The notes below the pieces were generated by a model that ran no database searches, was not told the DNA's origin, and worked only from the letters and a program-made list of their open reading frames with translations. A stretch of 51,656 bases of DNA from a virus. How positions within the stretch are numbered: the stretch's first letter is position 1; each line of letters starts with the position of its first letter. The stretch covers positions 1-51,656 of the IMG/VR virus record IMGVR_UViG_3300020034_000024. The stretch is one strand, 5' to 3'. A program made the position numbers and the translations under genes. Below, piece by piece: positions 1 through 51,656 of this stretch.

Positions 1-208
1 GGCAAACCTATCGAAGGCAAACCTATCGAAGGCAAACCTATCGTGGGCAAACCTATCGAAGGCAAACCTATCGGGGGCAAACCTATCGGGGGCAAACCTA
101 TCGGGGGCAACCCTATCGAAGGCAAACCTATCGAAGGCAAACCTATCGTGGGCAAACCTATCGGGGGCAAACCTATCGGAGGCAAACCTATCGAAGGCAG
201 ACCTATCG
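1..208 (+). repeat. 15-bp tandem repeat array encoding ANLSx units
   Basis: The unit is GCAAACCTATCGNNG, repeated with almost no change; variation is confined mainly to the fifth codon (AAG, GGG, TGG, GAG). One unit has ACC for AAC and the last has GAC. Two more units close the window end (51626-51656). Near identity at synonymous sites points to recent copy-number expansion. The array probably explains where the assembly was opened, and the true copy number may be larger than the 16 seen. Confidence 0.95.
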
Positions 209-541
209 GTTATAAAGGCAGACTTTTTTTACGTCCTACTTCATGCGCTCAACGAAATTGAATTTCTAAAGCAAAATGTAATTGAAGGAAAAATAGACGG
301 ATCAACCTATTCAGGAGAGTGTGCTTGCCTTTCAGGAACGGTTGAAAAATCGGCAATAATTCACAACGGAGAAAAAGAAGAGTTTAATAAAAAACTAATT
401 ATGTCATGCCGTGATTCGGATAGACCGGCTGAACGGTTCTTTCTTGCGATCAGACCGGGAGATAAGCCAGAGAATCATCCAGCTTCAAAAATAATTTTCG
501 AATGGATTAATGAATTCCAATCATTAATTAAACCGAATTGA
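1..541 (+). CDS. Pentapeptide-repeat protein, 3' part (gene continues from the window end)
   Basis: Reading from base 2 gives 14 consecutive five-residue units of the form A(N/D/T)LSx, then a C-terminal domain of about 105 residues with a YSGECACL segment and [10 protein letters not shown], ending at TGA 539-541. There is no start codon here; the frame is open to base 1. The last 140 bases of the window carry an ATG frame that ends with two more ANLSx units and two leftover bases, and joining end to start keeps both phase and frame. The joined gene is 681 bp, 226 aa, with 16 pentapeptides. Pentapeptide repeats fold as a right-handed quadrilateral beta-helix. Some members mimic DNA and bind gyrase; here the target is unknown. 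I recall this C-terminal domain from other Bacteroidota pentapeptide proteins, but its role is not known to me. Confidence 0.85.
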
Positions 542-614
542 TTGTTTCCTGATACGTTCAGTCGATAGCGAACCGGCTCCGCTTAAACCGGTAAATATTT
601 TAAACACAAACCAT

Positions 615-764
615 ATGAAAACAGACATTCAAAAAGTAGTAGATAGAAAGCCGGTACGAATTATCACAGCTTCATTAAAAAGCCATAACACCAAAAACAC
701 TGAAGTTGTTTTTATACGTGACTTTACGGGAAGACCAGACTACAATCAATATTCAAGGCCATGA
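615..764 (+). CDS. Small hypothetical protein (49 aa)
   Basis: ATG at 615 follows an A/T-rich leader, and the frame closes at TGA 762-764, which overlaps the ATG of the next gene (ATGA). The product is a mixed charged peptide beginning MKTDIQKVVDRKPV with no membrane segment. Its support is the tight stop/start coupling to the gene at 761. No family recognised. Confidence 0.5.
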   Translation: MKTDIQKVVDRKPVRIITASLKSHNTKNTEVVFIRDFTGRPDYNQYSRP

Positions 765-1015
765 ACAAAGAACATTACACCTTAAAAGAGATTCACGAAG
801 ACCAAAGCCCTTTAGCAGCGTTTTGGAGTTGGAAGGCTCACCTTCTTATTTTCTTTGTGTATGGCGGCATATCGTTGATCTTGATGTCAAAACCCGGGCA
901 TTACTACTTAGGCCTCACACTGGGCATTATAACGGCTGGAATCAACGGCATTTGGATAGTGTTTAAGGGCGTGCCGATGTTTTTTAGATGGTTGGTTAAT
1001 CTGGTTAAGATATGA
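761..1015 (+). CDS. Small membrane protein (84 aa)
   Basis: The product has a charged N-terminus (MNKEHYTLKEIHEDQ), then two hydrophobic stretches at roughly residues 27-44 and 49-66 and a basic tail. It is therefore probably a two-pass inner-membrane protein. The start overlaps the stop of the gene at 615, and its own TGA overlaps the ATG of the gene at 1012, so it sits in a translationally coupled run. An overlapping frame beginning at 706 is a shadow. Family not recognised. Confidence 0.6.
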   Translation: MNKEHYTLKEIHEDQSPLAAFWSWKAHLLIFFVYGGISLILMSKPGHYYLGLTLGIITAGINGIWIVFKGVPMFFRWLVNLVKI

Positions 1016-1233
1016 TGATGTTGAGCGTACAAAAGGTAACCCGAGATGAAATTATAGAGCATTGGGGTTTTGGCTTTGGATTACCTAACGGTGAACTTTA
1101 TATAAGATCCGACCGGAAAGGTAATGTGAATTGGGACAAAGCGCCTGTTTACACTTGGGAAGAAATATTGAAAGAGAGAGAAAAACGTAGAGTTATTTTT
1201 ACGGTTGATCCTAAAGAATTTGAATTGCCATGA
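1012..1233 (+). CDS. Small hypothetical protein (73 aa)
   Basis: Starts at ATG 1012 in an ATGA overlap with the preceding membrane protein. The downstream ATG at 1015 or 1018 could also serve. The product is soluble and rich in W, E and K, with a segment NGELYIRSDRKGNVNWDKAP and a charged TWEEILKEREKRR helix. No family recognised. Position and coupling support it as a real early or accessory gene. Confidence 0.55.
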   Translation: MMMLSVQKVTRDEIIEHWGFGFGLPNGELYIRSDRKGNVNWDKAPVYTWEEILKEREKRRVIFTVDPKEFELP

Positions 1234-1254
1234 TTCTCCCCAAAGTAAAAGACA

Positions 1255-1650
1255 ATGACCATGAATGAGTGTGTAGAGTGCGGGTGCCAGGTAATTGAGA
1301 ATAAAGACCTAATGATTTGTGCTACATGTAACCACGCCAGAAGGAAGGCTGATAGGGTAAAGCCAAAGGTAGTGAAGCCAGTTAACAAGGTATCGGAAAA
1401 GAGAGCCGGACAGAACGCGGAGTATATTAAGCTGAGGAACGAATATCTGGCTTTATATCCTATGTGCGAGGTTGAAGACTGTGACCAAAGAAGTCAAGAT
1501 GTCCACCATCAACGCGGAAAAGAAGGAGAACGATTACTGGATACAAATTTCTTCATGGCGGTTTGCCGGAATCATCACATTTACTACACCGAGCATAGTA
1601 AAGAAGCAATTGAACAAGGTGTAAGCGTTTCCAGAAATGCGAAAAGCTGA
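1255..1650 (+). CDS. Zinc-finger HNH-like protein (131 aa)
   Basis: The N-terminus has a zinc ribbon, CVECGC then CATC (about residues 6-25). The C-terminal half holds a second metal-binding array, CEVEDC near 73-78, DVHHQRG near 84-90 and VCRNHH near 105-110, which matches the layout of HNH nucleases. Such HNH proteins often lie beside the terminase genes, as here (terminase starts at 2835), and in several phages they assist packaging cleavage. That role is inference. A second ATG at 1261 is an alternative start. Confidence 0.65.
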   Translation: MTMNECVECGCQVIENKDLMICATCNHARRKADRVKPKVVKPVNKVSEKRAGQNAEYIKLRNEYLALYPMCEVEDCDQRSQDVHHQRGKEGERLLDTNFFMAVCRNHHIYYTEHSKEAIEQGVSVSRNAKS

Positions 1651-1693
1651 TTTGAACAAACTTAAATAAGAAGACTAAAACAAAGGATTGATT

Positions 1694-2011
1694 ATGAAGG
1701 ATAAAATAGAAATTGACGGGTATAAAGTTATTGAAGAGTACCTACTTACCAAAGGTGAGCAAGTCGTCACTCAGGATTTAAAAATTCAATTTAAGCCATT
1801 GATTGATTTCGGGATTATAGTTTACGGTATGAAAGCAAATGCCACAAATAAACTGATAATGAAGTTCGATCTTGAAAGATTCTTCATGAGAAAATGTTCA
1901 GGTGAAATATCCGGAGGAGAAACAAAGTTTGTGAAAGTACCGGCAGAAATATACGAACGAGTAAAAAAGGTTAATGACAAATTTCGAAATGAAAATAATG
2001 CTGATCTCTAA
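1694..2011 (+). CDS. Hypothetical protein (105 aa)
   Basis: I chose ATG 1694 over an in-frame TTG six bases upstream because it follows a typical A-rich leader. The product starts MKDKIEIDGYKVIEEYLL, is mostly beta/alpha mixed with no membrane segment, and ends in a charged helix (YERVKKVNDKFRNEN). No recognised domain. It lies in the plus-strand run leading to the terminase genes. Confidence 0.55.
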   Translation: MKDKIEIDGYKVIEEYLLTKGEQVVTQDLKIQFKPLIDFGIIVYGMKANATNKLIMKFDLERFFMRKCSGEISGGETKFVKVPAEIYERVKKVNDKFRNENNADL

Positions 2012-2028
2012 CCATTAACAGAAACAAG

Positions 2029-2397
2029 ATGAAGAACATTAAAGATTATTTGCATTTGTATTTTTATAGTGAAATAGAATTGACAGAAATTTTTATTAAG
2101 GTTGGATATCAATTAGGACAGAGATTCATTCCTACAGGGGGAGAAATTTCTCTTGCCTTGCGTGATAATCCGGTATTTGCGTGCAAGCCAATCCTTCGCC
2201 CATTATTAGATATGACGGAAGATGAAGGAAAAGAACTTGATTGGACTTTTAGACTTGGATGGGAATCAAGGTGGGACGGAATTGGAATACCGCAAGTTTT
2301 AAAACCAGAAGAATTTAGATACTTACTATCCAAAGGGTTTGATTTATTCGGGTTGATTCATGACGACATTGCTATCGATAAAACCACTCTAAAGTAA
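2029..2397 (+). CDS. Hypothetical protein (122 aa)
   Basis: Soluble protein with aromatic-rich segments: YLHLYFYSEIELTEIF at the N-terminus, WTFRLGWESRWDGIGIP in the middle and FDLFGLIHDDIAID at the end. I have an impression of similar proteins in other Bacteroidota phages but cannot assign a function. It starts 17 bases after the preceding stop. Confidence 0.55.
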   Translation: MKNIKDYLHLYFYSEIELTEIFIKVGYQLGQRFIPTGGEISLALRDNPVFACKPILRPLLDMTEDEGKELDWTFRLGWESRWDGIGIPQVLKPEEFRYLLSKGFDLFGLIHDDIAIDKTTLK

Positions 2398-2408
2398 CCC
2401 CCAAAGAG

Positions 2409-2735
2409 ATGACAGAAGAGCTATCAGAAAAAGACGCCACTATTAAGAGTCAGCAAGAGACTATTGAGGAGTTGAAAGAATGGAAACGGCAAGCAATCGA
2501 ATTATCTAAAAAGTGGGACGAGCTTGATAAATATGTCAGGAGTCATCCAGATGCAACTTTAGGTATTTATTTATCTGAAATTGCAATAAGTCTAATTAAA
2601 GATCGTGACTACTGGAAAAACGAAGCTGAAAATGGAGATGCCGCAAAACAAAACAGTGAGCTGCAGAAGGAGGTAGAGACGTTGAAAAGTGAGAACATAA
2701 AGGCTAAGGAGCTTTTGAAAAGCCAAATTAAATGA
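2409..2735 (+). CDS. Coiled-coil protein (108 aa)
   Basis: Almost entirely E/K/Q-rich heptad-like sequence: residues 1-35 (EKDATIKSQQETIEELKEWK) and 80-108 (NSELQKEVETLKSENIKAKE) form two predicted coiled coils around a short central part. Such proteins are common before the terminase small subunit in Bacteroidota phages; function unknown. It starts 11 bases after the previous gene. Confidence 0.55.
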   Translation: MTEELSEKDATIKSQQETIEELKEWKRQAIELSKKWDELDKYVRSHPDATLGIYLSEIAISLIKDRDYWKNEAENGDAAKQNSELQKEVETLKSENIKAKELLKSQIK

Positions 2736-2807
2736 TAGTCAGCAACGCTGTGGTAAAGACAAAACAAAATATAATTCTGTTTGTATGCTTTGAACCTATT
2801 TTAGAGT

Positions 2808-2822
2808 TAGATTTGTTATAAC
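2808..2822 (+). promoter_or_regulatory. Promoter candidate for the terminase operon (TAGATTTG + TTATAAC)
   Basis: TAGATTTG matches the Bacteroidota -7 box TAnnTTTG and is followed at once by TTATAAC, in a 99-bp gap before the terminase small subunit. The same composite recurs at 4736-4750 and, weaker, at 24773-24786. The ATG is 19 nt after the box. No clear -33 TTTG lies at the standard 19-21 nt spacing. Confidence 0.5.
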
Positions 2823-2834
2823 GTTTATTACAAA

Positions 2835-3398
2835 ATGGCTAAAGTGGTGAAAGAAGATGAGTTGACGGAAAGCCAGAAACAGTTCTGTAGAGAGTATATT
2901 TACGATTGGAATGGATCTCGTTCTTACAAGGTTGCTTATCCGGGAGTAACAGATGAAACAGCGCGAGTTAACGCAAGCAAGCTACTAACAAAGGCTAACA
3001 TAAATGAATACTGGAAAAACCTTGCGGATGATGACGAAAGGTACACCGGAGTAAGCCGAAGAATGATACTTTTGGAGCATAAAAAGATAATTCAGACCAA
3101 TTTAGGGGACATTCATGACACATGGATAACCAGAAAAGAGTTCGAAAATCTTCCAATGGACATAAAGAGTTGTATTTCACAGATTGAAACACAAACTCGA
3201 ATGGAAACAAACCCCATCGAGGGTGGTCCTCCAATCCAAATCGATTACGTTAAGATCAAGCTATACGATAAGCAAAAATCGCTTGATTCATTGTCTAAAA
3301 TGATGGGTTACGAAGCTCCTAAGAAGATTGAACAGGTATCAACGGTTAAGTCTTACGAAATAGTCCCAGCCAGTGGTAAAAGAGCTAGTAGTAAATGA
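2835..3398 (+). CDS. terS: Terminase small subunit
   Basis: Binds the phage DNA at the packaging start and recruits the large subunit. The N-terminal 70 residues have the Terminase_2 pattern: LTESQKQFCREYIYDWNGSR, then AYPGVTDETARVNASKLLT, a helix-turn-helix for DNA binding. The middle and C-terminus carry helices for oligomerisation (LYDKQKSLDSLSKMMGYEAP). At 187 aa it is a normal length. It overlaps the large-subunit start by 26 bases, the usual paired arrangement. A promoter candidate lies directly upstream. Confidence 0.85.
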   Translation: MAKVVKEDELTESQKQFCREYIYDWNGSRSYKVAYPGVTDETARVNASKLLTKANINEYWKNLADDDERYTGVSRRMILLEHKKIIQTNLGDIHDTWITRKEFENLPMDIKSCISQIETQTRMETNPIEGGPPIQIDYVKIKLYDKQKSLDSLSKMMGYEAPKKIEQVSTVKSYEIVPASGKRASSK

Positions 3399-4650
3399 TA
3401 AGTACATACCGCTTATTGACAATCAATCGCGGTTCTTAGTTCTTTACGGTGGGGCCGGTTCAGGCAAAAGCAATTTCGCGGCATTCAAGATTATCAAAAG
3501 GATTTTATCAGAACGAGGGCATAAATTCCTATGTCTCAGGAAAATTTCAAATACAATAAAGGATTCTATATTTGCTGAATTACAGTCGGCAATCGCTGAT
3601 CAGGATTCTGAAAGCGAGTTTGTAATCAATAAAACAGAACATTCATTTACCCACATTCCGACCAAAAACGTCATTCTTTGTAAAGGCTTAGATGAACCGG
3701 GCAAGATAAAGTCCATCAAAGGTATTACCGGAATGTGGTTAGAAGAGGCCAGCGACTTTGATGAGTTGGATCTTGACCAATTAGATATTCGTATTCGGGG
3801 AGAGAAAGAGAATTACATTCAATACATACTTTCTTTCAACCCAATCGAAGAAACCCATTGGCTAAAGAAGCGATTCTTCGACAAAAAAGATCCAAACGCC
3901 ACTACTTGCCATTCGACATACCTGGATAACTTCTTTCTAACCGAAGAGGATGGTGAACGTCTCCGTTCATTAAAGGACCGTAACGAGCTTTATTATGATG
4001 TGTACTGCCTCGGAAAGTGGGGCATAGTTGATAAGTCGAATAAGTTCATGTACGCTTTTGACCATTCAAAGCACGTTATCCAATCCTATGAGCCTAATCC
4101 ACACCTGCCTTTATTAGTCAGTTTTGATTTTAATGTTTTCCCGATGACTTGCGTAATTGGTCAGCACATAGATGAAACGCATGCGGTAATATTCGATGAG
4201 ATCAAACTCGAAAACTCATCCACGGAAGAAATGTCGGAATTCGTAAAGGCAAAATACATCAAATGGTTGTACAATATCGACATTACAGGAGACGCAACAG
4301 GCCGAAATCGGGAGAAAGCTACACGCGGTAACATCAACCAGTATCATGTTATAAAGGAAGTTTTGGAGCTTGATGATAGGAATATCAATGTCAAAAATCG
4401 AAATCCTGAAATAAAGGACTCAAGAGTGCTATGTAATTCTGTGCTACAACACGCTTCAATGTTAATCACAGAGAATTGCATCGAAACTATACAAGATGTT
4501 ACTTTCGCCACTATAAAAGTAAATCCGATGACAAAAAAAATAGATGTTATAAAGACCGATGAGAAAGGTTTACATTTTTTCGATTGCGCAAAATATCTAA
4601 TAGACGCATGTTTCCCTGATTTCATTAAAAATCCTAAAAAGTATAGATAA
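3373..4650 (+). CDS. terL: Terminase large subunit (ATPase and nuclease)
   Basis: Motor that pumps DNA into the prohead and cuts it. Walker A is GGAGSGKS at residues 26-33 and Walker B with the catalytic carboxylates is MWLEEAS at 121-127. The C-terminal RNase H-like nuclease shows acidic strands in SFDFN (near 250), DITGDATG (near 305) and FDCAKYLID (near 403). At 425 aa it fits the Terminase_3 family. GTG at 3373 is the start: it keeps the ATPase domain whole and overlaps the small-subunit gene. Terminases of this family occur in both cos and headful phages, so packaging mode cannot be told from it alone. Confidence 0.92.
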   Translation: MVKELVVNDKYIPLIDNQSRFLVLYGGAGSGKSNFAAFKIIKRILSERGHKFLCLRKISNTIKDSIFAELQSAIADQDSESEFVINKTEHSFTHIPTKNVILCKGLDEPGKIKSIKGITGMWLEEASDFDELDLDQLDIRIRGEKENYIQYILSFNPIEETHWLKKRFFDKKDPNATTCHSTYLDNFFLTEEDGERLRSLKDRNELYYDVYCLGKWGIVDKSNKFMYAFDHSKHVIQSYEPNPHLPLLVSFDFNVFPMTCVIGQHIDETHAVIFDEIKLENSSTEEMSEFVKAKYIKWLYNIDITGDATGRNREKATRGNINQYHVIKEVLELDDRNINVKNRNPEIKDSRVLCNSVLQHASMLITENCIETIQDVTFATIKVNPMTKKIDVIKTDEKGLHFFDCAKYLIDACFPDFIKNPKKYR

Positions 4651-4735
4651 TTATAGTTATACCAAATCGTATTGTAAAACATTATGCCAATCAAAGATTA
4701 ATTAATTGAAGTATAGGAATTAACCAAAAACGTTA

Positions 4736-4750
4736 TAAATTTGTTATAAC
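4736..4750 (+). promoter_or_regulatory. Promoter candidate before the glycan island
   Basis: TAAATTTG (a match to TAnnTTTG) followed by TTATAAC, the same composite as at 2808. It sits in the 113-bp gap after the large terminase, 20 nt before the ATG at 4764, almost the same spacing as the terminase copy. It would drive the glycan island as a separate transcript. No clear -33 box. Confidence 0.5.
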
Positions 4751-4763
4751 AAAATCAGTATAA

Positions 4764-4973
4764 ATGTCTTTCGTAAAGTATATCTTAGTTTACAACATTA
4801 ACGATTATCCAGAGATGGGAGGAGGCCTTCAATACGAAGAATTTAAGACCGATGTTGAATTAGATAAAAAGGTGTTAGAAATATACAATTTTCATGATAT
4901 TATAGTAGCTGGAAAGGTAGAAGAGTTTAAGTACAAGGAAGTTGAAACGGTAACCAAAAAAGAACGCGAATGA
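4764..4973 (+). CDS. Hypothetical protein (69 aa), first gene of glycan island
   Basis: Small soluble protein starting MSFVKYILVYNINDYPEMGG, predicted as beta strands followed by a helix and a charged tail (EVETVTKKERE). No family recognised. It follows the promoter candidate and overlaps the next gene's ATG by the usual ATGA. Confidence 0.55.
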   Translation: MSFVKYILVYNINDYPEMGGGLQYEEFKTDVELDKKVLEIYNFHDIIVAGKVEEFKYKEVETVTKKERE

Positions 4974-5521
4974 TTTGCTCAATCGTGGCTTGTGGCCCCT
5001 CAGCTTCAGATTGGTGGAATACACCATGCGATTACTCAATAGGCTGCAATGACGCTTTTAAGTTTGGGTACGGATTCGATGAATTGCTAATCGTTAACTC
5101 TCCAAAGATGTTCACACCGGAACGGCTTGAGGTGATCAAAAAAACAAAGTGCGATAAGGTCAAGACTAATTCGGGCAACTGGGATAAAATATTCCCTCAA
5201 CAGGAAATAATCAGATTACAATCGTTCGGCAAGTTTTTAAAGAAAGGCCATATTTACAGTTCAAAGTCTTCCCCATTCGTTGCAATGTCGCTGTCCTTTA
5301 ATATGGGAGCTACGGACGTTATTTTGCACGGGGTAGATATGGAAACACATAATATTTTCAGCCCTAACAATCGCCACGGAAGCAATGAACATCGGATGTT
5401 TAACTACGAACTACGAAACATTCAGAACTTCACGCGAATGATGGTCGACCAGGGAACGAAAGTATGGCTAGGTAAAAAAGAAGGTGCTTTAACTCAATTT
5501 TTGAATGTATGGCAAGGCTAA
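4970..5521 (+). CDS. DUF115-like (Maf/glycosyltransferase-related) protein
   Basis: Residues 4-12 (SIVACGPSA) and 24-33 (IGCNDAFKFG) look like the nucleotide-sugar-binding start of DUF115/Maf-type proteins, which transfer or handle nonulosonic and other sugars. Later parts hold KSSPFVAMSLSFNMGATDVI and HGVDMETH, also in keeping with that fold. It is 183 aa, short for the full Maf family but usual for phage versions. It opens a row of glycosyltransferases, so a role in sugar handling is likely. The substrate cannot be told. Confidence 0.55.
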   Translation: MICSIVACGPSASDWWNTPCDYSIGCNDAFKFGYGFDELLIVNSPKMFTPERLEVIKKTKCDKVKTNSGNWDKIFPQQEIIRLQSFGKFLKKGHIYSSKSSPFVAMSLSFNMGATDVILHGVDMETHNIFSPNNRHGSNEHRMFNYELRNIQNFTRMMVDQGTKVWLGKKEGALTQFLNVWQG

Positions 5522-5570
5522 CAAATGCACAGAAAAGGCGAATAATGAGTAGAAAACATTTTTTTTGTTT

Positions 5571-6227
5571 ATGACCTACGGAATCCTTACACCGGATCGA
5601 GGTGATAGACACGTAATGTTACAACATTGCAATAAACAGGTTAAGTCGTTTAATCCTACTTATAATGCTTATTGTATCGTTGACTACAAACCTAAAAGTA
5701 ACAAACCGGATTTGACGGATAGAGTTTACGAAGGTTATATTTGGGCGCTTGAGAATAGGATTGAATGGTTGATAATGGTGGAATCAGATGATTTCTATCC
5801 AGTTGATTACCTGAATGATTTCTTAATTCACATGTCACACGCTGATTTTATCGGCTGCGAGTATTCACATTACTACAACATTCAAAGCAGAACATGGGAG
5901 AAACTAAACCATAGCAACCGGTCAAGCCTATACACTACAGCGTTCAGAGTTTCAGCCATGAAAGATTTTAACTGGCAACAGGCAAATAAATTGTTTCTCG
6001 ATATTGACATTTGGAGGTACGCAAGACGGTTTAAAAGGTCATTCATTCAAAACAGAGCCATTGGAATAAAAGGACATGGCGAAGGAATGGCGGGAGGCAA
6101 GGGGCATATTATGAGGTTCAGGAATTACGACCCCGATTTAGAATGGTTGAAAAAACACACGAACGAAATGAGTTTCGAGTTTTATAAAGGACTTAGTGAA
6201 AAGTTGAACCAGAAAGTTATTGCATGA
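5571..6227 (+). CDS. Glycosyltransferase, GT-A fold (GT2-like)
   Basis: The N-terminus MTYGILTPDRGDRHVMLQHC is the first Rossmann strand and loop of a GT-A enzyme, and VESDDFYP near residue 74 supplies the DxD-like metal/nucleotide-sugar site. A segment KGHGEGMAGGKGH near 170 may be the acceptor loop. About 218 aa. ATG 5571 is preferred; an in-frame TTG at 5565 is possible. It follows a 49-bp gap with a T8 run. Donor and acceptor unknown. Confidence 0.7.
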   Translation: MTYGILTPDRGDRHVMLQHCNKQVKSFNPTYNAYCIVDYKPKSNKPDLTDRVYEGYIWALENRIEWLIMVESDDFYPVDYLNDFLIHMSHADFIGCEYSHYYNIQSRTWEKLNHSNRSSLYTTAFRVSAMKDFNWQQANKLFLDIDIWRYARRFKRSFIQNRAIGIKGHGEGMAGGKGHIMRFRNYDPDLEWLKKHTNEMSFEFYKGLSEKLNQKVIA

Positions 6228-6245
6228 TGGAAGAAATTTGGAAAG

Positions 6246-6992
6246 ATGAGTCACACCATTAATACGTTTTTGCTGGCATGGAATGAAATTAGCATCGCTC
6301 CACTTATCATAAAACACTATCAAAAATTTAGTGATAAGGTTACGATAATGGATAATTACTCTACAGATGGAACGCCTGATTTAGCCCGTGATATGGGATG
6401 TGAAGTAAAGCAATTCGGTTCTAAGTTCTTTGACGATCAAAACAACATGGATTGCAAAAATTCATGCTGGCAGAATGATAGTGGTTCTTATAATATAGTT
6501 GCTGATTTTGATGAAGTATTGTTTTATTATGATGGTATGGGTGATTACCTTGATCAGGACTGTATAACAAGTGTTTTGCATAGAAGCACTCACGATGTAT
6601 ACAAAACAATTGGTTGGCAAATTATGAGTGATACAATGCCAAAGAATGATTTGCTTGAAGAGTTGAATGGGTTTAGATTTGACAACTATTCAAAGTCGAT
6701 TCTGTTCTCTGGTTCAATTGGTAGTATGGAATTTAATCCTGGGGCGCATAGGTGCAATCCAGTAAAACGTAATGGTGAAGATGTTGAGTATTCAAATGAA
6801 GGCAATATGTACGTCCTTCACTACAAACACATCGGAGGAGTTCAAAGAACGATCGACCGGTACAAAGAGTATAAACCGAGGATGAGTAAATTGAATAGAA
6901 AAATGGGATGGGGTTTGCATTATTCACAAACTGAACGTAGATTGCGTGAAGAATGGGAAGAGAGAATGAAAATAAGCAGGCCGTTAATTTAG
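6246..6992 (+). CDS. Glycosyltransferase family 2 / Glyco_tranf_2_4-like
   Basis: MSHTINTFLLAWNEISIAPL at the start and DNYSTDGTPDLARDMG at about 37-52 are the hallmark of GT2-like enzymes that begin with a 'WNE' strand. ADFDEVLFY near residue 88 gives a DxDE metal site. About 248 aa. The last 40 bases are overlapped by the HNH gene at 6953, an unusually long overlap for this genome and probably a scar of its insertion. Confidence 0.75.
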   Translation: MSHTINTFLLAWNEISIAPLIIKHYQKFSDKVTIMDNYSTDGTPDLARDMGCEVKQFGSKFFDDQNNMDCKNSCWQNDSGSYNIVADFDEVLFYYDGMGDYLDQDCITSVLHRSTHDVYKTIGWQIMSDTMPKNDLLEELNGFRFDNYSKSILFSGSIGSMEFNPGAHRCNPVKRNGEDVEYSNEGNMYVLHYKHIGGVQRTIDRYKEYKPRMSKLNRKMGWGLHYSQTERRLREEWEERMKISRPLI

Positions 6993-7477
6993 AAAAGTGG
7001 CTTCCAGTTTTAGGACTGAATAATTATGAGGTATCGAATACTGGTAAGATAAGGTCTATAAAATCGATGAAATCAGTTGCTATTTTTAAAAGAGAAAGCG
7101 GATATATATGTACAGGATTATTTCATAATAAAAGACCTATACAAAAACTTGTGCATAGATTAGTGGCAGAGGCGTTTATTTCTAATCCAGAAAACAAAAG
7201 AACTGTTAATCATTTGGATGATGATAAAACAAACAACAACGATTGGAATTTAGCATGGGCAACTTATTCAGAAAATAATAAACATGCATACTCTATTGGA
7301 TTGATGGACATTCATGGAGAGAAGCACATGCACGCAAAACTTGATAATGAAAAAGTTCTAATCATCAGAAAATCATGCTTAAACAGAATTGACATAAAAA
7401 AATATGCAAATAAATATTCGGTATCGGAATCAACTGTTTATGACGCTTTGAAAAGACGAACATGGACACACATATGA
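6953..7477 (+). CDS. HNH homing endonuclease with NUMOD4 domain
   Basis: A selfish DNA endonuclease. EKWLPVLGLNNYEVSNTGKI (residues 14-33) is a NUMOD4 DNA-binding module. VHRLVAEAFI then NHLDDDKTNNNDWNLAW (about 67-104) is the HNH_3 nuclease core with its conserved N and H. The C-terminus (KKYANKYSVSESTVYDALKR) is a helix-turn-helix. It lies inside the glycan operon, overlapping the preceding glycosyltransferase by 40 bases and the next by an ATGA. Full length, so probably active. This type can invade without an intron. Confidence 0.85.
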   Translation: MGRENENKQAVNLEKWLPVLGLNNYEVSNTGKIRSIKSMKSVAIFKRESGYICTGLFHNKRPIQKLVHRLVAEAFISNPENKRTVNHLDDDKTNNNDWNLAWATYSENNKHAYSIGLMDIHGEKHMHAKLDNEKVLIIRKSCLNRIDIKKYANKYSVSESTVYDALKRRTWTHI

Positions 7478-8190
7478 GCATTACCGTAGCAATTACCAAT
7501 TTCAACCGCGAGCAACTTCTTTACGAAAGTATAGAGCAGGTAATTGATGATCCGCGTATATCGGAAATTGTGATTAGCGATGATGCGAGCGAGTACGGAC
7601 TTTACACTCGTGTAGTTAATCACTATAAAGCTTACCCGAAAGTTAAGATTTACAGGAATGAAAAGAACTTGGATTGCTATTTGAATAAACATAAGGCGGT
7701 AAGTTTGGCAACGAACGAATGGGTTTTATTGATTGATTCTGATAACGTATTTTCGAAAGAGTTTATTAATAAGCTTTTCAGTGAAAAAGAATATTGGAGT
7801 AAAGACCAGATTTTTCAGCCATCATTTGCAAAGCCTCATTTTGATTTCACTGCTTTTGATATGGATGTCATCGATAGAAGAAATGTATCTGATTTTATGA
7901 TGCGTCATCAATTTCAAACTATGCTAAACGCGGCCAATCATTTCTTTAATCGCGAAAGATGGTTAGAGGTTTTTGATTCAAGCGTTGATCCAGTGACTAG
8001 CGATAGTATTTACCAAATGTATAGATGGCTTGATGATGGCAATTGTATTTATATAACGCCTGATTTACACTATGAACACCGCGTTTCAAACCACGGCAAA
8101 GAGGAAGGTAGTCACTATGTAAAGCGAAATAAAAAAACACCGAAAGGATTTCACGAAAGTATTGTCAACAAACTAAAAGCGATGAGATGA
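7474..8190 (+). CDS. Glycosyltransferase family 2
   Basis: MSITVAITNFNREQLLYESI is the classic GT2 N-terminal strand and helix. VISDDASE near residue 33 is the nucleotide-binding DD, and LLIDSDNVFS near 85-94 is the DxD metal site. 238 aa. I chose ATG 7474, which forms an ATGA overlap with the HNH stop, over an in-frame ATG at 7462. It couples to the GT11 gene by ATGA at 8187. Donor and acceptor unknown. Confidence 0.8.
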   Translation: MSITVAITNFNREQLLYESIEQVIDDPRISEIVISDDASEYGLYTRVVNHYKAYPKVKIYRNEKNLDCYLNKHKAVSLATNEWVLLIDSDNVFSKEFINKLFSEKEYWSKDQIFQPSFAKPHFDFTAFDMDVIDRRNVSDFMMRHQFQTMLNAANHFFNRERWLEVFDSSVDPVTSDSIYQMYRWLDDGNCIYITPDLHYEHRVSNHGKEEGSHYVKRNKKTPKGFHESIVNKLKAMR

Positions 8191-8948
8191 GTAATTTAGT
8201 TGTTCCACAGTTTTTAGGGCGTTTAGGAAATCAGTTTTTTCAGGTTGCAGCCGCTATTGGCTACGCTAAAAAATACAATACTGAATGGTTCGTGCCGCAA
8301 GGTTATCATCATCGCGAAATTTATAAGCATTGGAGCCTGCCAATATATCGGGGCAACATTCGTAAACTGAAGCTTTACGATGTTGCTACCGATCAAGGAT
8401 GGGGTTATTCACCTATACCATTTATGGACGGTGGCGTTCAATTGCGCGGATTCTTCCAATCACAGATCCATTTTGAGCATGGTGAACAGGATGTTAAGAA
8501 CGTTTTTAAGTTGCAGATTAACCCTATTGATTGTGTCTCTTTGCACGTTAGACGTTCGGATTATCTCGCACCAAATCAAGATACTTTCAAACCTATCGAT
8601 ATGAATTATATCACTCAAGCGATGGATGTGTTTAAGCAATCAGGCAAGACAAAGTTTATGGTAGTGTCGGATGATCTGCCATGGTGTCGCGAAAACATTA
8701 AAGATCCTGATTGTGAGATACTATTCAGCAACGGACAAAGCGTTTATTCTGATTTATGTCTCATGGCGAGCTGTGAAAATCATATAATTTCGAATAGCAC
8801 ACTCGCGTGGTGGGCTGCATATCTTGGAAGAAACGAAAACAAATTAGTAGTTTCGCCAAGTGCTGAAGCGCCCAATTGGTTCTTACATAGCAGAATGGAT
8901 ACGAGTAACTTATTGCCGAAGGAATGGATTCAAATTAAATACAGATGA
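8187..8948 (+). CDS. GT11 alpha-1,2-fucosyltransferase-like enzyme
   Basis: All three GT11 signatures are present: GRLGNQFFQ at 11-19, the GDP-sugar-binding HVRRSDY at 120-126 and SNSTLAWW at 202-209; VSDDLPW at 160-166 also fits. At 253 aa it is close to bacterial members (about 270-300). GT11 enzymes transfer L-fucose from GDP-L-fucose. The next gene makes GDP-L-galactose, and L-galactose is 6-hydroxy-L-fucose, so the true donor here may be GDP-L-galactose (inference). No fucose-synthesis gene is present in the window. ATGA overlaps both sides. Confidence 0.88.
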   Translation: MSNLVVPQFLGRLGNQFFQVAAAIGYAKKYNTEWFVPQGYHHREIYKHWSLPIYRGNIRKLKLYDVATDQGWGYSPIPFMDGGVQLRGFFQSQIHFEHGEQDVKNVFKLQINPIDCVSLHVRRSDYLAPNQDTFKPIDMNYITQAMDVFKQSGKTKFMVVSDDLPWCRENIKDPDCEILFSNGQSVYSDLCLMASCENHIISNSTLAWWAAYLGRNENKLVVSPSAEAPNWFLHSRMDTSNLLPKEWIQIKYR

Positions 8949-9919
8949 ATATATTAGTAACAGGCAGTTCGGGATTTATTGGGGGGCATTTAGTTAGAAG
9001 GCTAAAAGCAGAAGGCCATTTCGTTATTGGTGCAGATCTTGTAGAGCCTGAGTACTCACGACCAGATGAATTTCATTTGTGTGACTTGCGTAATTCTGTT
9101 TCATGTTATGAGATATTCATCAAACACAAAATAGATCATGTGTATAGTCTGGCGGCTTTAATGGGCGGGATGGGATACATAGGCGATTCAAAACATAGTT
9201 ACGATGTAATGATCGGTAGCTCACAGGTTGTTATTAACACACTGGATTATGCAATCAGAACAGGCGTTAAAAAAATATTCTATAGTTCATCGGCTTGCGT
9301 TTACAACCAAACGAAGCAGGAAAAAACAACCGATGTTTCATTAAAAGAGAGTGATGCATACCCATCTTTTCCGGACCTAGTCTACGGCTGGCAGAAATTA
9401 TTTAGTGAGCAACTACACCAAGCGGCAAGCGATAGAATTGAAGTAAGGATCGCAAGGTTTCATAACATTTACGGTCCTGAAGGATGTTATAAAGGAGGAA
9501 AGGAAAAGGCACCGGCTGCAATTTGCCGAAAAGTGGCAAGCGTGTCGGAACATGCAAAAACTGGCGGTCGGGGTATTGATAAAATACAAATTTGGGGAAC
9601 GGGTGAACAAACCAGGTCTTTTCTCTTCATAGAAGATTGCATTGATGCAGTTCGTTTGCTAATGGATTCCGATCATACAGAACCTATAAATATAGGAAGT
9701 GAGGAAATGATTTCTATCAACGACCTTGCTAAAATGGTAATTGGGATCGCTCAATATGCAGTTCGAATTAAGAATGTAAAGGGTAATGTTGGTGTAATGG
9801 GAAGGAATAGCGATAATACGGTAATCAGAAACGTTTTAGGATGGGAGCCTAAATTCACACTACGCGAAGGCATGACCGAAACTTTTAATTGGATAAATCA
9901 GGAGATTAATGGGAAATAA
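8945..9919 (+). CDS. GDP-mannose 3,5-epimerase (extended SDR)
   Basis: Extended short-chain dehydrogenase with the NAD-binding GSSGFIGGH at residues 7-15, active-site Cys118 in SSSACVY (114-120), catalytic YGWQK at 147-151 and a GGKEKAPAA segment at 184-192 with a conserved Lys. MGGMGYIG (73-80), RFHNIYGP (171-178) and RNSDN near 285 are, to my recollection, shared with plant GDP-mannose 3,5-epimerase, which turns GDP-D-mannose into GDP-L-galactose (and GDP-L-gulose). 324 aa; the plant enzyme is about 377. GDP-mannose would come from the host. A GDP-fucose synthase is less likely because the GGMG and GGKEKAP parts fit the epimerase best. Confidence 0.82.
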   Translation: MNILVTGSSGFIGGHLVRRLKAEGHFVIGADLVEPEYSRPDEFHLCDLRNSVSCYEIFIKHKIDHVYSLAALMGGMGYIGDSKHSYDVMIGSSQVVINTLDYAIRTGVKKIFYSSSACVYNQTKQEKTTDVSLKESDAYPSFPDLVYGWQKLFSEQLHQAASDRIEVRIARFHNIYGPEGCYKGGKEKAPAAICRKVASVSEHAKTGGRGIDKIQIWGTGEQTRSFLFIEDCIDAVRLLMDSDHTEPINIGSEEMISINDLAKMVIGIAQYAVRIKNVKGNVGVMGRNSDNTVIRNVLGWEPKFTLREGMTETFNWINQEINGK

Positions 9920-10241
9920 CCTATCAAGAAAGCAAAAGCTCCACAACGAAAGAGTAGGAGCGGAAGCGAAAGAAGTTTACACTAAACTAACGGCCAAGTT
10001 TTTGGAGTTCTTTATTTACTCTGATTCACCGGACGAACAAAAGATCGTTGACAAGATGGATGAACTATCAAAGAAGTGGAGACTATATTGCAAGGCTAAA
10101 AACCTTTTGCCAACGGTTTATCCGATTGTTGATCAGTACATGGAAGGCGTTATAAAGCAGTATTCAGAGATGGGTAAAAAGACCGATGATGGATTTGGAA
10201 TCGTTGAACCAAAAGTAGTTAACGATGGGATACCTGCATAA
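9909..10241 (+). CDS. Hypothetical protein in glycan island (110 aa)
   Basis: Helical, charged soluble protein starting MGNNLSRKQKLHNERVGAEA and containing KMDELSKKWRLYCKAKNLLP. No sugar-enzyme motif and no membrane segment. It overlaps the epimerase end by 11 bases and the methyltransferase start by 17 bases, so it belongs to the operon. Function unknown. Confidence 0.55.
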   Translation: MGNNLSRKQKLHNERVGAEAKEVYTKLTAKFLEFFIYSDSPDEQKIVDKMDELSKKWRLYCKAKNLLPTVYPIVDQYMEGVIKQYSEMGKKTDDGFGIVEPKVVNDGIPA

Positions 10242-10893
10242 CGGAGTAAAGACAGGCGGGGTTCCGATAGACTTTATAAAAAGGTTTGTTGACGCTTACG
10301 ATATTAAGATTTTCATTGAAACTGGAACAGCGGGCGGTCAGTCAGCACAAGATGCTGCAGCTATATTCGAATCAGTTCACACCATTGAGATAGTAGAAGG
10401 CCGGTCCAATGTTTTGTGTCCTGAAAATGTGAGTTTCTACATTGGTGATAGTTCGAAACTTTTAAAAACAATTGCAGCGCCATTCAAAGGCCAAAGGATA
10501 GTATTTTGGTTAGACGCCCATTGGTCTGAACCTTACGAATCACCTGAAGGAGTAAACGAATGCCCGGTACTTGAGGAAATAGCATCGATTAAAGGCCATG
10601 ACGCTTTAGTTTTGATTGATGATGCGCGTTTGTTCTTTGGTGCCCATCCTTATCCTGGCGATCCAAGAAAGTGGCCTAATTTTCAAAAGGTATTTGCTTA
10701 CCTTCGTGAAAGCTTTCCTAAACATGAAATTACAATAGTCGATGATTATATTATTGCTATACCTGATTACATGCGTGATACGTTCCACGTGGAATGGAGA
10801 GAGAGATTTAAAGAGCGTTATCCGGAAGCTATCGACCGTGTTAAAACGGAAATGAGGAATTCATTGGAGTACTTAAAGGAGTTTGTGCGATGA
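10225..10893 (+). CDS. SAM-dependent methyltransferase-like protein (Methyltransf_24 type)
   Basis: IFIETGTAGGQSAQDAA at about residues 29-45 is the SAM-binding motif I, with the acidic end of strand 2 in HTIEI (51-55). FWLDAHW (93-99) and LVLIDDAR (about 131-138) match the later strands of the Methyltransf_24/cephalosporin-hydroxylase-like fold. 222 aa. It starts a pair of methyltransferases coupled by ATGA, probably O-methylating the sugars built by the neighbouring transferases. Acceptor unknown. Confidence 0.65.
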   Translation: MGYLHNGVKTGGVPIDFIKRFVDAYDIKIFIETGTAGGQSAQDAAAIFESVHTIEIVEGRSNVLCPENVSFYIGDSSKLLKTIAAPFKGQRIVFWLDAHWSEPYESPEGVNECPVLEEIASIKGHDALVLIDDARLFFGAHPYPGDPRKWPNFQKVFAYLRESFPKHEITIVDDYIIAIPDYMRDTFHVEWRERFKERYPEAIDRVKTEMRNSLEYLKEFVR

Positions 10894-11510
10894 ATTGGAT
10901 AGAGAAAATGTATCGTTTAAATGGCAAGGATATGTACTCTCAGAATTCTGAGGGCTATTATCTTGAATACATTTTCGATAACATCTACGTTCATCCACAT
11001 GAAAAACGATTCATTGATATAGGTGGTGGGGATGGGTTCTACCTATCAAATACCCGACATCTTGATAATTTAGGATGGTCAGGACGTGTTTTAGATCGTG
11101 AAAATGGTATAGATATTACAATTCAAAATGTACAGGAATTCATTGAATTTAATCCAGCAGTGCTTTCTATTGACATTGACGGTAACGATTTTTGGATTAT
11201 AGACGAGATTTTAAAGGCTCAAAAACCGGCTGTTATTATAGCAGAATTCAACGCTTCATACATCGACTCACGCGCTATAAAATACAATCCTTTACACGAA
11301 TGGGCTGGCGATTCTTACTACGGATTTACTTTCAAAGCAGGGGAAAAGCTTGCTGAATTGCACGGCTACAAAGTAATTTTCCAAATCGCTGACATGAACA
11401 TGATAATGGTTCGCGCTGATTTGATCGAAGGCTTATACGTTCCGCCTGTGACATATAAACAAAGTGATTACTTTAAAATGTCGGAAAGAACCGATTGGAT
11501 TACCGTATGA
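10890..11510 (+). CDS. FkbM-like SAM methyltransferase
   Basis: RFIDIGGGDGFYLSNT near residues 40-55 is motif I of a class I methyltransferase, GWSGRVLDREN marks strand 2, and LSIDIDGNDFWIID near 92-105 is the characteristic D-x-(D/E)-G part of FkbM-type enzymes. 206 aa. FkbM methyltransferases O-methylate sugars and related groups. Coupled by ATGA on both sides. Target unknown. Confidence 0.7.
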   Translation: MNWIEKMYRLNGKDMYSQNSEGYYLEYIFDNIYVHPHEKRFIDIGGGDGFYLSNTRHLDNLGWSGRVLDRENGIDITIQNVQEFIEFNPAVLSIDIDGNDFWIIDEILKAQKPAVIIAEFNASYIDSRAIKYNPLHEWAGDSYYGFTFKAGEKLAELHGYKVIFQIADMNMIMVRADLIEGLYVPPVTYKQSDYFKMSERTDWITV

Positions 11511-11758
11511 AAATAGTTGAATGTAATGTTTGGTGTACGGCTGTTGATAAACAACTGATCGAATTAGGTGTTGCGGAAGGTGATTCATGGATGCCAATAG
11601 CGGTTGATTTTACCAGAGTTGTGGCAATTAAACTAAGTGGTGAAAATGATTTTTTAGGGGATGATAAGGCCACATTGTATTTCGATGGCAGAGAGTTGAT
11701 AGTAGATATTTCGTACACAGAAGCAATTAAATTATGGAAGTATGCTAATAAGCTTTGA
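11507..11758 (+). CDS. Hypothetical protein (83 aa)
   Basis: I chose ATG 11507, which overlaps the preceding stop as ATGA; the frame extends a few codons upstream from TTG. The product is mostly beta: MKIVECNVWCTAVDKQLIEL, then KATLYFDGRELIVDISY and a short helix. No family recognised. It sits between two methyltransferases in the glycan operon. Confidence 0.55.
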   Translation: MKIVECNVWCTAVDKQLIELGVAEGDSWMPIAVDFTRVVAIKLSGENDFLGDDKATLYFDGRELIVDISYTEAIKLWKYANKL

Positions 11759-12350
11759 ATCAATAGTAAAGAAGTACGGTAAGCCAAACGGTATCCTACA
11801 TTGTGGAGGGAACATAGGGGAAGAGGCACAAGCCTACGACTCTCAAGGCGTAAAAGATGTTTGTTGGATAGAAGCCAACCCCGAACTTATCCCAACGCTA
11901 AAGGCAAATGTGAAGCAATACGGGCATAAAGTTGTAGAGTCTTGTGTTTCTGATATGGAAGGTTTTGAGGTAGTTTTCCATATCTCGAATAATGCTGGAC
12001 AAAGTAGTTCTTTCTTGGAGCTTGGAACCCATAAAATTCAGCACCCTAGCGTGCATTACGTGAAAGATATTACAATGAAAACAAGGCGTCTTGATTCAAT
12101 GGGTTGCTGGGGAGGGTATGATTTCCTTAATTTAGATTTACAGGGCAGTGAGTTAAAAGCAATGCGCGGGCTTGGAGAATACTTGCACAATTTTAAATTG
12201 ATTTACTGTGAAGTGAACAAAGCAGCGGTTTATGTTGATTGTCCACACGTAAACGATATAGACCTATTCCTTAATGGATTCGGTTTTAAACGTGTTGAAA
12301 CAGCTAAATGGATAGGAGACTGGACAGACGCAATTTATATCAAAAAATGA
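11742..12350 (+). CDS. FkbM family methyltransferase
   Basis: ILHCGGNIGEEAQAY (residues 18-32) is motif I, WIEANPE (42-48) gives the acidic end of strand 2, and FLNLDLQGSELKAMRG near 128-143 is the FkbM signature. A hinge with MKTRRLDS precedes it. 202 aa, normal for the family. It starts inside the last 17 bases of the preceding gene and its TGA overlaps the next ATG. Third methyltransferase in the island, so the glycan is likely O-methylated at more than one place. Confidence 0.78.
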   Translation: MLISFESIVKKYGKPNGILHCGGNIGEEAQAYDSQGVKDVCWIEANPELIPTLKANVKQYGHKVVESCVSDMEGFEVVFHISNNAGQSSSFLELGTHKIQHPSVHYVKDITMKTRRLDSMGCWGGYDFLNLDLQGSELKAMRGLGEYLHNFKLIYCEVNKAAVYVDCPHVNDIDLFLNGFGFKRVETAKWIGDWTDAIYIKK

Positions 12351-12511
12351 CACCATACATCGAGCGAAAGAACACGCACAAAAAGCTGTTCAATGACTTG
12401 CTAAAGCAAAACATTAAAGCTGTTGACATTGCAGCGGCCAACATGATGAACCCGGAAGATTACCCGGTTTTCAAAAAGTTGATGGATAAGTTGATTAAGA
12501 ATTATAAATGA
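12347..12511 (+). CDS. Small helical hypothetical protein (54 aa)
   Basis: ATG 12347 overlaps the FkbM stop (ATGA); a longer frame from 12308 would lie wholly inside that gene and is not preferred. The product is basic and helical, with KAVDIAAANMMNPEDYPVFK in the middle. It couples to the GT47 gene by ATGA at 12508. Function unknown. Confidence 0.5.
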   Translation: MTPYIERKNTHKKLFNDLLKQNIKAVDIAAANMMNPEDYPVFKKLMDKLIKNYK

Positions 12512-13296
12512 CCAGAATCCAAGAGTTTCAGAAGCCGATAAAGGTTGCATATCCCGATGGAAATTCGGAAATCTTCGAACAATGGTTAATTGCTAATTGC
12601 GACCATCCGGATTATCTACCTATAAACTGGTGTGGATTTTTCGTGAATAATAACTATGGTAAGGATCGCATTCCAATGCAGAATTTGCAGCGGTTTGTTA
12701 ACGGATTGGATAAAAATAAACGTTGGTTTTCTGTAACCCAATATGACCTAGGAATACTTACGGACATTTCAGGATTGAACGTTAAAGTTTTCGGGTCCGG
12801 GGGTGGTCGTATAGACTTTCCTATTCCGTTGATTTGTAAGCCTCACGGAAGATTGGAAAATGATAGGACCATATTCGCGAACTTTGTAGGGTCGATAACT
12901 CACCCGCTTAGAAAGCGAATGATTGATGTTTTGAAAGGCGATGATTACTACATTTCAACTGTTCATCATTCAATTGAGGACTTTTGCGGTATTCTTTCAA
13001 AATCAATATTCACGCTTTGTTGTCGTGGTTTTGGGCTTACATCATTCCGGATATGTGAAGCATTGGAACAAGGAAGTATACCAATTTACATATCAGACGA
13101 GTTCATCATCCCAGGTCACAAAGATTTCAACGAATACGGGGTATTAATCCACTCCGATCAGATAAACGAGATAGACGACATTTTGAAATCAATCTCAATA
13201 GATCAGATAGTTTCAAAACAGGAAGCAGGGAAACGGATTTATGAGGAAATGTATTCATATTCTGGATGCAGGCAGTTAATTTTGGATAACCTATGA
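12508..13296 (+). CDS. Exostosin-like (GT47) glycosyltransferase
   Basis: FANFVGSITHPLRKRMI at about residues 131-147 and TLCCRGFGLTSFRICEALEQ then GSIPIYISDEF at about 170-200 reproduce the exostosin/GT47 nucleotide-sugar-binding end, with the conserved FxGS, HP.R and RG.G.TSFR..EAL..G.IP motifs. 262 aa, so essentially the C-terminal catalytic lobe plus a short N-terminal lobe. Last transferase of the island. Donor and acceptor unknown. Confidence 0.75.
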   Translation: MTRIQEFQKPIKVAYPDGNSEIFEQWLIANCDHPDYLPINWCGFFVNNNYGKDRIPMQNLQRFVNGLDKNKRWFSVTQYDLGILTDISGLNVKVFGSGGGRIDFPIPLICKPHGRLENDRTIFANFVGSITHPLRKRMIDVLKGDDYYISTVHHSIEDFCGILSKSIFTLCCRGFGLTSFRICEALEQGSIPIYISDEFIIPGHKDFNEYGVLIHSDQINEIDDILKSISIDQIVSKQEAGKRIYEEMYSYSGCRQLILDNL

Positions 13297-13472
13297 TTGA
13301 AGTTGGTAAAACATACGACATAAAAACTACTAGATATGGTAGTAAGTTTAAGGTCAAGAAGATAAATGAGAAAGGTATTGTTTGTGGGTATTACATGACC
13401 CCTGACAATAAATATAAACAAGGTGCTTGCATCAAAGACGTAGAGTTTTTAAAATTAATAACAAATGCTTGA
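13293..13472 (+). CDS. Small beta-rich protein (59 aa)
   Basis: ATG 13293 makes an ATGA overlap with the GT47 stop, and the frame ends at TGA 13470-13472 inside the start of the next gene. The product begins MIEVGKTYDIKTTRYGSKFK and looks like an SH3-like small barrel (alternating charged/hydrophobic strands). No family recognised. Confidence 0.5.
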   Translation: MIEVGKTYDIKTTRYGSKFKVKKINEKGIVCGYYMTPDNKYKQGACIKDVEFLKLITNA

Positions 13473-13746
13473 TTTCATCCTACTTTTAATCATCGGTAGC
13501 CTTTGGATTTGGGGTGTATTCGCGGTGTTCGATGATGGTATGATACTATGGCCAATTCGGGAAGGATTAGAATTTAGACTTCCTGTTAATTGCCTGAAAC
13601 CTTTCATTTCCTGCCCTGCATGTATGGCCAGTGTCCACGGGGTAATAATAGGGACTATTTACTACGACTTTCAAATTATAGTATTGGTTTACATGATTTG
13701 CCTTTGCGGTCTTAACTTCATCATTAAAGAATATTTATACCCATGA
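13465..13746 (+). CDS. Small membrane protein with CPAC motif (93 aa)
   Basis: Three hydrophobic segments: about 3-20 (FILLLIIGSLWIWGVFAVF), 55-68 and 70-86. Between them lies CLKPFISCPACMASVHG, a C-x2-C pair that resembles small phage membrane proteins of the DUF1360 kind. It bridges the glycan island and the tail block, overlapping both neighbours. Topology control or metal binding cannot be told. Confidence 0.6.
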   Translation: MLDFILLLIIGSLWIWGVFAVFDDGMILWPIREGLEFRLPVNCLKPFISCPACMASVHGVIIGTIYYDFQIIVLVYMICLCGLNFIIKEYLYP

Positions 13747-14480
13747 GTTTATTTCGCCCATCAAAAAGAGATTTATATCAGCTTAAAATTCTGGTTGAAA
13801 AGAACCTCACAGAAGCAGAGATTCAAAACTTCATGGATGTTGACTTTGGCGAGTTTGCCAAGTGGAAACAGAAACCGGAAGTTTTAGAAATCCTATCCAC
13901 TCGAAAGGTGATAGATTCAAGCAAAGACACAATCAAGCACCCGGATTTTGCCGATCAGGTTGAAGTAGCTTTCGAATGTGGGTTAGTGAAGTACTACCGG
14001 TTCACAGATCAATATAAGATGCCCACAGGTCGATACAAATACATCATGGCAGCGATTCGAGAAGTTGATCTACGGATGGACCTTTCGACCATGAACGGCT
14101 ATGTGGACGATTTAAAGAAGTCTTTGGACGGTCAGGCAAAGCAGATCGATTTAGCAAAAGCTTGGAAGACTATTTTCAGTATAGAAACGCGTCTAATGTT
14201 GGCATTCGAACCGGCAGGTATAAAGAAACTTGCTTCAGTATGCTACTTTACCGAGGATGAGATTTTGACCACATGGGATAAGGATGTGGATGGTAAAAAG
14301 AAGGTAGAGTTTTGGGATAAACACAACTGTCTGGATTTTTTTTTGACGAAGCCTATTTCAGAGTTAATAAGACTGAACGACTCTTCCATAACCTCTTTGG
14401 AAACATATTTGAGCCAGGCATCGGTGATTCTGGAGGAATTGAGTTATCAAGCACCCCAACCATCATCGGAGAATTTATAA
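13743..14480 (+). CDS. Tail assembly chaperone, short form (lambda gpG-like)
   Basis: Lies directly before the tape measure, where siphoviruses encode the tail assembly chaperone that coats the tape measure during assembly. 245 aa, charged and mostly helical, starting MSLFRPSKRDLYQLKI. Codons 199-200 lie in a run of nine T (14336-14344). A -1 slip there opens a second frame that runs to TAA 14642-14644 (next entry), giving a 300-residue long form, as with lambda G and G-T. The short form ends SSENL. ATG overlaps the previous stop. Confidence 0.75.
   Translation: MSLFRPSKRDLYQLKILVEKNLTEAEIQNFMDVDFGEFAKWKQKPEVLEILSTRKVIDSSKDTIKHPDFADQVEVAFECGLVKYYRFTDQYKMPTGRYKYIMAAIREVDLRMDLSTMNGYVDDLKKSLDGQAKQIDLAKAWKTIFSIETRLMLAFEPAGIKKLASVCYFTEDEILTTWDKDVDGKKKVEFWDKHNCLDFFLTKPISELIRLNDSSITSLETYLSQASVILEELSYQAPQPSSENL
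14336..14345 (+). promoter_or_regulatory. Slippery site for programmed -1 frameshift
   Basis: Nine consecutive T, read in frame zero as GAT TTT TTT TTG. Tandem TTT codons allow both tRNAs to re-pair after a one-base backward slip. I see no strong stem-loop directly 5-9 nt downstream, so long-T transcriptional slippage is another way to reach the same product. Confidence 0.6.
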
Positions 14481-14644
14481 AGAAATGGGAAAAAGATATT
14501 GTGTATCTTAGCGACTACAATCCAATAAAAGAGCGGGAACTTAGACGGATGGACATTTATTCTTTCTATTTTCGCATTAGTGATCAAAAGGAAAGAGCCG
14601 ACAAAGGCAAGAAAGGGAAGTTTGGCCGTGAGGCGTGGCAATAA
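14342..14644 (+). CDS. Tail assembly chaperone, frameshift extension (gpT-like)
   Basis: In the -1 frame relative to the gene at 13743, this stretch has no stop for 100 codons and no ATG near its beginning. It would be made only by slippage at the T9 run; T-TTT-TTT satisfies the X-XXY-YYZ slip rule. The product begins DEAYFRVNKTERLFHNLFGN and ends GKKGKFGREAWQ just before the tape measure, where lambda T-type extensions end. 14481-14644 would otherwise be a gene-free gap in a very compact genome. A homopolymer sequencing error is the main alternative; then only one fused protein would exist. Confidence 0.7.
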   Translation, partial: FDEAYFRVNKTERLFHNLFGNIFEPGIGDSGGIELSSTPTIIGEFIKKWEKDIVYLSDYNPIKERELRRMDIYSFYFRISDQKERADKGKKGKFGREAWQ

Positions 14645-14663
14645 ATTCTAGTTCTATGATGGC
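14621..14663 (+). promoter_or_regulatory. Conserved GNRA-hairpin leader, copy 1 (before tape measure)
   Basis: TTTGGCCGTGAGGCGTGG begins 43 nt before the tape-measure ATG. GCC and GGC pair across a GTGA (GNRA) tetraloop. The same element with GAAA in the loop lies exactly 43 nt before the putative tail-tube ATG (21015-21057), and both copies end in TATGAnnnCATGG around the start. Here it overlaps the end of the chaperone extension. It may be a translation leader, RNA processing site or promoter part. Confidence 0.6.
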
Positions 14664-17210
14664 ATGGACGATAAGCAGGTTAACATCAACATTAACTATA
14701 AGGTTAACACGGTTGAAGTAGAGAAGGCTCAACAGCTTGTTCAAAAGGCACAGGCAACTACAAACCAATTTCAACAGGCATCACAACAGGCCGGGAAGTC
14801 AACCGAGGCAGCGTTTAAAGCCGCTGGGGCTTCTATCGAAACTCTTAACGGTAAATTACTTTCGCTAAAGGATCGCATTACACAATCTTCAGATCCTAAA
14901 AAAGTAGCTCAATTATCTGAGCAATACAAAAAGCTAAAAACTCAGGTAGATGATTTAAATAAATCTGCTTTTCAAACCCCGAAAGCCATTGCTGAAACAG
15001 GCAAGGCAACTCAATCGCTAGCTGGGCAATTAGGAGGGCTTTACACGGCTGTTAAACTTGCTTTTACTGCAGGCATAATCAAGGAATTAGCGACAACAGC
15101 CATAGAAATGGCTAAACTTTCAGGTAATGTAGAGGGAGTTTCGAGAGCTTTTAACAGAACCTTTCCAGATGCCGAGTCACTTTTATTTAAGCTAACAAAA
15201 GCCACTCATGGTACGGTATCTGAATTTGATTTGATGCAAAAGGCACTCAAGGCCAAAAACTTAGGTGTTCCAGTTCAAGAATTTGCAAAACTATTAGAAT
15301 TCGCAACTACAAGAGCGCAACAAACCGGTGATAGTGTTGATTACTTGGTTAATAGTATAGTCGATGGATTGGGGCGTAAATCTATTCTAAAGCTTGATAA
15401 CCTGGGAGTATCAGCCACTAGAATAAAAGAAGCAATGGGGGGCATTAGCCTACAAGCCGCTAGTGTTGCACAGGTAACAGAGGCGTTTACAAAAGTAGCA
15501 GGGGAGGAGCTTCAAAAAATGGGTGGATACGCTGAAACTTCAGCAACCCAAGTTGATCAATTAACGGTATCATTTGCAACACTTAGACAAGAATTATCAC
15601 AAGCTATAGAAGCAAGTAGTTTTGTAACTTTTGTAAAGGGTTATGTCGACAGTTTTGTGTTATTATTAGAGGCAAGAAGAAATGGTAATACTGTTTCTGA
15701 ACAATCACAAGAAAATATAAGAAAAGAAATTGCGCAAATAAGCGCCACAGATTTTACTACACGAAATCTTACAAAATCAAAAGAAGAAAATAATAAAATA
15801 CTTGAAGATGAAATAAAAATATTAACTAAAGAGGTTGGCGCATGGAGTGCCTTCAAGAATATACAAGATAATGAAATAAAGAATCTAAAAGAAGAAAAGA
15901 AAGAGCTTAATGATAGGGTTAAGAATCATACTATAGGATCAAGACAAGCATCTGAAAGATTAGTTCAGATTTCAGAAGAGATTGTAATTAGTGAAAAATT
16001 ACGTGATGCCAATAAAGAAGATGCATTAATTCGCCAGGAGTTATTAAAAATTTACGCTGCCCAATTAGTGGCTAGCAAAAAACAAAAGGATGTTGAGGTA
16101 GAGCAATTAGGCATAATCGAACAACTTCAGGAAGACATTCAAAATTTAGGAGACAAGATTAAAAAAGCAAGTTCATTTGAAGATATACGAAGGCTTAATG
16201 ATGAACTGAAAGTACTTCAGGCTACGTTGACTGAAATACAAAATTCTACTAATCAATTTGATCCGTTAGCGTCTGTAACTTTTGATATTAAAAATAAACT
16301 TGCTAAAGGTAAAGTCAATTTAAAAGGCGATGATTTAATAAACACCGAAGAGTTAACAGCGGATACAGAAAGGTTATTTGGAGAAATTGGACAAAAGGCC
16401 GCTGATAGTTTCGTGTTAGGAACAAAAAATCAGTTAGATAAATCAACCGAATTACAACAAGCTTTTGAAGATGCTAAGGCCGATTTAATTAATGCAGGTA
16501 TAGACATTGCAGCTAACGCATTGGTTGATTTGGCTAACATGGAAGTAGATTCTTATTCACAAAGAATTAGATTATTGCAATCATTCTATGATGATCAAAT
16601 TACAGCGGCAGGGGACAACCAAAGAGCTAAAGAGGAAATTCAACAAAGGGAGAAAAAAGCTATTGATAAAGCAAGGCGAGAACAAGCTAAGAAAGAAAAG
16701 CAAGCGGCAATTTTTTCAATCATTATTAGTACCGCAGCGTCAATTGCTAAAACTGCTTCAGCACTCCCTTACCCTGCAAACATTCCAGGTATTATAATAG
16801 CAGCAGCAGAAGGAGCGGCACAGCTTGCGGTTGCTTCACAACAAAATCCTGGATTCAAGGAGGGTGTTTTGAATTTGAATGGAAAAGGAACTGGCACAAG
16901 TGATTCAATACAGGCCAGACTTTCAAAAGGTGAATCAGTAATGACCGCACAAGAATGGAAAACATCAAAGAATGTGCTGAAAGAAGTTCGTGCAAAAAGA
17001 TTAGATGATGATGTTTTAGCAAGTCTGAAATTAGGCAACGATGGTGTTAAGATTGTTGGCGGCATGGACGACAAACGAATGATTGCAAAGTTGGATGAGA
17101 TTAAAAACTCTTTCCCTGATGTTGAAGCACGCGGCCACCTGCTTTATACAACTAAGAGTAAATCCGATAATTATCGTAGATGGGTTCGTAAATCTTCAAT
17201 GAGCGACTAA
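14664..17210 (+). CDS. Tail tape measure protein
   Basis: 848 aa, the second longest gene here, right after the tail chaperone. It begins with long Q/A/K-rich coiled coil (KAQQLVQKAQATTNQFQQAS, about 19-38), has a segment related to tape-measure cores (SQLDQLTVSFATLRQELSQA-like, near 290), several more coiled coils at 385-560, and near 680-715 a hydrophobic stretch (AIFSIIISTAASIAKTASAL) that could insert in the membrane at DNA entry. By the usual rule of about 1.5 angstrom per residue the tail would be near 125 nm. Start CATGG is shared with the other leader copy. Its stop overlaps the next ATG (TAATG). Confidence 0.88.
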   Translation: MDDKQVNININYKVNTVEVEKAQQLVQKAQATTNQFQQASQQAGKSTEAAFKAAGASIETLNGKLLSLKDRITQSSDPKKVAQLSEQYKKLKTQVDDLNKSAFQTPKAIAETGKATQSLAGQLGGLYTAVKLAFTAGIIKELATTAIEMAKLSGNVEGVSRAFNRTFPDAESLLFKLTKATHGTVSEFDLMQKALKAKNLGVPVQEFAKLLEFATTRAQQTGDSVDYLVNSIVDGLGRKSILKLDNLGVSATRIKEAMGGISLQAASVAQVTEAFTKVAGEELQKMGGYAETSATQVDQLTVSFATLRQELSQAIEASSFVTFVKGYVDSFVLLLEARRNGNTVSEQSQENIRKEIAQISATDFTTRNLTKSKEENNKILEDEIKILTKEVGAWSAFKNIQDNEIKNLKEEKKELNDRVKNHTIGSRQASERLVQISEEIVISEKLRDANKEDALIRQELLKIYAAQLVASKKQKDVEVEQLGIIEQLQEDIQNLGDKIKKASSFEDIRRLNDELKVLQATLTEIQNSTNQFDPLASVTFDIKNKLAKGKVNLKGDDLINTEELTADTERLFGEIGQKAADSFVLGTKNQLDKSTELQQAFEDAKADLINAGIDIAANALVDLANMEVDSYSQRIRLLQSFYDDQITAAGDNQRAKEEIQQREKKAIDKARREQAKKEKQAAIFSIIISTAASIAKTASALPYPANIPGIIIAAAEGAAQLAVASQQNPGFKEGVLNLNGKGTGTSDSIQARLSKGESVMTAQEWKTSKNVLKEVRAKRLDDDVLASLKLGNDGVKIVGGMDDKRMIAKLDEIKNSFPDVEARGHLLYTTKSKSDNYRRWVRKSSMSD

Positions 17211-19630
17211 TGCTATTTAAATTTTATTTAGAACATGATGTTTTAGGGAGCTTACAAATAAATGAGCCTGATGGATGGCGCGACCTTAAATTAGCCCTCG
17301 AAAGAGATACTAATTTCAAATCATTAATAGAACATTTTGTTGGTTCGTTTATTTTCTATGGTGATAATGGAATTGTAAATGGTGGGATTGATAGGATTTT
17401 AGAAGTAGAGAGAGATTTCGGACCAGATGCCAAACTGATATTTCGTTCGGAAGTTTCATTTGATGGCTACACATTCGAAGATTTATTCGAAGGACTTTTA
17501 AATTTATTCGGCATCATTGGAATGCCAGATAATAAAATACAAGTCCCTGTTATTCCAAATGATGTATGGACAAAATTTATTAATCGCCTTGATACTCCTG
17601 TAGATATTCAGGATTTTAAATCTTTGGATGATGAAGATATTGATGTATTTGATAGTATCAATTTAAAATTAACCAGCCAAGTTTTAAGAACTAAATATCT
17701 AAATAAACAAGATGATGGAGAGTATGCCGAATTTGATGGTATAGGGTATTATCAGTTAACACCAAATAATCCGGAATTAGACGAAGTAGATAAAACTTTT
17801 AACCTTCCTTTTTTATTTAATACTGATCGACCTGCTTGGTGGTTAGAAGCAACATATGACGGTAATTATGCTTTTGATTTCAGAATCGAAGTAAGCGAAA
17901 TACTTTCTGTTTTAGGACAGACATTTGCTTTACGATTAGCTTCAGGAGGATTAAGTTCTCCCACAACTTTTGTATTTCAAAAGAATGATGATACACCAAT
18001 AGACTTTGCGAGGTTTGACCATACTGGATTAGATTATTATGATGGTACTGATGTTTATTCGTGTTGGGATACCCCTCCAAGTGCTGTTACCGGGCTTTTA
18101 GCAAGTTCATTAGGAAGTACTATATTTTCTTATTCAACTACGATAGATTTAAAAAAGCGAGATGTAATAAGAATTTATCTAAATAGAACTTCAGGAGTTG
18201 ATAATGTTCCGCTCTTATTATGGGGAACCAATGGAGCACCTTGTTTAGATGCATCTTTCTTACCAAAAAATAATCAAAGCGGACGCCCTTCTGGAATGGT
18301 AGAGTTCCCTACTTATTTTTCAGTAATAGCAGATACAATTTATCCAGAATCAAATGCTTTTTCATTCTTAGCTCATGATGCAGCCGGTCAAATACTTGAT
18401 CGTATTGTTAGTGAGAATGGTATTTTCTATTCAGAACATTTAGGGAGCGATAGAACGATTTACCGACAATATCCGGGTGATGGTTGCGGATGGAAATACG
18501 CTATTTCTAAAGGCTTGCAAATACGTCAATACTCATTAATTGAAAAACCTTTTTTCATGTCTTTCAATCAGTGGTGGAAAGGTATAAATCCGGTATTATG
18601 TTTAGGATTAGGGCAAGAAGAAATAGACGGTGTTCAAGTTATTCGAGTTGAGCAAATGGATCATTTTTACGATGCTTCAAGCGTATCGGTAAACATTAGC
18701 AACGTTCAACAGATCACCCGAAACTACGATCAGGATGTAATCTTCAAAACAGTCAAAGTCGGCTATTCAAAGTGGCAAAGCGAAGACATTTCAGGGATTG
18801 ACGATGCTCAAACTAAGCACACTTACGCAACACGCCTACAAAAGTCCGGAAATGACTTTATTATTGAAAGTGATTTTATAGCCGCGTCTTTAGCTATTGA
18901 AAGGACCAGAAGGGCAACAAAAATTAAATCGGCTGATGATAAATATGACAATGAGTCTTTTTTGATTGCAATAAATCCTATCCCAATAGACGTTTCGCCT
19001 GAAACCAGTCCGGATGTTAATGATTATGAGCCTGAATTAGATGAAAATTTTAGTTCTATAACCAATCTTTTAAACGCTGAAACTAGGTATAATTCACGAA
19101 TTACACCGGCCCGAAACTTAATGCGCTGGATTCGGTACGTGTCAGGATGCCTTCAATCCTACATAGATTCGAAATTCAAGTTCGTATCGGGCGAGGGTAA
19201 TTACGATATGACTTCCGACATGATCAATACATCGGATGGTTGTGACGAAATCAAATCAGACATATCAGAAAAGCAGGACTTACCGGTTTATGACGATCCT
19301 TTGCATCTTTCTTTTAGCTATGAGATAGTTGTTCCGCTTGAGTGGGAAGATTACCTATTAATAAGAAACAACCGTAAAAAGGCCATAGGAATAAGCCAAA
19401 CTACCACCGGACATGTGAAGTTCTTTATTGACACTTTAGAGTATGAGTTAGTAAAAGGAATTGCCACAATTAAAGCTTGGCCAGTTGAATACTTCGAGAT
19501 TCAGGTTATAGAAACTACTTCAAACTCGAATGTTTGCTACGCTGTTCCAGGGGATTGTGACGATGCTTATTTAACAGAAGATGGATTTGAAATGATCACA
19601 GAATCAGGAGATTGTTTAATTTTGAACTAA
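17210..19630 (+). CDS. Large tail protein (distal tail / baseplate candidate, 806 aa)
   Basis: Follows the tape measure, where distal tail and tail-tip proteins lie. The N-terminus MLFKFYLEHDVLGSLQINEP continues with EPDGWRDLKLALERD, a pattern I associate with Bacteroidota phage tail proteins. The body is beta-rich with many aromatic residues and no enzyme motif I can name. The C-terminal tail is acidic (DGFEMITESGDCLILN). Very short TAATG overlaps on both sides tie it to the tape measure and the lipoprotein gene. Confidence 0.7.
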   Translation: MLFKFYLEHDVLGSLQINEPDGWRDLKLALERDTNFKSLIEHFVGSFIFYGDNGIVNGGIDRILEVERDFGPDAKLIFRSEVSFDGYTFEDLFEGLLNLFGIIGMPDNKIQVPVIPNDVWTKFINRLDTPVDIQDFKSLDDEDIDVFDSINLKLTSQVLRTKYLNKQDDGEYAEFDGIGYYQLTPNNPELDEVDKTFNLPFLFNTDRPAWWLEATYDGNYAFDFRIEVSEILSVLGQTFALRLASGGLSSPTTFVFQKNDDTPIDFARFDHTGLDYYDGTDVYSCWDTPPSAVTGLLASSLGSTIFSYSTTIDLKKRDVIRIYLNRTSGVDNVPLLLWGTNGAPCLDASFLPKNNQSGRPSGMVEFPTYFSVIADTIYPESNAFSFLAHDAAGQILDRIVSENGIFYSEHLGSDRTIYRQYPGDGCGWKYAISKGLQIRQYSLIEKPFFMSFNQWWKGINPVLCLGLGQEEIDGVQVIRVEQMDHFYDASSVSVNISNVQQITRNYDQDVIFKTVKVGYSKWQSEDISGIDDAQTKHTYATRLQKSGNDFIIESDFIAASLAIERTRRATKIKSADDKYDNESFLIAINPIPIDVSPETSPDVNDYEPELDENFSSITNLLNAETRYNSRITPARNLMRWIRYVSGCLQSYIDSKFKFVSGEGNYDMTSDMINTSDGCDEIKSDISEKQDLPVYDDPLHLSFSYEIVVPLEWEDYLLIRNNRKKAIGISQTTTGHVKFFIDTLEYELVKGIATIKAWPVEYFEIQVIETTSNSNVCYAVPGDCDDAYLTEDGFEMITESGDCLILN

Positions 19631-20994
19631 TGAAATATATTTTACTTATATTCGCCCTATTGATCGCTTGTCGCGATGAGGATAATCAATTACCGTGTAA
19701 ATCGGTGGCGAGACAATTTTCTGACGCAAATCCTGTACAATTTTGGTCTGTTGACTGCTTAACCTACAACGAAAATGAGGTTTGCGGGATTCATCCTAAA
19801 TGTTGGTGCCATCCGTGGGAGTGTGACGATGAAATACCGGTTCAGTTTACTTCTACTGACGATGACGACTACCTACTAAATATTTACAATGAATCAGATT
19901 CTCTGATTGATTCTTTAGAATTTAGCAATGAAATTGTAAGGTCGGGATCACAGTTTTTGAACTTCTCAAATACTAATTTCTTAACAGGGATTCAATATTG
20001 GAACAACTTTCCAGGCAGCAATAGGGCTTCAGCTCAAACTTTTGCGTGGGAAGATTTACCAGTAGGAACTGATAATGCAATATGTGATGCAACTGGTTCT
20101 GGATATGAAAACTCCCAGTATTTTGCTTCCGAAAATATTATAGATGGTTTAGGATTCTGGCCTATTGGTGATTACGTTATACAAGTTAAGGGATGGAATC
20201 AGTCTATTGGCACTCCCGATGCTGTTGGTATTGGGTTATGGGGGATGAATAATTCAACATCACAAACTACTTTAAGCGCCACAGGAACCGCTACATTACC
20301 AATCGGAGGGGCGTTAACGACTCGTATTCTATCATTCACACTTACTCAAGAATACAAATATATCGCTCTCTCTTTAACTAGATTGGGTGGGGGTGGGGCA
20401 TTCGATATACTTTGTCATTTGACAGAAATCAATATGTTATCAGCTCCAGGTGTTTTTGTTTCTAATGTACACAATGCATCGATTACACCATCTTTAGGAT
20501 CACCAAGTATTTGCAATGAGAAAATAAGGTTAGAAATTTACAACTCAACTGATAGTGCGATTGAATACAAGTCTGATTGCTTAGATATTAGAGATTCGCA
20601 CGACTGCACAACATTAATTGAATATTCGAATAATAGAAACTTCGCAGGGTTGATTTATCAAAACGTTAGCCCTGAACAAACATTTAATATTCGGGTTCCT
20701 GCTATTTTCTTTCATGAACAATTCCCGGAAGAAGATGAAGCTATGGAATTAACAACTGGTATTCAAAAAACAAGCGGTACACTAAAGGTTCAAAGATTAT
20801 TTGATACCGACTACATGCCGTATTATATGCACAAGAAATTGCAGTTAATTTTTAAACATCAATTTATTACCATTGATGGGTTAAGTTGGTTGAAGGAAGA
20901 AAAGTACGAGATTCAACAAGGTGAAAGACGCTGGCCGTTAAAAAAAGCGAAATGCTTTTTAACTCAGGATTATATCCAGCGAGCAGTATTATAG
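19630..20994 (+). CDS. Predicted lipoprotein, tail-associated (454 aa)
   Basis: I chose ATG 19630 (overlapping the previous TAA); it gives MKYILLIFALLIACRDEDNQ, a short positive n-region, hydrophobic core and lipobox LIAC with Cys14. The mature part is Cys-rich near its start (CKSVAR, DCLTYNENEVCGIHPKCWCH) and then beta-rich. It lies between tail genes, so it may be a tip or receptor-binding protein, or an exported host-surface lipoprotein that blocks superinfection. The signal is seen; the role is inference. Confidence 0.65.
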   Translation: MKYILLIFALLIACRDEDNQLPCKSVARQFSDANPVQFWSVDCLTYNENEVCGIHPKCWCHPWECDDEIPVQFTSTDDDDYLLNIYNESDSLIDSLEFSNEIVRSGSQFLNFSNTNFLTGIQYWNNFPGSNRASAQTFAWEDLPVGTDNAICDATGSGYENSQYFASENIIDGLGFWPIGDYVIQVKGWNQSIGTPDAVGIGLWGMNNSTSQTTLSATGTATLPIGGALTTRILSFTLTQEYKYIALSLTRLGGGGAFDILCHLTEINMLSAPGVFVSNVHNASITPSLGSPSICNEKIRLEIYNSTDSAIEYKSDCLDIRDSHDCTTLIEYSNNRNFAGLIYQNVSPEQTFNIRVPAIFFHEQFPEEDEAMELTTGIQKTSGTLKVQRLFDTDYMPYYMHKKLQLIFKHQFITIDGLSWLKEEKYEIQQGERRWPLKKAKCFLTQDYIQRAVL

Positions 20995-21014
20995 GCTTTT
21001 GTAAACTTTAAATA

Positions 21015-21057
21015 TTTGGCCGAAAGGCGTGGATAAAATTCGAATTATTATGAAAAC
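21015..21057 (+). promoter_or_regulatory. Conserved GNRA-hairpin leader, copy 2 (before tail tube)
   Basis: TTTGGCCGAAAGGCGTGG, starting 43 nt before ATG 21058. The stem GCC/GGC closes a GAAA tetraloop; copy 1 at 14621 has GTGA, so the change keeps the GNRA class. This copy is intergenic, so it is not kept by protein coding. AAATATTTGG overlaps its start and resembles a weak -7 box. Confidence 0.6.
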
Positions 21058-21627
21058 ATGGCCGATCTTTTTTGTAGTGAAAATACACCCGATTACGTTC
21101 AGCAAGAATGCGGAGCAGAGTTAGGCGGTATTACATTTGTTGCTTTACTTGATCAATCGATCGTTATCGATGAAGACAATGTAACAGCAACTTTAGAAAG
21201 TGCATCTTTCTGGACAACGAACATAAACACATCTCCTTCAAACAGATTTGTAATCCTGAATACCCGTGGTTCAAAAGCGGCAGGTACTCCTACTGAAGAG
21301 GAAGGTTATGGTTTTGTTCCAACAGAAAGAACAGGTGACGATAAAGAACTCGTTTTCGAGGCTTTAGGCGTAATGGACAATAGAGATTTTTGGGCAAGTG
21401 TGAACCAAAAACGTAACTGGCAACTAGTTTATGGAACAGCCGGAAAAGATGAGAATGGTAACTACAATGCTTTCTACGCAAAAGACGTTAGCGTTTACGC
21501 TGATGACACTATTGAGCAAAGTATTAAATCACGTATTCGTTATGCTGTTTCAGCAAAATGGAGTACTGCGATGGTGCCTTCTTTGCCTTTCCATTTTCCT
21601 AAGTCAGTTATCACCTCTTTATCGTAA
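21058..21627 (+). CDS. Putative major tail tube protein (189 aa)
   Basis: Beta-rich with no enzyme motif: TATLESASFWTTNINTSPSN, then NTRGSKAAGTPTEEEGYGF and a C-terminal RYAVSAKWSTAMVPSLPFHF. Size fits tail tube proteins. It stands alone between its own leader (21015) and a strong terminator (21624-21654), as expected for a highly expressed structural gene. ATG 21058 was chosen because an ATG at 21050 is in another frame and soon stops. Major tail protein is an inference from size, isolation and neighbours; another structural role is possible. Confidence 0.6.
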   Translation: MADLFCSENTPDYVQQECGAELGGITFVALLDQSIVIDEDNVTATLESASFWTTNINTSPSNRFVILNTRGSKAAGTPTEEEGYGFVPTERTGDDKELVFEALGVMDNRDFWASVNQKRNWQLVYGTAGKDENGNYNAFYAKDVSVYADDTIEQSIKSRIRYAVSAKWSTAMVPSLPFHFPKSVITSLS

Positions 21628-21654
21628 GGGGGTTAATTTCCCCTTACTTTTTTT
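21624..21654 (+). terminator. Intrinsic terminator after tail tube gene
   Basis: GTAAGGGG (21624-21631) pairs perfectly with CCCCTTAC (21640-21647) over an 8-nt loop and is followed by seven T. It overlaps the stop codon of the tail tube gene and ends 5 nt before the portal ATG. Confidence 0.9.
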
Positions 21655-21659
21655 AAATT

Positions 21660-23465
21660 ATGATATACGGAGATCAGGAATTTGCCGAACGTTTAAAAGC
21701 CATCATAAAAGATGGTTACAGGCATCCACTATACGAAGATACGGTACAGCATTCAAAAGAAATGTGTGTGCATATCTATGGTGAGAAGCCTATGTATTTA
21801 CTCGAACGTGCAAGACCCCGTGAGGATGGAGATGTAACAGCCTACCGTATAGAAAATTATGAACCTTCCACCAAAGCGGGTGCTGATAAAGCTTTGGATA
21901 TTGTAGGGAAGATTTTTAATCCTTCGTTGTATTCCATAAATTTCAAAGAGCAAAACGAAGATTCTAAATTACTTCAAGATTACACCCTTGAGTATTACCC
22001 GAATTACAATTCATTAACTTCTTACGATAAAGAAGTTTTACTTCGAAAGATGATTGCTGATCCGAATGCAGTTTTAGCAATCAAGCCTCAAGAGTTTCCG
22101 GAAAATGATGTAGAAAGGCTAAAGCCAGTTTCGGTTATTTATGGATCTTGTAATGTCTGGGATTATGAAAAGAATTACTTTTTGATTTACGACTACAAAG
22201 AGATCGTGAATAATATTGAGTATCATTACTTCTACTACTACGACAAAACTCATTACATCGAGTTTAACGTGTACTTTGTTGCTTCAGATCAAAGTATAGT
22301 CACTAATGTAATTGATGAGTATAAGCATGGTTTTAATGAACTGCCAGCATGGTTTCTTCGTGGAAAGTCTAAGGCTTTGGATAACGGTTCAATAGTTTAT
22401 GAATCCTTCTTTTCAAGTGCCTTGCCTGATTGGAATCAGGCTGTTATTCATAATTCTGACCTATTGGGCGCGTACATTACTCACATGCACCCTCAAAAAT
22501 ATGAGTTAGCTGAAGAATGTAATTTCAAATTTAAGTTTGAAGGAGTTGACTACCCATGCAGGGGAGGTATTGTAAAGTACGGACCAAAGAATGAACAAGG
22601 TAAAACAATGGATTGCCCGCATTGTTTAGGCACTGGTTATCATTCAGTTAAATCACCTTACGGTACATATCAATTCAGCCGGTCGAAGCTGGAAGAGGGC
22701 ACACCATCAGGTATTATGCCAGTTGGTTATATTAATATCCCTGTGGAGGCTACAAAGATGTTAGAAGAGCGTTGCAGCATGCTAATGAAGCGCGGTATGT
22801 GGGCTATTAACATGGATGTTGAGGACTCAATAGGTGAAAATCAATCTGGAGTGGCAAAGGTTATTGATCGAAGCGCTCAAATGGATACTTTGGCTGGAAT
22901 TTCAACGGTTATGTATGACATCCATTTAACTAATCAATTCTACTTTACGAACAAGTATATGTTCTCTATTGCGGCATCAAGTGCCAATAAAAAAGAGGAT
23001 AAAAACCTACCTGAAATAAACAAACCTACCCAATTCGATATTCTCACTACTTCCGAATTGATTAATAATTTCGCGGTAGCTTCAAAGTCAGGTGTAGACA
23101 AAAACTACCTTCGTTTGAAGTCTATAGAGATCGCAAACAGGGATTTAAGCACCTCACCGGATGTAAGAAACTACTTGGTAACGATGCTCAATATAGATCC
23201 TCTTTATGGATTTACTCAGGATGAAATGAGTTTAGGCGCTACAAGCGGAGTGATTAAAAAATCAGATTGGAGTATTCACGAAAACTTAAAACCTTTCATG
23301 GATCGTGCTATTGAAGAAAAGCCTGATTTCTTGGAGCTTGAAAAATCTGAACAATTGGTAATTCTGAATAAGTACGCTGAAGAACTTATCAAAAGCGAAA
23401 AGCCAAAAGTTGACGCGAATATGATTAGCTTTGATCAACAGCAACAACTTAAAAATGTATCGTGA
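21660..23465 (+). CDS. Portal protein
   Basis: 601 aa, upstream of the MuF-like, scaffold and capsid genes, which is the portal position. It opens MIYGDQEFAERLKAIIKDGY with an alpha/beta body, and ends in helices (EELIKSEKPKVDANMISFDQ). A feature near residues 316-323 is CPHCLGTG, a C-x2-C-x-G-x-G zinc-ribbon-like motif seen in DnaJ, here preceded by a CRGG. I believe related Bacteroidota portals carry it too. It forms the 12-mer through which DNA passes. Starts straight after a terminator, so it needs its own promoter or read-through. Confidence 0.78.
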   Translation: MIYGDQEFAERLKAIIKDGYRHPLYEDTVQHSKEMCVHIYGEKPMYLLERARPREDGDVTAYRIENYEPSTKAGADKALDIVGKIFNPSLYSINFKEQNEDSKLLQDYTLEYYPNYNSLTSYDKEVLLRKMIADPNAVLAIKPQEFPENDVERLKPVSVIYGSCNVWDYEKNYFLIYDYKEIVNNIEYHYFYYYDKTHYIEFNVYFVASDQSIVTNVIDEYKHGFNELPAWFLRGKSKALDNGSIVYESFFSSALPDWNQAVIHNSDLLGAYITHMHPQKYELAEECNFKFKFEGVDYPCRGGIVKYGPKNEQGKTMDCPHCLGTGYHSVKSPYGTYQFSRSKLEEGTPSGIMPVGYINIPVEATKMLEERCSMLMKRGMWAINMDVEDSIGENQSGVAKVIDRSAQMDTLAGISTVMYDIHLTNQFYFTNKYMFSIAASSANKKEDKNLPEINKPTQFDILTTSELINNFAVASKSGVDKNYLRLKSIEIANRDLSTSPDVRNYLVTMLNIDPLYGFTQDEMSLGATSGVIKKSDWSIHENLKPFMDRAIEEKPDFLELEKSEQLVILNKYAEELIKSEKPKVDANMISFDQQQQLKNVS

Positions 23466-24334
23466 GTGCCTCCGAATTAGCGGAAAGTATTGAAGGTTTA
23501 GTTATCGCAGGAAACGAAGCGTATGGATTAGCTTTGATTAAAGTCCAAAACAAGCTTTATAACGACCTTGTTACTATCCTGAAATTCGTTGAAACCAATG
23601 ATGAAGGGTACATTCTGCAAAACGCTGGCAACCGGCAAATACTTCGAGCGGCACAAGGTCAATTCGATAAAACAATCCAAGGTTCAATCTATCAAAGTGC
23701 TTTAGAACAACATCTTCAAGCTATACCGGCAATTGATTCGCTTAACGTTACATACTTCGAAAGTATTTCCAGTGCATTTAAACCTAACCGGGTATTCATC
23801 CAGCAACTACAAGCGCAGACTATTGAAACTGTTAATTCGTTGGTTCTGCAGGATGGGTTAGCGGCTCAGGTTAAACTTCCGTTGAATCAAATCCTTTCGC
23901 AGAACATCAATACAGGTGGTTCATTTTCCGGAATGCTCCAGCAAGTTCAAACATTCGTCAAGGGTGACAGTACTTTGGATGGAAGGCTTTTAAGTTACTC
24001 GAGAGGGATTGTAAAGGATTCACTTTTCCAATATGCCAGAGCTTACCAAAATTCGGTTACGGCTGATTTGAAATTGGAATGGTTCGGATACGTTGGCGGG
24101 CTAATCGATACAAGTAGACCATTTTGCATTGAAAGAAATGGACATTACTATATTCAAAAAGAGATTGAATCGTGGGCCAGTTTAGAATGGAAAGGTAAGA
24201 ATCCGTTAACTACAGAAAGTTCTATTTTCGTGCTTGTAGGTGGATTTTCGTGCCTGCACCAGTTAATTCCAGTGTCAGAGTTGATTGTGCCAAGTGAGGA
24301 AAAAGAAAGAGCAAAAGAATTAGGCTTCCTTTAG
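23462..24334 (+). CDS. Phage head morphogenesis (MuF-like) minor capsid protein
   Basis: GTG at 23462 overlaps the portal stop (GTGA). Near the C-terminus, GLIDTSRPFCIERNGHYY followed by a W-rich helix and GGFSCLHQLIPVSEL (about 218-273) is the MuF motif set (D-T-R-P-F-C...G-x-x-C-x-H). 290 aa. MuF-type proteins sit near the portal and are packed with the head. It ends 15 bases into the converging minus-strand NUMOD4 gene. Confidence 0.75.
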   Translation: MSASELAESIEGLVIAGNEAYGLALIKVQNKLYNDLVTILKFVETNDEGYILQNAGNRQILRAAQGQFDKTIQGSIYQSALEQHLQAIPAIDSLNVTYFESISSAFKPNRVFIQQLQAQTIETVNSLVLQDGLAAQVKLPLNQILSQNINTGGSFSGMLQQVQTFVKGDSTLDGRLLSYSRGIVKDSLFQYARAYQNSVTADLKLEWFGYVGGLIDTSRPFCIERNGHYYIQKEIESWASLEWKGKNPLTTESSIFVLVGGFSCLHQLIPVSELIVPSEEKERAKELGFL

Positions 24335-24568
24335 CCAGCCCTCACCAACTAATACATGCAATCTTAATGTGGTCCTATCTTTAGCATTGTATCCGAACAA
24401 CTTAGCGAAATATCCAGAAGAGTCTACAGTTCCAATAGAGATATATCCATCAGGAAATTTCTTTCTCATCTTGATAGTAAACGCCTTAACTCGACCATGA
24501 TTAGAAATATGGTATCGATCCTCGAAACCTTTAATTGGCTTCCAAATCTCTTCATCAGTGGTAATCAT
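24320..24568 (-). CDS. NUMOD4-domain protein, probable homing endonuclease remnant
   Basis: EEIWKPIKGFEDRYHISNHG (residues 6-25) is a clear NUMOD4 DNA-binding module, followed by GRVKAFTIK and LRLHVLVGEGWLKEA. The last part, HVLVGEGWL, looks like the first step of an HNH_3 core (compare HRLVAEAF in the gene at 6953), but the nuclease is missing. 82 aa on the minus strand within a plus-strand head operon. Its end overlaps the MuF stop. Probably a truncated homing endonuclease; a DNA-binding remnant with a regulatory role is possible. Confidence 0.7.
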   Translation of the reverse strand: MITTDEEIWKPIKGFEDRYHISNHGRVKAFTIKMRKKFPDGYISIGTVDSSGYFAKLFGYNAKDRTTLRLHVLVGEGWLKEA

Positions 24569-24720
24569 TTCTTTTCCGGTTTAACTACACTTTCAATTTT
24601 TTCCTTGTACTCAATAATCGCTTTTCGATAAAGAACTGATTTATTACCCCCTTCTTTTTTCCCTTGATTGCTTGCCCACTTCATTAATTCTTTCTCAATC
24701 TTAAAACAGTCTTGTATCAT
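24565..24720 (-). CDS. Small basic protein on minus strand (51 aa)
   Basis: Starts at CAT 24718-24720 (MIQDCFKIEKELMKWASNQG), ends KPEKK with TGA overlapping the NUMOD4 ATG (ATGA). Lys/Glu-rich helical protein. The coupled arrangement suggests a two-gene minus-strand insert. Function unknown. Confidence 0.5.
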   Translation of the reverse strand: MIQDCFKIEKELMKWASNQGKKEGGNKSVLYRKAIIEYKEKIESVVKPEKK

Positions 24721-24772
24721 AGTTGTATAAACAATGTTTTCACAATATACTAATGTTGTACTAATTTAAGCA

Positions 24773-24786
24773 AATATTTGTTATAA
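24773..24786 (+). promoter_or_regulatory. Promoter candidate before scaffold/capsid operon
   Basis: AATATTTG followed by TTATAA, the third copy of the ATTTGTTATAA composite (others 2808 and 4736). The first base of the TAnnTTTG box does not match. It lies in the gap after the minus-strand insert, 61 nt before ATG 24842. Confidence 0.4.
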
Positions 24787-24841
24787 TTTTCTTTAACCTG
24801 TTGATTATCAATACTAAATTCGAACAAACAAATTTTGCATT

Positions 24842-25156
24842 ATGAATAAATTATTAGTTCGGGATTCAAAAGGTATAGAACGGGAGGTGACTAAGAAAGC
24901 TTTTGAACTTGTCGGCCATACTTACGGCTATGTGATTATTGGAGAGGTAAAAGGAAGTTCTGATGGGTTTACGGAGGTTCAAAAGGTTATGCAGGAATTG
25001 AAGGAAAAGAAAGCTGCTGATGATAAGCGTAAATTGGTTAATCAGTTTGTTGAGGATCAGCAAAAGCCACAACCTGAAGACTCATCCGTTAGCGATGAGG
25101 ACATCAAAGAAGTAATTAAAAAAGGCAAACCAGGTCCAAAACCTAAAACAAAATAA
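24842..25156 (+). CDS. Hypothetical head-region protein (104 aa)
   Basis: Begins MNKLLVRDSKGIEREVTKKA, has a small beta part with GYVIIGEV, then a helical, charged, disordered tail ending KKGKPGPKPKTK. Basic Pro/Lys end could bind DNA. Lies just before the scaffold gene. I recall similar proteins in Bacteroidota phage head operons but know no function. Confidence 0.6.
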   Translation: MNKLLVRDSKGIEREVTKKAFELVGHTYGYVIIGEVKGSSDGFTEVQKVMQELKEKKAADDKRKLVNQFVEDQQKPQPEDSSVSDEDIKEVIKKGKPGPKPKTK

Positions 25157-25158
25157 GC

Positions 25159-26004
25159 ATGAAGTACAAAGATTATTTTTTAACCCTCAAAAATCAGGGT
25201 AAAATTACTAATGAGGCGTTTGATAAGTTTTTAGAAACGGTACCAGAAGGCGAAGTACCAGATGAGGTTTTTTCAGTTCTTGAATCGACATTTATGACTG
25301 CTGACCGTGCAATTGCTGATAAAACAGTCAGCCTGAAATTAAGAAGTGAGATTCTTGATCCGCTTAAAAATGATTTTAACGACATACTTAAATTACTACC
25401 TGCCGATATTGTAATGGATGTCGAAAAGGAGCAAAGCATATACAAAAAGTTGGCTAAGATCAAAGAGGGGTTGCCAGTTGCTTTTCAAAAAGCATCAAAA
25501 GCCCCAGATGAGGCGGAGGCAAAAAAGAAACTTCAAGAACTACAGGCATCTAATCAGGAATTACTTTCCAGGTTCGAAAAGTTGAATTCTGAAACAGAGA
25601 AAAAGGAAAAAGCCTTGCAATCTGAATACGAAGGCAAAATTAAAAATTATAAACTTGATAGTGAATTGGAAAAGAAGGCAAATTCTTTTACATTCGCAGA
25701 GGCTTTCAAGGAAACGCGAGGGTCACTTACAAAAGCAATATTGAATGAGATCAAAGCCAACAATAAACTTGATCTCGTGGAAAAAGACGGGGAGTGTGAC
25801 ATCTTAATTTTAGATGAATCCGGCACTCCGAGGTTCCAAGGTAACACACCTATTACCATTAATTCGTTACTCGAAAATCCTTTCAAACCATTTTTGAAAG
25901 TATCCGAAAACGAAAAACGTGCTGATCCTGATTCAGCGAGGAAAAATTTCTCTGTAGCCGATCAACCAAAAACAAGACGAGGAGCTTCAACAGAGGTAAA
26001 GTAA
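25159..26004 (+). CDS. Putative capsid scaffolding protein
   Basis: 281 aa, directly before the capsid gene, highly charged. A helical first part (FLTLKNQGKITNEAFDKFLE) is followed by a long coiled coil at about 110-165 (EAEAKKKLQELQASNQELLS) and a C-terminal part rich in polar residues ending KTRRGASTEVK. This composition and location fit a scaffold that organises capsid assembly. No protease gene is evident nearby. Confidence 0.7.
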   Translation: MKYKDYFLTLKNQGKITNEAFDKFLETVPEGEVPDEVFSVLESTFMTADRAIADKTVSLKLRSEILDPLKNDFNDILKLLPADIVMDVEKEQSIYKKLAKIKEGLPVAFQKASKAPDEAEAKKKLQELQASNQELLSRFEKLNSETEKKEKALQSEYEGKIKNYKLDSELEKKANSFTFAEAFKETRGSLTKAILNEIKANNKLDLVEKDGECDILILDESGTPRFQGNTPITINSLLENPFKPFLKVSENEKRADPDSARKNFSVADQPKTRRGASTEVK

Positions 26005-26011
26005 TTCAATA

Positions 26012-27109
26012 ATGCCTCCAATTAATTTAAATATTGTCGGAGCGTGTGAACGGATCGTAAAAGAAGCCGAAACACTCGCAGGACAAAACTATGCGTTCAA
26101 TATGCAACGCAAAACTGGTGCTCTTGACTTCATTACATCCCCTGAAAATGGCGGAGTAGATGCAAGTTTGATCTCTCATCAGGCTGGAACAAAACTAGCA
26201 AAACTGCATATCTTTTACGATCAACGTACAAAGACATGCGAGACTACTGATGATTGCTTTTCAAATGTGTGCGATGATGGATTTACTCCACTTCGTAAAG
26301 AAGCTGATATTACAATATCGAGCTGTATTAAAACTAAGGTTCGTGGTTACTCCAATGATGATATGGCAGCTTTGTGTAACAACACAGAAGTTTTCATGCG
26401 CGAAAGAGGATTCAGCGATTTAAGAGCTGCACGTGAGCATTTCTCGGAGAAGATTCTCGCATCCATGGATGCATTAAGAGGTCAAAACAGACGATTCAAT
26501 GGGACTACAATTGCGGCAGGTAATAATGCCACGATTGATTTGTTAGGGGTTGATTCAAACAGTCAGCCAATCCCACTACCGGGTAATTTCGCTTACATGC
26601 CTTTGGATTATCAAAACAACCAATTGAATGGAACTCCTGCCGTAATTGGTCAGGGTAACTTCGAATTGTTTTGGAAACTTCACGGCTATTCTTGCTGTAA
26701 TTCATCCACTCCTTATGGAGAGGCTAATATTTCTGGTGAAGTTCGTTTCTATCTTGATCAAGCGGCCAATGCTGTTTTAGGTGCAAATGATGTTTTAATG
26801 GTGGCTCCCGGTGCTTTGCATCTGTTGACATTCAATGAAAACAGAAACATTGCCGCTTCTGGTGTTAACTCACCTGATGCGTTCCATATCGTGGTTCCTG
26901 ATCCTGCTGGTTATCCATTCTCATGGAATCTTGATTTCTACTTTGATCATTGCGATAAGGTTTGGAAATCACAGTATTCAATCCTGTGGGGAATGTTTGA
27001 TACTTTCAGAGATGATTCGTTCAGTAACAACTCAGAAACAACTGGTTCTCCTGATTGTACTGACGAACTGGACGGGCTTACTGGAGTTTTCGGATTTGCC
27101 ATCACTTAA
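26012..27109 (+). CDS. Putative major capsid protein
   Basis: 365 aa, following the scaffold, size normal for an HK97-fold capsid protein. It contains the expected pattern of an N-terminal helix-rich arm and beta-rich domains, with VRFYLDQAANAVLGANDVLM and LMVAPGALHLLTFNENRNIA near 250-280. It has ten cysteines (for example TCETTDDCFSNVCDDG near 80-95 and YSCCNSS near 229), unusual for a capsid protein. The assignment rests on context and size, with some support from composition. Confidence 0.72.
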   Translation: MPPINLNIVGACERIVKEAETLAGQNYAFNMQRKTGALDFITSPENGGVDASLISHQAGTKLAKLHIFYDQRTKTCETTDDCFSNVCDDGFTPLRKEADITISSCIKTKVRGYSNDDMAALCNNTEVFMRERGFSDLRAAREHFSEKILASMDALRGQNRRFNGTTIAAGNNATIDLLGVDSNSQPIPLPGNFAYMPLDYQNNQLNGTPAVIGQGNFELFWKLHGYSCCNSSTPYGEANISGEVRFYLDQAANAVLGANDVLMVAPGALHLLTFNENRNIAASGVNSPDAFHIVVPDPAGYPFSWNLDFYFDHCDKVWKSQYSILWGMFDTFRDDSFSNNSETTGSPDCTDELDGLTGVFGFAIT

Positions 27110-27122
27110 TCAGCGGTAGATT

Positions 27123-28073
27123 TTGTCTTGCCAATATAATTTCATCGCGATTGATCACAACTACCATTCGAGGTCCGGGCTTTTTGCTTCGGACCTCCCT
27201 GGGGTTGAGAGTTTACTTTATGAACTAATTTCGAAGGATTCGGAAACAGATTCAGAGGTTTGGGAAAGAATTTATTCAAACGCTTGGAATAATCTAGTTT
27301 CTGATGTTGACTTTGCTTTACAGGAAAAGTTTTTTGTAAATACTAAACTTATTTCACGTGAAACATCAACATTCTTGTCTGATGTTAATTCAAATACTGG
27401 ATTGGCTGGCGTGCGGATTCAATTCCAATTGCCTAGATACGCACGTTTACATGTGGTATCTGTCGATGTAATCGCAGAACAAGGATACGCAAGCCCAGGA
27501 ATAGCGTTGAAGTTTTACGAAGATGATGAAAATGGAGACCTATTATACGAAACTACAGACCAAGAAATCAGTCAAGCGGGGAAAGAAACTATTTTCGTTG
27601 ACAAAGATTTCGAAGTAGATAAACTCTTCATCGGTTACGATCCTGCTTTATTTCAACTAAGACAATCAGAAAACAAAAGCTACGCTGGATTTATCACTAA
27701 ACCGTTTGCCTTTGAATGCATGTTTCCATGTTTTGGTGGCGTTGCTTCAGTAAGTCAAATAAATGGTGGTGGTTTGAATGTAGTTTTCAATGTTTACTGT
27801 TCGGCTGAAAAATTCGTATGTGAGAATATCAATCTTTTCAAAAAGACTTTCTGGTATAAGATCGGACAGGAACTTGTAATAGAGCGTAGATACGGGAACC
27901 GGTTGAATCAGTTCACTACGATGATTCAGGAACGCGCTGAAGAGCTTACAAGCTTCTATCAGGCGAACTACTCACAATCTTTAGAGAACTCTATAAAGGC
28001 GCACAATGTAAACGAAGATCCTTATTGTTTCCAATGTAAAGGAACTGTAAATGTAAAAACTAACTTACCTTAA
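27123..28073 (+). CDS. Head-tail connector / structural protein candidate (316 aa)
   Basis: No ATG opens this frame early; TTG 27123 (MSCQYNFIAIDHNYHSRSGL) is the only good start. The middle is beta-rich (LPRYARLHVVSVDVIAEQG), and the C-terminal half is helical with FTTMIQERAEELTSFYQANY. It is Cys-containing like the capsid (CMFPCFGG, CFQCKG). Position right after the capsid fits a head-completion or decoration role. Confidence 0.6.
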   Translation: MSCQYNFIAIDHNYHSRSGLFASDLPGVESLLYELISKDSETDSEVWERIYSNAWNNLVSDVDFALQEKFFVNTKLISRETSTFLSDVNSNTGLAGVRIQFQLPRYARLHVVSVDVIAEQGYASPGIALKFYEDDENGDLLYETTDQEISQAGKETIFVDKDFEVDKLFIGYDPALFQLRQSENKSYAGFITKPFAFECMFPCFGGVASVSQINGGGLNVVFNVYCSAEKFVCENINLFKKTFWYKIGQELVIERRYGNRLNQFTTMIQERAEELTSFYQANYSQSLENSIKAHNVNEDPYCFQCKGTVNVKTNLP

Positions 28074-28074
28074 T

Positions 28075-28128
28075 ATGGCATGTAGTTGCGGGAGTAAAGG
28101 CGGTAAAAAGAAAAGACGTGGCAAATGA
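28075..28128 (+). CDS. Very small basic peptide (17 aa)
   Basis: ATG 28075 follows one base after the previous TAA and gives MACSCGSKGGKKKRRGK, then TGA. It overlaps the GTG start of the next gene by 11 bases. Two cysteines spaced C-S-C and nine basic residues suggest DNA or nucleoprotein binding if it is made. The tight packing is the only support. Confidence 0.4.
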   Translation: MACSCGSKGGKKKRRGK

Positions 28129-28600
28129 GCTTATCGGTACTATTGATAAATTAAACAGTGCAATCCGGTCCGAAAGGGTAATGCGTATTGCGCTCAGTTC
28201 TGTATTGGCTATTCACAAGCCCAGAATTTTCGAAAAAGGTTTAGACGGTTCTGATTCTAAAATAGGAACATATTCTACTAAGCCGATTTCAATAGCAAAA
28301 AAGAATCAAGCACGAAATACCGGTAAGACTTATTTCAAGACCGGTTACGCTGAGTACAAAAAAGACATTGGTAAGAATCCAGGTTATGTTAATTTAAGGA
28401 ACACCGATCAAATGAGTATGGATTACGGCCTTGTAATCAATGGCAATTCATATGGGTTTGGATTTCATAACAAATTTAATTACGACAAGAGTCAATGGAT
28501 GGAAGCAAAGTACGAGAAATCAATTTTTGATAACGACAATCAGGAATTAGATGTACTGGCAAATGTTTTGGTTTATGAATTAATTAAATCATTGTCATGA
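28118..28600 (+). CDS. Head-tail connector / tail completion protein (HK97 gp10-like)
   Basis: GTG 28118 is the start; no ATG is near in this frame. The pattern MRIALSSVLAIHKPRIFEKG then DSKIGTYSTKP (about residues 22-57) resembles HK97 gp10-type proteins of Bacteroidota phages, where a similar IG.YS..P segment occurs. 160 aa. Couples to the next gene by ATGA. Confidence 0.6.
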   Translation: MANELIGTIDKLNSAIRSERVMRIALSSVLAIHKPRIFEKGLDGSDSKIGTYSTKPISIAKKNQARNTGKTYFKTGYAEYKKDIGKNPGYVNLRNTDQMSMDYGLVINGNSYGFGFHNKFNYDKSQWMEAKYEKSIFDNDNQELDVLANVLVYELIKSLS

Positions 28601-29139
28601 CCGAAATAATCACAGATCTTGATACATGGACTGAAAGTTTTTTACCAAACTTAAATAAAAAGTTATGGGGGTTCTGTGAGCTTGCACATCGTACTGTGGC
28701 GAATGCTGATCAGCCTACGGTAATGACAATTAACGGAACTACTGATCGGCAAAACGTTACATTAGACGATCGTTATGAATTTATCACATGGTTCAGGATA
28801 GATCGCCCAACTGATTTTGTAGACAATGATGAATGGAGTTTCGGATTTAAAGAAGCAAGATTTCAAAGTCAAACATTCAGGTGGGTTATAGCGCATCGTG
28901 TTGAACTAGGAGAGAATATAATTTACAACATAGTAAATTCACTTCCTGAAAGTTTTGTAATCCCAGGTTATAAATTTGTTTTTACAAGCCCGTCAGGAAA
29001 TATTGATCATGATCATGAAAGCATCTACCGAACTGAGTTAGGAAATACTGTCTATGAAAAGCACCGGTTCTCGTGGAATTTATATGTCATCAACTTGAGT
29101 GTTGAATTTATAGTTTGTGAACCTTTAACGAGTCCATAA
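28597..29139 (+). CDS. Putative tail terminator / head-tail joining protein (180 aa)
   Basis: Beta-rich protein with WTESFLPNLNKKLWGFCELA at the start and a central EFITWFRIDRPTDFVDNDEW. It lies after the gp10-like gene, where the tail terminator is usually found. No signature is decisive. The stop overlaps the next ATG (TAATG). Confidence 0.5.
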   Translation: MTEIITDLDTWTESFLPNLNKKLWGFCELAHRTVANADQPTVMTINGTTDRQNVTLDDRYEFITWFRIDRPTDFVDNDEWSFGFKEARFQSQTFRWVIAHRVELGENIIYNIVNSLPESFVIPGYKFVFTSPSGNIDHDHESIYRTELGNTVYEKHRFSWNLYVINLSVEFIVCEPLTSP

Positions 29140-29471
29140 TGTCACAAAAATTTACACAACTATCAACAGGTACAACTCCAGACGGAACTGAAATAATGGC
29201 CGTTGTTCAAGGTGGTGCAAGTAAAAGACTTACCCTGCAACAGGTTATTAGTGCTCTTGTTCCCACAATTTCAAACTGGGATATGAGCACAGACGCTTTT
29301 CCCTCAAATTCAAAATCAGGACAAGAATATTATGGAATAAATGGGCCTACTGCAACACTTTTAGACCGAACAGGAAGCCCAATATCAGACGGTGTACTTT
29401 TGAAATCCCTACAAGCAAACGCCTCTACTTCTGATCCAACGCAATGGGCAATAACCTACACTATAATTTAA
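29139..29471 (+). CDS. Small structural / fibre-associated protein (110 aa)
   Basis: TPDGTEIMAVVQGGASKRLT (about 13-32) is a pattern that recurs at the N-terminus of tail-fibre-type proteins in Bacteroidota phages. The rest is short and polar (GQEYYGINGPTATLLDRTGS). Likely a tail or fibre accessory protein. It lies before the membrane protein and fibre genes. Confidence 0.5.
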   Translation: MSQKFTQLSTGTTPDGTEIMAVVQGGASKRLTLQQVISALVPTISNWDMSTDAFPSNSKSGQEYYGINGPTATLLDRTGSPISDGVLLKSLQANASTSDPTQWAITYTII

Positions 29472-29475
29472 ATTT

Positions 29476-29871
29476 ATGACAACAGAATTATATTTAAAAT
29501 GCTTCGTTGCTTGTTTAATAGGCAACATTATGCATGTTCTTTTTAAAATAAGATCAATGTACAAAGACCATGACGGAACAAATTTAGAGTTCTCTACATG
29601 GAAATATTTGAAGGAGGACAAATGGGCATTAATTACAGATGTATTCGCATCCTTTGCGTTGGTTTATTTAGTTGATGAGTTATTAAGCCTAGACGAGAGA
29701 TTGCTTGGTAAAATAAAAATAATATTCGTTTTTGTTGGATTCACTGGAAGTTATGTAATACTTCAGCTTATGAGTGTTGCTAAAAAGAATTTCAGGCAAG
29801 CGGCTGGATACAAGGCGAAAGAATTTGACAAATCCACAGGCAACGAGAACAAACCAACACCAACAAAATGA
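29476..29871 (+). CDS. Membrane protein, holin candidate (131 aa)
   Basis: Three hydrophobic segments at about 9-27 (CFVACLIGNIMHVLFKI), 51-72 (WALITDVFASFALVYLVDEL) and 79-100 (IKIIFVFVGFTGSYVILQLM), then a charged tail KKNFRQAAGYKAKEF. Size and topology fit a holin, but it is separate from the DUF5675 gene by the fibre and esterase genes. It couples to the fibre gene by ATGA. Confidence 0.5.
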   Translation: MTTELYLKCFVACLIGNIMHVLFKIRSMYKDHDGTNLEFSTWKYLKEDKWALITDVFASFALVYLVDELLSLDERLLGKIKIIFVFVGFTGSYVILQLMSVAKKNFRQAAGYKAKEFDKSTGNENKPTPTK

Positions 29872-32435
29872 AAAGGATATTAATATTACTACTCACTATT
29901 TGCTCTATTGCTTCTTACGGGCAGACTTTAATCGATCCAAGCGCAAGCCCAACTACGGCCAGGATAAACTCTGCTATCAGTGAGGCGTTACCCACCACAG
30001 GAACCGACACGTATAGCGTATCGCCCGTTGGTTCATTCTCCTACACTTGGTTAACCGGTAAAGCTGTTTCGATAACAATACCAAGTTCAGACGTAAACAC
30101 AGGATCTAGTACTTTAAACTTTGACGGCCTAGGAGCAAAGAATATTCAAAAATGGTCTTCAGGTTCTTTAGTTGATGTAGTATCAGGTGACATTATAGGA
30201 ACGGTCCGTTTACGTTACGATGGGACTCAATTCGTTATGGAAGGGGGAACAGGTGGAGGAGGTTCACAATCTTTGCAAGATGTCATTACAGTAAGCCCGG
30301 CAATTACTTCAGATATTAATATTACAAATTCAACTGGCAAAAAATGGCAATTTAGTTTAGATGATGGAGCCGGTAATTTTAGTAATGTGGTAATTGATCC
30401 AATCAATGGAAATGAGAACTATATTCAAACAGGAAATGCAAACAATGCTTCAAATGTTGGCATATTACCAGACCAAGCAGTTTTACTAAGTTCTGATCTA
30501 ACAAATACATACGGAGACGCAACGGTAAAAGTATCTACATCAGGCCAGAATATAGTTGAAATAACAGCTACAAATTTTGGAAGTACTGAGCAGGGTAAGG
30601 TTTTAACAACTCCTTTAACTTCTGCTTTAATTTCCGGAACAGCAGGAACTTCTAAAGTTGAGCTTACAAAGACGACTTTAGAGATTGCACCTAATGGTAA
30701 CAACGGGTCTAACGGCCAGATATTACAATCAGATGGCCAGTTCGCAACATGGCAAACAATATCCACAGGAAGCGGAACAGTTACAAGCGTATCGGTAACA
30801 ACTGCTAATGGTGTTTCAGGATCAGTTGCTACAGCCACCACTACACCCGCCATAAGCTTAACATTAGGGGCGATAACTCCAACAAGCGTAAACAGTGTTG
30901 TTCTTTCAGGATCGTCTACACCTACATTGGCAGTGACTGGAACTAGTACTATTTCAGGAACGCATTCGGGGACTTCAAGCGGAACGAATACAGGTGATCA
31001 GACTACAGTTACAGGAAACGCAGGAACTGCTACAGTATTGCAAACATCGCGCACAATAGGAACCGTAACAGGGGATGCCACAAGTGCCGGAAGCTCTTTC
31101 AATGGGTCTGCTAATAATACCAATGCTTTAACGCTTGCCACGGTAAACTCAAACGTAGGATCATTCGGATCAGCTACTCAAGTAGGAGGTTTTACAGTCA
31201 ACGCAAAAGGACTTATTACAGCGGCTTCTAATACTACAATAACACCCGCTGTAGGATCGATTACAGGATTAGGAACCGGTGTAGGGACATGGCTAGCTAC
31301 CCCATCCTATACTAATTTTCTTTCTGCAATTACTGGCACTTCGCCTTACTGGCTTTCTGCAAGTGGAACCACTATGACAGGAGCAAATACAATAACCGGA
31401 ACCACTACTAATACGCTTAAATTAAAATTTGATGCAATGGGTACAGGCATCACAGATGGCGCGGGGGTATGGTTAGAAAATAGCACAGCGGGAGCATTGG
31501 GGGCACCTCAAAATTCTCCTTCGGTTGTGCTTGATTCATATGTGTGGGGAACTACTTTAGGAACTTCGCAGCGAAGCAGATGGAGAATATTTGGGCTTCC
31601 AACACAAGCCGCTACACCAGTAGGGATTATAAAATTTTATCACTCATTGGCAGGTGCAGCGGATCAGGAAATATTAGGTATTCAAGCAAATGGCCAATAT
31701 GTATTCGGGGCATCATTAACTCAGGCTACCTTGATTTTAAAAAACACAAACTCTCAAATCTCATCTACAGGTGTTGGTAATATTAATTTCATAACCAATC
31801 TCGGAACAACAGGATATGCATTAACCCATGCACCGGCCGGTCCAGTTTCATCTACGACAGGTGAAAACGGAGCTTTAGGGTTACCGTCTGGTGGCTTCAC
31901 ACCAGCATCTGGGTCAGCATCTTACAATCACCTTACAGCATCCGGTACAATAAACATGACTGGATCTTCATCAGGAACGGTTCGTGGATTTTGGTATAAA
32001 CCAGTGTATACAGCAGCGCGGGGTGATGTGTATGGGTTGCTTTACGATCCTACGGAGACTTCAATATTAGGAAATAACTACAGTTTTATTTCAACATCCC
32101 AAGCCGCGAGGGGTGGGGTTGGAAGCGCTACGCCTAATTCAACATGGCAAGTAACTGGGTCTTTTGCGGCTGGATATGTCGCTAAAACAGCCAACTACAC
32201 ACTTACAGGAACAGACTATTTAGTAAACTGTACAGCTAACAGTTTTACTATTACATTACCTACAGCAGTTGGAATCAAGGGTAGACAATATATAATTAAG
32301 AACACCGGAACCGCTACTGTCATTACGGTTGCCACGACATCATCTCAAACGGTTGACGGAGCTGTTCCGGCAACTCTTACAAGCATGACGCCCATGAGAT
32401 TAATGAGTGATGATGCAAATTGGATAACTTGGTAA
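29868..32435 (+). CDS. Tail fibre / receptor-binding protein with signal peptide (855 aa)
   Basis: Ser/Thr/Gly-rich, repetitive beta sequence typical of fibres: GTNTGDQTTVTGNAGTATVL (near 370), FTVNAKGLITAASNTT (near 445), and a C-terminal domain ANYTLTGTDYLVNCTANSFT then IKGRQYIIKNTGTATVITVA seen in many phage fibre tips. Unusually, it begins with MKRILILLLTICSIASYGQT, a good Sec signal ending in AxxxQ type cleavage. This is the longest gene in the window. Either the signal was captured with a host gene or the protein is exported. Confidence 0.75.
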   Translation: MKRILILLLTICSIASYGQTLIDPSASPTTARINSAISEALPTTGTDTYSVSPVGSFSYTWLTGKAVSITIPSSDVNTGSSTLNFDGLGAKNIQKWSSGSLVDVVSGDIIGTVRLRYDGTQFVMEGGTGGGGSQSLQDVITVSPAITSDINITNSTGKKWQFSLDDGAGNFSNVVIDPINGNENYIQTGNANNASNVGILPDQAVLLSSDLTNTYGDATVKVSTSGQNIVEITATNFGSTEQGKVLTTPLTSALISGTAGTSKVELTKTTLEIAPNGNNGSNGQILQSDGQFATWQTISTGSGTVTSVSVTTANGVSGSVATATTTPAISLTLGAITPTSVNSVVLSGSSTPTLAVTGTSTISGTHSGTSSGTNTGDQTTVTGNAGTATVLQTSRTIGTVTGDATSAGSSFNGSANNTNALTLATVNSNVGSFGSATQVGGFTVNAKGLITAASNTTITPAVGSITGLGTGVGTWLATPSYTNFLSAITGTSPYWLSASGTTMTGANTITGTTTNTLKLKFDAMGTGITDGAGVWLENSTAGALGAPQNSPSVVLDSYVWGTTLGTSQRSRWRIFGLPTQAATPVGIIKFYHSLAGAADQEILGIQANGQYVFGASLTQATLILKNTNSQISSTGVGNINFITNLGTTGYALTHAPAGPVSSTTGENGALGLPSGGFTPASGSASYNHLTASGTINMTGSSSGTVRGFWYKPVYTAARGDVYGLLYDPTETSILGNNYSFISTSQAARGGVGSATPNSTWQVTGSFAAGYVAKTANYTLTGTDYLVNCTANSFTITLPTAVGIKGRQYIIKNTGTATVITVATTSSQTVDGAVPATLTSMTPMRLMSDDANWITW

Positions 32436-32448
32436 CAAAATTTATTAT

Positions 32449-34431
32449 ATGAAAATTAAACTATTAATCTTATCACTCGTTTTCGTTGCCTGTTCTGAGG
32501 CGCAAATTTTACCCACGTGTCACTTCGATGCAACTATCGGAAATACAACTTTTACAATGACTGATATCCCTGGTGAAAATCTTGCATACCCGTTATTTAT
32601 TACTTGGGACGTTCCTCAAGGAAAAGACCTACCACTATTAGTTTTCATTCATGCATGGAACAGTGGAGCTGGAATAGATTTTGACACAGCCGCAATTCGT
32701 TATTTACACAATCAAGGTATAGCAGTTTTAGCAATTGGGATGCGCGGTAGAAATACTGGATTAAACGGAGTTAACGATATTGCCACCATGGAAACTTTAC
32801 GCGATGCTGGAGGTTTAGAAACTTATGACGCTTATAAATCAATTCAATACTTTATCAATAGCATTGTAGGGGATGGGCACATCGATAAAACCAAAATCAG
32901 TGTATATGCCATAAGCGGAGGCGGCAGCTCGGCTGCAGGACTTGCGAATAAATTCCCCGGACTAACATCTACTCAAATCATTTGGTATGGTGTTACAAAA
33001 ATGGGTTCATACGCAAGCGATCCAAATCCTACCGTCACAGGATGGTATACTGACAATTCATTTTACTACGGTAAAATTCAAGGTGCCGTTGGTGGAGTAG
33101 GTAAAGGAGGCCCTGGGTACATAGCAGGGGAGACGGATGAATACTATGCATCAAGAGATAACCACACAGGCGTAGGTAATTCTACTAATACAAAATTCCA
33201 TCTTTACCATGATTCTGGAGATTTAACTGTATTCGATGATTTGTCAGATGCTTTAAGCGCAAAGCTTGCAAGTAACGGTCAGGCTTATGAATATCACCAT
33301 TCAACAGATGGAAGTTTTGGGCATGATAAAGCTGATCTACTCACAGGTAAATTTAAGATATCACCTCAGTTCGGTTTGGATTGGGTTAGCGATGTAAAGA
33401 CGATAAACAGAAGCGAGATTCCTAACTCTGGAACGCTTCGAGTAAACGGGTATTTAATCCCTGTAGATTACGCAATGAATCCTAAGTTTGAATACTGGAT
33501 TAAATTGAACAGAAAAAACAATCCAGCCGTACCAGCCTCCCAATCTCGAGCAAATCAAGGTAAGGAAGGGTCTGCCATGGTAACGTACAATCTCGCAAAT
33601 AACACTTTCAAAACGTATCTAATAAAGGGCAATTCAACGGTAGGTAATCAATTTCATTATGTTGACATAAAGAAAGGTAGTGATAACGTTATCGCGTTAC
33701 TTGCCACAACAGATACGGTAACTTTAAAACCTACTCAATGGGATCTCAAACCTGAAAACATAACAGCTAACTGGAGAGCCTATTTAGACTTTTCAAATCC
33801 TGATTATTATCTGAATGATGAGACAGGGAAGGTTTCTAACGCATTCGATTTGACAGGCAATAAGAATATAGCTTTCCAGCAAGTTAAAACAGCCAGGCAG
33901 TCAGTAACGGGAAGCTACATTACAAATCCGGTAATGTTTTTTGCGGCTCCATCTGGCCCGCTAGCTTATCCAAATGAAAGCTTTTCTACAACAGGTGAGT
34001 TTACATTTATTATTTCTTTTGATCCTGATCAGACATCAATAACCTCATATAGTGAAATAATTGCTGGCGCTAATCCAGCATCAATACAGTTTACAAACTG
34101 GTCAGGTAGAATTATTCCAAATGTAGTTTTTGCAAATAGTACATACGCATCTGACTACACTAAAAACAATGCAGACCTAGGAAAACAGGTTTGGGCTTTC
34201 AGAAGAGATGCGGCTGGATTAGTTACCGCAAAGTGCTTGAACTCAACCGCATCTCTTTCTTATTCCATGGGAGTTAACACAGCTAGTTTTGATTTGAAAT
34301 CAATCGGTAGTAATAACAATGTCAAAAAATTCACTGGCAAGATTTATAAAACTGCTTACGCTAAATCAGCATTGAGTGACGCTGATATAACCACGATTTT
34401 AACGGCTTGGTATAACGGAGGCTCATTATAA
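32449..34431 (+). CDS. Exported alpha/beta hydrolase with C-terminal carbohydrate-binding-like part (660 aa)
   Basis: MKIKLLILSLVFVACSEAQ is a signal peptide, perhaps with a lipobox at Cys15. LPLLVFIHAWNSG (61-73) is the oxyanion-hole strand and YAISGGGSS (153-161) the nucleophile elbow with Ser156; the usual first Gly is Ala here. YHDSGDLTVFDD and SFGHDK (about 250-290) can supply Asp and His. The C-terminal 250 residues (ANWRAYLDFSNPDYYLNDET onward) look like a LamG/concanavalin fold. Probably an esterase acting on surface glycan. Confidence 0.7.
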   Translation: MKIKLLILSLVFVACSEAQILPTCHFDATIGNTTFTMTDIPGENLAYPLFITWDVPQGKDLPLLVFIHAWNSGAGIDFDTAAIRYLHNQGIAVLAIGMRGRNTGLNGVNDIATMETLRDAGGLETYDAYKSIQYFINSIVGDGHIDKTKISVYAISGGGSSAAGLANKFPGLTSTQIIWYGVTKMGSYASDPNPTVTGWYTDNSFYYGKIQGAVGGVGKGGPGYIAGETDEYYASRDNHTGVGNSTNTKFHLYHDSGDLTVFDDLSDALSAKLASNGQAYEYHHSTDGSFGHDKADLLTGKFKISPQFGLDWVSDVKTINRSEIPNSGTLRVNGYLIPVDYAMNPKFEYWIKLNRKNNPAVPASQSRANQGKEGSAMVTYNLANNTFKTYLIKGNSTVGNQFHYVDIKKGSDNVIALLATTDTVTLKPTQWDLKPENITANWRAYLDFSNPDYYLNDETGKVSNAFDLTGNKNIAFQQVKTARQSVTGSYITNPVMFFAAPSGPLAYPNESFSTTGEFTFIISFDPDQTSITSYSEIIAGANPASIQFTNWSGRIIPNVVFANSTYASDYTKNNADLGKQVWAFRRDAAGLVTAKCLNSTASLSYSMGVNTASFDLKSIGSNNNVKKFTGKIYKTAYAKSALSDADITTILTAWYNGGSL

Positions 34432-34436
34432 ATTTT

Positions 34437-35279
34437 ATGAAATCAATATCAGATAAAATAATGAAAAAACTAATCTTTCTACTACTACTTATTCCATGCT
34501 TTGTTAATGCTCAAAAGCTCATACAGCCGAAAGGTGTGATGTGGTTTTGGGAATACACAGACCCAAGTTGTAAGGTATGCCCTGTGCTTATCTTCTTACC
34601 TGGAAGTGGTGAAAGGTCAGATACACCAAATTTTAGTAAGATACAACGCAACGGGACACCGAAACTTTTAAAATCGGCCGGACTTAATTACTTGGAAGGA
34701 TTTACGTTACTGGTTCCTCAACAGATAACAAGTAAAAGCGGGTATGTTGGTGATCCTAAAAACCCGGACATTATAAAGTTTCTTACTTACATACATGAGA
34801 ATTATTTAACAGAACAGGTTTTTGTAACCGGGTTATCAATGGGGGCTGATGGAAGCTGGGACGCAAGCTATCGCGGAGGTTTAGCAATGGTGAAAGCAAT
34901 CGTTCCTGTAAGTGGAAAGGGTGACTACAACGGGGCAAAAATAACCCAACAAAGAGGTATTAAGGCGTGGGGCATACATGGCAGTGCTGACACTGGTGTA
35001 CCTGCAAGCGATGGCAAGCGCCCAATAAACGGGATGATATCAATAGGAGGCACACCTAAATGGACAATAATTAACGGAGGCGGGCATAATTCAGAAACGT
35101 GGGATGTTGCTTTTAGTTTAACCGATCGCGCTGAATTAGGAGGCACAACTATTTACAAGTGGTTGCTTAGTCTTGTTACAAAACCACCTGAAGAAATACC
35201 TGGTATTTATTTAGATGGACAGTTTTGCGGGGTTGATAGTTGTCGAGTAGATGGGCATTTAATCATGATTAAAAAGTAA
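34437..35279 (+). CDS. Exported alpha/beta hydrolase (esterase), 280 aa
   Basis: A signal peptide KKLIFLLLLIPCFVNAQ is followed by the hydrolase: VLIFLPGSGERSD (oxyanion strand), the nucleophile elbow GLSMGA at 132-137 with Ser134, Asp185 in HGSADTGVP and His217 in GGGHNSETWD, an intact catalytic triad. A second ATG at 34461 is an equally good start (MKKLIFL). With the preceding hydrolase it may deacylate capsule or other glycan during adsorption or release. The C-terminal part ends in a short Cys-containing tail. Confidence 0.75.
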   Translation: MKSISDKIMKKLIFLLLLIPCFVNAQKLIQPKGVMWFWEYTDPSCKVCPVLIFLPGSGERSDTPNFSKIQRNGTPKLLKSAGLNYLEGFTLLVPQQITSKSGYVGDPKNPDIIKFLTYIHENYLTEQVFVTGLSMGADGSWDASYRGGLAMVKAIVPVSGKGDYNGAKITQQRGIKAWGIHGSADTGVPASDGKRPINGMISIGGTPKWTIINGGGHNSETWDVAFSLTDRAELGGTTIYKWLLSLVTKPPEEIPGIYLDGQFCGVDSCRVDGHLIMIKK

Positions 35280-35287
35280 ATTACGCC

Positions 35288-35569
35288 ATGACAGAATCGC
35301 AATTCATAATTATTCTAACATCAATATTAAGTTTAGTAATGAGTAGTCTTTGCATAGTTCTTTGGGCAATGTTTAGAGATAATCAGAAAAAACTAAGCGA
35401 GATTGTTTTGGTTGTAAATGACCATTCAACAGAGCTTGCAGTTGCCAAAGAGCAAATTGAAAATAACAGGGCTAAGATTGAAAGGCACGACCGATTAATA
35501 TCGAATGAATTTCAAAATGAACTGGCCGATAAAATCTCAGTGAAACTGGCTATAATGAAATCGTTATGA
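35288..35569 (+). CDS. Membrane-anchored coiled-coil protein (93 aa)
   Basis: A single hydrophobic segment at about 6-28 (FIIILTSILSLVMSSLCIVLWA) is followed by a coiled coil (EQIENNRAKIERHDRLISNE). It resembles XhlA-type or spanin-like lysis accessories in layout. Lies directly before the DUF5675 gene with ATGA coupling. Confidence 0.55.
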   Translation: MTESQFIIILTSILSLVMSSLCIVLWAMFRDNQKKLSEIVLVVNDHSTELAVAKEQIENNRAKIERHDRLISNEFQNELADKISVKLAIMKSL

Positions 35570-35991
35570 AACGCTACAGAATTGAAAGGGTATACTTACC
35601 TACTCAAACTTTGGGAAGTTGGTATGATGGCGAGGAGGTGATAGCCAAAACTATGGAACTGCCATGGAGAGAAAACCAAAGATCGCCCGATTCTAGTAAA
35701 GCAAGCTGCATCCCTGAAAAGATTTATCTGGTAAAAAAACAACCTCCAAAACCTACAAGGCAATACGGACATTTCAGATTAATGAACACCGCTCCACGTC
35801 AAGGCATTTTAGTACATAGGATTACAAATGTAGAGGGGTTGCTCGGATGCATCGGGGTTTTTACAAGATTCGGAAACATTGATAAAGACAGCGATTACGA
35901 GGCTTTGGAGTCGAGTAAAAAATTAGAATGGATGTATTTGAATTTACCCGATTCTTTCGAACTTGAGATAATTAAAAAGCCTTCTTTATGA
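35566..35991 (+). CDS. DUF5675 family protein, lysis-associated
   Basis: TMELPWRENQRSPDSSKASC (about 31-50) with IPEKIYLVKK, RLMNTAPRQGILVHRITNVE and LLGCIGVF (near 100) follow the DUF5675 pattern (E-x-PWR-x-NQ ... S-C-IP-x-G/K-x-Y ... R-x-G-I-L-I/V-H ... G-C-I). I recall this family in phage lysis modules of Bacteroidota, with a fold thought to relate to L,D-transpeptidases. Active-site His and Cys are present (VHR; LGCIG). It may be the endolysin of this phage, since I see no other candidate. Confidence 0.7.
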   Translation: MKRYRIERVYLPTQTLGSWYDGEEVIAKTMELPWRENQRSPDSSKASCIPEKIYLVKKQPPKPTRQYGHFRLMNTAPRQGILVHRITNVEGLLGCIGVFTRFGNIDKDSDYEALESSKKLEWMYLNLPDSFELEIIKKPSL

Positions 35992-36155
35992 ACTACTTCC
36001 AAAAGCACTACGGCACTGGCATAATGCCAATTTTAGCAGTACTTTTTATCATTGGGTTTAGCGTTGCCTTTTCAATATCATTTGAATGGTGGGTAGGTAT
36101 TGCGACATTTGCCGGATTCGCTTTTCTGTTTTGGACTCAAAGGAATACGAAATGA
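35988..36155 (+). CDS. Small two-pass membrane protein (55 aa)
   Basis: ATG 35988 overlaps the DUF5675 stop (ATGA), stop TGA 36153-36155 overlaps the next ATG. Two hydrophobic stretches, about 12-28 (GIMPILAVLFIIGFSVAF) and 33-48 (WWVGIATFAGFAFLFW), joined by a short loop. Could be a holin or antiholin by size and place. Confidence 0.55.
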   Translation: MNYFQKHYGTGIMPILAVLFIIGFSVAFSISFEWWVGIATFAGFAFLFWTQRNTK

Positions 36156-36481
36156 TAAAGTACGTGGTTTATTGGATCTTGACTTACACCGTTCAAACTG
36201 TTTGCCCTCAACAGTATAAACAAGATGATTTTGGCCGTGTTGGATCATCGAACTACACTACCACTCAATTATGCTGGAGAACAGAAAAAGAAAACCACTC
36301 TAAAGTTTTTCATAATTCCGATTCCGCCTATTCATTTTACAAAAAAGCTTTAGCAGAATCTAAAAAATACACACTAAATAAGTACTACACATCATTTGAT
36401 GAATCAACTTTTAAAATAGATACTATAAAATCAGATGTTTCTAAAGTTAGGATTGAGTTAACAAAAGAAATTAACCCATGA
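36152..36481 (+). CDS. Secreted or membrane-anchored hypothetical protein (109 aa)
   Basis: ATG 36152 gives MIKYVVYWILTYTVQTVCPQ, a signal peptide-like start; the frame also extends upstream from 36086 but that would overlap the whole previous gene. The rest is charged and Ser/Lys-rich (DSAYSFYKKALAESKKY). ATGA coupling on both sides. Function unknown. Confidence 0.5.
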   Translation: MIKYVVYWILTYTVQTVCPQQYKQDDFGRVGSSNYTTTQLCWRTEKENHSKVFHNSDSAYSFYKKALAESKKYTLNKYYTSFDESTFKIDTIKSDVSKVRIELTKEINP

Positions 36482-36852
36482 AAGAACTAATAGCAGTATC
36501 ATTTCTTTTCATACCGCTCATTTACGAGCTTATAGACGACCATCTTAAAGAAACTAATCACAAGATGGACGTATGGATTCGTGCCGGTTTAATGATCGTG
36601 TGCGCGGTAGGTCCGTGGTTATATGGGCATTCTTACTGGGGATCCGTAGCACTTTCTTTCGGGATATTCTTTCTTCTGTTTGATTACTTGATCAATATTA
36701 TAATGCTCCGTAGGCGTGATTTCTTTAGCTTCTTAGGGACGACAGCCGAAACCGACAAGGTGAAGTGGTGGCACAATATGAAGCCGGTAAATAGGTTCTT
36801 AATAAGATTTGGGGTCTTTGCAATTGCACTGGCGGGATACATATTTGCGTAG
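36478..36852 (+). CDS. Polytopic membrane protein (124 aa), holin candidate
   Basis: Hydrophobic segments at about 4-19 (LIAVSFLFIPLIYELI), 34-48 (AGLMIVCAVGPWLYG), 53-72 (WGSVALSFGIFFLLFDYLIN) and 107-123 (FLIRFGVFAIALAGYIF). Last gene before the terminator at 36863. Possible holin; the number of segments (four) is higher than usual. Confidence 0.5.
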   Translation: MKELIAVSFLFIPLIYELIDDHLKETNHKMDVWIRAGLMIVCAVGPWLYGHSYWGSVALSFGIFFLLFDYLINIIMLRRRDFFSFLGTTAETDKVKWWHNMKPVNRFLIRFGVFAIALAGYIFA

Positions 36853-36862
36853 TGATAAATAA

Positions 36863-36917
36863 AAACGCCCCGTATAAAATCTTGCAGACGAATGCAGGAT
36901 AGGGGCGTTTAAACTTT
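36863..36917. terminator. Strong terminator after the lysis/fibre operon
   Basis: AAACGCCCC (36863-36871) pairs with GGGGCGTTT (36902-36910). The loop itself holds a hairpin CTTGCA/TGCAGG. A run of six T follows at 36914-36919, and an A run precedes the stem, so it may work in both directions. Confidence 0.85.
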
Positions 36918-36982
36918 TTTCTTTCTAGTCATGTATTTCGATTCAGACTAGCAAAACAAAATTAGCAATTTCCTAGCCAATT

Positions 36983-37150
36983 TCAATATTTTTTTACTAG
37001 GTTCCGTATGGATTGCCTGCAAACTCCAAATTCTTTAGCGAGATTTGAAAAGTTTCTACCGTACTCAGTCTTGTATTTATACACTATAATTCGCCTCATT
37101 TCTTCGCTTAATTTAGGGCAGCGGTTTTCTAACCCGTGTAGCCCTTTTTT
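36983..37150 (-). pseudogene. Remnant helix-turn-helix protein on minus strand
   Basis: Reading the minus strand gives KKGLHGLENRCPKLSEEMRR then YGRNFSNLAKEFGVCRQSIR, a helix-turn-helix like the C-termini of HNH homing endonucleases (compare the gene at 6953). The open frame reaches up to 37204 but has no usable start before the internal ATG at 37099, which would give a 38-aa peptide. An ATG frame from about 37192 ends at a TAA just before an A7 run, so a frameshift there may have broken the gene. Could be a small intact HTH protein. Confidence 0.4.
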
Positions 37151-37203
37151 TATGACATGATTTTTCGCATGTGTATATTTAGTAAATAATTCATAGTAAA
37201 AGC

Positions 37204-37225
37204 GTTAACAAGAAACATTGTTAAC
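37204..37225. repeat. 22-bp palindrome upstream of the coiled-coil membrane gene
   Basis: GTTAACAA (37204-37211) and TTGTTAAC (37218-37225) are perfect inverted repeats around GAAACA. It lies 24 bp before ATG 37249 and could be an operator or a hairpin. The 396-bp gap 36853-37248 otherwise holds the terminator and the HTH remnant. Confidence 0.55.
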
Positions 37226-37248
37226 TACTTTAAACAAAAATAATTTTC

Positions 37249-37860
37249 ATGGAAACGATCAAAAAATACTTCAAGTGGTTCCTAATCCTGATCATAGTGA
37301 TCATCGCGGTAGCTTTACTTATTTCAAAATGCAGCCATCAGGTAAAGGAGAACAAGACCGAAAAGAAGGAAGATAAGCGACTCATCCAGATTCAGGCAAA
37401 ACTAGACAGTTCTTTTAAGGCTGGCAACGTTTTACAAGATCGGTTGAATAAGAAGGCCTTGAAAGATAGCCTCGATCTAATCGAAAGCAAACGCGTAATA
37501 AAGGTGCTTAACTGGAAACTGGAAAAGGCAAGGCAGCCGGTTCAAAAACTAATAGATTCTATTCCGGAATTGGATAGGTTCGTTGATTTAGGCGATTCTA
37601 TCCGATTCGAGCAGGATACTTTGATAAATACTTTGGTTAATCAGAAAGCGGAAATGTGGAGGAGCTTCACAAATTTACTTTCCATAGAGCAAAGCAAAAC
37701 AGCACTTGAGCATGAAAAAGGATTGATATTCGAGGAGCAAAGAAACCGTTACCAAAAGAAGGCAGCGAAACGGTTCGTATTAGGTCCGGTGGTTTCAATA
37801 GATTACCAATTAAAACCCAGTATCGGGGTCGGGCTTACTTATAGATTGATCAGATTTTAA
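37249..37860 (+). CDS. Membrane-anchored coiled-coil protein, spanin-like candidate (203 aa)
   Basis: N-terminal anchor WFLILIIVIIAVALLISKC (about 10-28), long charged coiled coil (about 36-165), and a C-terminal beta piece FVLGPVVSIDYQLKPSIGVG ending LTYRLIRF, like an outer-membrane beta segment. Inner-membrane anchor, periplasm-spanning coil and an outer-membrane-like end suit a spanin that fuses the membranes at lysis, but this is inference. The Cys after the anchor (ISKC) is not a standard lipobox. Overlaps the converging minus-strand gene by 51 bases. Confidence 0.6.
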   Translation: METIKKYFKWFLILIIVIIAVALLISKCSHQVKENKTEKKEDKRLIQIQAKLDSSFKAGNVLQDRLNKKALKDSLDLIESKRVIKVLNWKLEKARQPVQKLIDSIPELDRFVDLGDSIRFEQDTLINTLVNQKAEMWRSFTNLLSIEQSKTALEHEKGLIFEEQRNRYQKKAAKRFVLGPVVSIDYQLKPSIGVGLTYRLIRF

Positions 37861-38031
37861 CTTGTTATCAGATAGAACATTGGCCATAAATAAAGAACCG
37901 AAGCAACAACAAATGGCAAATATTACAATCAATGGTTCTGAATCATCAAATTTATAAAGTTCATGCATTGCTTGCCATCCTAATAATATTGCTAATAGAT
38001 AAAAAGTGGGTATTAAAATTGAGTATTTCAT
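37810..38031 (-). CDS. Small membrane protein (73 aa), end of leftward operon
   Basis: Two hydrophobic segments, about 4-19 (SILIPTFYLLAILLGW) and 33-51 (PLIVIFAICCCFGSLFMANV), then a polar tail that overlaps the end of the converging gene at 37249-37860. The overlap makes the tail suspicious, but the membrane part lies outside it. Function unknown. Confidence 0.5.
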   Translation of the reverse strand: MKYSILIPTFYLLAILLGWQAMHELYKFDDSEPLIVIFAICCCFGSLFMANVLSDNKLKSDQSISKPDPDTGF

Positions 38032-38062
38032 CTCTGGTTCTATTTAAAAGTGAAGTTAGATG

Positions 38063-38356
38063 TTACTTCTTTTTAGGTTTTGCAATCACTTTCGCGCTGT
38101 CGATTCTTACACTGTCTAGTTTTATTCTATAGGCAAGATCCAAAATGTAGGCGTCTAAATCTTGAGATGTTTTTATCTTGCTTTCAGGCGTTGATTTAGG
38201 ATCGTATATAACCAGACGTTTCCAGTTTTCTAATGCCATAAAAAAGTTGTCCATGTCTTTCGTTTCGATGGGCACGAATTTTCTGTAAACAGGGTTCTCT
38301 TGTGCGAAAGATGAGATTGAAATAAAAAGTAATGCTGCAATAATTAGTTTTTTCAT
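38063..38356 (-). CDS. Small secreted protein (97 aa)
   Basis: MKKLIIAALLFISISSFAQE is a textbook Sec signal with cleavage after SFA or SFAQ. The mature part is helical and charged (DMDNFFMALENWKRLVIYDP) and ends in KPKKK. Periplasmic or surface location is likely. A secreted product within an early operon may alter the cell envelope; function unknown. Confidence 0.6.
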   Translation of the reverse strand: MKKLIIAALLFISISSFAQENPVYRKFVPIETKDMDNFFMALENWKRLVIYDPKSTPESKIKTSQDLDAYILDLAYRIKLDSVRIDSAKVIAKPKKK

Positions 38357-38479
38357 GTTTGTTTTTTTTAAAGTGTTAAAGTAAAAAAGGGTGGAGGGTT
38401 GATCTAGCGTTTACTTTTTAAAACTTTTGTCCCCTTCCGAAATAGGAAACCCAATGCACTAAATGCCCTCCGCGTCCTT

Positions 38480-38647
38480 TTATTTCATTAGTTCATTCAA
38501 AAGCTTAACGCATCCAGCGAAGATAAATAAAGCAATCAACCAGCCTAATATTGATCCGGTAATCAAAACGAAAAGGACTTTGTACTTGAACATCCGAACC
38601 CTTCTAAAGTGCTCTATAAAGCGGTTGTACTCCTTTGTGCTATTCAT
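38480..38647 (-). CDS. Small single-pass membrane protein (55 aa)
   Basis: Starts at CAT 38645-38647 (MNSTKEYNRFIEHFRRVRMF), overlapping the stop of the gene at 38644-38892 (ATGA). One hydrophobic segment, about 23-47 (KVLFVLITGSILGWLIALFI), follows a basic N-terminus. It is missed if only long frames are considered. Function unknown. Confidence 0.55.
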   Translation of the reverse strand: MNSTKEYNRFIEHFRRVRMFKYKVLFVLITGSILGWLIALFIFAGCVKLLNELMK

Positions 38648-38892
38648 ACAAGTGATTTAAAAAAGTACCTCCGATAGCGTTTACCGGGCACTGTTTCCAT
38701 ATCCAAAGTTAAATTATAATCCCGTTGCAAGTCTGAAATTCTACTTCGAAGATCAGCAATTCTCAGATGCTTCCAAGCATAAACGCGGTCAACCTTAATT
38801 CCTAATAATAGTGCATCCATAAGCTTTTGTACTTCCGTCTTTTCTGGATTTACAGAGATCGTTTGACTTGTTGGTGTTGAGATTGTTTGCAT
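38644..38892 (-). CDS. Helix-turn-helix protein (HTH_39-like), 82 aa
   Basis: ALLLGIKVDRVYAWKHLRIA then DLRSRISDLQRDYNLTLDME and PGKRYRRYFF (about residues 27-78) follow the HTH_39 pattern: a helix-turn-helix with a winged end, found in many phages next to replication genes. Likely a DNA-binding regulator or replication accessory. Coupled to the 55-aa membrane protein by ATGA. Confidence 0.65.
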   Translation of the reverse strand: MQTISTPTSQTISVNPEKTEVQKLMDALLLGIKVDRVYAWKHLRIADLRSRISDLQRDYNLTLDMETVPGKRYRRYFFKSLV

Positions 38893-38939
38893 ATTATTTA
38901 GTCTTTTGGCTTTCTGTTGTGGTCTTCATGGTTAACTAT

Positions 38940-39533
38940 TTAACATGAACAAGAAAAGTAGTCATCTCTATCCCCCCTCTCACCAGTAATGTTTTCCCAA
39001 TGGTTCCACCAGGTGTTATCAATGTGTTCTCCTGCACTTTCATATCGTCCTAAATGGTGTTCTCGTCCGGCAATAATAGCATTTGCAAAAGCCTGTTCAT
39101 CATAAATCTTTTCATTATATCCATAGTAATCATTAGACATGTGTTCTTTTGCCCATTCCATCATCCATTTTTTAGAAGCTTCTTTACTGAAGTCTAACGG
39201 AATTGATTCTTCAAAATCTGGATGACTCCAAACATGGCGCAAGGAAGTGATTTGTCGAGGGTAAACTATAAGCCAAAACTTTTCTCCGGGCTTTACTGAC
39301 TCTTTCAAAAACGGATCAACTATGCCAAGGTGCTTATCTACATGATTTAAAGCTTTGTCCGTAGTTGAGTATGCGTATCCATTCTTTAACCCAATGTTTG
39401 CCCCCGGTATTAACTCTTCCCCCGCAATAACAGGCTCAACAGCTAAGTGAATAGCATCACGACCACCGTCTGTTATTATTGTTCCTAGTGTCTCTAAAGC
39501 ATCAGTAGATACTTTCCTTTTTTCTTCACTCAT
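38940..39533 (-). CDS. Conserved phage hypothetical protein (197 aa)
   Basis: Contains RDAIHLAVEPVIAGEELIPG, DKHLGIVDPFLKES, PGEKFWLIVYPRQITSLRHV and WSHPDF. I recall this combination (VDPFL ... FWL-x-VYPR-x-ITSLRHVW-x-HP) from many unrelated phages, always annotated unknown. The conserved Asp, Tyr, Arg, His residues hint at a small enzyme. The C-terminus ends in CSC. An imperfect inverted repeat with a 6-bp outer stem lies just upstream (39560-39587). Confidence 0.65.
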   Translation of the reverse strand: MSEEKRKVSTDALETLGTIITDGGRDAIHLAVEPVIAGEELIPGANIGLKNGYAYSTTDKALNHVDKHLGIVDPFLKESVKPGEKFWLIVYPRQITSLRHVWSHPDFEESIPLDFSKEASKKWMMEWAKEHMSNDYYGYNEKIYDEQAFANAIIAGREHHLGRYESAGEHIDNTWWNHWENITGERGDRDDYFSCSC

Positions 39534-39559
39534 AATTATTTTTTTTAGTTTTTAAAATA

Positions 39560-39587
39560 ATCGGGCAGGATACTAAGCCTACCCGAT
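39560..39587. repeat. Inverted repeat in leader of gene 38940-39533
   Basis: ATCGGG (39560-39565) and CCCGAT (39582-39587) form an outer stem; AGG/CCT extends it inside after one mismatch. Read on the minus strand it lies 27 nt before the ATG and is not followed by a T run, so it is not a standard terminator. It may affect translation. A second, GCCCC/GGGGAT hairpin lies at 39603-39621 after the stop of the upstream gene. Confidence 0.45.
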
Positions 39588-39626
39588 ACTTGACTTAATC
39601 ACGCCCCAACGCCTTCGGGGATTTCT

Positions 39627-39980
39627 TTACGGCAAATCTGCCTTATAGTGTTCAATGATGGCCTCCATCTTAGCCGCGTAAAAGCTCTGTGCATCTTTGT
39701 ACCCTTCATTATCATTTTTCCACTTGAGATACATTACCGCTCGTAAACGTTGTCCTGGTGTCTTACCTTTTAGTTCAACATCCATTGAGTCAATAATACT
39801 CTTTTCGTTGCTTTCGATTTGCTTTGCTGAAAAGTAAGCGAAGCAAACCATATTTCGGAGCGCGAATAATTCAGCGGCCTTGCCTGGGGAAAGTTCTTGA
39901 GTTCCGATGTTAACTGAAATACTTCCATCTTTTAACGATCTTATCGTTTCGATGATTACCGGTATCAATAATCCAGTCAT
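39627..39980 (-). CDS. Hypothetical protein in leftward operon (117 aa)
   Basis: Helical protein with a start MTGLLIPVIIETIRSLKDGS, a middle GKAAELFALRNMVCFAYFSA and a C-terminal ALVERK-free basic tail (KDAQSFYAAKMEAIIEHYKA). Probably soluble. Neighbour of the SSB-like gene, so a replication or recombination link is possible. No family named. Confidence 0.55.
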   Translation of the reverse strand: MTGLLIPVIIETIRSLKDGSISVNIGTQELSPGKAAELFALRNMVCFAYFSAKQIESNEKSIIDSMDVELKGKTPGQRLRAVMYLKWKNDNEGYKDAQSFYAAKMEAIIEHYKADLP

Positions 39981-39993
39981 AATGTTAGTGCTC

Positions 39994-40497
39994 TCATTTG
40001 ATTGATACGCTTAAGGTTGACGTTGATTTTTTTAATGGCGGTATTATTTTTACCAGTTCCCCGGTGTCATCAATAACAACATTTAAAGGTTCTTTAAGTG
40101 ATTTTAAAAACTCCTTACGCTCTTCAAGTTGTTTTTTTGCCTCTTCCATAATCTTGAATCGATCATTGTAAATCGGATCGTTGCACACATCAAAATCGTA
40201 AGTAGTGCCAGCTTCCGTTTTACTCATGGAAGAGCCATTGAAGATAAAAGTTTTTTCTGGATATTTTGCAGATTCGTTTACAAAGTTTGGCCGTATCTCT
40301 TCAAGAATTCTTTTACTTGCTTTCTCAAATGCCTTCAATAGTAAAAGTACTTCTAACGGATTTGCCTCACCCTGTTGCACCGATTCAATAACGCCATCCG
40401 AAAAAACATCCACCTGAACTTGTGAAATCGGGAGCAGCCTAGCCGCCCCGATTGGTGTCATTTGCATGTCCATATCAAAAAGGGAGATCCGATGCAT
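39994..40497 (-). CDS. Hypothetical protein (167 aa)
   Basis: N-terminal part MDMQMTPIGAARLLPISQVQ is followed by a helical region (EVLLLLKAFEKASKRILEEI) and a coiled coil (EEAKKQLEERKEFLKSLKEP). It overlaps the end of the SSB-like gene by 23 bases. Phages often have an unknown helical protein next to the ssDNA-binding protein, which fits here. Confidence 0.55.
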   Translation of the reverse strand: MHRISLFDMDMQMTPIGAARLLPISQVQVDVFSDGVIESVQQGEANPLEVLLLLKAFEKASKRILEEIRPNFVNESAKYPEKTFIFNGSSMSKTEAGTTYDFDVCNDPIYNDRFKIMEEAKKQLEERKEFLKSLKEPLNVVIDDTGELVKIIPPLKKSTSTLSVSIK

Positions 40498-41089
40498 CGA
40501 TAGGTTCCTGAGTTGTTTCGGTATGACCTGGTTGGGTCAAAGAAGCATATTGTTTTGACTTCTTTATTTTGTCCTTTACAAAGTCAGGCATTGAGTCAAA
40601 TACATTTTGGTTCCAATTGTCAAAGGAAAGCATTACAGTGTCGTTAACTTGATCAGGGCATACGAATCCCTTTGGCAAAGTCCCAACACTGCTAATGTCA
40701 GCATAGTCGTTCCCTGAGCCGCTTTTTTTATGGATGACATTTAACATACATGGCTTATTCAATAGCTTTGTAATATCAAACGACTTTGCTTCTTCTTCTG
40801 TGAAAGCCTTACCGCGCCATGATTCTAAGAATTTTCTAAGGGTAGCTTTTTCATGCATCGATAAAGTAAATTCCTTATGGATGGCGAAAGGTTGAAAGCC
40901 CTTCCCAAAGTCGTGACATTCAAGCGGAGTCTCAAAAGATATACGAACCTTATGCGATTCTTTGCCAGCATAGATACCAGTTTCTTCTTTGATCGTTCCA
41001 ATTTCAACCATGCCGTAACACCTTGAAACATGGTTACCGGCTGGGATGAGTGTAAAATTACCTCCTTTGTTTTCTGCAATGATTGGCAT
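40475..41089 (-). CDS. Single-stranded DNA-binding protein-like
   Basis: Begins MPIIAENKGGNFTLIPAGNH with a beta-rich core (VSRCYGMVEIGTIKEETGIY; HKVRISFETPLE) and HKEFTLSMHEKATLRKFLES then WRGKAFTEEEAKSFDITKLL. It ends in the acidic-hydrophobic tip ASDLPF, like the DDIPF tail of SSB that recruits replication partners. I recall close relatives in Bacteroidota phages as replication/SSB-type proteins. 204 aa. Central to leftward operon; it would coat ssDNA during replication and recombination. Confidence 0.72.
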   Translation of the reverse strand: MPIIAENKGGNFTLIPAGNHVSRCYGMVEIGTIKEETGIYAGKESHKVRISFETPLECHDFGKGFQPFAIHKEFTLSMHEKATLRKFLESWRGKAFTEEEAKSFDITKLLNKPCMLNVIHKKSGSGNDYADISSVGTLPKGFVCPDQVNDTVMLSFDNWNQNVFDSMPDFVKDKIKKSKQYASLTQPGHTETTQEPIDASDLPF

Positions 41090-41145
41090 ATTAGTTTGTT
41101 TTAGTTTGTGTACTTGTCTCCATTATTAATAGGGGTTATAACTCG

Positions 41146-41370
41146 TTAATTAGACAATTCCGGTGAAACTGTATTCGCTACAGAGTTACTAAGGCAGTTG
41201 ACACCATAAGAAACTCCAAGGTAAAATAGCTCATTGGTGAACTTTAAATTTAAAATAAACTCCGTTCTACCATCTAAGTTTGAAATTTCTTCAAAGTCAG
41301 TTTTGTTCGCCTGCAAAGACTCTTTAAAGGCGGGCATAGTTTCGTTGGCAATGCTGATTCTGTGTATCAT
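41146..41370 (-). CDS. Hypothetical protein (74 aa)
   Basis: Small soluble protein (MIHRISIANETMPAFKESLQ ... FTNELFYLGVSYGVNCL), no family recognised. Located between the SSB-like gene and the small acidic gene in the leftward operon. A plus-strand frame covering 41234-41512 is its shadow. Confidence 0.5.
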   Translation of the reverse strand: MIHRISIANETMPAFKESLQANKTDFEEISNLDGRTEFILNLKFTNELFYLGVSYGVNCLSNSVANTVSPELSN

Positions 41371-41388
41371 TGGTTTACTGTTTATGGG

Positions 41389-41532
41389 TTACTCTTCTTC
41401 GTCTGGTTCTGGCTCATCCCTGTCGCTGTCGTCATCTTCTAACATTGAATCGGGTATTACTTCGTCTTCGCTACGTCCATCTGGACTATCCCATGATGGG
41501 CCTTTTGAATAATTTCGCCTGTGGTATCTCAT
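41389..41532 (-). CDS. Small highly acidic protein (47 aa)
   Basis: Starts at CAT 41530-41532, MRYHRRNYSKGPSWDSPDGR, and ends in a run of D/E (LEDDDSDRDEPEPDEEE). A basic head with a strongly acidic tail suggests DNA mimicry or an inhibitor of a DNA-binding protein, but that is only from composition. It lies in the promoter-proximal part of the leftward operon. Confidence 0.5.
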   Translation of the reverse strand: MRYHRRNYSKGPSWDSPDGRSEDEVIPDSMLEDDDSDRDEPEPDEEE

Positions 41533-41538
41533 GTTTCA

Positions 41539-41721
41539 TTATTTTACAATTTGAGATTCGATATAAGACCCATAATTGACACCATGAGCAGCGGCATACC
41601 CACGCTTCCATGATGGCGAATTATTCTTTTTGTACCCAGCGGCAAATTCAGCCATTGTATACCCGTTAGCTGTTAATTGATCTTCTAAAATAGTTGCGAA
41701 GGTTGTGGTAGTAGTTTTCAT
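41539..41721 (-). CDS. Hypothetical protein, first gene of leftward operon (60 aa)
   Basis: MKTTTTTFATILEDQLTANG then a small helical part KRGYAAAHGVNYGSYIESQI. Promoter-proximal gene, so expressed first. Follows the conserved leader CTTTCGGAAGATTTAAA (on the minus strand 41733-41749). Function unknown. Confidence 0.55.
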   Translation of the reverse strand: MKTTTTTFATILEDQLTANGYTMAEFAAGYKKNNSPSWKRGYAAAHGVNYGSYIESQIVK

Positions 41722-41732
41722 TTGTTTTTCTG

Positions 41733-41779
41733 TTTAAATCTTCCGAAAGTAACATGATATTATTTTAATATCCAAATTA
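41733..41779 (-). promoter_or_regulatory. Leftward early promoter with palindromic operator
   Basis: Read on the minus strand: TTTG (41776-41779), then 20 nt, then TTACTTTC as -7 region, then GGAAGATTTAAA. The 17-base CTTTCGGAAGATTTAAA recurs exactly at 50649-50665 on the plus strand. The 20-nt spacer holds the palindrome described in the next entry, so a bound repressor would block polymerase. Confidence 0.65.
41756..41772. promoter_or_regulatory. Perfect palindrome, candidate operator
   Basis: GATATTA (41756-41762), TTT, TAATATC (41766-41772): 7-bp arms with a 3-bp centre. It lies between the -33 and -7 elements of the leftward promoter and 54 bp before the Arc-like gene at 41826, so the RHH protein is the natural candidate ligand. 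Confidence 0.6.
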
Positions 41780-41825
41780 GGATTGTAATATTTTTTTGAT
41801 ACCTTTGAAATATAATTTAGATACT

Positions 41826-41960
41826 ATGGCAAAGAAAGACGAAAAACAGCTACTTTTAAGAATAAAGCAATCTGCCTATAATAAAGTGAAGAAACGTGCA
41901 AAGGAAAACGAGCGCTCTATTAATAGTCAAATCGTTTACGAGATCGATACAAAAGAATAG
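41826..41960 (+). CDS. Arc/MetJ-type ribbon-helix-helix regulator (44 aa)
   Basis: MAKKDEKQLLLRIKQSAYNK then KRAKENERSINSQIVYEID: a beta strand with LLLRI, then two helices with the conserved turn (NERSIN), the Arc repressor pattern. RHH proteins bind short palindromes as dimers of dimers. The gene is divergent from the leftward operon, with a palindrome in the leftward promoter. It is thus a likely early switch protein. Its own -7 candidate is TACCTTTG at 41800-41807. Confidence 0.75.
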   Translation: MAKKDEKQLLLRIKQSAYNKVKKRAKENERSINSQIVYEIDTKE

Positions 41961-41963
41961 GTT

Positions 41964-42179
41964 ATGACAGAAAGGATACAATCAGTTTCGGAAGCTTTTT
42001 CAATGCAGCCGGTGCCTTGGTGGGTTGGTCAGGTTATAGGTAAACGAAAAATATCGCTAATAACGGAAGGTCAGATTATGGATACCGGTGACCCATTCGA
42101 TGTATACATAGGATTCTATGAAGATGGCGGAAAGGCATTCCATATCAGAAAGCAATGCGCTACAGTAACTTATTTTTAG
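41964..42179 (+). CDS. Hypothetical protein (71 aa)
   Basis: MTERIQSVSEAFSMQPVPWW, then a compact beta-rich core (YIGFYEDGGKAFHIRKQCAT). It starts four bases after the RHH gene, so they are likely co-expressed. It ends directly before a structured, terminator-ended region. No family recognised. Confidence 0.55.
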   Translation: MTERIQSVSEAFSMQPVPWWVGQVIGKRKISLITEGQIMDTGDPFDVYIGFYEDGGKAFHIRKQCATVTYF

Positions 42180-42194
42180 AGATAAACATTGAAG

Positions 42195-42284
42195 ATAAAA
42201 CCGCTGACGGGGATCAGGTCAGTGCGACAACCGACTCGTAGGAACAGAGAAGTGACTTAGCCTTTCAGAGTAAAGGCGTTTTTT
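42195..42284 (+). ncRNA. Structured RNA candidate ending in an intrinsic terminator
   Basis: CGCTGAC (42202-42208) pairs with GTCAGTG (42218-42224). Then come about 35 unpaired-looking bases, then the terminator GCCTTT (42260-42265)/AAAGGC (42272-42277) with six T. The 134-bp gap has no protein-coding frame. It is richer in GC than its neighbours. It could be an attenuating leader, a small RNA, or simply a terminator with an upstream stem. No known family recognised. Confidence 0.5.
42260..42284 (+). terminator. Terminator after the RHH operon
   Basis: GCCTTT and AAAGGC flank a six-base loop (CAGAGT), followed by G and six T. Ends 30 bp before the next ATG at 42314. Confidence 0.7.
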
Positions 42285-42313
42285 CCCAACCACAAAAGTA
42301 AACAGAAACAAAG

Positions 42314-42472
42314 ATGACGTACCTAGTTTTTTTCGAAGGGAAAGTATTTTACACGAATTGGTTTGATGTTGATAATCTGTATGTTCAAGGAATGACAGTA
42401 GTTAATCGGATTAATCACACCTATACAACTGACGGTAAAACGTGGTTAGAAATTGAAGAGGATCATCTTTAA
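42314..42472 (+). CDS. Small hypothetical protein (52 aa)
   Basis: MTYLVFFEGKVFYTNWFDVD with NRINHTYTTDGKTWLEIEED at the end; a small all-beta protein by alternation. First gene after the terminator. No family recognised; not in a longer frame. Confidence 0.5.
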   Translation: MTYLVFFEGKVFYTNWFDVDNLYVQGMTVVNRINHTYTTDGKTWLEIEEDHL

Positions 42473-42498
42473 CCCCTCACCGGAAACATTGAGAAAGT

Positions 42499-42654
42499 AT
42501 GAAGAAGCACATCAACTATCAGTTCAATCACCCTCAATACCATACGCTTCATGAGATCGCTCAAAAGCTAGGTGTAAGCGTGAAGCAAGTTTGTAAAGTG
42601 GACATGAGGAAAGAGATTATCGAGATGAACACTGGTTTAAAGCTTGTTAAATGA
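42499..42654 (+). CDS. Small HTH-like protein (51 aa)
   Basis: MKKHINYQFNHPQYHTLHEI then AQKLGVSVKQVCKVDMRK: TLHEIAQKLGVSVKQV reads as a helix-turn-helix. Its TGA overlaps the ATG at 42651 of the zinc-finger gene. Likely a small DNA-binding protein. HTH is by eye only. Confidence 0.5.
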   Translation: MKKHINYQFNHPQYHTLHEIAQKLGVSVKQVCKVDMRKEIIEMNTGLKLVK

Positions 42655-42977
42655 TTTGCCACGAATGCAATACTAAATTTCAGGAAACACGTAGTTCAAA
42701 TATCTACTGTTCCCATACGTGCTGCCAGCGTGTTTACCATAGAAGAAACAGGTATTTACTAGCTGATAAACGAGCGGTGTATAGGGCAAAGGTCTTTGTA
42801 CCTAAAAAGCCTGTTACAATGACTTGTTCATGTGGCAAGGTATTCCAATCAAAACGAAAGAACAATACCACATGCAGCCCTAAATGCTCACAAAGGGAAT
42901 ACAGGGAGAAAAATAAACTTGCTATCAGAGAAAGGAAAGTTCTTTGGGATCAAAAGAAAAAATTGGAAACTAATTAG
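42651..42977 (+). CDS. Tandem zinc-finger protein (108 aa)
   Basis: Two similar units, each C-x2-C ... C-x3-C followed by a basic helix: CHEC ... CSHTC with QRVYHRRNRY, and CSC ... CSPKC with QREYREKNK. The second unit has C-x-C in place of C-x2-C. A duplicated DNA/RNA-binding zinc module, similar to small phage HNH-like or recruitment proteins. Coupled to the HTH gene before it. Confidence 0.65.
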   Translation: MICHECNTKFQETRSSNIYCSHTCCQRVYHRRNRYLLADKRAVYRAKVFVPKKPVTMTCSCGKVFQSKRKNNTTCSPKCSQREYREKNKLAIRERKVLWDQKKKLETN

Positions 42978-43053
42978 TCGGACGCCCTGAACTTGCTAAA
43001 TAAATAGATTCGTATTTAAAGCAAATAGCAACAATTCAGACCCGACTAATTTG

Positions 43054-43061
43054 TATATTTG
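43054..43061 (+). promoter_or_regulatory. Possible -7 box before helicase-methyltransferase
   Basis: TATATTTG fits TAnnTTTG and lies in the 193-bp gap before ATG 43171. I see no -33 box at standard distance. Weak evidence. Confidence 0.3.
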
Positions 43062-43170
43062 ACAAGCCGAATGGCACCCATTGGTAAGAATGGATTTAAA
43101 ACATTGTCATGCCCTTAGTTTACAATTGGAGTCTTACCGCTCTGAACGTTTACGGGGCTTTTTACTTTTT

Positions 43171-45369
43171 ATGGAATATGAAGACTTTTTAAAAACCAAA
43201 CATCGTAATTATACTTTGAGTGGTTTCGATGTTGATGAAAATGACCTGAATGAAAACCTTTTTGACTTTCAGAAGTACATTGTTAAACGTGCTTTAAAGG
43301 CGGGGCGTTACGCATTATTTTGTGAATGTGGAACGGGTAAAACAATCATGCAATTAGCGTGGGCTGATGCTGTTATTAAACATACAAATAGATCTGTATT
43401 GATTCTTTGCCCTCTTGCGGTAAGTGCGCAAACTATTAACGAGGGTTTAAAGTTTGGTATTCAGGTTAAGCGTTTTAAGAAAGACTTTACCGAACTAGGT
43501 ATTTACATTACTAACTATGAACAACTCGAAAACATTACCGATGAAGAAATAGATAAATTCATCGGAGTTGTTTTAGACGAAAGTTCAATACTAAAAAACT
43601 TTACAGGTGTTTATAAGAACTTGATTTTGGATAAGTTTAAACAAACTCCTTATAAACTTCCATGTACCGCTACTCCTTCGCCTAATGACTTGAATGAGAT
43701 CGGTAACCATTCAGAGTTTTTAAACATATTAGACGCTCAAGATATGCGTTCTAAGTGGTTTGTTCGTGATGAAGGGATGAATAACTACCGACTCAAGGCA
43801 CATGCAAAAGTAGATTTTTATGCATGGATTTCGTCATGGGCTTGTATGCTTTCAAATCCTGCCGACTTGGGTTTTGATGGAAGTAAATTCGTTTTGCCTC
43901 CACTTAATTACATTGAAAAACGAATCCAGACAAAGCAACGTGAAAACGGAAAGTTATTTAATGACGCTTCAATTAACGCAACAAACTTCAATAGTGAATT
44001 ACGCTTAACAAAGCTGGAAAGATTATCTCAAGTAGTAGATATCGTAAAAAGTTCGACTGATAACTTTATCATTTGGGTAAAGCAAAACGAGGAGGCTGAC
44101 TATTTGAAAAAGTTAATTCCTGATTCGGTTGAGGTCCGTGGAAATGACAATACCACTTTAAAAGAAAAGAACCTTTTAGGATTTGCAAATAATGAATTCA
44201 GGGTTTTGATTACTAAATCTAAGATAGCTCAATTTGGTCTTAATTATCAGAATTGTCATAATCAGATATTTGCTTCATTAGATTTTTCTTTTGAGGGATT
44301 GTATCAATCAATTAGACGTTCTTACAGGTTCGGACAAAAACAGGCAGTAAACATTTACATGATAACCACAGACACTATGCAAAACGTAATAAACTCAATC
44401 AAAAAAAAGGAAAGGAACTTTTTGGAAATGCAAGAAGAGATGAACCGTAATATAAATTCAAAGCAGTACGGTTTACTGACTGACTACGATTACAAAGAAG
44501 TAAAGTCAGACAATTACCTTCTAATGAAAGGGGACACCTGCAAAGAGATTAAACGCATCCCTGACAATAGTGTTGATCTAATTGTTTTCTCCCCTCCTTT
44601 TAGTTCGTTGTTCACTTACTCGAATTACATTCACGACATGGGGAACAATGAAAACCACGGAGAGTTTTTTAAACAGTATGCTTATCTTTTGAAAGACCTT
44701 TATAGGATACTTAAACCAGGTCGTTTAATGTGTTGCCATACTAAAGACTTGGGAGTTTATAAAAATAGTTCGGGGTACACTGGAATGTATGACTTTACAA
44801 ACGATCACACAAAAGCAGTACAGGCAGAAAATTTCAAACTACATTCTAAGATTACTATCTGGACAGATCCTGTACTCGAGATGCAAAGGACTAAAACCCA
44901 AAGATTACTTTATAAAACAGTTACAAGCGATTCAACATTTACCGGAATAGGGATGGCTGAATATGTTACGATCTTTAGAAAGTGGGAAGGTAATCAGGAA
45001 AATTGGGAGCCGGTTACAAACTTGACAAAGCAAAACTTTCCTTTGGATACATGGCAAAAGTGGGCAAGTCCAGTTTGGATGGATATTCGTAGGACTGATG
45101 TTTTGAACGGTCACGAAGGAACAGCTCAAGGTGATGAAAAGCACATTGCACCGCTTCAGCTTGAGGTTATTCATAGACTAGTAAACCTTTATACTAATCG
45201 TGGGGAGGTTGTATTCACTCCTTTTTTAGGTATAGGATCAGAAGCCTATCAGGCAATTAAAGACGGTAGGAAGGCGATAGGATGCGAATTAAAGGATAGT
45301 TACTTCGATGTTGCGGTTAAAAATTGTAACAATGTAGTAGCTTCTAAGGAACAATTATCATTCATATAG
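43171..45369 (+). CDS. SNF2-type helicase fused to a DNA methyltransferase (732 aa)
   Basis: Residues 30-400 form a superfamily 2 helicase: Walker A CGTGKT 53-58, DExx box VLDESS 134-139, TATPS 166-170 and motif VI QSIRRSYRFGQK 379-390. Residues 450-720 form a beta-class N4/N6 methyltransferase: catalytic SPPF 474-477 comes before the SAM-binding FLGIGS 685-690. Other conserved parts are RILKPGRLMCCH and QGDEKHIAPLQL. The helicase could move along DNA while methylating it. No restriction partner is seen, so it may protect phage DNA. ATG 43171 chosen; earlier ATG 43090 is possible. Confidence 0.88.
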   Translation: MEYEDFLKTKHRNYTLSGFDVDENDLNENLFDFQKYIVKRALKAGRYALFCECGTGKTIMQLAWADAVIKHTNRSVLILCPLAVSAQTINEGLKFGIQVKRFKKDFTELGIYITNYEQLENITDEEIDKFIGVVLDESSILKNFTGVYKNLILDKFKQTPYKLPCTATPSPNDLNEIGNHSEFLNILDAQDMRSKWFVRDEGMNNYRLKAHAKVDFYAWISSWACMLSNPADLGFDGSKFVLPPLNYIEKRIQTKQRENGKLFNDASINATNFNSELRLTKLERLSQVVDIVKSSTDNFIIWVKQNEEADYLKKLIPDSVEVRGNDNTTLKEKNLLGFANNEFRVLITKSKIAQFGLNYQNCHNQIFASLDFSFEGLYQSIRRSYRFGQKQAVNIYMITTDTMQNVINSIKKKERNFLEMQEEMNRNINSKQYGLLTDYDYKEVKSDNYLLMKGDTCKEIKRIPDNSVDLIVFSPPFSSLFTYSNYIHDMGNNENHGEFFKQYAYLLKDLYRILKPGRLMCCHTKDLGVYKNSSGYTGMYDFTNDHTKAVQAENFKLHSKITIWTDPVLEMQRTKTQRLLYKTVTSDSTFTGIGMAEYVTIFRKWEGNQENWEPVTNLTKQNFPLDTWQKWASPVWMDIRRTDVLNGHEGTAQGDEKHIAPLQLEVIHRLVNLYTNRGEVVFTPFLGIGSEAYQAIKDGRKAIGCELKDSYFDVAVKNCNNVVASKEQLSFI

Positions 45370-45400
45370 TTTGCATTATGAAAAACTTTCCCCTCAATTG

Positions 45401-45431
45401 TTTTGAGTGAAAGATTAATGTAGTAAATTTG
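45401..45431 (+). promoter_or_regulatory. Bacteroidota-type promoter TTTTG-N18-TAAATTTG
   Basis: TTTTG (45401-45405) and TAAATTTG (45424-45431) are 18 nt apart, close to the known -33/-7 arrangement. This is the best promoter match in the window. It faces the replication genes and precedes a structured leader that ends in a terminator. Confidence 0.65.
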
Positions 45432-45437
45432 AAATAA

Positions 45438-45541
45438 ATAAATATCCTTCATTGTTGTGTGGAAGCGGCAGTGAAGGGTAAGGTTCTGAACAATAACCTA
45501 CCCAGTCTCCCTTCCACGAGCTGGGTATTATTTTTTTATAG
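45438..45541 (+). ncRNA. Leader RNA with mutually exclusive hairpins and terminator
   Basis: After the promoter, about 100 nt can fold in two ways. Form A: GTGGAAG (45459-45465)/CTTCCAC (45511-45517) encloses GGGTAAGGTT (45476-45485)/AACCTACCC (45495-45503). Form B: TACCCAG (45499-45505) pairs with CTGGGTA (45521-45527), followed by TTATTTTTTT: a terminator. TACCC is used in both, so the forms exclude each other. This is the layout of an attenuator; it could equally be a small RNA with its terminator. Confidence 0.55.
45499..45537 (+). terminator. Terminator hairpin upstream of the replication genes
   Basis: TACCCAG and CTGGGTA form a perfect 7-bp stem with a 15-nt loop, then TTATTTTTTT. It ends five bases before ATG 45542. 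The gap 45370-45541 holds only this and the promoter. Confidence 0.6.
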
Positions 45542-45823
45542 ATGGAAGATATTAAATGCCTTCGATGTGACTCAACCAACGACTACCGAATAGAGGAGTC
45601 AGGGCCACACAAAAAAGCTGTCTGCAACAAGTGTAACAAGTACATTAAATTTCTTCCTCAATCTTATAAAACTTTCCTATACTTTGGTAAGTACAAAGGC
45701 CGTGATATTTCAACGATGAAGTCAGATGATGAGCTTGCATACCTTTATTGGCTTTCTAAAACCAACATCAAAAGAGGTCTTGTAGTAACAATCCAAAACC
45801 ATTTAAATCACTTCGACAAATGA
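45542..45823 (+). CDS. Zinc-ribbon DUF3820-like protein (93 aa)
   Basis: CLRCDSTNDYRIEESGPHKK with C-x2-C then CNKCNKY: an N-terminal zinc ribbon. The rest, LYFGKYKGRDISTMKSDDE with YLYWLSKT, is the DUF3820 pattern (FGK(Y/H)KG ... YL-x-WL), which also occurs as a C-terminal domain in some exonucleases. First gene behind the leader RNA; couples to the next by ATGA. Likely a replication accessory. Confidence 0.7.
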   Translation: MEDIKCLRCDSTNDYRIEESGPHKKAVCNKCNKYIKFLPQSYKTFLYFGKYKGRDISTMKSDDELAYLYWLSKTNIKRGLVVTIQNHLNHFDK

Positions 45824-46422
45824 AGTTAACTAAAAGGAGGGGTTTTAATTTTTTTAGATCGTACTATGATGTTTATAATGAGCTTCCCGACAAGGATAAA
45901 ATTAAGTTTATAGATGCATTATTGGACAGGCAATTTTTAGGAATTAAACCAAAAGATTTAACCGGAATGGCTCTTTTTGCATACATAAGCCAAACAAACA
46001 GCATTGATAGCCAGGTAAAAGGGTATGAAGATAAGACAGGTATAATCCTTACCCCTTGCCAAGGGGGTGATGAAGCCCCTTCGATAGGGGGTGTTAGTAC
46101 CCCTAGCCTACAAGTAGAAGAGAAAGGGAAAGTAGAAGAGGAAGTAAATATAATTGATTCTCCTTCTTTTTTAGATTTCTGGAACAAGTACGATAAAAAG
46201 GTAGGAAAACCCCCCACTGAGAAACAATGGCATAAGGTAAAACAATCAGACCGTGAGAAAATCATGCTGCATCTGGACGAGTATACACAACGCGAAAAGG
46301 AATTCAGAAAAGACCCAGAACGATATCTTAAAAACAAGACATGGGACGATGAGATAGTATCAAAGGAATCGTTTAATGGGAATCATTTAGGGCGTTCACA
46401 GTCTTTACCTGCTCATTTATGA
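45820..46422 (+). CDS. DUF6291-type replication protein (200 aa)
   Basis: N-terminal part FFRSYYDVYNELPDKDKIKF then LLDRQFLGIKPKDLTGMALF and SQTNSIDSQVKGYEDKTG is a DUF6291 domain. A variable, hairpin-rich linker (codons about 78-98) follows, and the C-terminal part FLDFWNKYDKKVGKPPTEKQ ... FRKDPERYLKNKTWDDEI is the phage replication-protein C-terminal domain. Likely loads the helicase (next gene) at the origin. Ends by ATGA overlap with the primase-helicase. Confidence 0.75.
   Translation: MKLTKRRGFNFFRSYYDVYNELPDKDKIKFIDALLDRQFLGIKPKDLTGMALFAYISQTNSIDSQVKGYEDKTGIILTPCQGGDEAPSIGGVSTPSLQVEEKGKVEEEVNIIDSPSFLDFWNKYDKKVGKPPTEKQWHKVKQSDREKIMLHLDEYTQREKEFRKDPERYLKNKTWDDEIVSKESFNGNHLGRSQSLPAHL
46052..46105 (+). 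repeat. Cluster of three GC-rich hairpins inside the DUF6291 gene; origin candidate
   Basis: CCCCT/AGGGG (46052-46066), AAGGGG/CCCCTT (46061-46081) and TAGGGG/CCCCTA (46085-46105) lie in the linker between the two domains. In lambda the origin lies in the linker part of the O gene. The first two share bases, so they cannot form together. Alternatives: a hypervariable linker or recombination scar. Confidence 0.4.
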
Positions 46423-48242
46423 AGGTATCCATATTCGAAAATTTTAAAAGCGCAGGGCGTGAGGTAGGAATCGACTACGTTGAGGAAAAGATTCGTGCCG
46501 GTGGGGCATTTGCAGAAACAATTTCAAAGATAAGGGAGCTAAACCAATCGAATCAGGATGCGGCTAACGATTTAAAAAAGACTTTGCCAGGTATTACGTT
46601 TTGCGGATTATTCCAAGAAAGGCAGGCAAAGAAGCTTTTAAAATCAACCGGTTTGATAATCTTGGATTTTGACGGCCTTGACGATTCATTAGATGATGCC
46701 AGAACTACTTTTATGGCCGACCCGTATGTTTACATGCTTTTTGTTAGCCCTCGCGGGAACGGCCTTAAAATGGTTATTAGGATACCTGAAGTAAAAGACG
46801 ACAAGGAATTTAAAACCTACTTCTTTGCTCTTCAAAAAAAATACCCACAGGCCGACCCTTCAGGAAAGGATATTTCGAGGTTCTGTTTTGTTAGTCATGA
46901 CCCCGAAATCTATGTGAATTACGGATCAGAACTTTGGGAAGAAAAAATTGAACAACCTAAGTTATCCACAAATTCACAAGTTATCCACACGGTCAGGACG
47001 GACTTTAAAAAACTATCGGTCGGAGTTGCGATGATTGACAACGCTGAAGTCGGAAACCGGAACAACACAATTTTGAAGGCTGGCAGGCTAATGGGCGGGT
47101 ATGTGGCATCCGGGGAACTCAACGAATCGGATGTGCTGGATATTTGCCAGCGAGCTATTGAGCGAAAGGACGCGCATGATTCAACGGTAAACTTTAACAC
47201 GTTTAGGCGTGGACTTGAACACGGTAAGCTAGAACCGCTGACAAGTGAGCAAGTCGTTGAAATGGAAGTCGAATCGAAGATAGGTAAGATTGACTACCTG
47301 TTGGAAGATGTTTCTGATAAGATTGATGACATTTACGAAAACGGATTAACGCGGGGCTATCCAACAGGCTGGAAACATTTCGATATTTATTATTCAATCC
47401 GCCCGGGTTACACCACCTACATTTATGGCGCTCCGTCAACAGGTAAAACAATTTGGTGGTTTAATGTTCTGGTAAATTTATCAATCGCTTACGGCCACAG
47501 GCATTTGATTTACTCACCCGAAACCGGTGACGCTTCAGAAATATACTCAACGATCATGCAGATTTTCGCACAAGGTGATATGACTACCACCTACCGAAAC
47601 CAGATGAGTAAAGAACAAAAAGAGGAGGCAAAGAAGTTTGTAGCTGATCACTTCGTAATTATTTCAACAGACGAAACCGATACTGAATTATCTGTAAAAG
47701 ATTTCTTAAATTACATTGACGTACTCGAAAACAAATACAAAGTTAAGTTTGATACTATCACAATTGATCCGTGGAATGAATTGCTACACGATGAGAACGC
47801 AAGGGATGACAGAACTTTGAATATCGAATTGAAGGCCGTTCGGGTAAACGCACGAAAGCACCAAAGGCATATTTGTATTATTACACACACAAGGGATTTA
47901 AAGCCTATAGGATACGATGAATATGGAACGGCAATCTATCCTTTCCCTACCGCGCATGATGTTGCCAGTGGTCAGGTGTGGTATCGTAAAGGGTTCATGA
48001 TGTTAGCGTTCTATAGACATTTTGTTTTGGATGGCTACAATGAAGTGAAGATTGGTAAGGATAGATTCTTTCACAAAAGTGCATTGATGATCAGGGTTCA
48101 AAAGTACAAACCTGAAGGATCAGGCAAGCGCGGAGAGATTGAATTTAGATACCATTCGGATATTCACAGATTCAGCGATCCGTTAAACGTAATGGCAAGC
48201 TTACCAAAACACGAACCTGAAGACGAAACCATTCCATTCTAA
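46419..48242 (+). CDS. Primase-helicase (BT4734 N-terminal and DnaB-like ATPase)
   Basis: The N-terminal part (1-175) has the BT4734 pattern: LPGITFCGLFQERQAKKLLK, LDFDGL at 82-87, FVSPRGNGLKMVIRI (108-122) and SRFCFVSHDP. Such domains act as primase. The C-terminal part is a RecA/DnaB-type motor: GAPSTGKT at 337-344, TIDPWNELLH (Walker B, near 440-450), and HICIITHTRD. 607 aa. This is the main replication enzyme here; no DNA polymerase gene is seen, so it relies on host polymerase. Confidence 0.85.
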   Translation: MKVSIFENFKSAGREVGIDYVEEKIRAGGAFAETISKIRELNQSNQDAANDLKKTLPGITFCGLFQERQAKKLLKSTGLIILDFDGLDDSLDDARTTFMADPYVYMLFVSPRGNGLKMVIRIPEVKDDKEFKTYFFALQKKYPQADPSGKDISRFCFVSHDPEIYVNYGSELWEEKIEQPKLSTNSQVIHTVRTDFKKLSVGVAMIDNAEVGNRNNTILKAGRLMGGYVASGELNESDVLDICQRAIERKDAHDSTVNFNTFRRGLEHGKLEPLTSEQVVEMEVESKIGKIDYLLEDVSDKIDDIYENGLTRGYPTGWKHFDIYYSIRPGYTTYIYGAPSTGKTIWWFNVLVNLSIAYGHRHLIYSPETGDASEIYSTIMQIFAQGDMTTTYRNQMSKEQKEEAKKFVADHFVIISTDETDTELSVKDFLNYIDVLENKYKVKFDTITIDPWNELLHDENARDDRTLNIELKAVRVNARKHQRHICIITHTRDLKPIGYDEYGTAIYPFPTAHDVASGQVWYRKGFMMLAFYRHFVLDGYNEVKIGKDRFFHKSALMIRVQKYKPEGSGKRGEIEFRYHSDIHRFSDPLNVMASLPKHEPEDETIPF

Positions 48243-48244
48243 AA

Positions 48245-48502
48245 ATGAGCGACCAAAACTATAGAGAATTACATTATATCGAATGTCACACGTTCAACGG
48301 TATGACTCATGTTAAAATGGATTTAAAATATTACATGCCAAAAGAAGCTTTCGAAATGTTCGCCAAAGTATTAAAAAAATATACTGGCACCGCTGTTCGA
48401 ATGTTGATTTGTCATCGAAAGGAAAATCATGAACTGGTAAAAGTTGAATCAATTGGATTTGACAAGCTGCCAATTAAAAAGAAAAAGAACACGAGATTTT
48501 AG
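48245..48502 (+). CDS. Small hypothetical protein (85 aa)
   Basis: MSDQNYRELHYIECHTFNGM then KMDLKYYMPKEAFEMFAKVL, ending in a Lys-rich tail (KKKKNTRF). Two bases after the primase-helicase stop. A short beta-helix domain and basic tail; DNA or RNA binding possible. Family unknown. Confidence 0.5.
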   Translation: MSDQNYRELHYIECHTFNGMTHVKMDLKYYMPKEAFEMFAKVLKKYTGTAVRMLICHRKENHELVKVESIGFDKLPIKKKKNTRF

Positions 48503-48528
48503 CCAAGGCATTAAAAGAACTTAAAAGT

Positions 48529-48813
48529 ATGAAGGGTAAAGCAGATTTTGAAATATTGGGAGAATGGGATGATGATCTCATTTGGTGTCCAAGTCAATGC
48601 TATTTGAATATCAGATTTAAGGCAATGTCATTTTATTTATACCTACGATGGAGGCATGGAGATCCGTGGACAGCATCAATATACCATGTGGTCAAAGGTC
48701 AGAAGGATGAAAGACACGACTTAAAAACAGATTTTTTTAGAGATTCACAACTCAACGAAATGAAAGAAGCCTCCATCAATTCAGCTAAAGAATATTTGAA
48801 TCGTAATTTTTAA
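48529..48813 (+). CDS. Small hypothetical protein (94 aa)
   Basis: Aromatic-rich compact protein: EWDDDLIWCPSQCYLNIRFK, FYLYLRWRHGDPWTASIYHV. Possibly beta-barrel-like. In the string of small genes after the replication genes. Unknown. Confidence 0.5.
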   Translation: MKGKADFEILGEWDDDLIWCPSQCYLNIRFKAMSFYLYLRWRHGDPWTASIYHVVKGQKDERHDLKTDFFRDSQLNEMKEASINSAKEYLNRNF

Positions 48814-48832
48814 AAGAACTTAAACAACGAGT

Positions 48833-49102
48833 ATGAAAATAACAGACTACATTGATGGGAAAGTAACCTACGATCCAGACGGAGCATACCTTTGGATTAA
48901 CAGCGTATCAAACAACGGAATTTTAATGCTTGGTGAAATTCGAGGCTGGGGACATATTCAACACATAAAAGATTTCGTAATTCAAACAAAGGATGGTAAA
49001 GGAATCGATTATAAAGCCGCTGAACAGTTTCAAGATGAAGTAGGTCAATTCGTTGCCGATGCTGTTAATGAAAAGATTGAAAGATTAAAGGCTAACTCCT
49101 GA
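48833..49102 (+). CDS. Small hypothetical protein (89 aa)
   Basis: MKITDYIDGKVTYDPDGAYL, WINSVSNNGILMLGEIRGWG, IDYKAAEQFQDEVGQFVADA. I recall similar small proteins beside phage replication genes but know no function. Starts 19 bases after the previous stop. Confidence 0.5.
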   Translation: MKITDYIDGKVTYDPDGAYLWINSVSNNGILMLGEIRGWGHIQHIKDFVIQTKDGKGIDYKAAEQFQDEVGQFVADAVNEKIERLKANS

Positions 49103-49121
49103 CCTATTAAAACACACAAGT

Positions 49122-49523
49122 ATGAACAAATCCGACCGGGAATCAATCAGGATGAAGTATGGAGGTAAGTGTGCTTATTGCGGTTGTGATCTTGTGAAAG
49201 GTTGGCATGTGGATCATATTGAACCGATAAGAAGACTGAAATTATTATCTGTAGGGGCTAACGGTAAAAAAAATTGGTACGCAGCAGGTTCCATGCATCC
49301 AGAGCTCGAGACGATACAGAATATGAATCCGGCATGTGCGTCATGTAACATAAATAAACATGGTGACACGTTGGAGGCATTCAGGGAGCGTATTTTTAAG
49401 TTCATTAATTCACTAAACGAATATTCGGTTCAGTACAAAATTGCAAAGCGTTACGGACTCATTGAAGAAACTAACAAGCCAGTAATATTTTATTTTGAAA
49501 ACACACAAACAATAACAAGATGA
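49122..49523 (+). CDS. HNH endonuclease (133 aa)
   Basis: A classical HNH: CAYCGCDLV (first zinc pair), WHVDHIEPI (DH of the nuclease), and MNPACASCNINKHGDTLEAF with the second Cys pair, N and H/K. The zinc-bound ββα-Me core is complete. Free-standing in the small-gene region; role could be homing, host-DNA degradation or genome processing. Its stop overlaps a 32-aa gene. Confidence 0.82.
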   Translation: MNKSDRESIRMKYGGKCAYCGCDLVKGWHVDHIEPIRRLKLLSVGANGKKNWYAAGSMHPELETIQNMNPACASCNINKHGDTLEAFRERIFKFINSLNEYSVQYKIAKRYGLIEETNKPVIFYFENTQTITR

Positions 49524-49618
49524 GCTCAATGACCGAAAAAGGTAAGCAGTACTTCAGGGATAGCCTGGATAAGATGTCAAAAGTTTATAACCTCACGAAA
49601 GCTGATCAGAGTTTATGA
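49520..49618 (+). CDS. Micro-protein (32 aa)
   Basis: ATGA overlap with the HNH stop at 49520; MSSMTEKGKQYFRDSLDKMS; TGA 49616-49618 overlaps the ATG of the methyltransferase gene. Such double ATGA coupling is unlikely by chance. Helical. Function unknown. Confidence 0.5.
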   Translation: MSSMTEKGKQYFRDSLDKMSKVYNLTKADQSL

Positions 49619-50289
49619 GGCGGTTAAGAGTTTTAATTGGATGCGAGGAAAGCCAGACGGTTTGCAAAGAGTTCCGCAAACTAGGGCATGAAGCGTATTC
49701 GTGTGACCTGCAATACTGTTCCGGTGGCCGTCCTGATTGGCATATTATGCACGATGTTTTAGAGGTTGCGTATTCCGAATGCTGGGATTTGATTATAGGA
49801 TTCCCGCCATGCACGTATATTTCTAAAGTTGGTAATGCTCATTTTAACGTTGAAAAGTATGGGCAAAAGGCAATTGATAGAAGGGTAAAAAGTGAACAGG
49901 CAAAGGAGTTCTTTAAGAAATTATACTACTCACCGACACAATTTGTGGCGATTGAAAATCCGGTTGGGTTTATGAACTCATGGAAAAAACCAACTCAAAT
50001 AGTGCATCCTTATTACTTTGGTGATAATGTACAGAAAGCGACATGCCTTTGGTTGCGTGGTTTAAACCGACTAAATGGTGACCCTGGAAACAAAAAACCA
50101 GAGCCTATAAGAATACGGGAAGGTAAACGCAATCGTAATGTACATTGGTCAGAAAGCCTACTTGATTCAATCCCAGACCACGCAGAGCGTGCTAAAGTAA
50201 GAAGTAAAACCTTCCCAGGCATAGCCCGCGCAATGGCAGAACAATGGAGCAGACACATTTTAAACCAAAGTAATGACCCCATCCTCTAA
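49615..50289 (+). CDS. DNA cytosine-5 methyltransferase-like protein
   Basis: MRRLRVLIGCEESQTVCKEF is motif I (SAM), AYSCDL the acidic second strand, IIGFPPCTY the motif IV with catalytic PPC at 64-66, and AIENPVGFM with ENP at 114-116 the motif VI (ENV). At 224 aa it lacks a full target-recognition domain, as in short phage variants. Probably methylates phage DNA, or acts without site choice. No restriction partner. ATGA coupled to the micro-protein. Confidence 0.75.
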   Translation: MRRLRVLIGCEESQTVCKEFRKLGHEAYSCDLQYCSGGRPDWHIMHDVLEVAYSECWDLIIGFPPCTYISKVGNAHFNVEKYGQKAIDRRVKSEQAKEFFKKLYYSPTQFVAIENPVGFMNSWKKPTQIVHPYYFGDNVQKATCLWLRGLNRLNGDPGNKKPEPIRIREGKRNRNVHWSESLLDSIPDHAERAKVRSKTFPGIARAMAEQWSRHILNQSNDPIL

Positions 50290-50377
50290 CATACCTCACA
50301 TACACAGCTTCAAAAAGATTCGAGGCATTCCCCTTCTTTGGGCCTGCGATTGTGGATGTAAAAAACTAAGCTCATGA
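50273..50377 (+). CDS. Micro-protein with CDCGC motif (34 aa)
   Basis: MTPSSNIPHIHSFKKIRGIP, WACDCGCKKLSS; starts inside the end of the C5-methyltransferase-like gene and its TGA overlaps the ATG at 50374. Two-sided coupling supports it. The CDCGC may bind a metal. Confidence 0.4.
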   Translation: MTPSSNIPHIHSFKKIRGIPLLWACDCGCKKLSS

Positions 50378-50610
50378 AAACAGAAATAACAATTTATAAG
50401 ATCAATCCCGCTGATAATTTGGACACAAAATATCCAGAAATAGCAAAAAGGATCGCTGAAATTGAGTCTACCGAACTGGACGAAGAGGAAACTAGGTACG
50501 CTTTATGGGTCGGAAAGTCAATCAAGTGGAGAAAAAGTCAGGACGCTAATCCTTCATTTAAAGCAGGAAACGATTCTTTGAACGTGATTGAGAAAAAAGA
50601 TTTAAAATAA
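50374..50610 (+). CDS. Small hypothetical protein (78 aa)
   Basis: MKTEITIYKINPADNLDTKY with a helical acidic core and a Lys-rich end (NVIEKKDLK). Begins by ATGA. No family recognised. Confidence 0.5.
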   Translation: MKTEITIYKINPADNLDTKYPEIAKRIAEIESTELDEEETRYALWVGKSIKWRKSQDANPSFKAGNDSLNVIEKKDLK

Positions 50611-50621
50611 TTAGAAAACCG

Positions 50622-50665
50622 TTGCGTTAATCAAAATGATTATTGTATCTTTCGGAAGATTTAAA
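50622..50665 (+). promoter_or_regulatory. Rightward promoter with conserved 17-bp element and palindrome
   Basis: TTG (50622-50624), 21 nt, TATCTTTC (50646-50653), then GGAAGATTTAAA. CTTTCGGAAGATTTAAA (50649-50665) equals the sequence at the leftward promoter (41733-41749, minus). The spacer holds TAATCA-AAA-TGATTA (50628-50642), again a palindrome with a 3-bp centre. Confidence 0.6.
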
Positions 50666-50676
50666 AGGAACAGGAT

Positions 50677-50853
50677 ATGAAAAATCAGAAGAAAATCCAG
50701 CATTTGAACCAAATGATAATGGAATTGGATTTGTTCATTAACAAGTTGCTGGCAGTCGGTGACCTGAACGAATCACAAATAGAAGTTCTTCACCGCAAGA
50801 TTGAAAACAAAGAGCGATTGGAAGAACAGTTTTCAAAGTTAGTCGGGATATGA
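50677..50853 (+). CDS. Small helical protein (58 aa)
   Basis: ATG 50677 after the conserved promoter; MKNQKKIQHLNQMIMELDLF then ESQIEVLHRKIENKERLEEQ: a helical hairpin/coiled coil. TGA overlaps the next ATG. Expressed early if the promoter is right. Unknown function. Confidence 0.55.
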   Translation: MKNQKKIQHLNQMIMELDLFINKLLAVGDLNESQIEVLHRKIENKERLEEQFSKLVGI

Positions 50854-51179
50854 ATCAGACTGTTTACGATAAGATCATAGAAGACACTGGATTTTCCATG
50901 GACCAAATCAGAATGTGTGAGCGACAAATGATAGCGTGGTGTAAAATGGTTGGTGTTGAAATTTTATCCGAGGAAAAGTTTCATTCTAAAATGCTTCAGA
51001 TTAAAAACAAAATATCTTTAGGCCTTTCACTTGGAACGATCATAGATATAATTTGGAGTAAAGGACTTGATTCAGGAGGTAATCAAGGAAGATCAGTAGG
51101 TCCGGGATTTTCACGAACGCATTTTGATTATCATGGCAGACATGTTATTTACCGAAACAAATCAGACAAAACCTTTTAA
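50850..51179 (+). CDS. Hypothetical protein (109 aa)
   Basis: MNQTVYDKIIEDTGFSMDQI, then CERQMIAWCKMVGVEILSEE and a C-terminal GGNQGRSVGPGFSRTHFDYH. No recognised domain. ATGA coupled to the previous gene. Confidence 0.5.
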   Translation: MNQTVYDKIIEDTGFSMDQIRMCERQMIAWCKMVGVEILSEEKFHSKMLQIKNKISLGLSLGTIIDIIWSKGLDSGGNQGRSVGPGFSRTHFDYHGRHVIYRNKSDKTF

Positions 51180-51184
51180 ATTAT

Positions 51185-51310
51185 ATGAAAACATTTTTAG
51201 ATATATGCAACTTGGTTAAAGGTACGGAGTTCTTAAACTCACAGAGTAATCTAACATACAAACAAAAATTAAGAATGGTTGTAGTTAGAAAGCTGTATCT
51301 AAATAACTGA
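51185..51310 (+). CDS. Small hypothetical protein (41 aa)
   Basis: MKTFLDICNLVKGTEFLNSQ, ending KQKLRMVVVRKLYLNN. Short frame supported only by spacing (five bases after the previous stop, four before the next start). Basic C-terminus. Unknown. Confidence 0.4.
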   Translation: MKTFLDICNLVKGTEFLNSQSNLTYKQKLRMVVVRKLYLNN

Positions 51311-51313
51311 AAA

Positions 51314-51469
51314 ATGAAAAAAGATAAACGAGGAGGCAAGCGAGAAGGCAGCGGAAGAAAGAAGAAAGATCCGACCACAACAAAGCGTATACCGGTAAAG
51401 CACATTCACGACTTTGAACAGGTAATCATGGGCAACGCCTACGTAAAATATAAGACTAAGAAAGTTTAA
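51314..51469 (+). CDS. Small very basic protein (51 aa)
   Basis: MKKDKRGGKREGSGRKKKDP: the RGGKREGSGRKKK motif is a common basic N-terminal segment of phage DNA-binding proteins, followed by KRIPVKHIHDFEQVI, a possible short RHH-like part. Likely binds DNA or RNA. Just upstream of the pentapeptide-repeat gene. Confidence 0.5.
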   Translation: MKKDKRGGKREGSGRKKKDPTTTKRIPVKHIHDFEQVIMGNAYVKYKTKKV

Positions 51470-51516
51470 CCCCCTCACTTGTAAAACACCAATGTATTAA
51501 CTAAAAAACGTATCGT

Positions 51517-51656
51517 ATGAAAATCAATATTGACATCAAAAACAGATTCACGGGTAAAATTCTATTTGAATTTGAAAGTGAAAACAACACCATCAAAGAA
51601 ACAGTATTGGAGGCCATTAAGGCGGAGGCAAACCTATCGAAGGCAAACCTATCGGG
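51517..51656 (+). CDS. Pentapeptide-repeat protein, 5' part (continues at base 1)
   Basis: ATG 51517 starts MKINIDIKNRFTGKILFEFE, then ETVLEAIKAE followed by ANLSK and ANLSG as the window ends. The N-terminal 36 residues are a small beta-alpha lead-in. The frame has 46 full codons and two extra bases; joined to base 1 the next codon is GGG and the repeats continue in phase. The gap upstream (51470-51516) has no other gene. Confidence 0.85.
   Translation, partial: MKINIDIKNRFTGKILFEFESENNTIKETVLEAIKAEANLSKANLS

Follow-up and report, generated by a model that had tools for sequence, protein, structure and literature searches.

The window, the whole stretch of DNA that was analysed (51,656 nt; IMG/VR record IMGVR_UViG_3300020034_000024, positions 1 to 51,656), carries directly before its tape measure gene what is quite probably a tail assembly chaperone gene whose decoding switches to the −1 frame in a programmed way. 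The frame switch itself is strongly supported and close to certain, and the chaperone role, suggested by position and anatomy, is very probable. We infer the slip itself, its route and its ratio from nucleotide sequences. In all 19 relatives that we found, the T run is present together with an open, conserved −1 frame, as the original prediction required, and the two frames are nowhere fused into one ORF, which marks the switch as programmed. The features discussed here are the following.

13743–14480, plus strand: frame-0 gene (G-like short form, 245 aa), an ORF kept in 19 relatives
14336–14344, plus strand: candidate T9 slip site, GA[T TTT TTT TT]G in frame 0, matched in position and phase by T8 to T10 runs in 19 relatives
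14336–14644, plus strand: predicted extension in the −1 frame (T-like domain), 102 codons long when counted from the run through to its stop, an open frame with protein-level conservation
14345–14480, plus strand: double-coded stretch (frame 0 and −1), third positions constrained in both frames, each frame open against chance, −1 frame without a start codon
14664–17210, plus strand: tape measure gene, 19 nt 3′ of the −1 frame stop, with PHROG and tblastn matches

Gene organization and reading frames

Codons 198–201 of the frame-0 gene read GAT TTT TTT TTG, with TTT TTT at codons 199–200 as originally described. Two slip-site heptamers are found there, T_TTT_TTT at 14336–14342 and T_TTT_TTG at 14339–14345. 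This T9 is the sole A or T run of at least nine across the window, where about 2.4 T runs of at least nine were expected from a dinucleotide-based random model; a T9 alone is thus not rare. In the −1 frame, no stop occurs between 14321 and the one at 14642–14644, confirming the predicted stop-free frame of 100 codons that ends just before the tape measure. The frame-0 gene ends 183 nt upstream of the tape measure ORF, on the same strand. The −1 fusion is predicted to be 300 aa long, with 100 aa beyond codon 200. With 8 T in place of nine, the gene would run straight into a TGA. Its predicted tryptic transframe peptide is HNCLDFFFDEAYFR, or alternatively HNCLDFFLDEAYFR if the slip is placed on the TTG codon, and the predicted tryptic peptide specific to the short form is HNCLDFFLTKPISELIR. 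The original prediction had also called 14481–14644 the largest gene-free gap in the structural region in the absence of the extension. This did not hold, as 24335–24841 is larger (no plus-strand ORF of at least 90 aa) and 13297–13464 measures 168 nt.

Conservation of the T run

Used as direct queries, neither protein half gave a match in viral contigs, genome contigs or phage records, and the chaperone protein had no credible match among 50,697 phage records. Relatives were reached through the conserved protein encoded at 26012–27109 (a putative capsid protein, judging by its position), which led to IMG/VR contigs, from these to the chaperone gene and then to alignment scans. The scans yielded 21 loci (27–51% identity), some being copies of one phage (L064, L065, L066). 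The analysed alignment had 20 rows including the window, about 16 of them well separated, and the other 19 were viral contigs with the same gene 5′ of a tape-measure-like ORF (27–51% identical protein). One relative, L036 (JAGVCW010000004.1 = IMGVR_UViG_2830710863_000002), sits in a Candidatus Paceibacterota metagenome bin. Only that bin, among 287 Paceibacterota genomes, has the chaperone family. Misbinning is therefore likely, and a Paceibacterota host was rejected.

The T run is uninterrupted and in the same phase in all 20 rows, its first T being a third codon base. Its length is T9 in 14 rows, T8 in five and T10 in one (13, five and one among the 19 relatives alone), and only two length changes are required on the tree. 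The T8 rows form one clade, with GAT TTT TTT TAC. The codon preceding the phenylalanine pair is GAT, GGT, ACT or GCT, so that the residue varies and the T is constant. T_TTT_TTT is present in every row, and T_TTT_TTG is present in most and absent from the T8 clade. The run is never shorter than eight and never interrupted by TTC, which makes up about half of phenylalanine codons. Based on each phage's codon use, the chance of a T at the first position across 16 lineages was 2.6e-5 and that of TTT at each phenylalanine codon 3.9e-5. The joint chance (T and both TTT in 16 lineages, given the residues) was about 4e-14, a figure that is somewhat overstated because the lineages were treated as independent. 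What goes beyond chance is that 19 relatives conserve the T run in the same position and phase. The search patterns left third bases free, and when a scan relied solely on residues encoded before the run, it recovered the identical loci with no exception. Therefore, search bias does not explain this conservation.

Selection on both frames

The −1 frame comprises 91–107 codons in each relative and is conserved at the protein level. Frame 0 continues for 45 codons past the run in the window and for 38–53 across relatives. We compared codon positions in seven disjoint pairs of relatives. Upstream of the run, frame-0 positions 1, 2 and 3 differed at 0.26, 0.16 and 0.53; in the double-coded part, the same positions differed at 0.15, 0.23 and 0.30; past the frame-0 stop, −1 positions 1, 2 and 3 differed at 0.21, 0.15 and 0.40. 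Third positions are therefore constrained in both frames where these overlap (p = 9e-12 and 2e-6), and the 38–53 codons after the run are subject to selection in each of the two frames. For nearly every member, shuffling synonymous codons in one frame closed the other in the majority of draws. The +1 frame has three to seven stops. In two relatives a −1 stop abuts the T run, which means that the switch must happen inside the run.

Family identity and neighboring genes

The chaperone protein matched no family in Pfam, PHROGs or NCBIfam, and an hhalign comparison of its profile with lambda G and P2 E was null. Fold searches gave no homology to known chaperones; the structure models were too weak for these results to count. 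The family, unnamed in Pfam, PHROGs and NCBIfam, is deeply diverged. As its profile resembles neither lambda G nor P2 E, the protein is not placed in the G/GT family and would work like G/GT without detectable kinship. No downstream RNA structure was found, either singly (z about −1.7 to +2) or jointly (no pairs), in analyses of pseudoknot-free folds, and an Rfam search returned no name.

The tape measure gene matched PHROG 18891 (E 8e-9) and phrog_32115 (E 4.5e-26) in the family libraries, and Porphyromonas phage tape measures in tblastn (E 4e-21). Upstream of the chaperone gene, the family-library searches recognized no major tail protein; a small membrane protein and sugar genes are found there. 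The former (13465–13746, plus strand) has 93 aa, carries the motif KPF.SCPACMASVHG...CLCGLNFI and showed no family match in these searches. Several relatives have look-alikes directly 5′ of the chaperone gene. Sugar, glycosyltransferase and methyltransferase-like genes occupy 4970–13296, between the terminase and tail genes.

The gene order is unusual, with the tape measure module 5′ of the portal and putative capsid genes. Minus-strand ORFs lie within the plus-strand structural block at 24320–24720; the larger one starts EIWKPIKGFEDRYHISNHGRV, which we take to resemble the start of a NUMOD4-type homing endonuclease. A single plus-strand ORF at 43081–45369 joins ResIII and Helicase_C helicase domains to an N6/N4 DNA methylase domain.

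Alternative explanations

Homopolymers are error-prone in sequencing, and a run of 10 T would fuse the two frames of the window into one ORF, so that the T9 might be a sequencing or assembly error, or the mark of a decaying gene, in what is naturally one gene. The 20 contigs come from many samples and all have two frames, with no fused ORF among them. In addition, the frame-0 tail past the run is under selection as well, which speaks against both error and decay. The error reading is refuted by the relatives, and a naturally continuous gene is extremely improbable; the alternative of 8 or 10 T raised with the original prediction failed on the same grounds. Alternatively, translation of the −1 frame might start independently, as a second gene overlapping the first. 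Phages often have overlapping genes, and some relatives have GTG or ATG at −1 codons 11–45. However, 12 of the 20 rows, including the window, have no ATG, GTG or TTG in the first 45 −1 codons, and such a gene would leave the retention of the T run unexplained. We consider this highly improbable.

A harder question is which machine slips. RNA polymerase might stutter on the T run and insert an extra U into some transcripts, so that those with 10 U would give the 300-aa protein by normal reading and those with 8 U would stop at TGA. The run always has at least eight T and no TTC break, whereas a ribosomal heptamer would allow TTC at its final position, and the failure to find an RNA structure downstream points the same way. 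There is also a precedent in a type III secretion gene, where polymerase slippage yields a 112-aa C-terminal extension (PMC5009743). On the other hand, descriptions of known tail chaperone switches attribute them to the ribosome, the runs of one clade are all T8, and the last phenylalanine codon is also constrained by what its bases encode in the −1 frame, which offers another possible cause for the absence of TTC. The lack of TTC thus leans toward the polymerase and the ribosomal nature of known chaperone switches toward the ribosome. We infer that the ribosome is the likelier slipping agent; polymerase stuttering is possible, if on the unlikely side. The more specific combination of a form ratio set by polymerase slippage, a chaperone family unrelated to known ones and a short form with a selected 45-codon tail is unlikely.

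For a tail chaperone gene with a frame switch, we counted the conservation of the T run, the recovery of the same loci by the upstream-residue scan, the selection on two frames, the conserved −1 frame, the −1 stops abutting the run in two relatives, the adjacent tape measure gene and the P2 parallel without a hairpin. Counted against it were the lack of chaperone homology, the lack of a recognized major tail protein upstream and the 135-nt frame-0 tail.

Comparison with known systems

Like lambda gpG/gpGT, the window would produce a short and a −1-extended form of one gene directly 5′ of the tape measure, with an in-phase slip heptamer. In lambda, however, the slip site is GGGAAAG and frame 0 ends 18 nt past the heptamer, against 135 nt in the window, and lambda gpG has no profile similarity to the window chaperone. 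The originally proposed lambda G/G-T layout fits in position and anatomy, but sequence or fold homology to known chaperones was not found and the slip is not near the end of the short form. P2 E/E+E′ is similar in that a −1 shift occurs at TTTTTTG, without a downstream hairpin (PMC3091744), directly 5′ of the tape measure. P2 differs in its run of six T against 8–10 here and in a frame 0 that ends 21 nt past the heptamer; P2 E has no profile similarity to the window chaperone either. The lambda and P2 distances from slip to stop were measured by the same script. For PRFect, the mean distance was 26 nt in one phage set and 36 nt in another (PMC10885494). Double-coded codons number 38–53 in this family and about six in lambda and P2.

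In Shigella spa13 and Thermus dnaX, polymerase-slippage genes, a second frame is likewise reached by slippage, and the C-terminal extension of spa13 is of comparable size (PMC5009743). Unlike the window gene, these genes do not encode tail chaperones, and for the window slippage at the RNA level is a proposal. The flavobacterial phages Tenacibaculum JQ, Polaribacter P12002S and lillamy have a single-ORF gene at the same position before the tape measure, without a T run and without a −1 extension. A profile comparison with this gene gave no significant homology. Tenacibaculum JQ and Leeuwenhoekiella Arctus_1 have a distant tail protein in common with the window. This kind of switch is known from other tailed phages; what is new, judging by the open-access literature, is the unrecognized protein family and the unusually long double-coded stretch.

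Proposed mechanism and significance

The majority of decoding would yield the 245-aa G-like protein, while a minority would slip back one base within GAT TTT TTT TTG, enter the −1 frame and produce a GT-like protein of 300 aa that differs in its C-terminal domain. For a ribosome, the candidate heptamer would be either T_TTT_TTT or, as in P2, T_TTT_TTG. If lambda is a guide, the N-terminal part common to both forms may coat the product of the adjacent tape measure gene, and tail-tube subunits may be recruited by the rarer −1 domain.

The family would widen the set of phage tail chaperones produced through frame switching, with a plain T run as its fixed element. In every such phage, the −1 half would escape gene callers. 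Silent changes in the run can tell slipping by the ribosome from slipping by the polymerase, which makes these phages a clean comparative set for distinguishing the two.

Follow-up and report, generated by a model that had tools for sequence, protein, structure and literature searches.

In the phage genome analysed here, a predicted leader RNA with its own promoter lies directly upstream of the replication operon. It is built of two hairpins, the second of them a predicted transcription terminator, whose loops are complementary to each other and could form a kissing contact. The genome is the IMG/VR virus record IMGVR_UViG_3300020034_000024, the whole stretch of which (51,656 bases) is called the window below; the nearest annotated relatives of its replication proteins are those of Flavobacterium, Maribacter and related phages. 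From comparison of the sequences, we regard this anatomy of kissing hairpins behind their own promoter as firmly supported. The leader apparently represents an undescribed RNA family that is widespread at the replication control point of many Bacteroidota-type phages. The best model, which we hold with slightly more confidence than doubt, is that it is a leader RNA whose terminator gates the replication operon of the phage.

Promoter and leader RNA in the window

The features of the leader and of the genes behind it are as follows.

45401..45431, + strand: Bacteroidota-type promoter, with the -33 element TTTTG at 45401-45405, an 18-nt spacer and the -7 element TAAATTTG at 45424-45431
45443..45480, + strand: hairpin A, the 5' hairpin of the leader RNA, from the MFE fold (mean pair probability 1.0)
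45459..45465, + strand: kissing sequence K, GTGGAAG, in the loop of hairpin A, the perfect complement of 45511-45517
45481..45499, + strand: linker with a small hairpin AGGTT/AACCT, from the fold; it holds part of the antiterminator proposed in the initial annotation
45499..45527, + strand: terminator hairpin TACCCAG...CTGGGTA, from the fold (mean pair probability 0.87); the stem covaries in relatives
45511..45517, + strand: kissing sequence K', CTTCCAC, in the terminator loop, the complement of K
45528..45538, + strand: T run of the terminator, TTATTTTTTTA, from the sequence
45542..45823, + strand: P0001, a 93-aa zinc-ribbon protein, first gene of the putatively gated operon
45820..46422, + strand: P0002, a DUF6291-like replication-initiation protein (Pfam PF19808, PHROG 270)
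46419..48242, + strand: P0003, a primase/helicase with a BT4734-like N-terminal domain (Pfam, PHROG)

The promoter is an exact -33/-7 match, as the initial annotation had stated, and its motif is of the TATATTTG type. TTTTG-N17-19-TAnnTTTG occurs nowhere else on the + strand of the window and three times on the - strand, and shuffled sequences gave 0.5 matches per both strands. The structured leader of about 100 nt that had been described behind the promoter was borne out, since the fold of the 106 nt that follow it is much more stable than those of shuffles (z = -4.9, with 0 of 200 as good). Likewise, the terminator with its T run (45499-45538) was correctly placed just before the first gene of the replication operon, whose ATG at 45542 lies about 15 nt after the end of the terminator stem. 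A generic terminator scan, which allows only loops of 3-8 nt, missed the hairpin at 45499-45527.

What the initial annotation had overlooked is the 7-bp perfect complementarity between the loops, K (45459-45465) and K' (45511-45517), and this is the conserved feature. We described it as a terminator hairpin with a T tail whose loop 7-mer is complementary to the loop of an upstream hairpin. With this descriptor the window site scored 31.8, the next best site on the same strand of the window 16.8, and the same palindromic site on the opposite strand 20.0. When K and K' were kept free, the window RNA still folded at -35.3 kcal/mol, compared with -37.7 kcal/mol for the best fold, and the K:K' helix, worth -8.9 kcal/mol less a penalty, is available to docking. 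The conserved long-range interaction is this kissing contact, which is compatible with the terminator. The 5' arm of hairpin A (45441-45452) is also complementary at 10 of 12 positions to the start of P0001 (45542-45553) and could hide the start codon in a read-through mRNA; by eye this pairing is absent in the relatives L031 and L002, and we take it as chance.

P0001 gave no Pfam or PHROG match. Its zinc-ribbon family has the motif LYFGKYKGR, and several family members without the leader carry a different motif, SNQNTAWC, before the second cysteine pair. P0002 matched PF19808 at E 2e-5, slightly below the curated cut-off, and PHROG 270 (replication initiation protein) at E 5e-10. A search with P0003 in the viral and genome contigs gave no close relatives, an alignment search with P0001 in the genome contigs gave no relatives, and DNA similarity of the window to INPHARED gave nothing useful. 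Directly 5' of the leader, at 43081-45369, the window encodes a helicase fused to an N4/N6 DNA methyltransferase, which is found upstream in L003 too. At 12508-13296 it encodes an exostosin GT47-like glycosyltransferase domain (E 8e-13), here in a phage.

Occurrence and covariation of the leader

In viral contigs P0001 has relatives at about 35-52% identity, and most of these have the same leader anatomy upstream, made of other sequences. The loop pairs were read by eye, several being then confirmed with the descriptor, and include AAGTGATGCT/AGCATCACTT in L002, GTAGTGAG/CTCACTAC in L029, GTAGGAG/CTCCTAC in L033 and ATTAGGGA/TCCCTAAT in L007-L019. In L029 an array of six tRNA genes (2982-3596) lies about 300 nt upstream of the leader. 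A search with the DUF6291 protein only gave 80 viral loci, of which about 53 by our own count have the leader, in most cases 10-33 nt before the replication gene; with three shuffles of each upstream region such descriptor scores were almost never reached. Judged from these loci, the leader is not essential to such replication operons, since no element could be recognised at 24 of the 80 DUF6291 loci (two of the 24 being incomplete upstream) or at several P0001 loci (L032, L034-L038).

Scanning for the pattern with one loop type turned up the leader before other genes as well, mostly replication initiators with DnaB-like helicases behind them, as judged from their sequences. Among cultured phages, the leader precedes replication-region genes in the Flavobacterium phages 11b, FCL-2 and FL-1. 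In Cellulophaga phi10:1 the top match (50 of 53.7 kb scanned) lies directly before gp024-gp026, with a primase/helicase, and in Croceibacter P2559S a low-ranked 6-bp contact fits in promoter and position. No such leader was seen in the phages B124-14, 6H and Nonlabens P12024S, or in the replication regions of Maribacter Panino and three Riemerella phages.

The leader also precedes apparent free-standing HNH/NUMOD-type homing endonuclease genes, with loop pairs of 6 to 10 bp (L076:4173-4293; L123 reverse strand 4438-4559; L088 reverse strand 10272-10386; L004:8976-9088). Elements before HNH or other genes occur in L076, L123, L088 (minus strand), L004 and L073. Four genomes (L068, L071, L080, L106) have two leaders each, about 300-600 nt apart and with GTAGGAG-type and TTGGAAC-type pairs, the first leader standing before a small gene of unknown function.

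When the descriptor was combined with a TAnnTTTG-like promoter box and an open start codon and both strands of 3.4 Mb were scanned, 108 matches scored 19 or more, compared with 0 in dinucleotide-shuffled and 0 in reversed sequence; the loci had been fetched for relatedness, so that this comparison tests structure and not genomic density. At a score of 15 or more, 117 matches reduced to 40 non-redundant elements and to 39 after L041, which lies inside a gene, was left out. These 39 elements have 27 different K sequences of 6-11 bp and a predicted RNA of 83-130 nt. Their distance from terminator stem to ATG is 7-49 nt, mostly 9-15 nt, under a selection limit of 60 nt between terminator and start codon. 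From promoter box to hairpin A the distance in relatives is mostly 12-24 nt. As regards a ligand riboswitch, with its conserved aptamer, the relatives share no core sequence beyond promoter, linker and U tract; their linkers are mostly A/U-rich, and the small linker hairpin of the window is not conserved. Searches of Rfam release 15 at gathering and permissive thresholds assigned no family to the element, whether in the window or in the related loci scanned, and gave only tRNAs.

Covariation in relatives, which the initial annotation had named in advance as a check, is strongly positive. When 16 members of one subgroup were aligned with MAFFT by sequence only, 98.7% of the cells were paired, a percentage that is biased upward for K:K' since members were selected on exact complementarity (the shuffle and reversal counts being the fair test), the other helices having been less directly selected. 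Two-sided changes occur in 14 of the 33 pairs, four of the 14 in K:K'. This alignment has a covariation score of 0.338, whereas shuffles have 0.101, and when the partner is shifted by one column pairing falls to about 46% at most. Of all the pair cells, 17 are G-U and 0 A-C, which settles the strand of the RNA as the + strand. Across the 39 elements, the probability of the terminator stem exceeds 0.8 in 36 and that of hairpin A in only 22, under a nested model that cannot represent the kissing contact. A 31-amino-acid leader ORF running through the terminator of one subgroup was rejected as non-coding (codon-position substitutions 66/57/52, unequal ends).

Proposed gating of the replication operon and its alternatives

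In the mechanism that we propose, transcription would start just 5' of hairpin A, as the promoter implies, and hairpin A would present its loop K. Once the terminator region has been made, K' would dock on K to give a kissing complex, the terminator stem would close, and RNA polymerase would stop at the T run, immediately upstream of the replication gene. The terminated RNA would be compact, about 85-130 nt long and with both its ends closed, and may be a by-product or a regulator in trans. Docking may strengthen or tune the terminator and thereby limit the replication proteins, and the leader would thus set the amount of initiator/helicase mRNA made. Since the ATG lies close behind the terminator, and most of the spacings are too short to hold a promoter, an mRNA for the replication proteins has to come from polymerase that has read through the terminator; gating is in this sense implied by the anatomy.

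The kissing contact may strengthen the terminator, stabilise the released RNA, be recognised by a protein or act in trans, and we put gating in cis first. This reading is favoured by the scan (108 vs 0), the approximately 53 of 80 DUF6291 loci, the five cultured phages, the covariation, the G-U and A-C counts that give the + strand, the lack of any sign of an antisense promoter and a terminator stem that in 36 of 39 elements has a probability of more than 0.8. It is weakened by the 24 DUF6291 loci and several P0001 loci without an element, by the elements before HNH or other genes, and by the finding that no competing antiterminator is conserved, which leaves relief of termination without an evident route. 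No signal or ligand for the leader could be identified.

The initial annotation had envisaged such relief as a terminator/antiterminator switch between two mutually exclusive folds, GGGTAAGGTT/AACCTACCC and ACCCAG/CTGGGT, to which we now give next to no likelihood. The alternative helix (45476-45485/45495-45503) can be drawn in the window, but structures that contain it reach -30.2 kcal/mol at best, against -37.7 kcal/mol, and so lie 7.5 kcal/mol above the best fold. Nor is it enriched in relatives: in the 39, pairing between the leader and the 5' arm of the terminator is on a par with that in shuffled leaders (mean z 0.15, none below -2), and in the window its z is -0.35. Of the earlier proposal the promoter and the conserved terminator stand, and with them gating, a ~100-nt RNA or both, whereas the antiterminator pairing is weak and unconserved. 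The own promoter, the structured 5' end, the terminator and a conserved fold with variable sequence would also suit an independent phage small RNA, a ~100-nt kissing RNA that binds a phage or host protein by its shape and owes its location to operon layout. We consider this unlikely, as the terminator lies close to the ATG in every relative (9-15 nt in many, with selection limited to 60 nt), which would be needless for a free-standing RNA. Far less probable is a replication-origin RNA, in which the terminated transcript would make an R-loop and serve as the primer of phage DNA synthesis beside the replication genes. A single element at the replication module, as in the window and in phi10:1, would fit an origin, but some genomes have two elements, some elements precede HNH genes, and there is no G-C skew switch at the element, the skew itself being uninformative.

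Regulation in trans we hold to be rather improbable. In this reading the released leader would use K and K' to pair with leaders of its own type while these are being transcribed from other copies of the genome; leader dose would then limit the replication proteins, as a form of copy-number control, and would disturb phages of the same loop type. Loop types would be under diversifying selection, like plasmid incompatibility groups. The 27 distinct K sequences among 39 elements are in keeping with this, as are the genomes with two elements (L068, L071, L080, L106), which have a different K in each. Three pairs of phages (L081/L144, L206/L216, L116/L165) are 88-91% identical upstream and 96-98% identical in the gene, but have different K and core leaders that are 52-56% identical, which is near chance (45-48% when shuffled). 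The leaders of L196/L205 share 92% identity, and their differences fall mainly on matching K/K' positions (CTTCCAC/GTGGAAG vs CTCTCAC/GTGAGAG). This suggests that distinct loop types are selected for, as in plasmid incompatibility. However, the sample of type switching is small, a handful of phage pairs, and the swapped cassettes could also come from neutral recombination or from escape from another targeting system. Moreover, K and K' are in one molecule, so that pairing in cis should beat pairing in trans unless it is sterically disfavoured. An antisense RNA was rejected, there being no sign of an antisense promoter: 1 antisense TAnnTTTG box was observed in the 39 elements against 5.1 expected, a weak test that uses the consensus only.

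We therefore offer only tentatively the idea that the self-complementary leader of the sense strand constitutes a phage replication type, whose copies would damp transcription of the replication genes in copies or invaders of the same type. If true, a replication type set by the loop pair would be a phage RNA analogue of plasmid incompatibility, and type switching raises the question of whether replicating phages recognise kin through RNA. Gating in cis, the preferred reading, and its alternatives can be tested at once, as cultured phages are among the carriers. The design of RNA regulators could also draw on the elements, whose loop pairs, at least 27 of them and possibly orthogonal, form a natural set.

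Comparison with known systems

In the open-access literature we found no description of such an element. The pR'-tR' region of lambda, with the 6S RNA and Q, gates an operon by a promoter, a short RNA and a terminator, and the leader has the same order before its operon. Unlike in lambda, no Q-like factor or qut site was identified, and the kissing loops belong to the leader and not to lambda. In ColE1, RNAI and RNAII form seven-base loop-loop helices that are recognisable by shape and involve Rop; that contact joins a sense and an antisense RNA and controls primer formation, whereas the one proposed here is within one RNA. The put RNA of HK022 is a cis-acting phage leader RNA that acts on transcription (PMC9378689); put suppresses pausing and termination by itself, whereas here the second hairpin is a terminator and the hairpins would pair via their loops.

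Closest to the leader among known systems are the rep attenuators of the plasmids pIP501 and pT181. RNAIII of pIP501 (Inc18) induces attenuation of repR (PMC4981023), and the pT181 attenuators act by loop-loop contact, changes in loop and upper stem giving orthogonal types (PMC3753616). The phage leader differs from them in that both contact partners are in one sense RNA, that the carrier is a phage, and that neither an antisense promoter (in the consensus-only test) nor a conserved antiterminator helix was seen. At the level of sequence it resembles them in being structured and in having a terminator that precedes the gene of a replication initiator, and it would share an RNA-RNA contact and the control of initiator supply.
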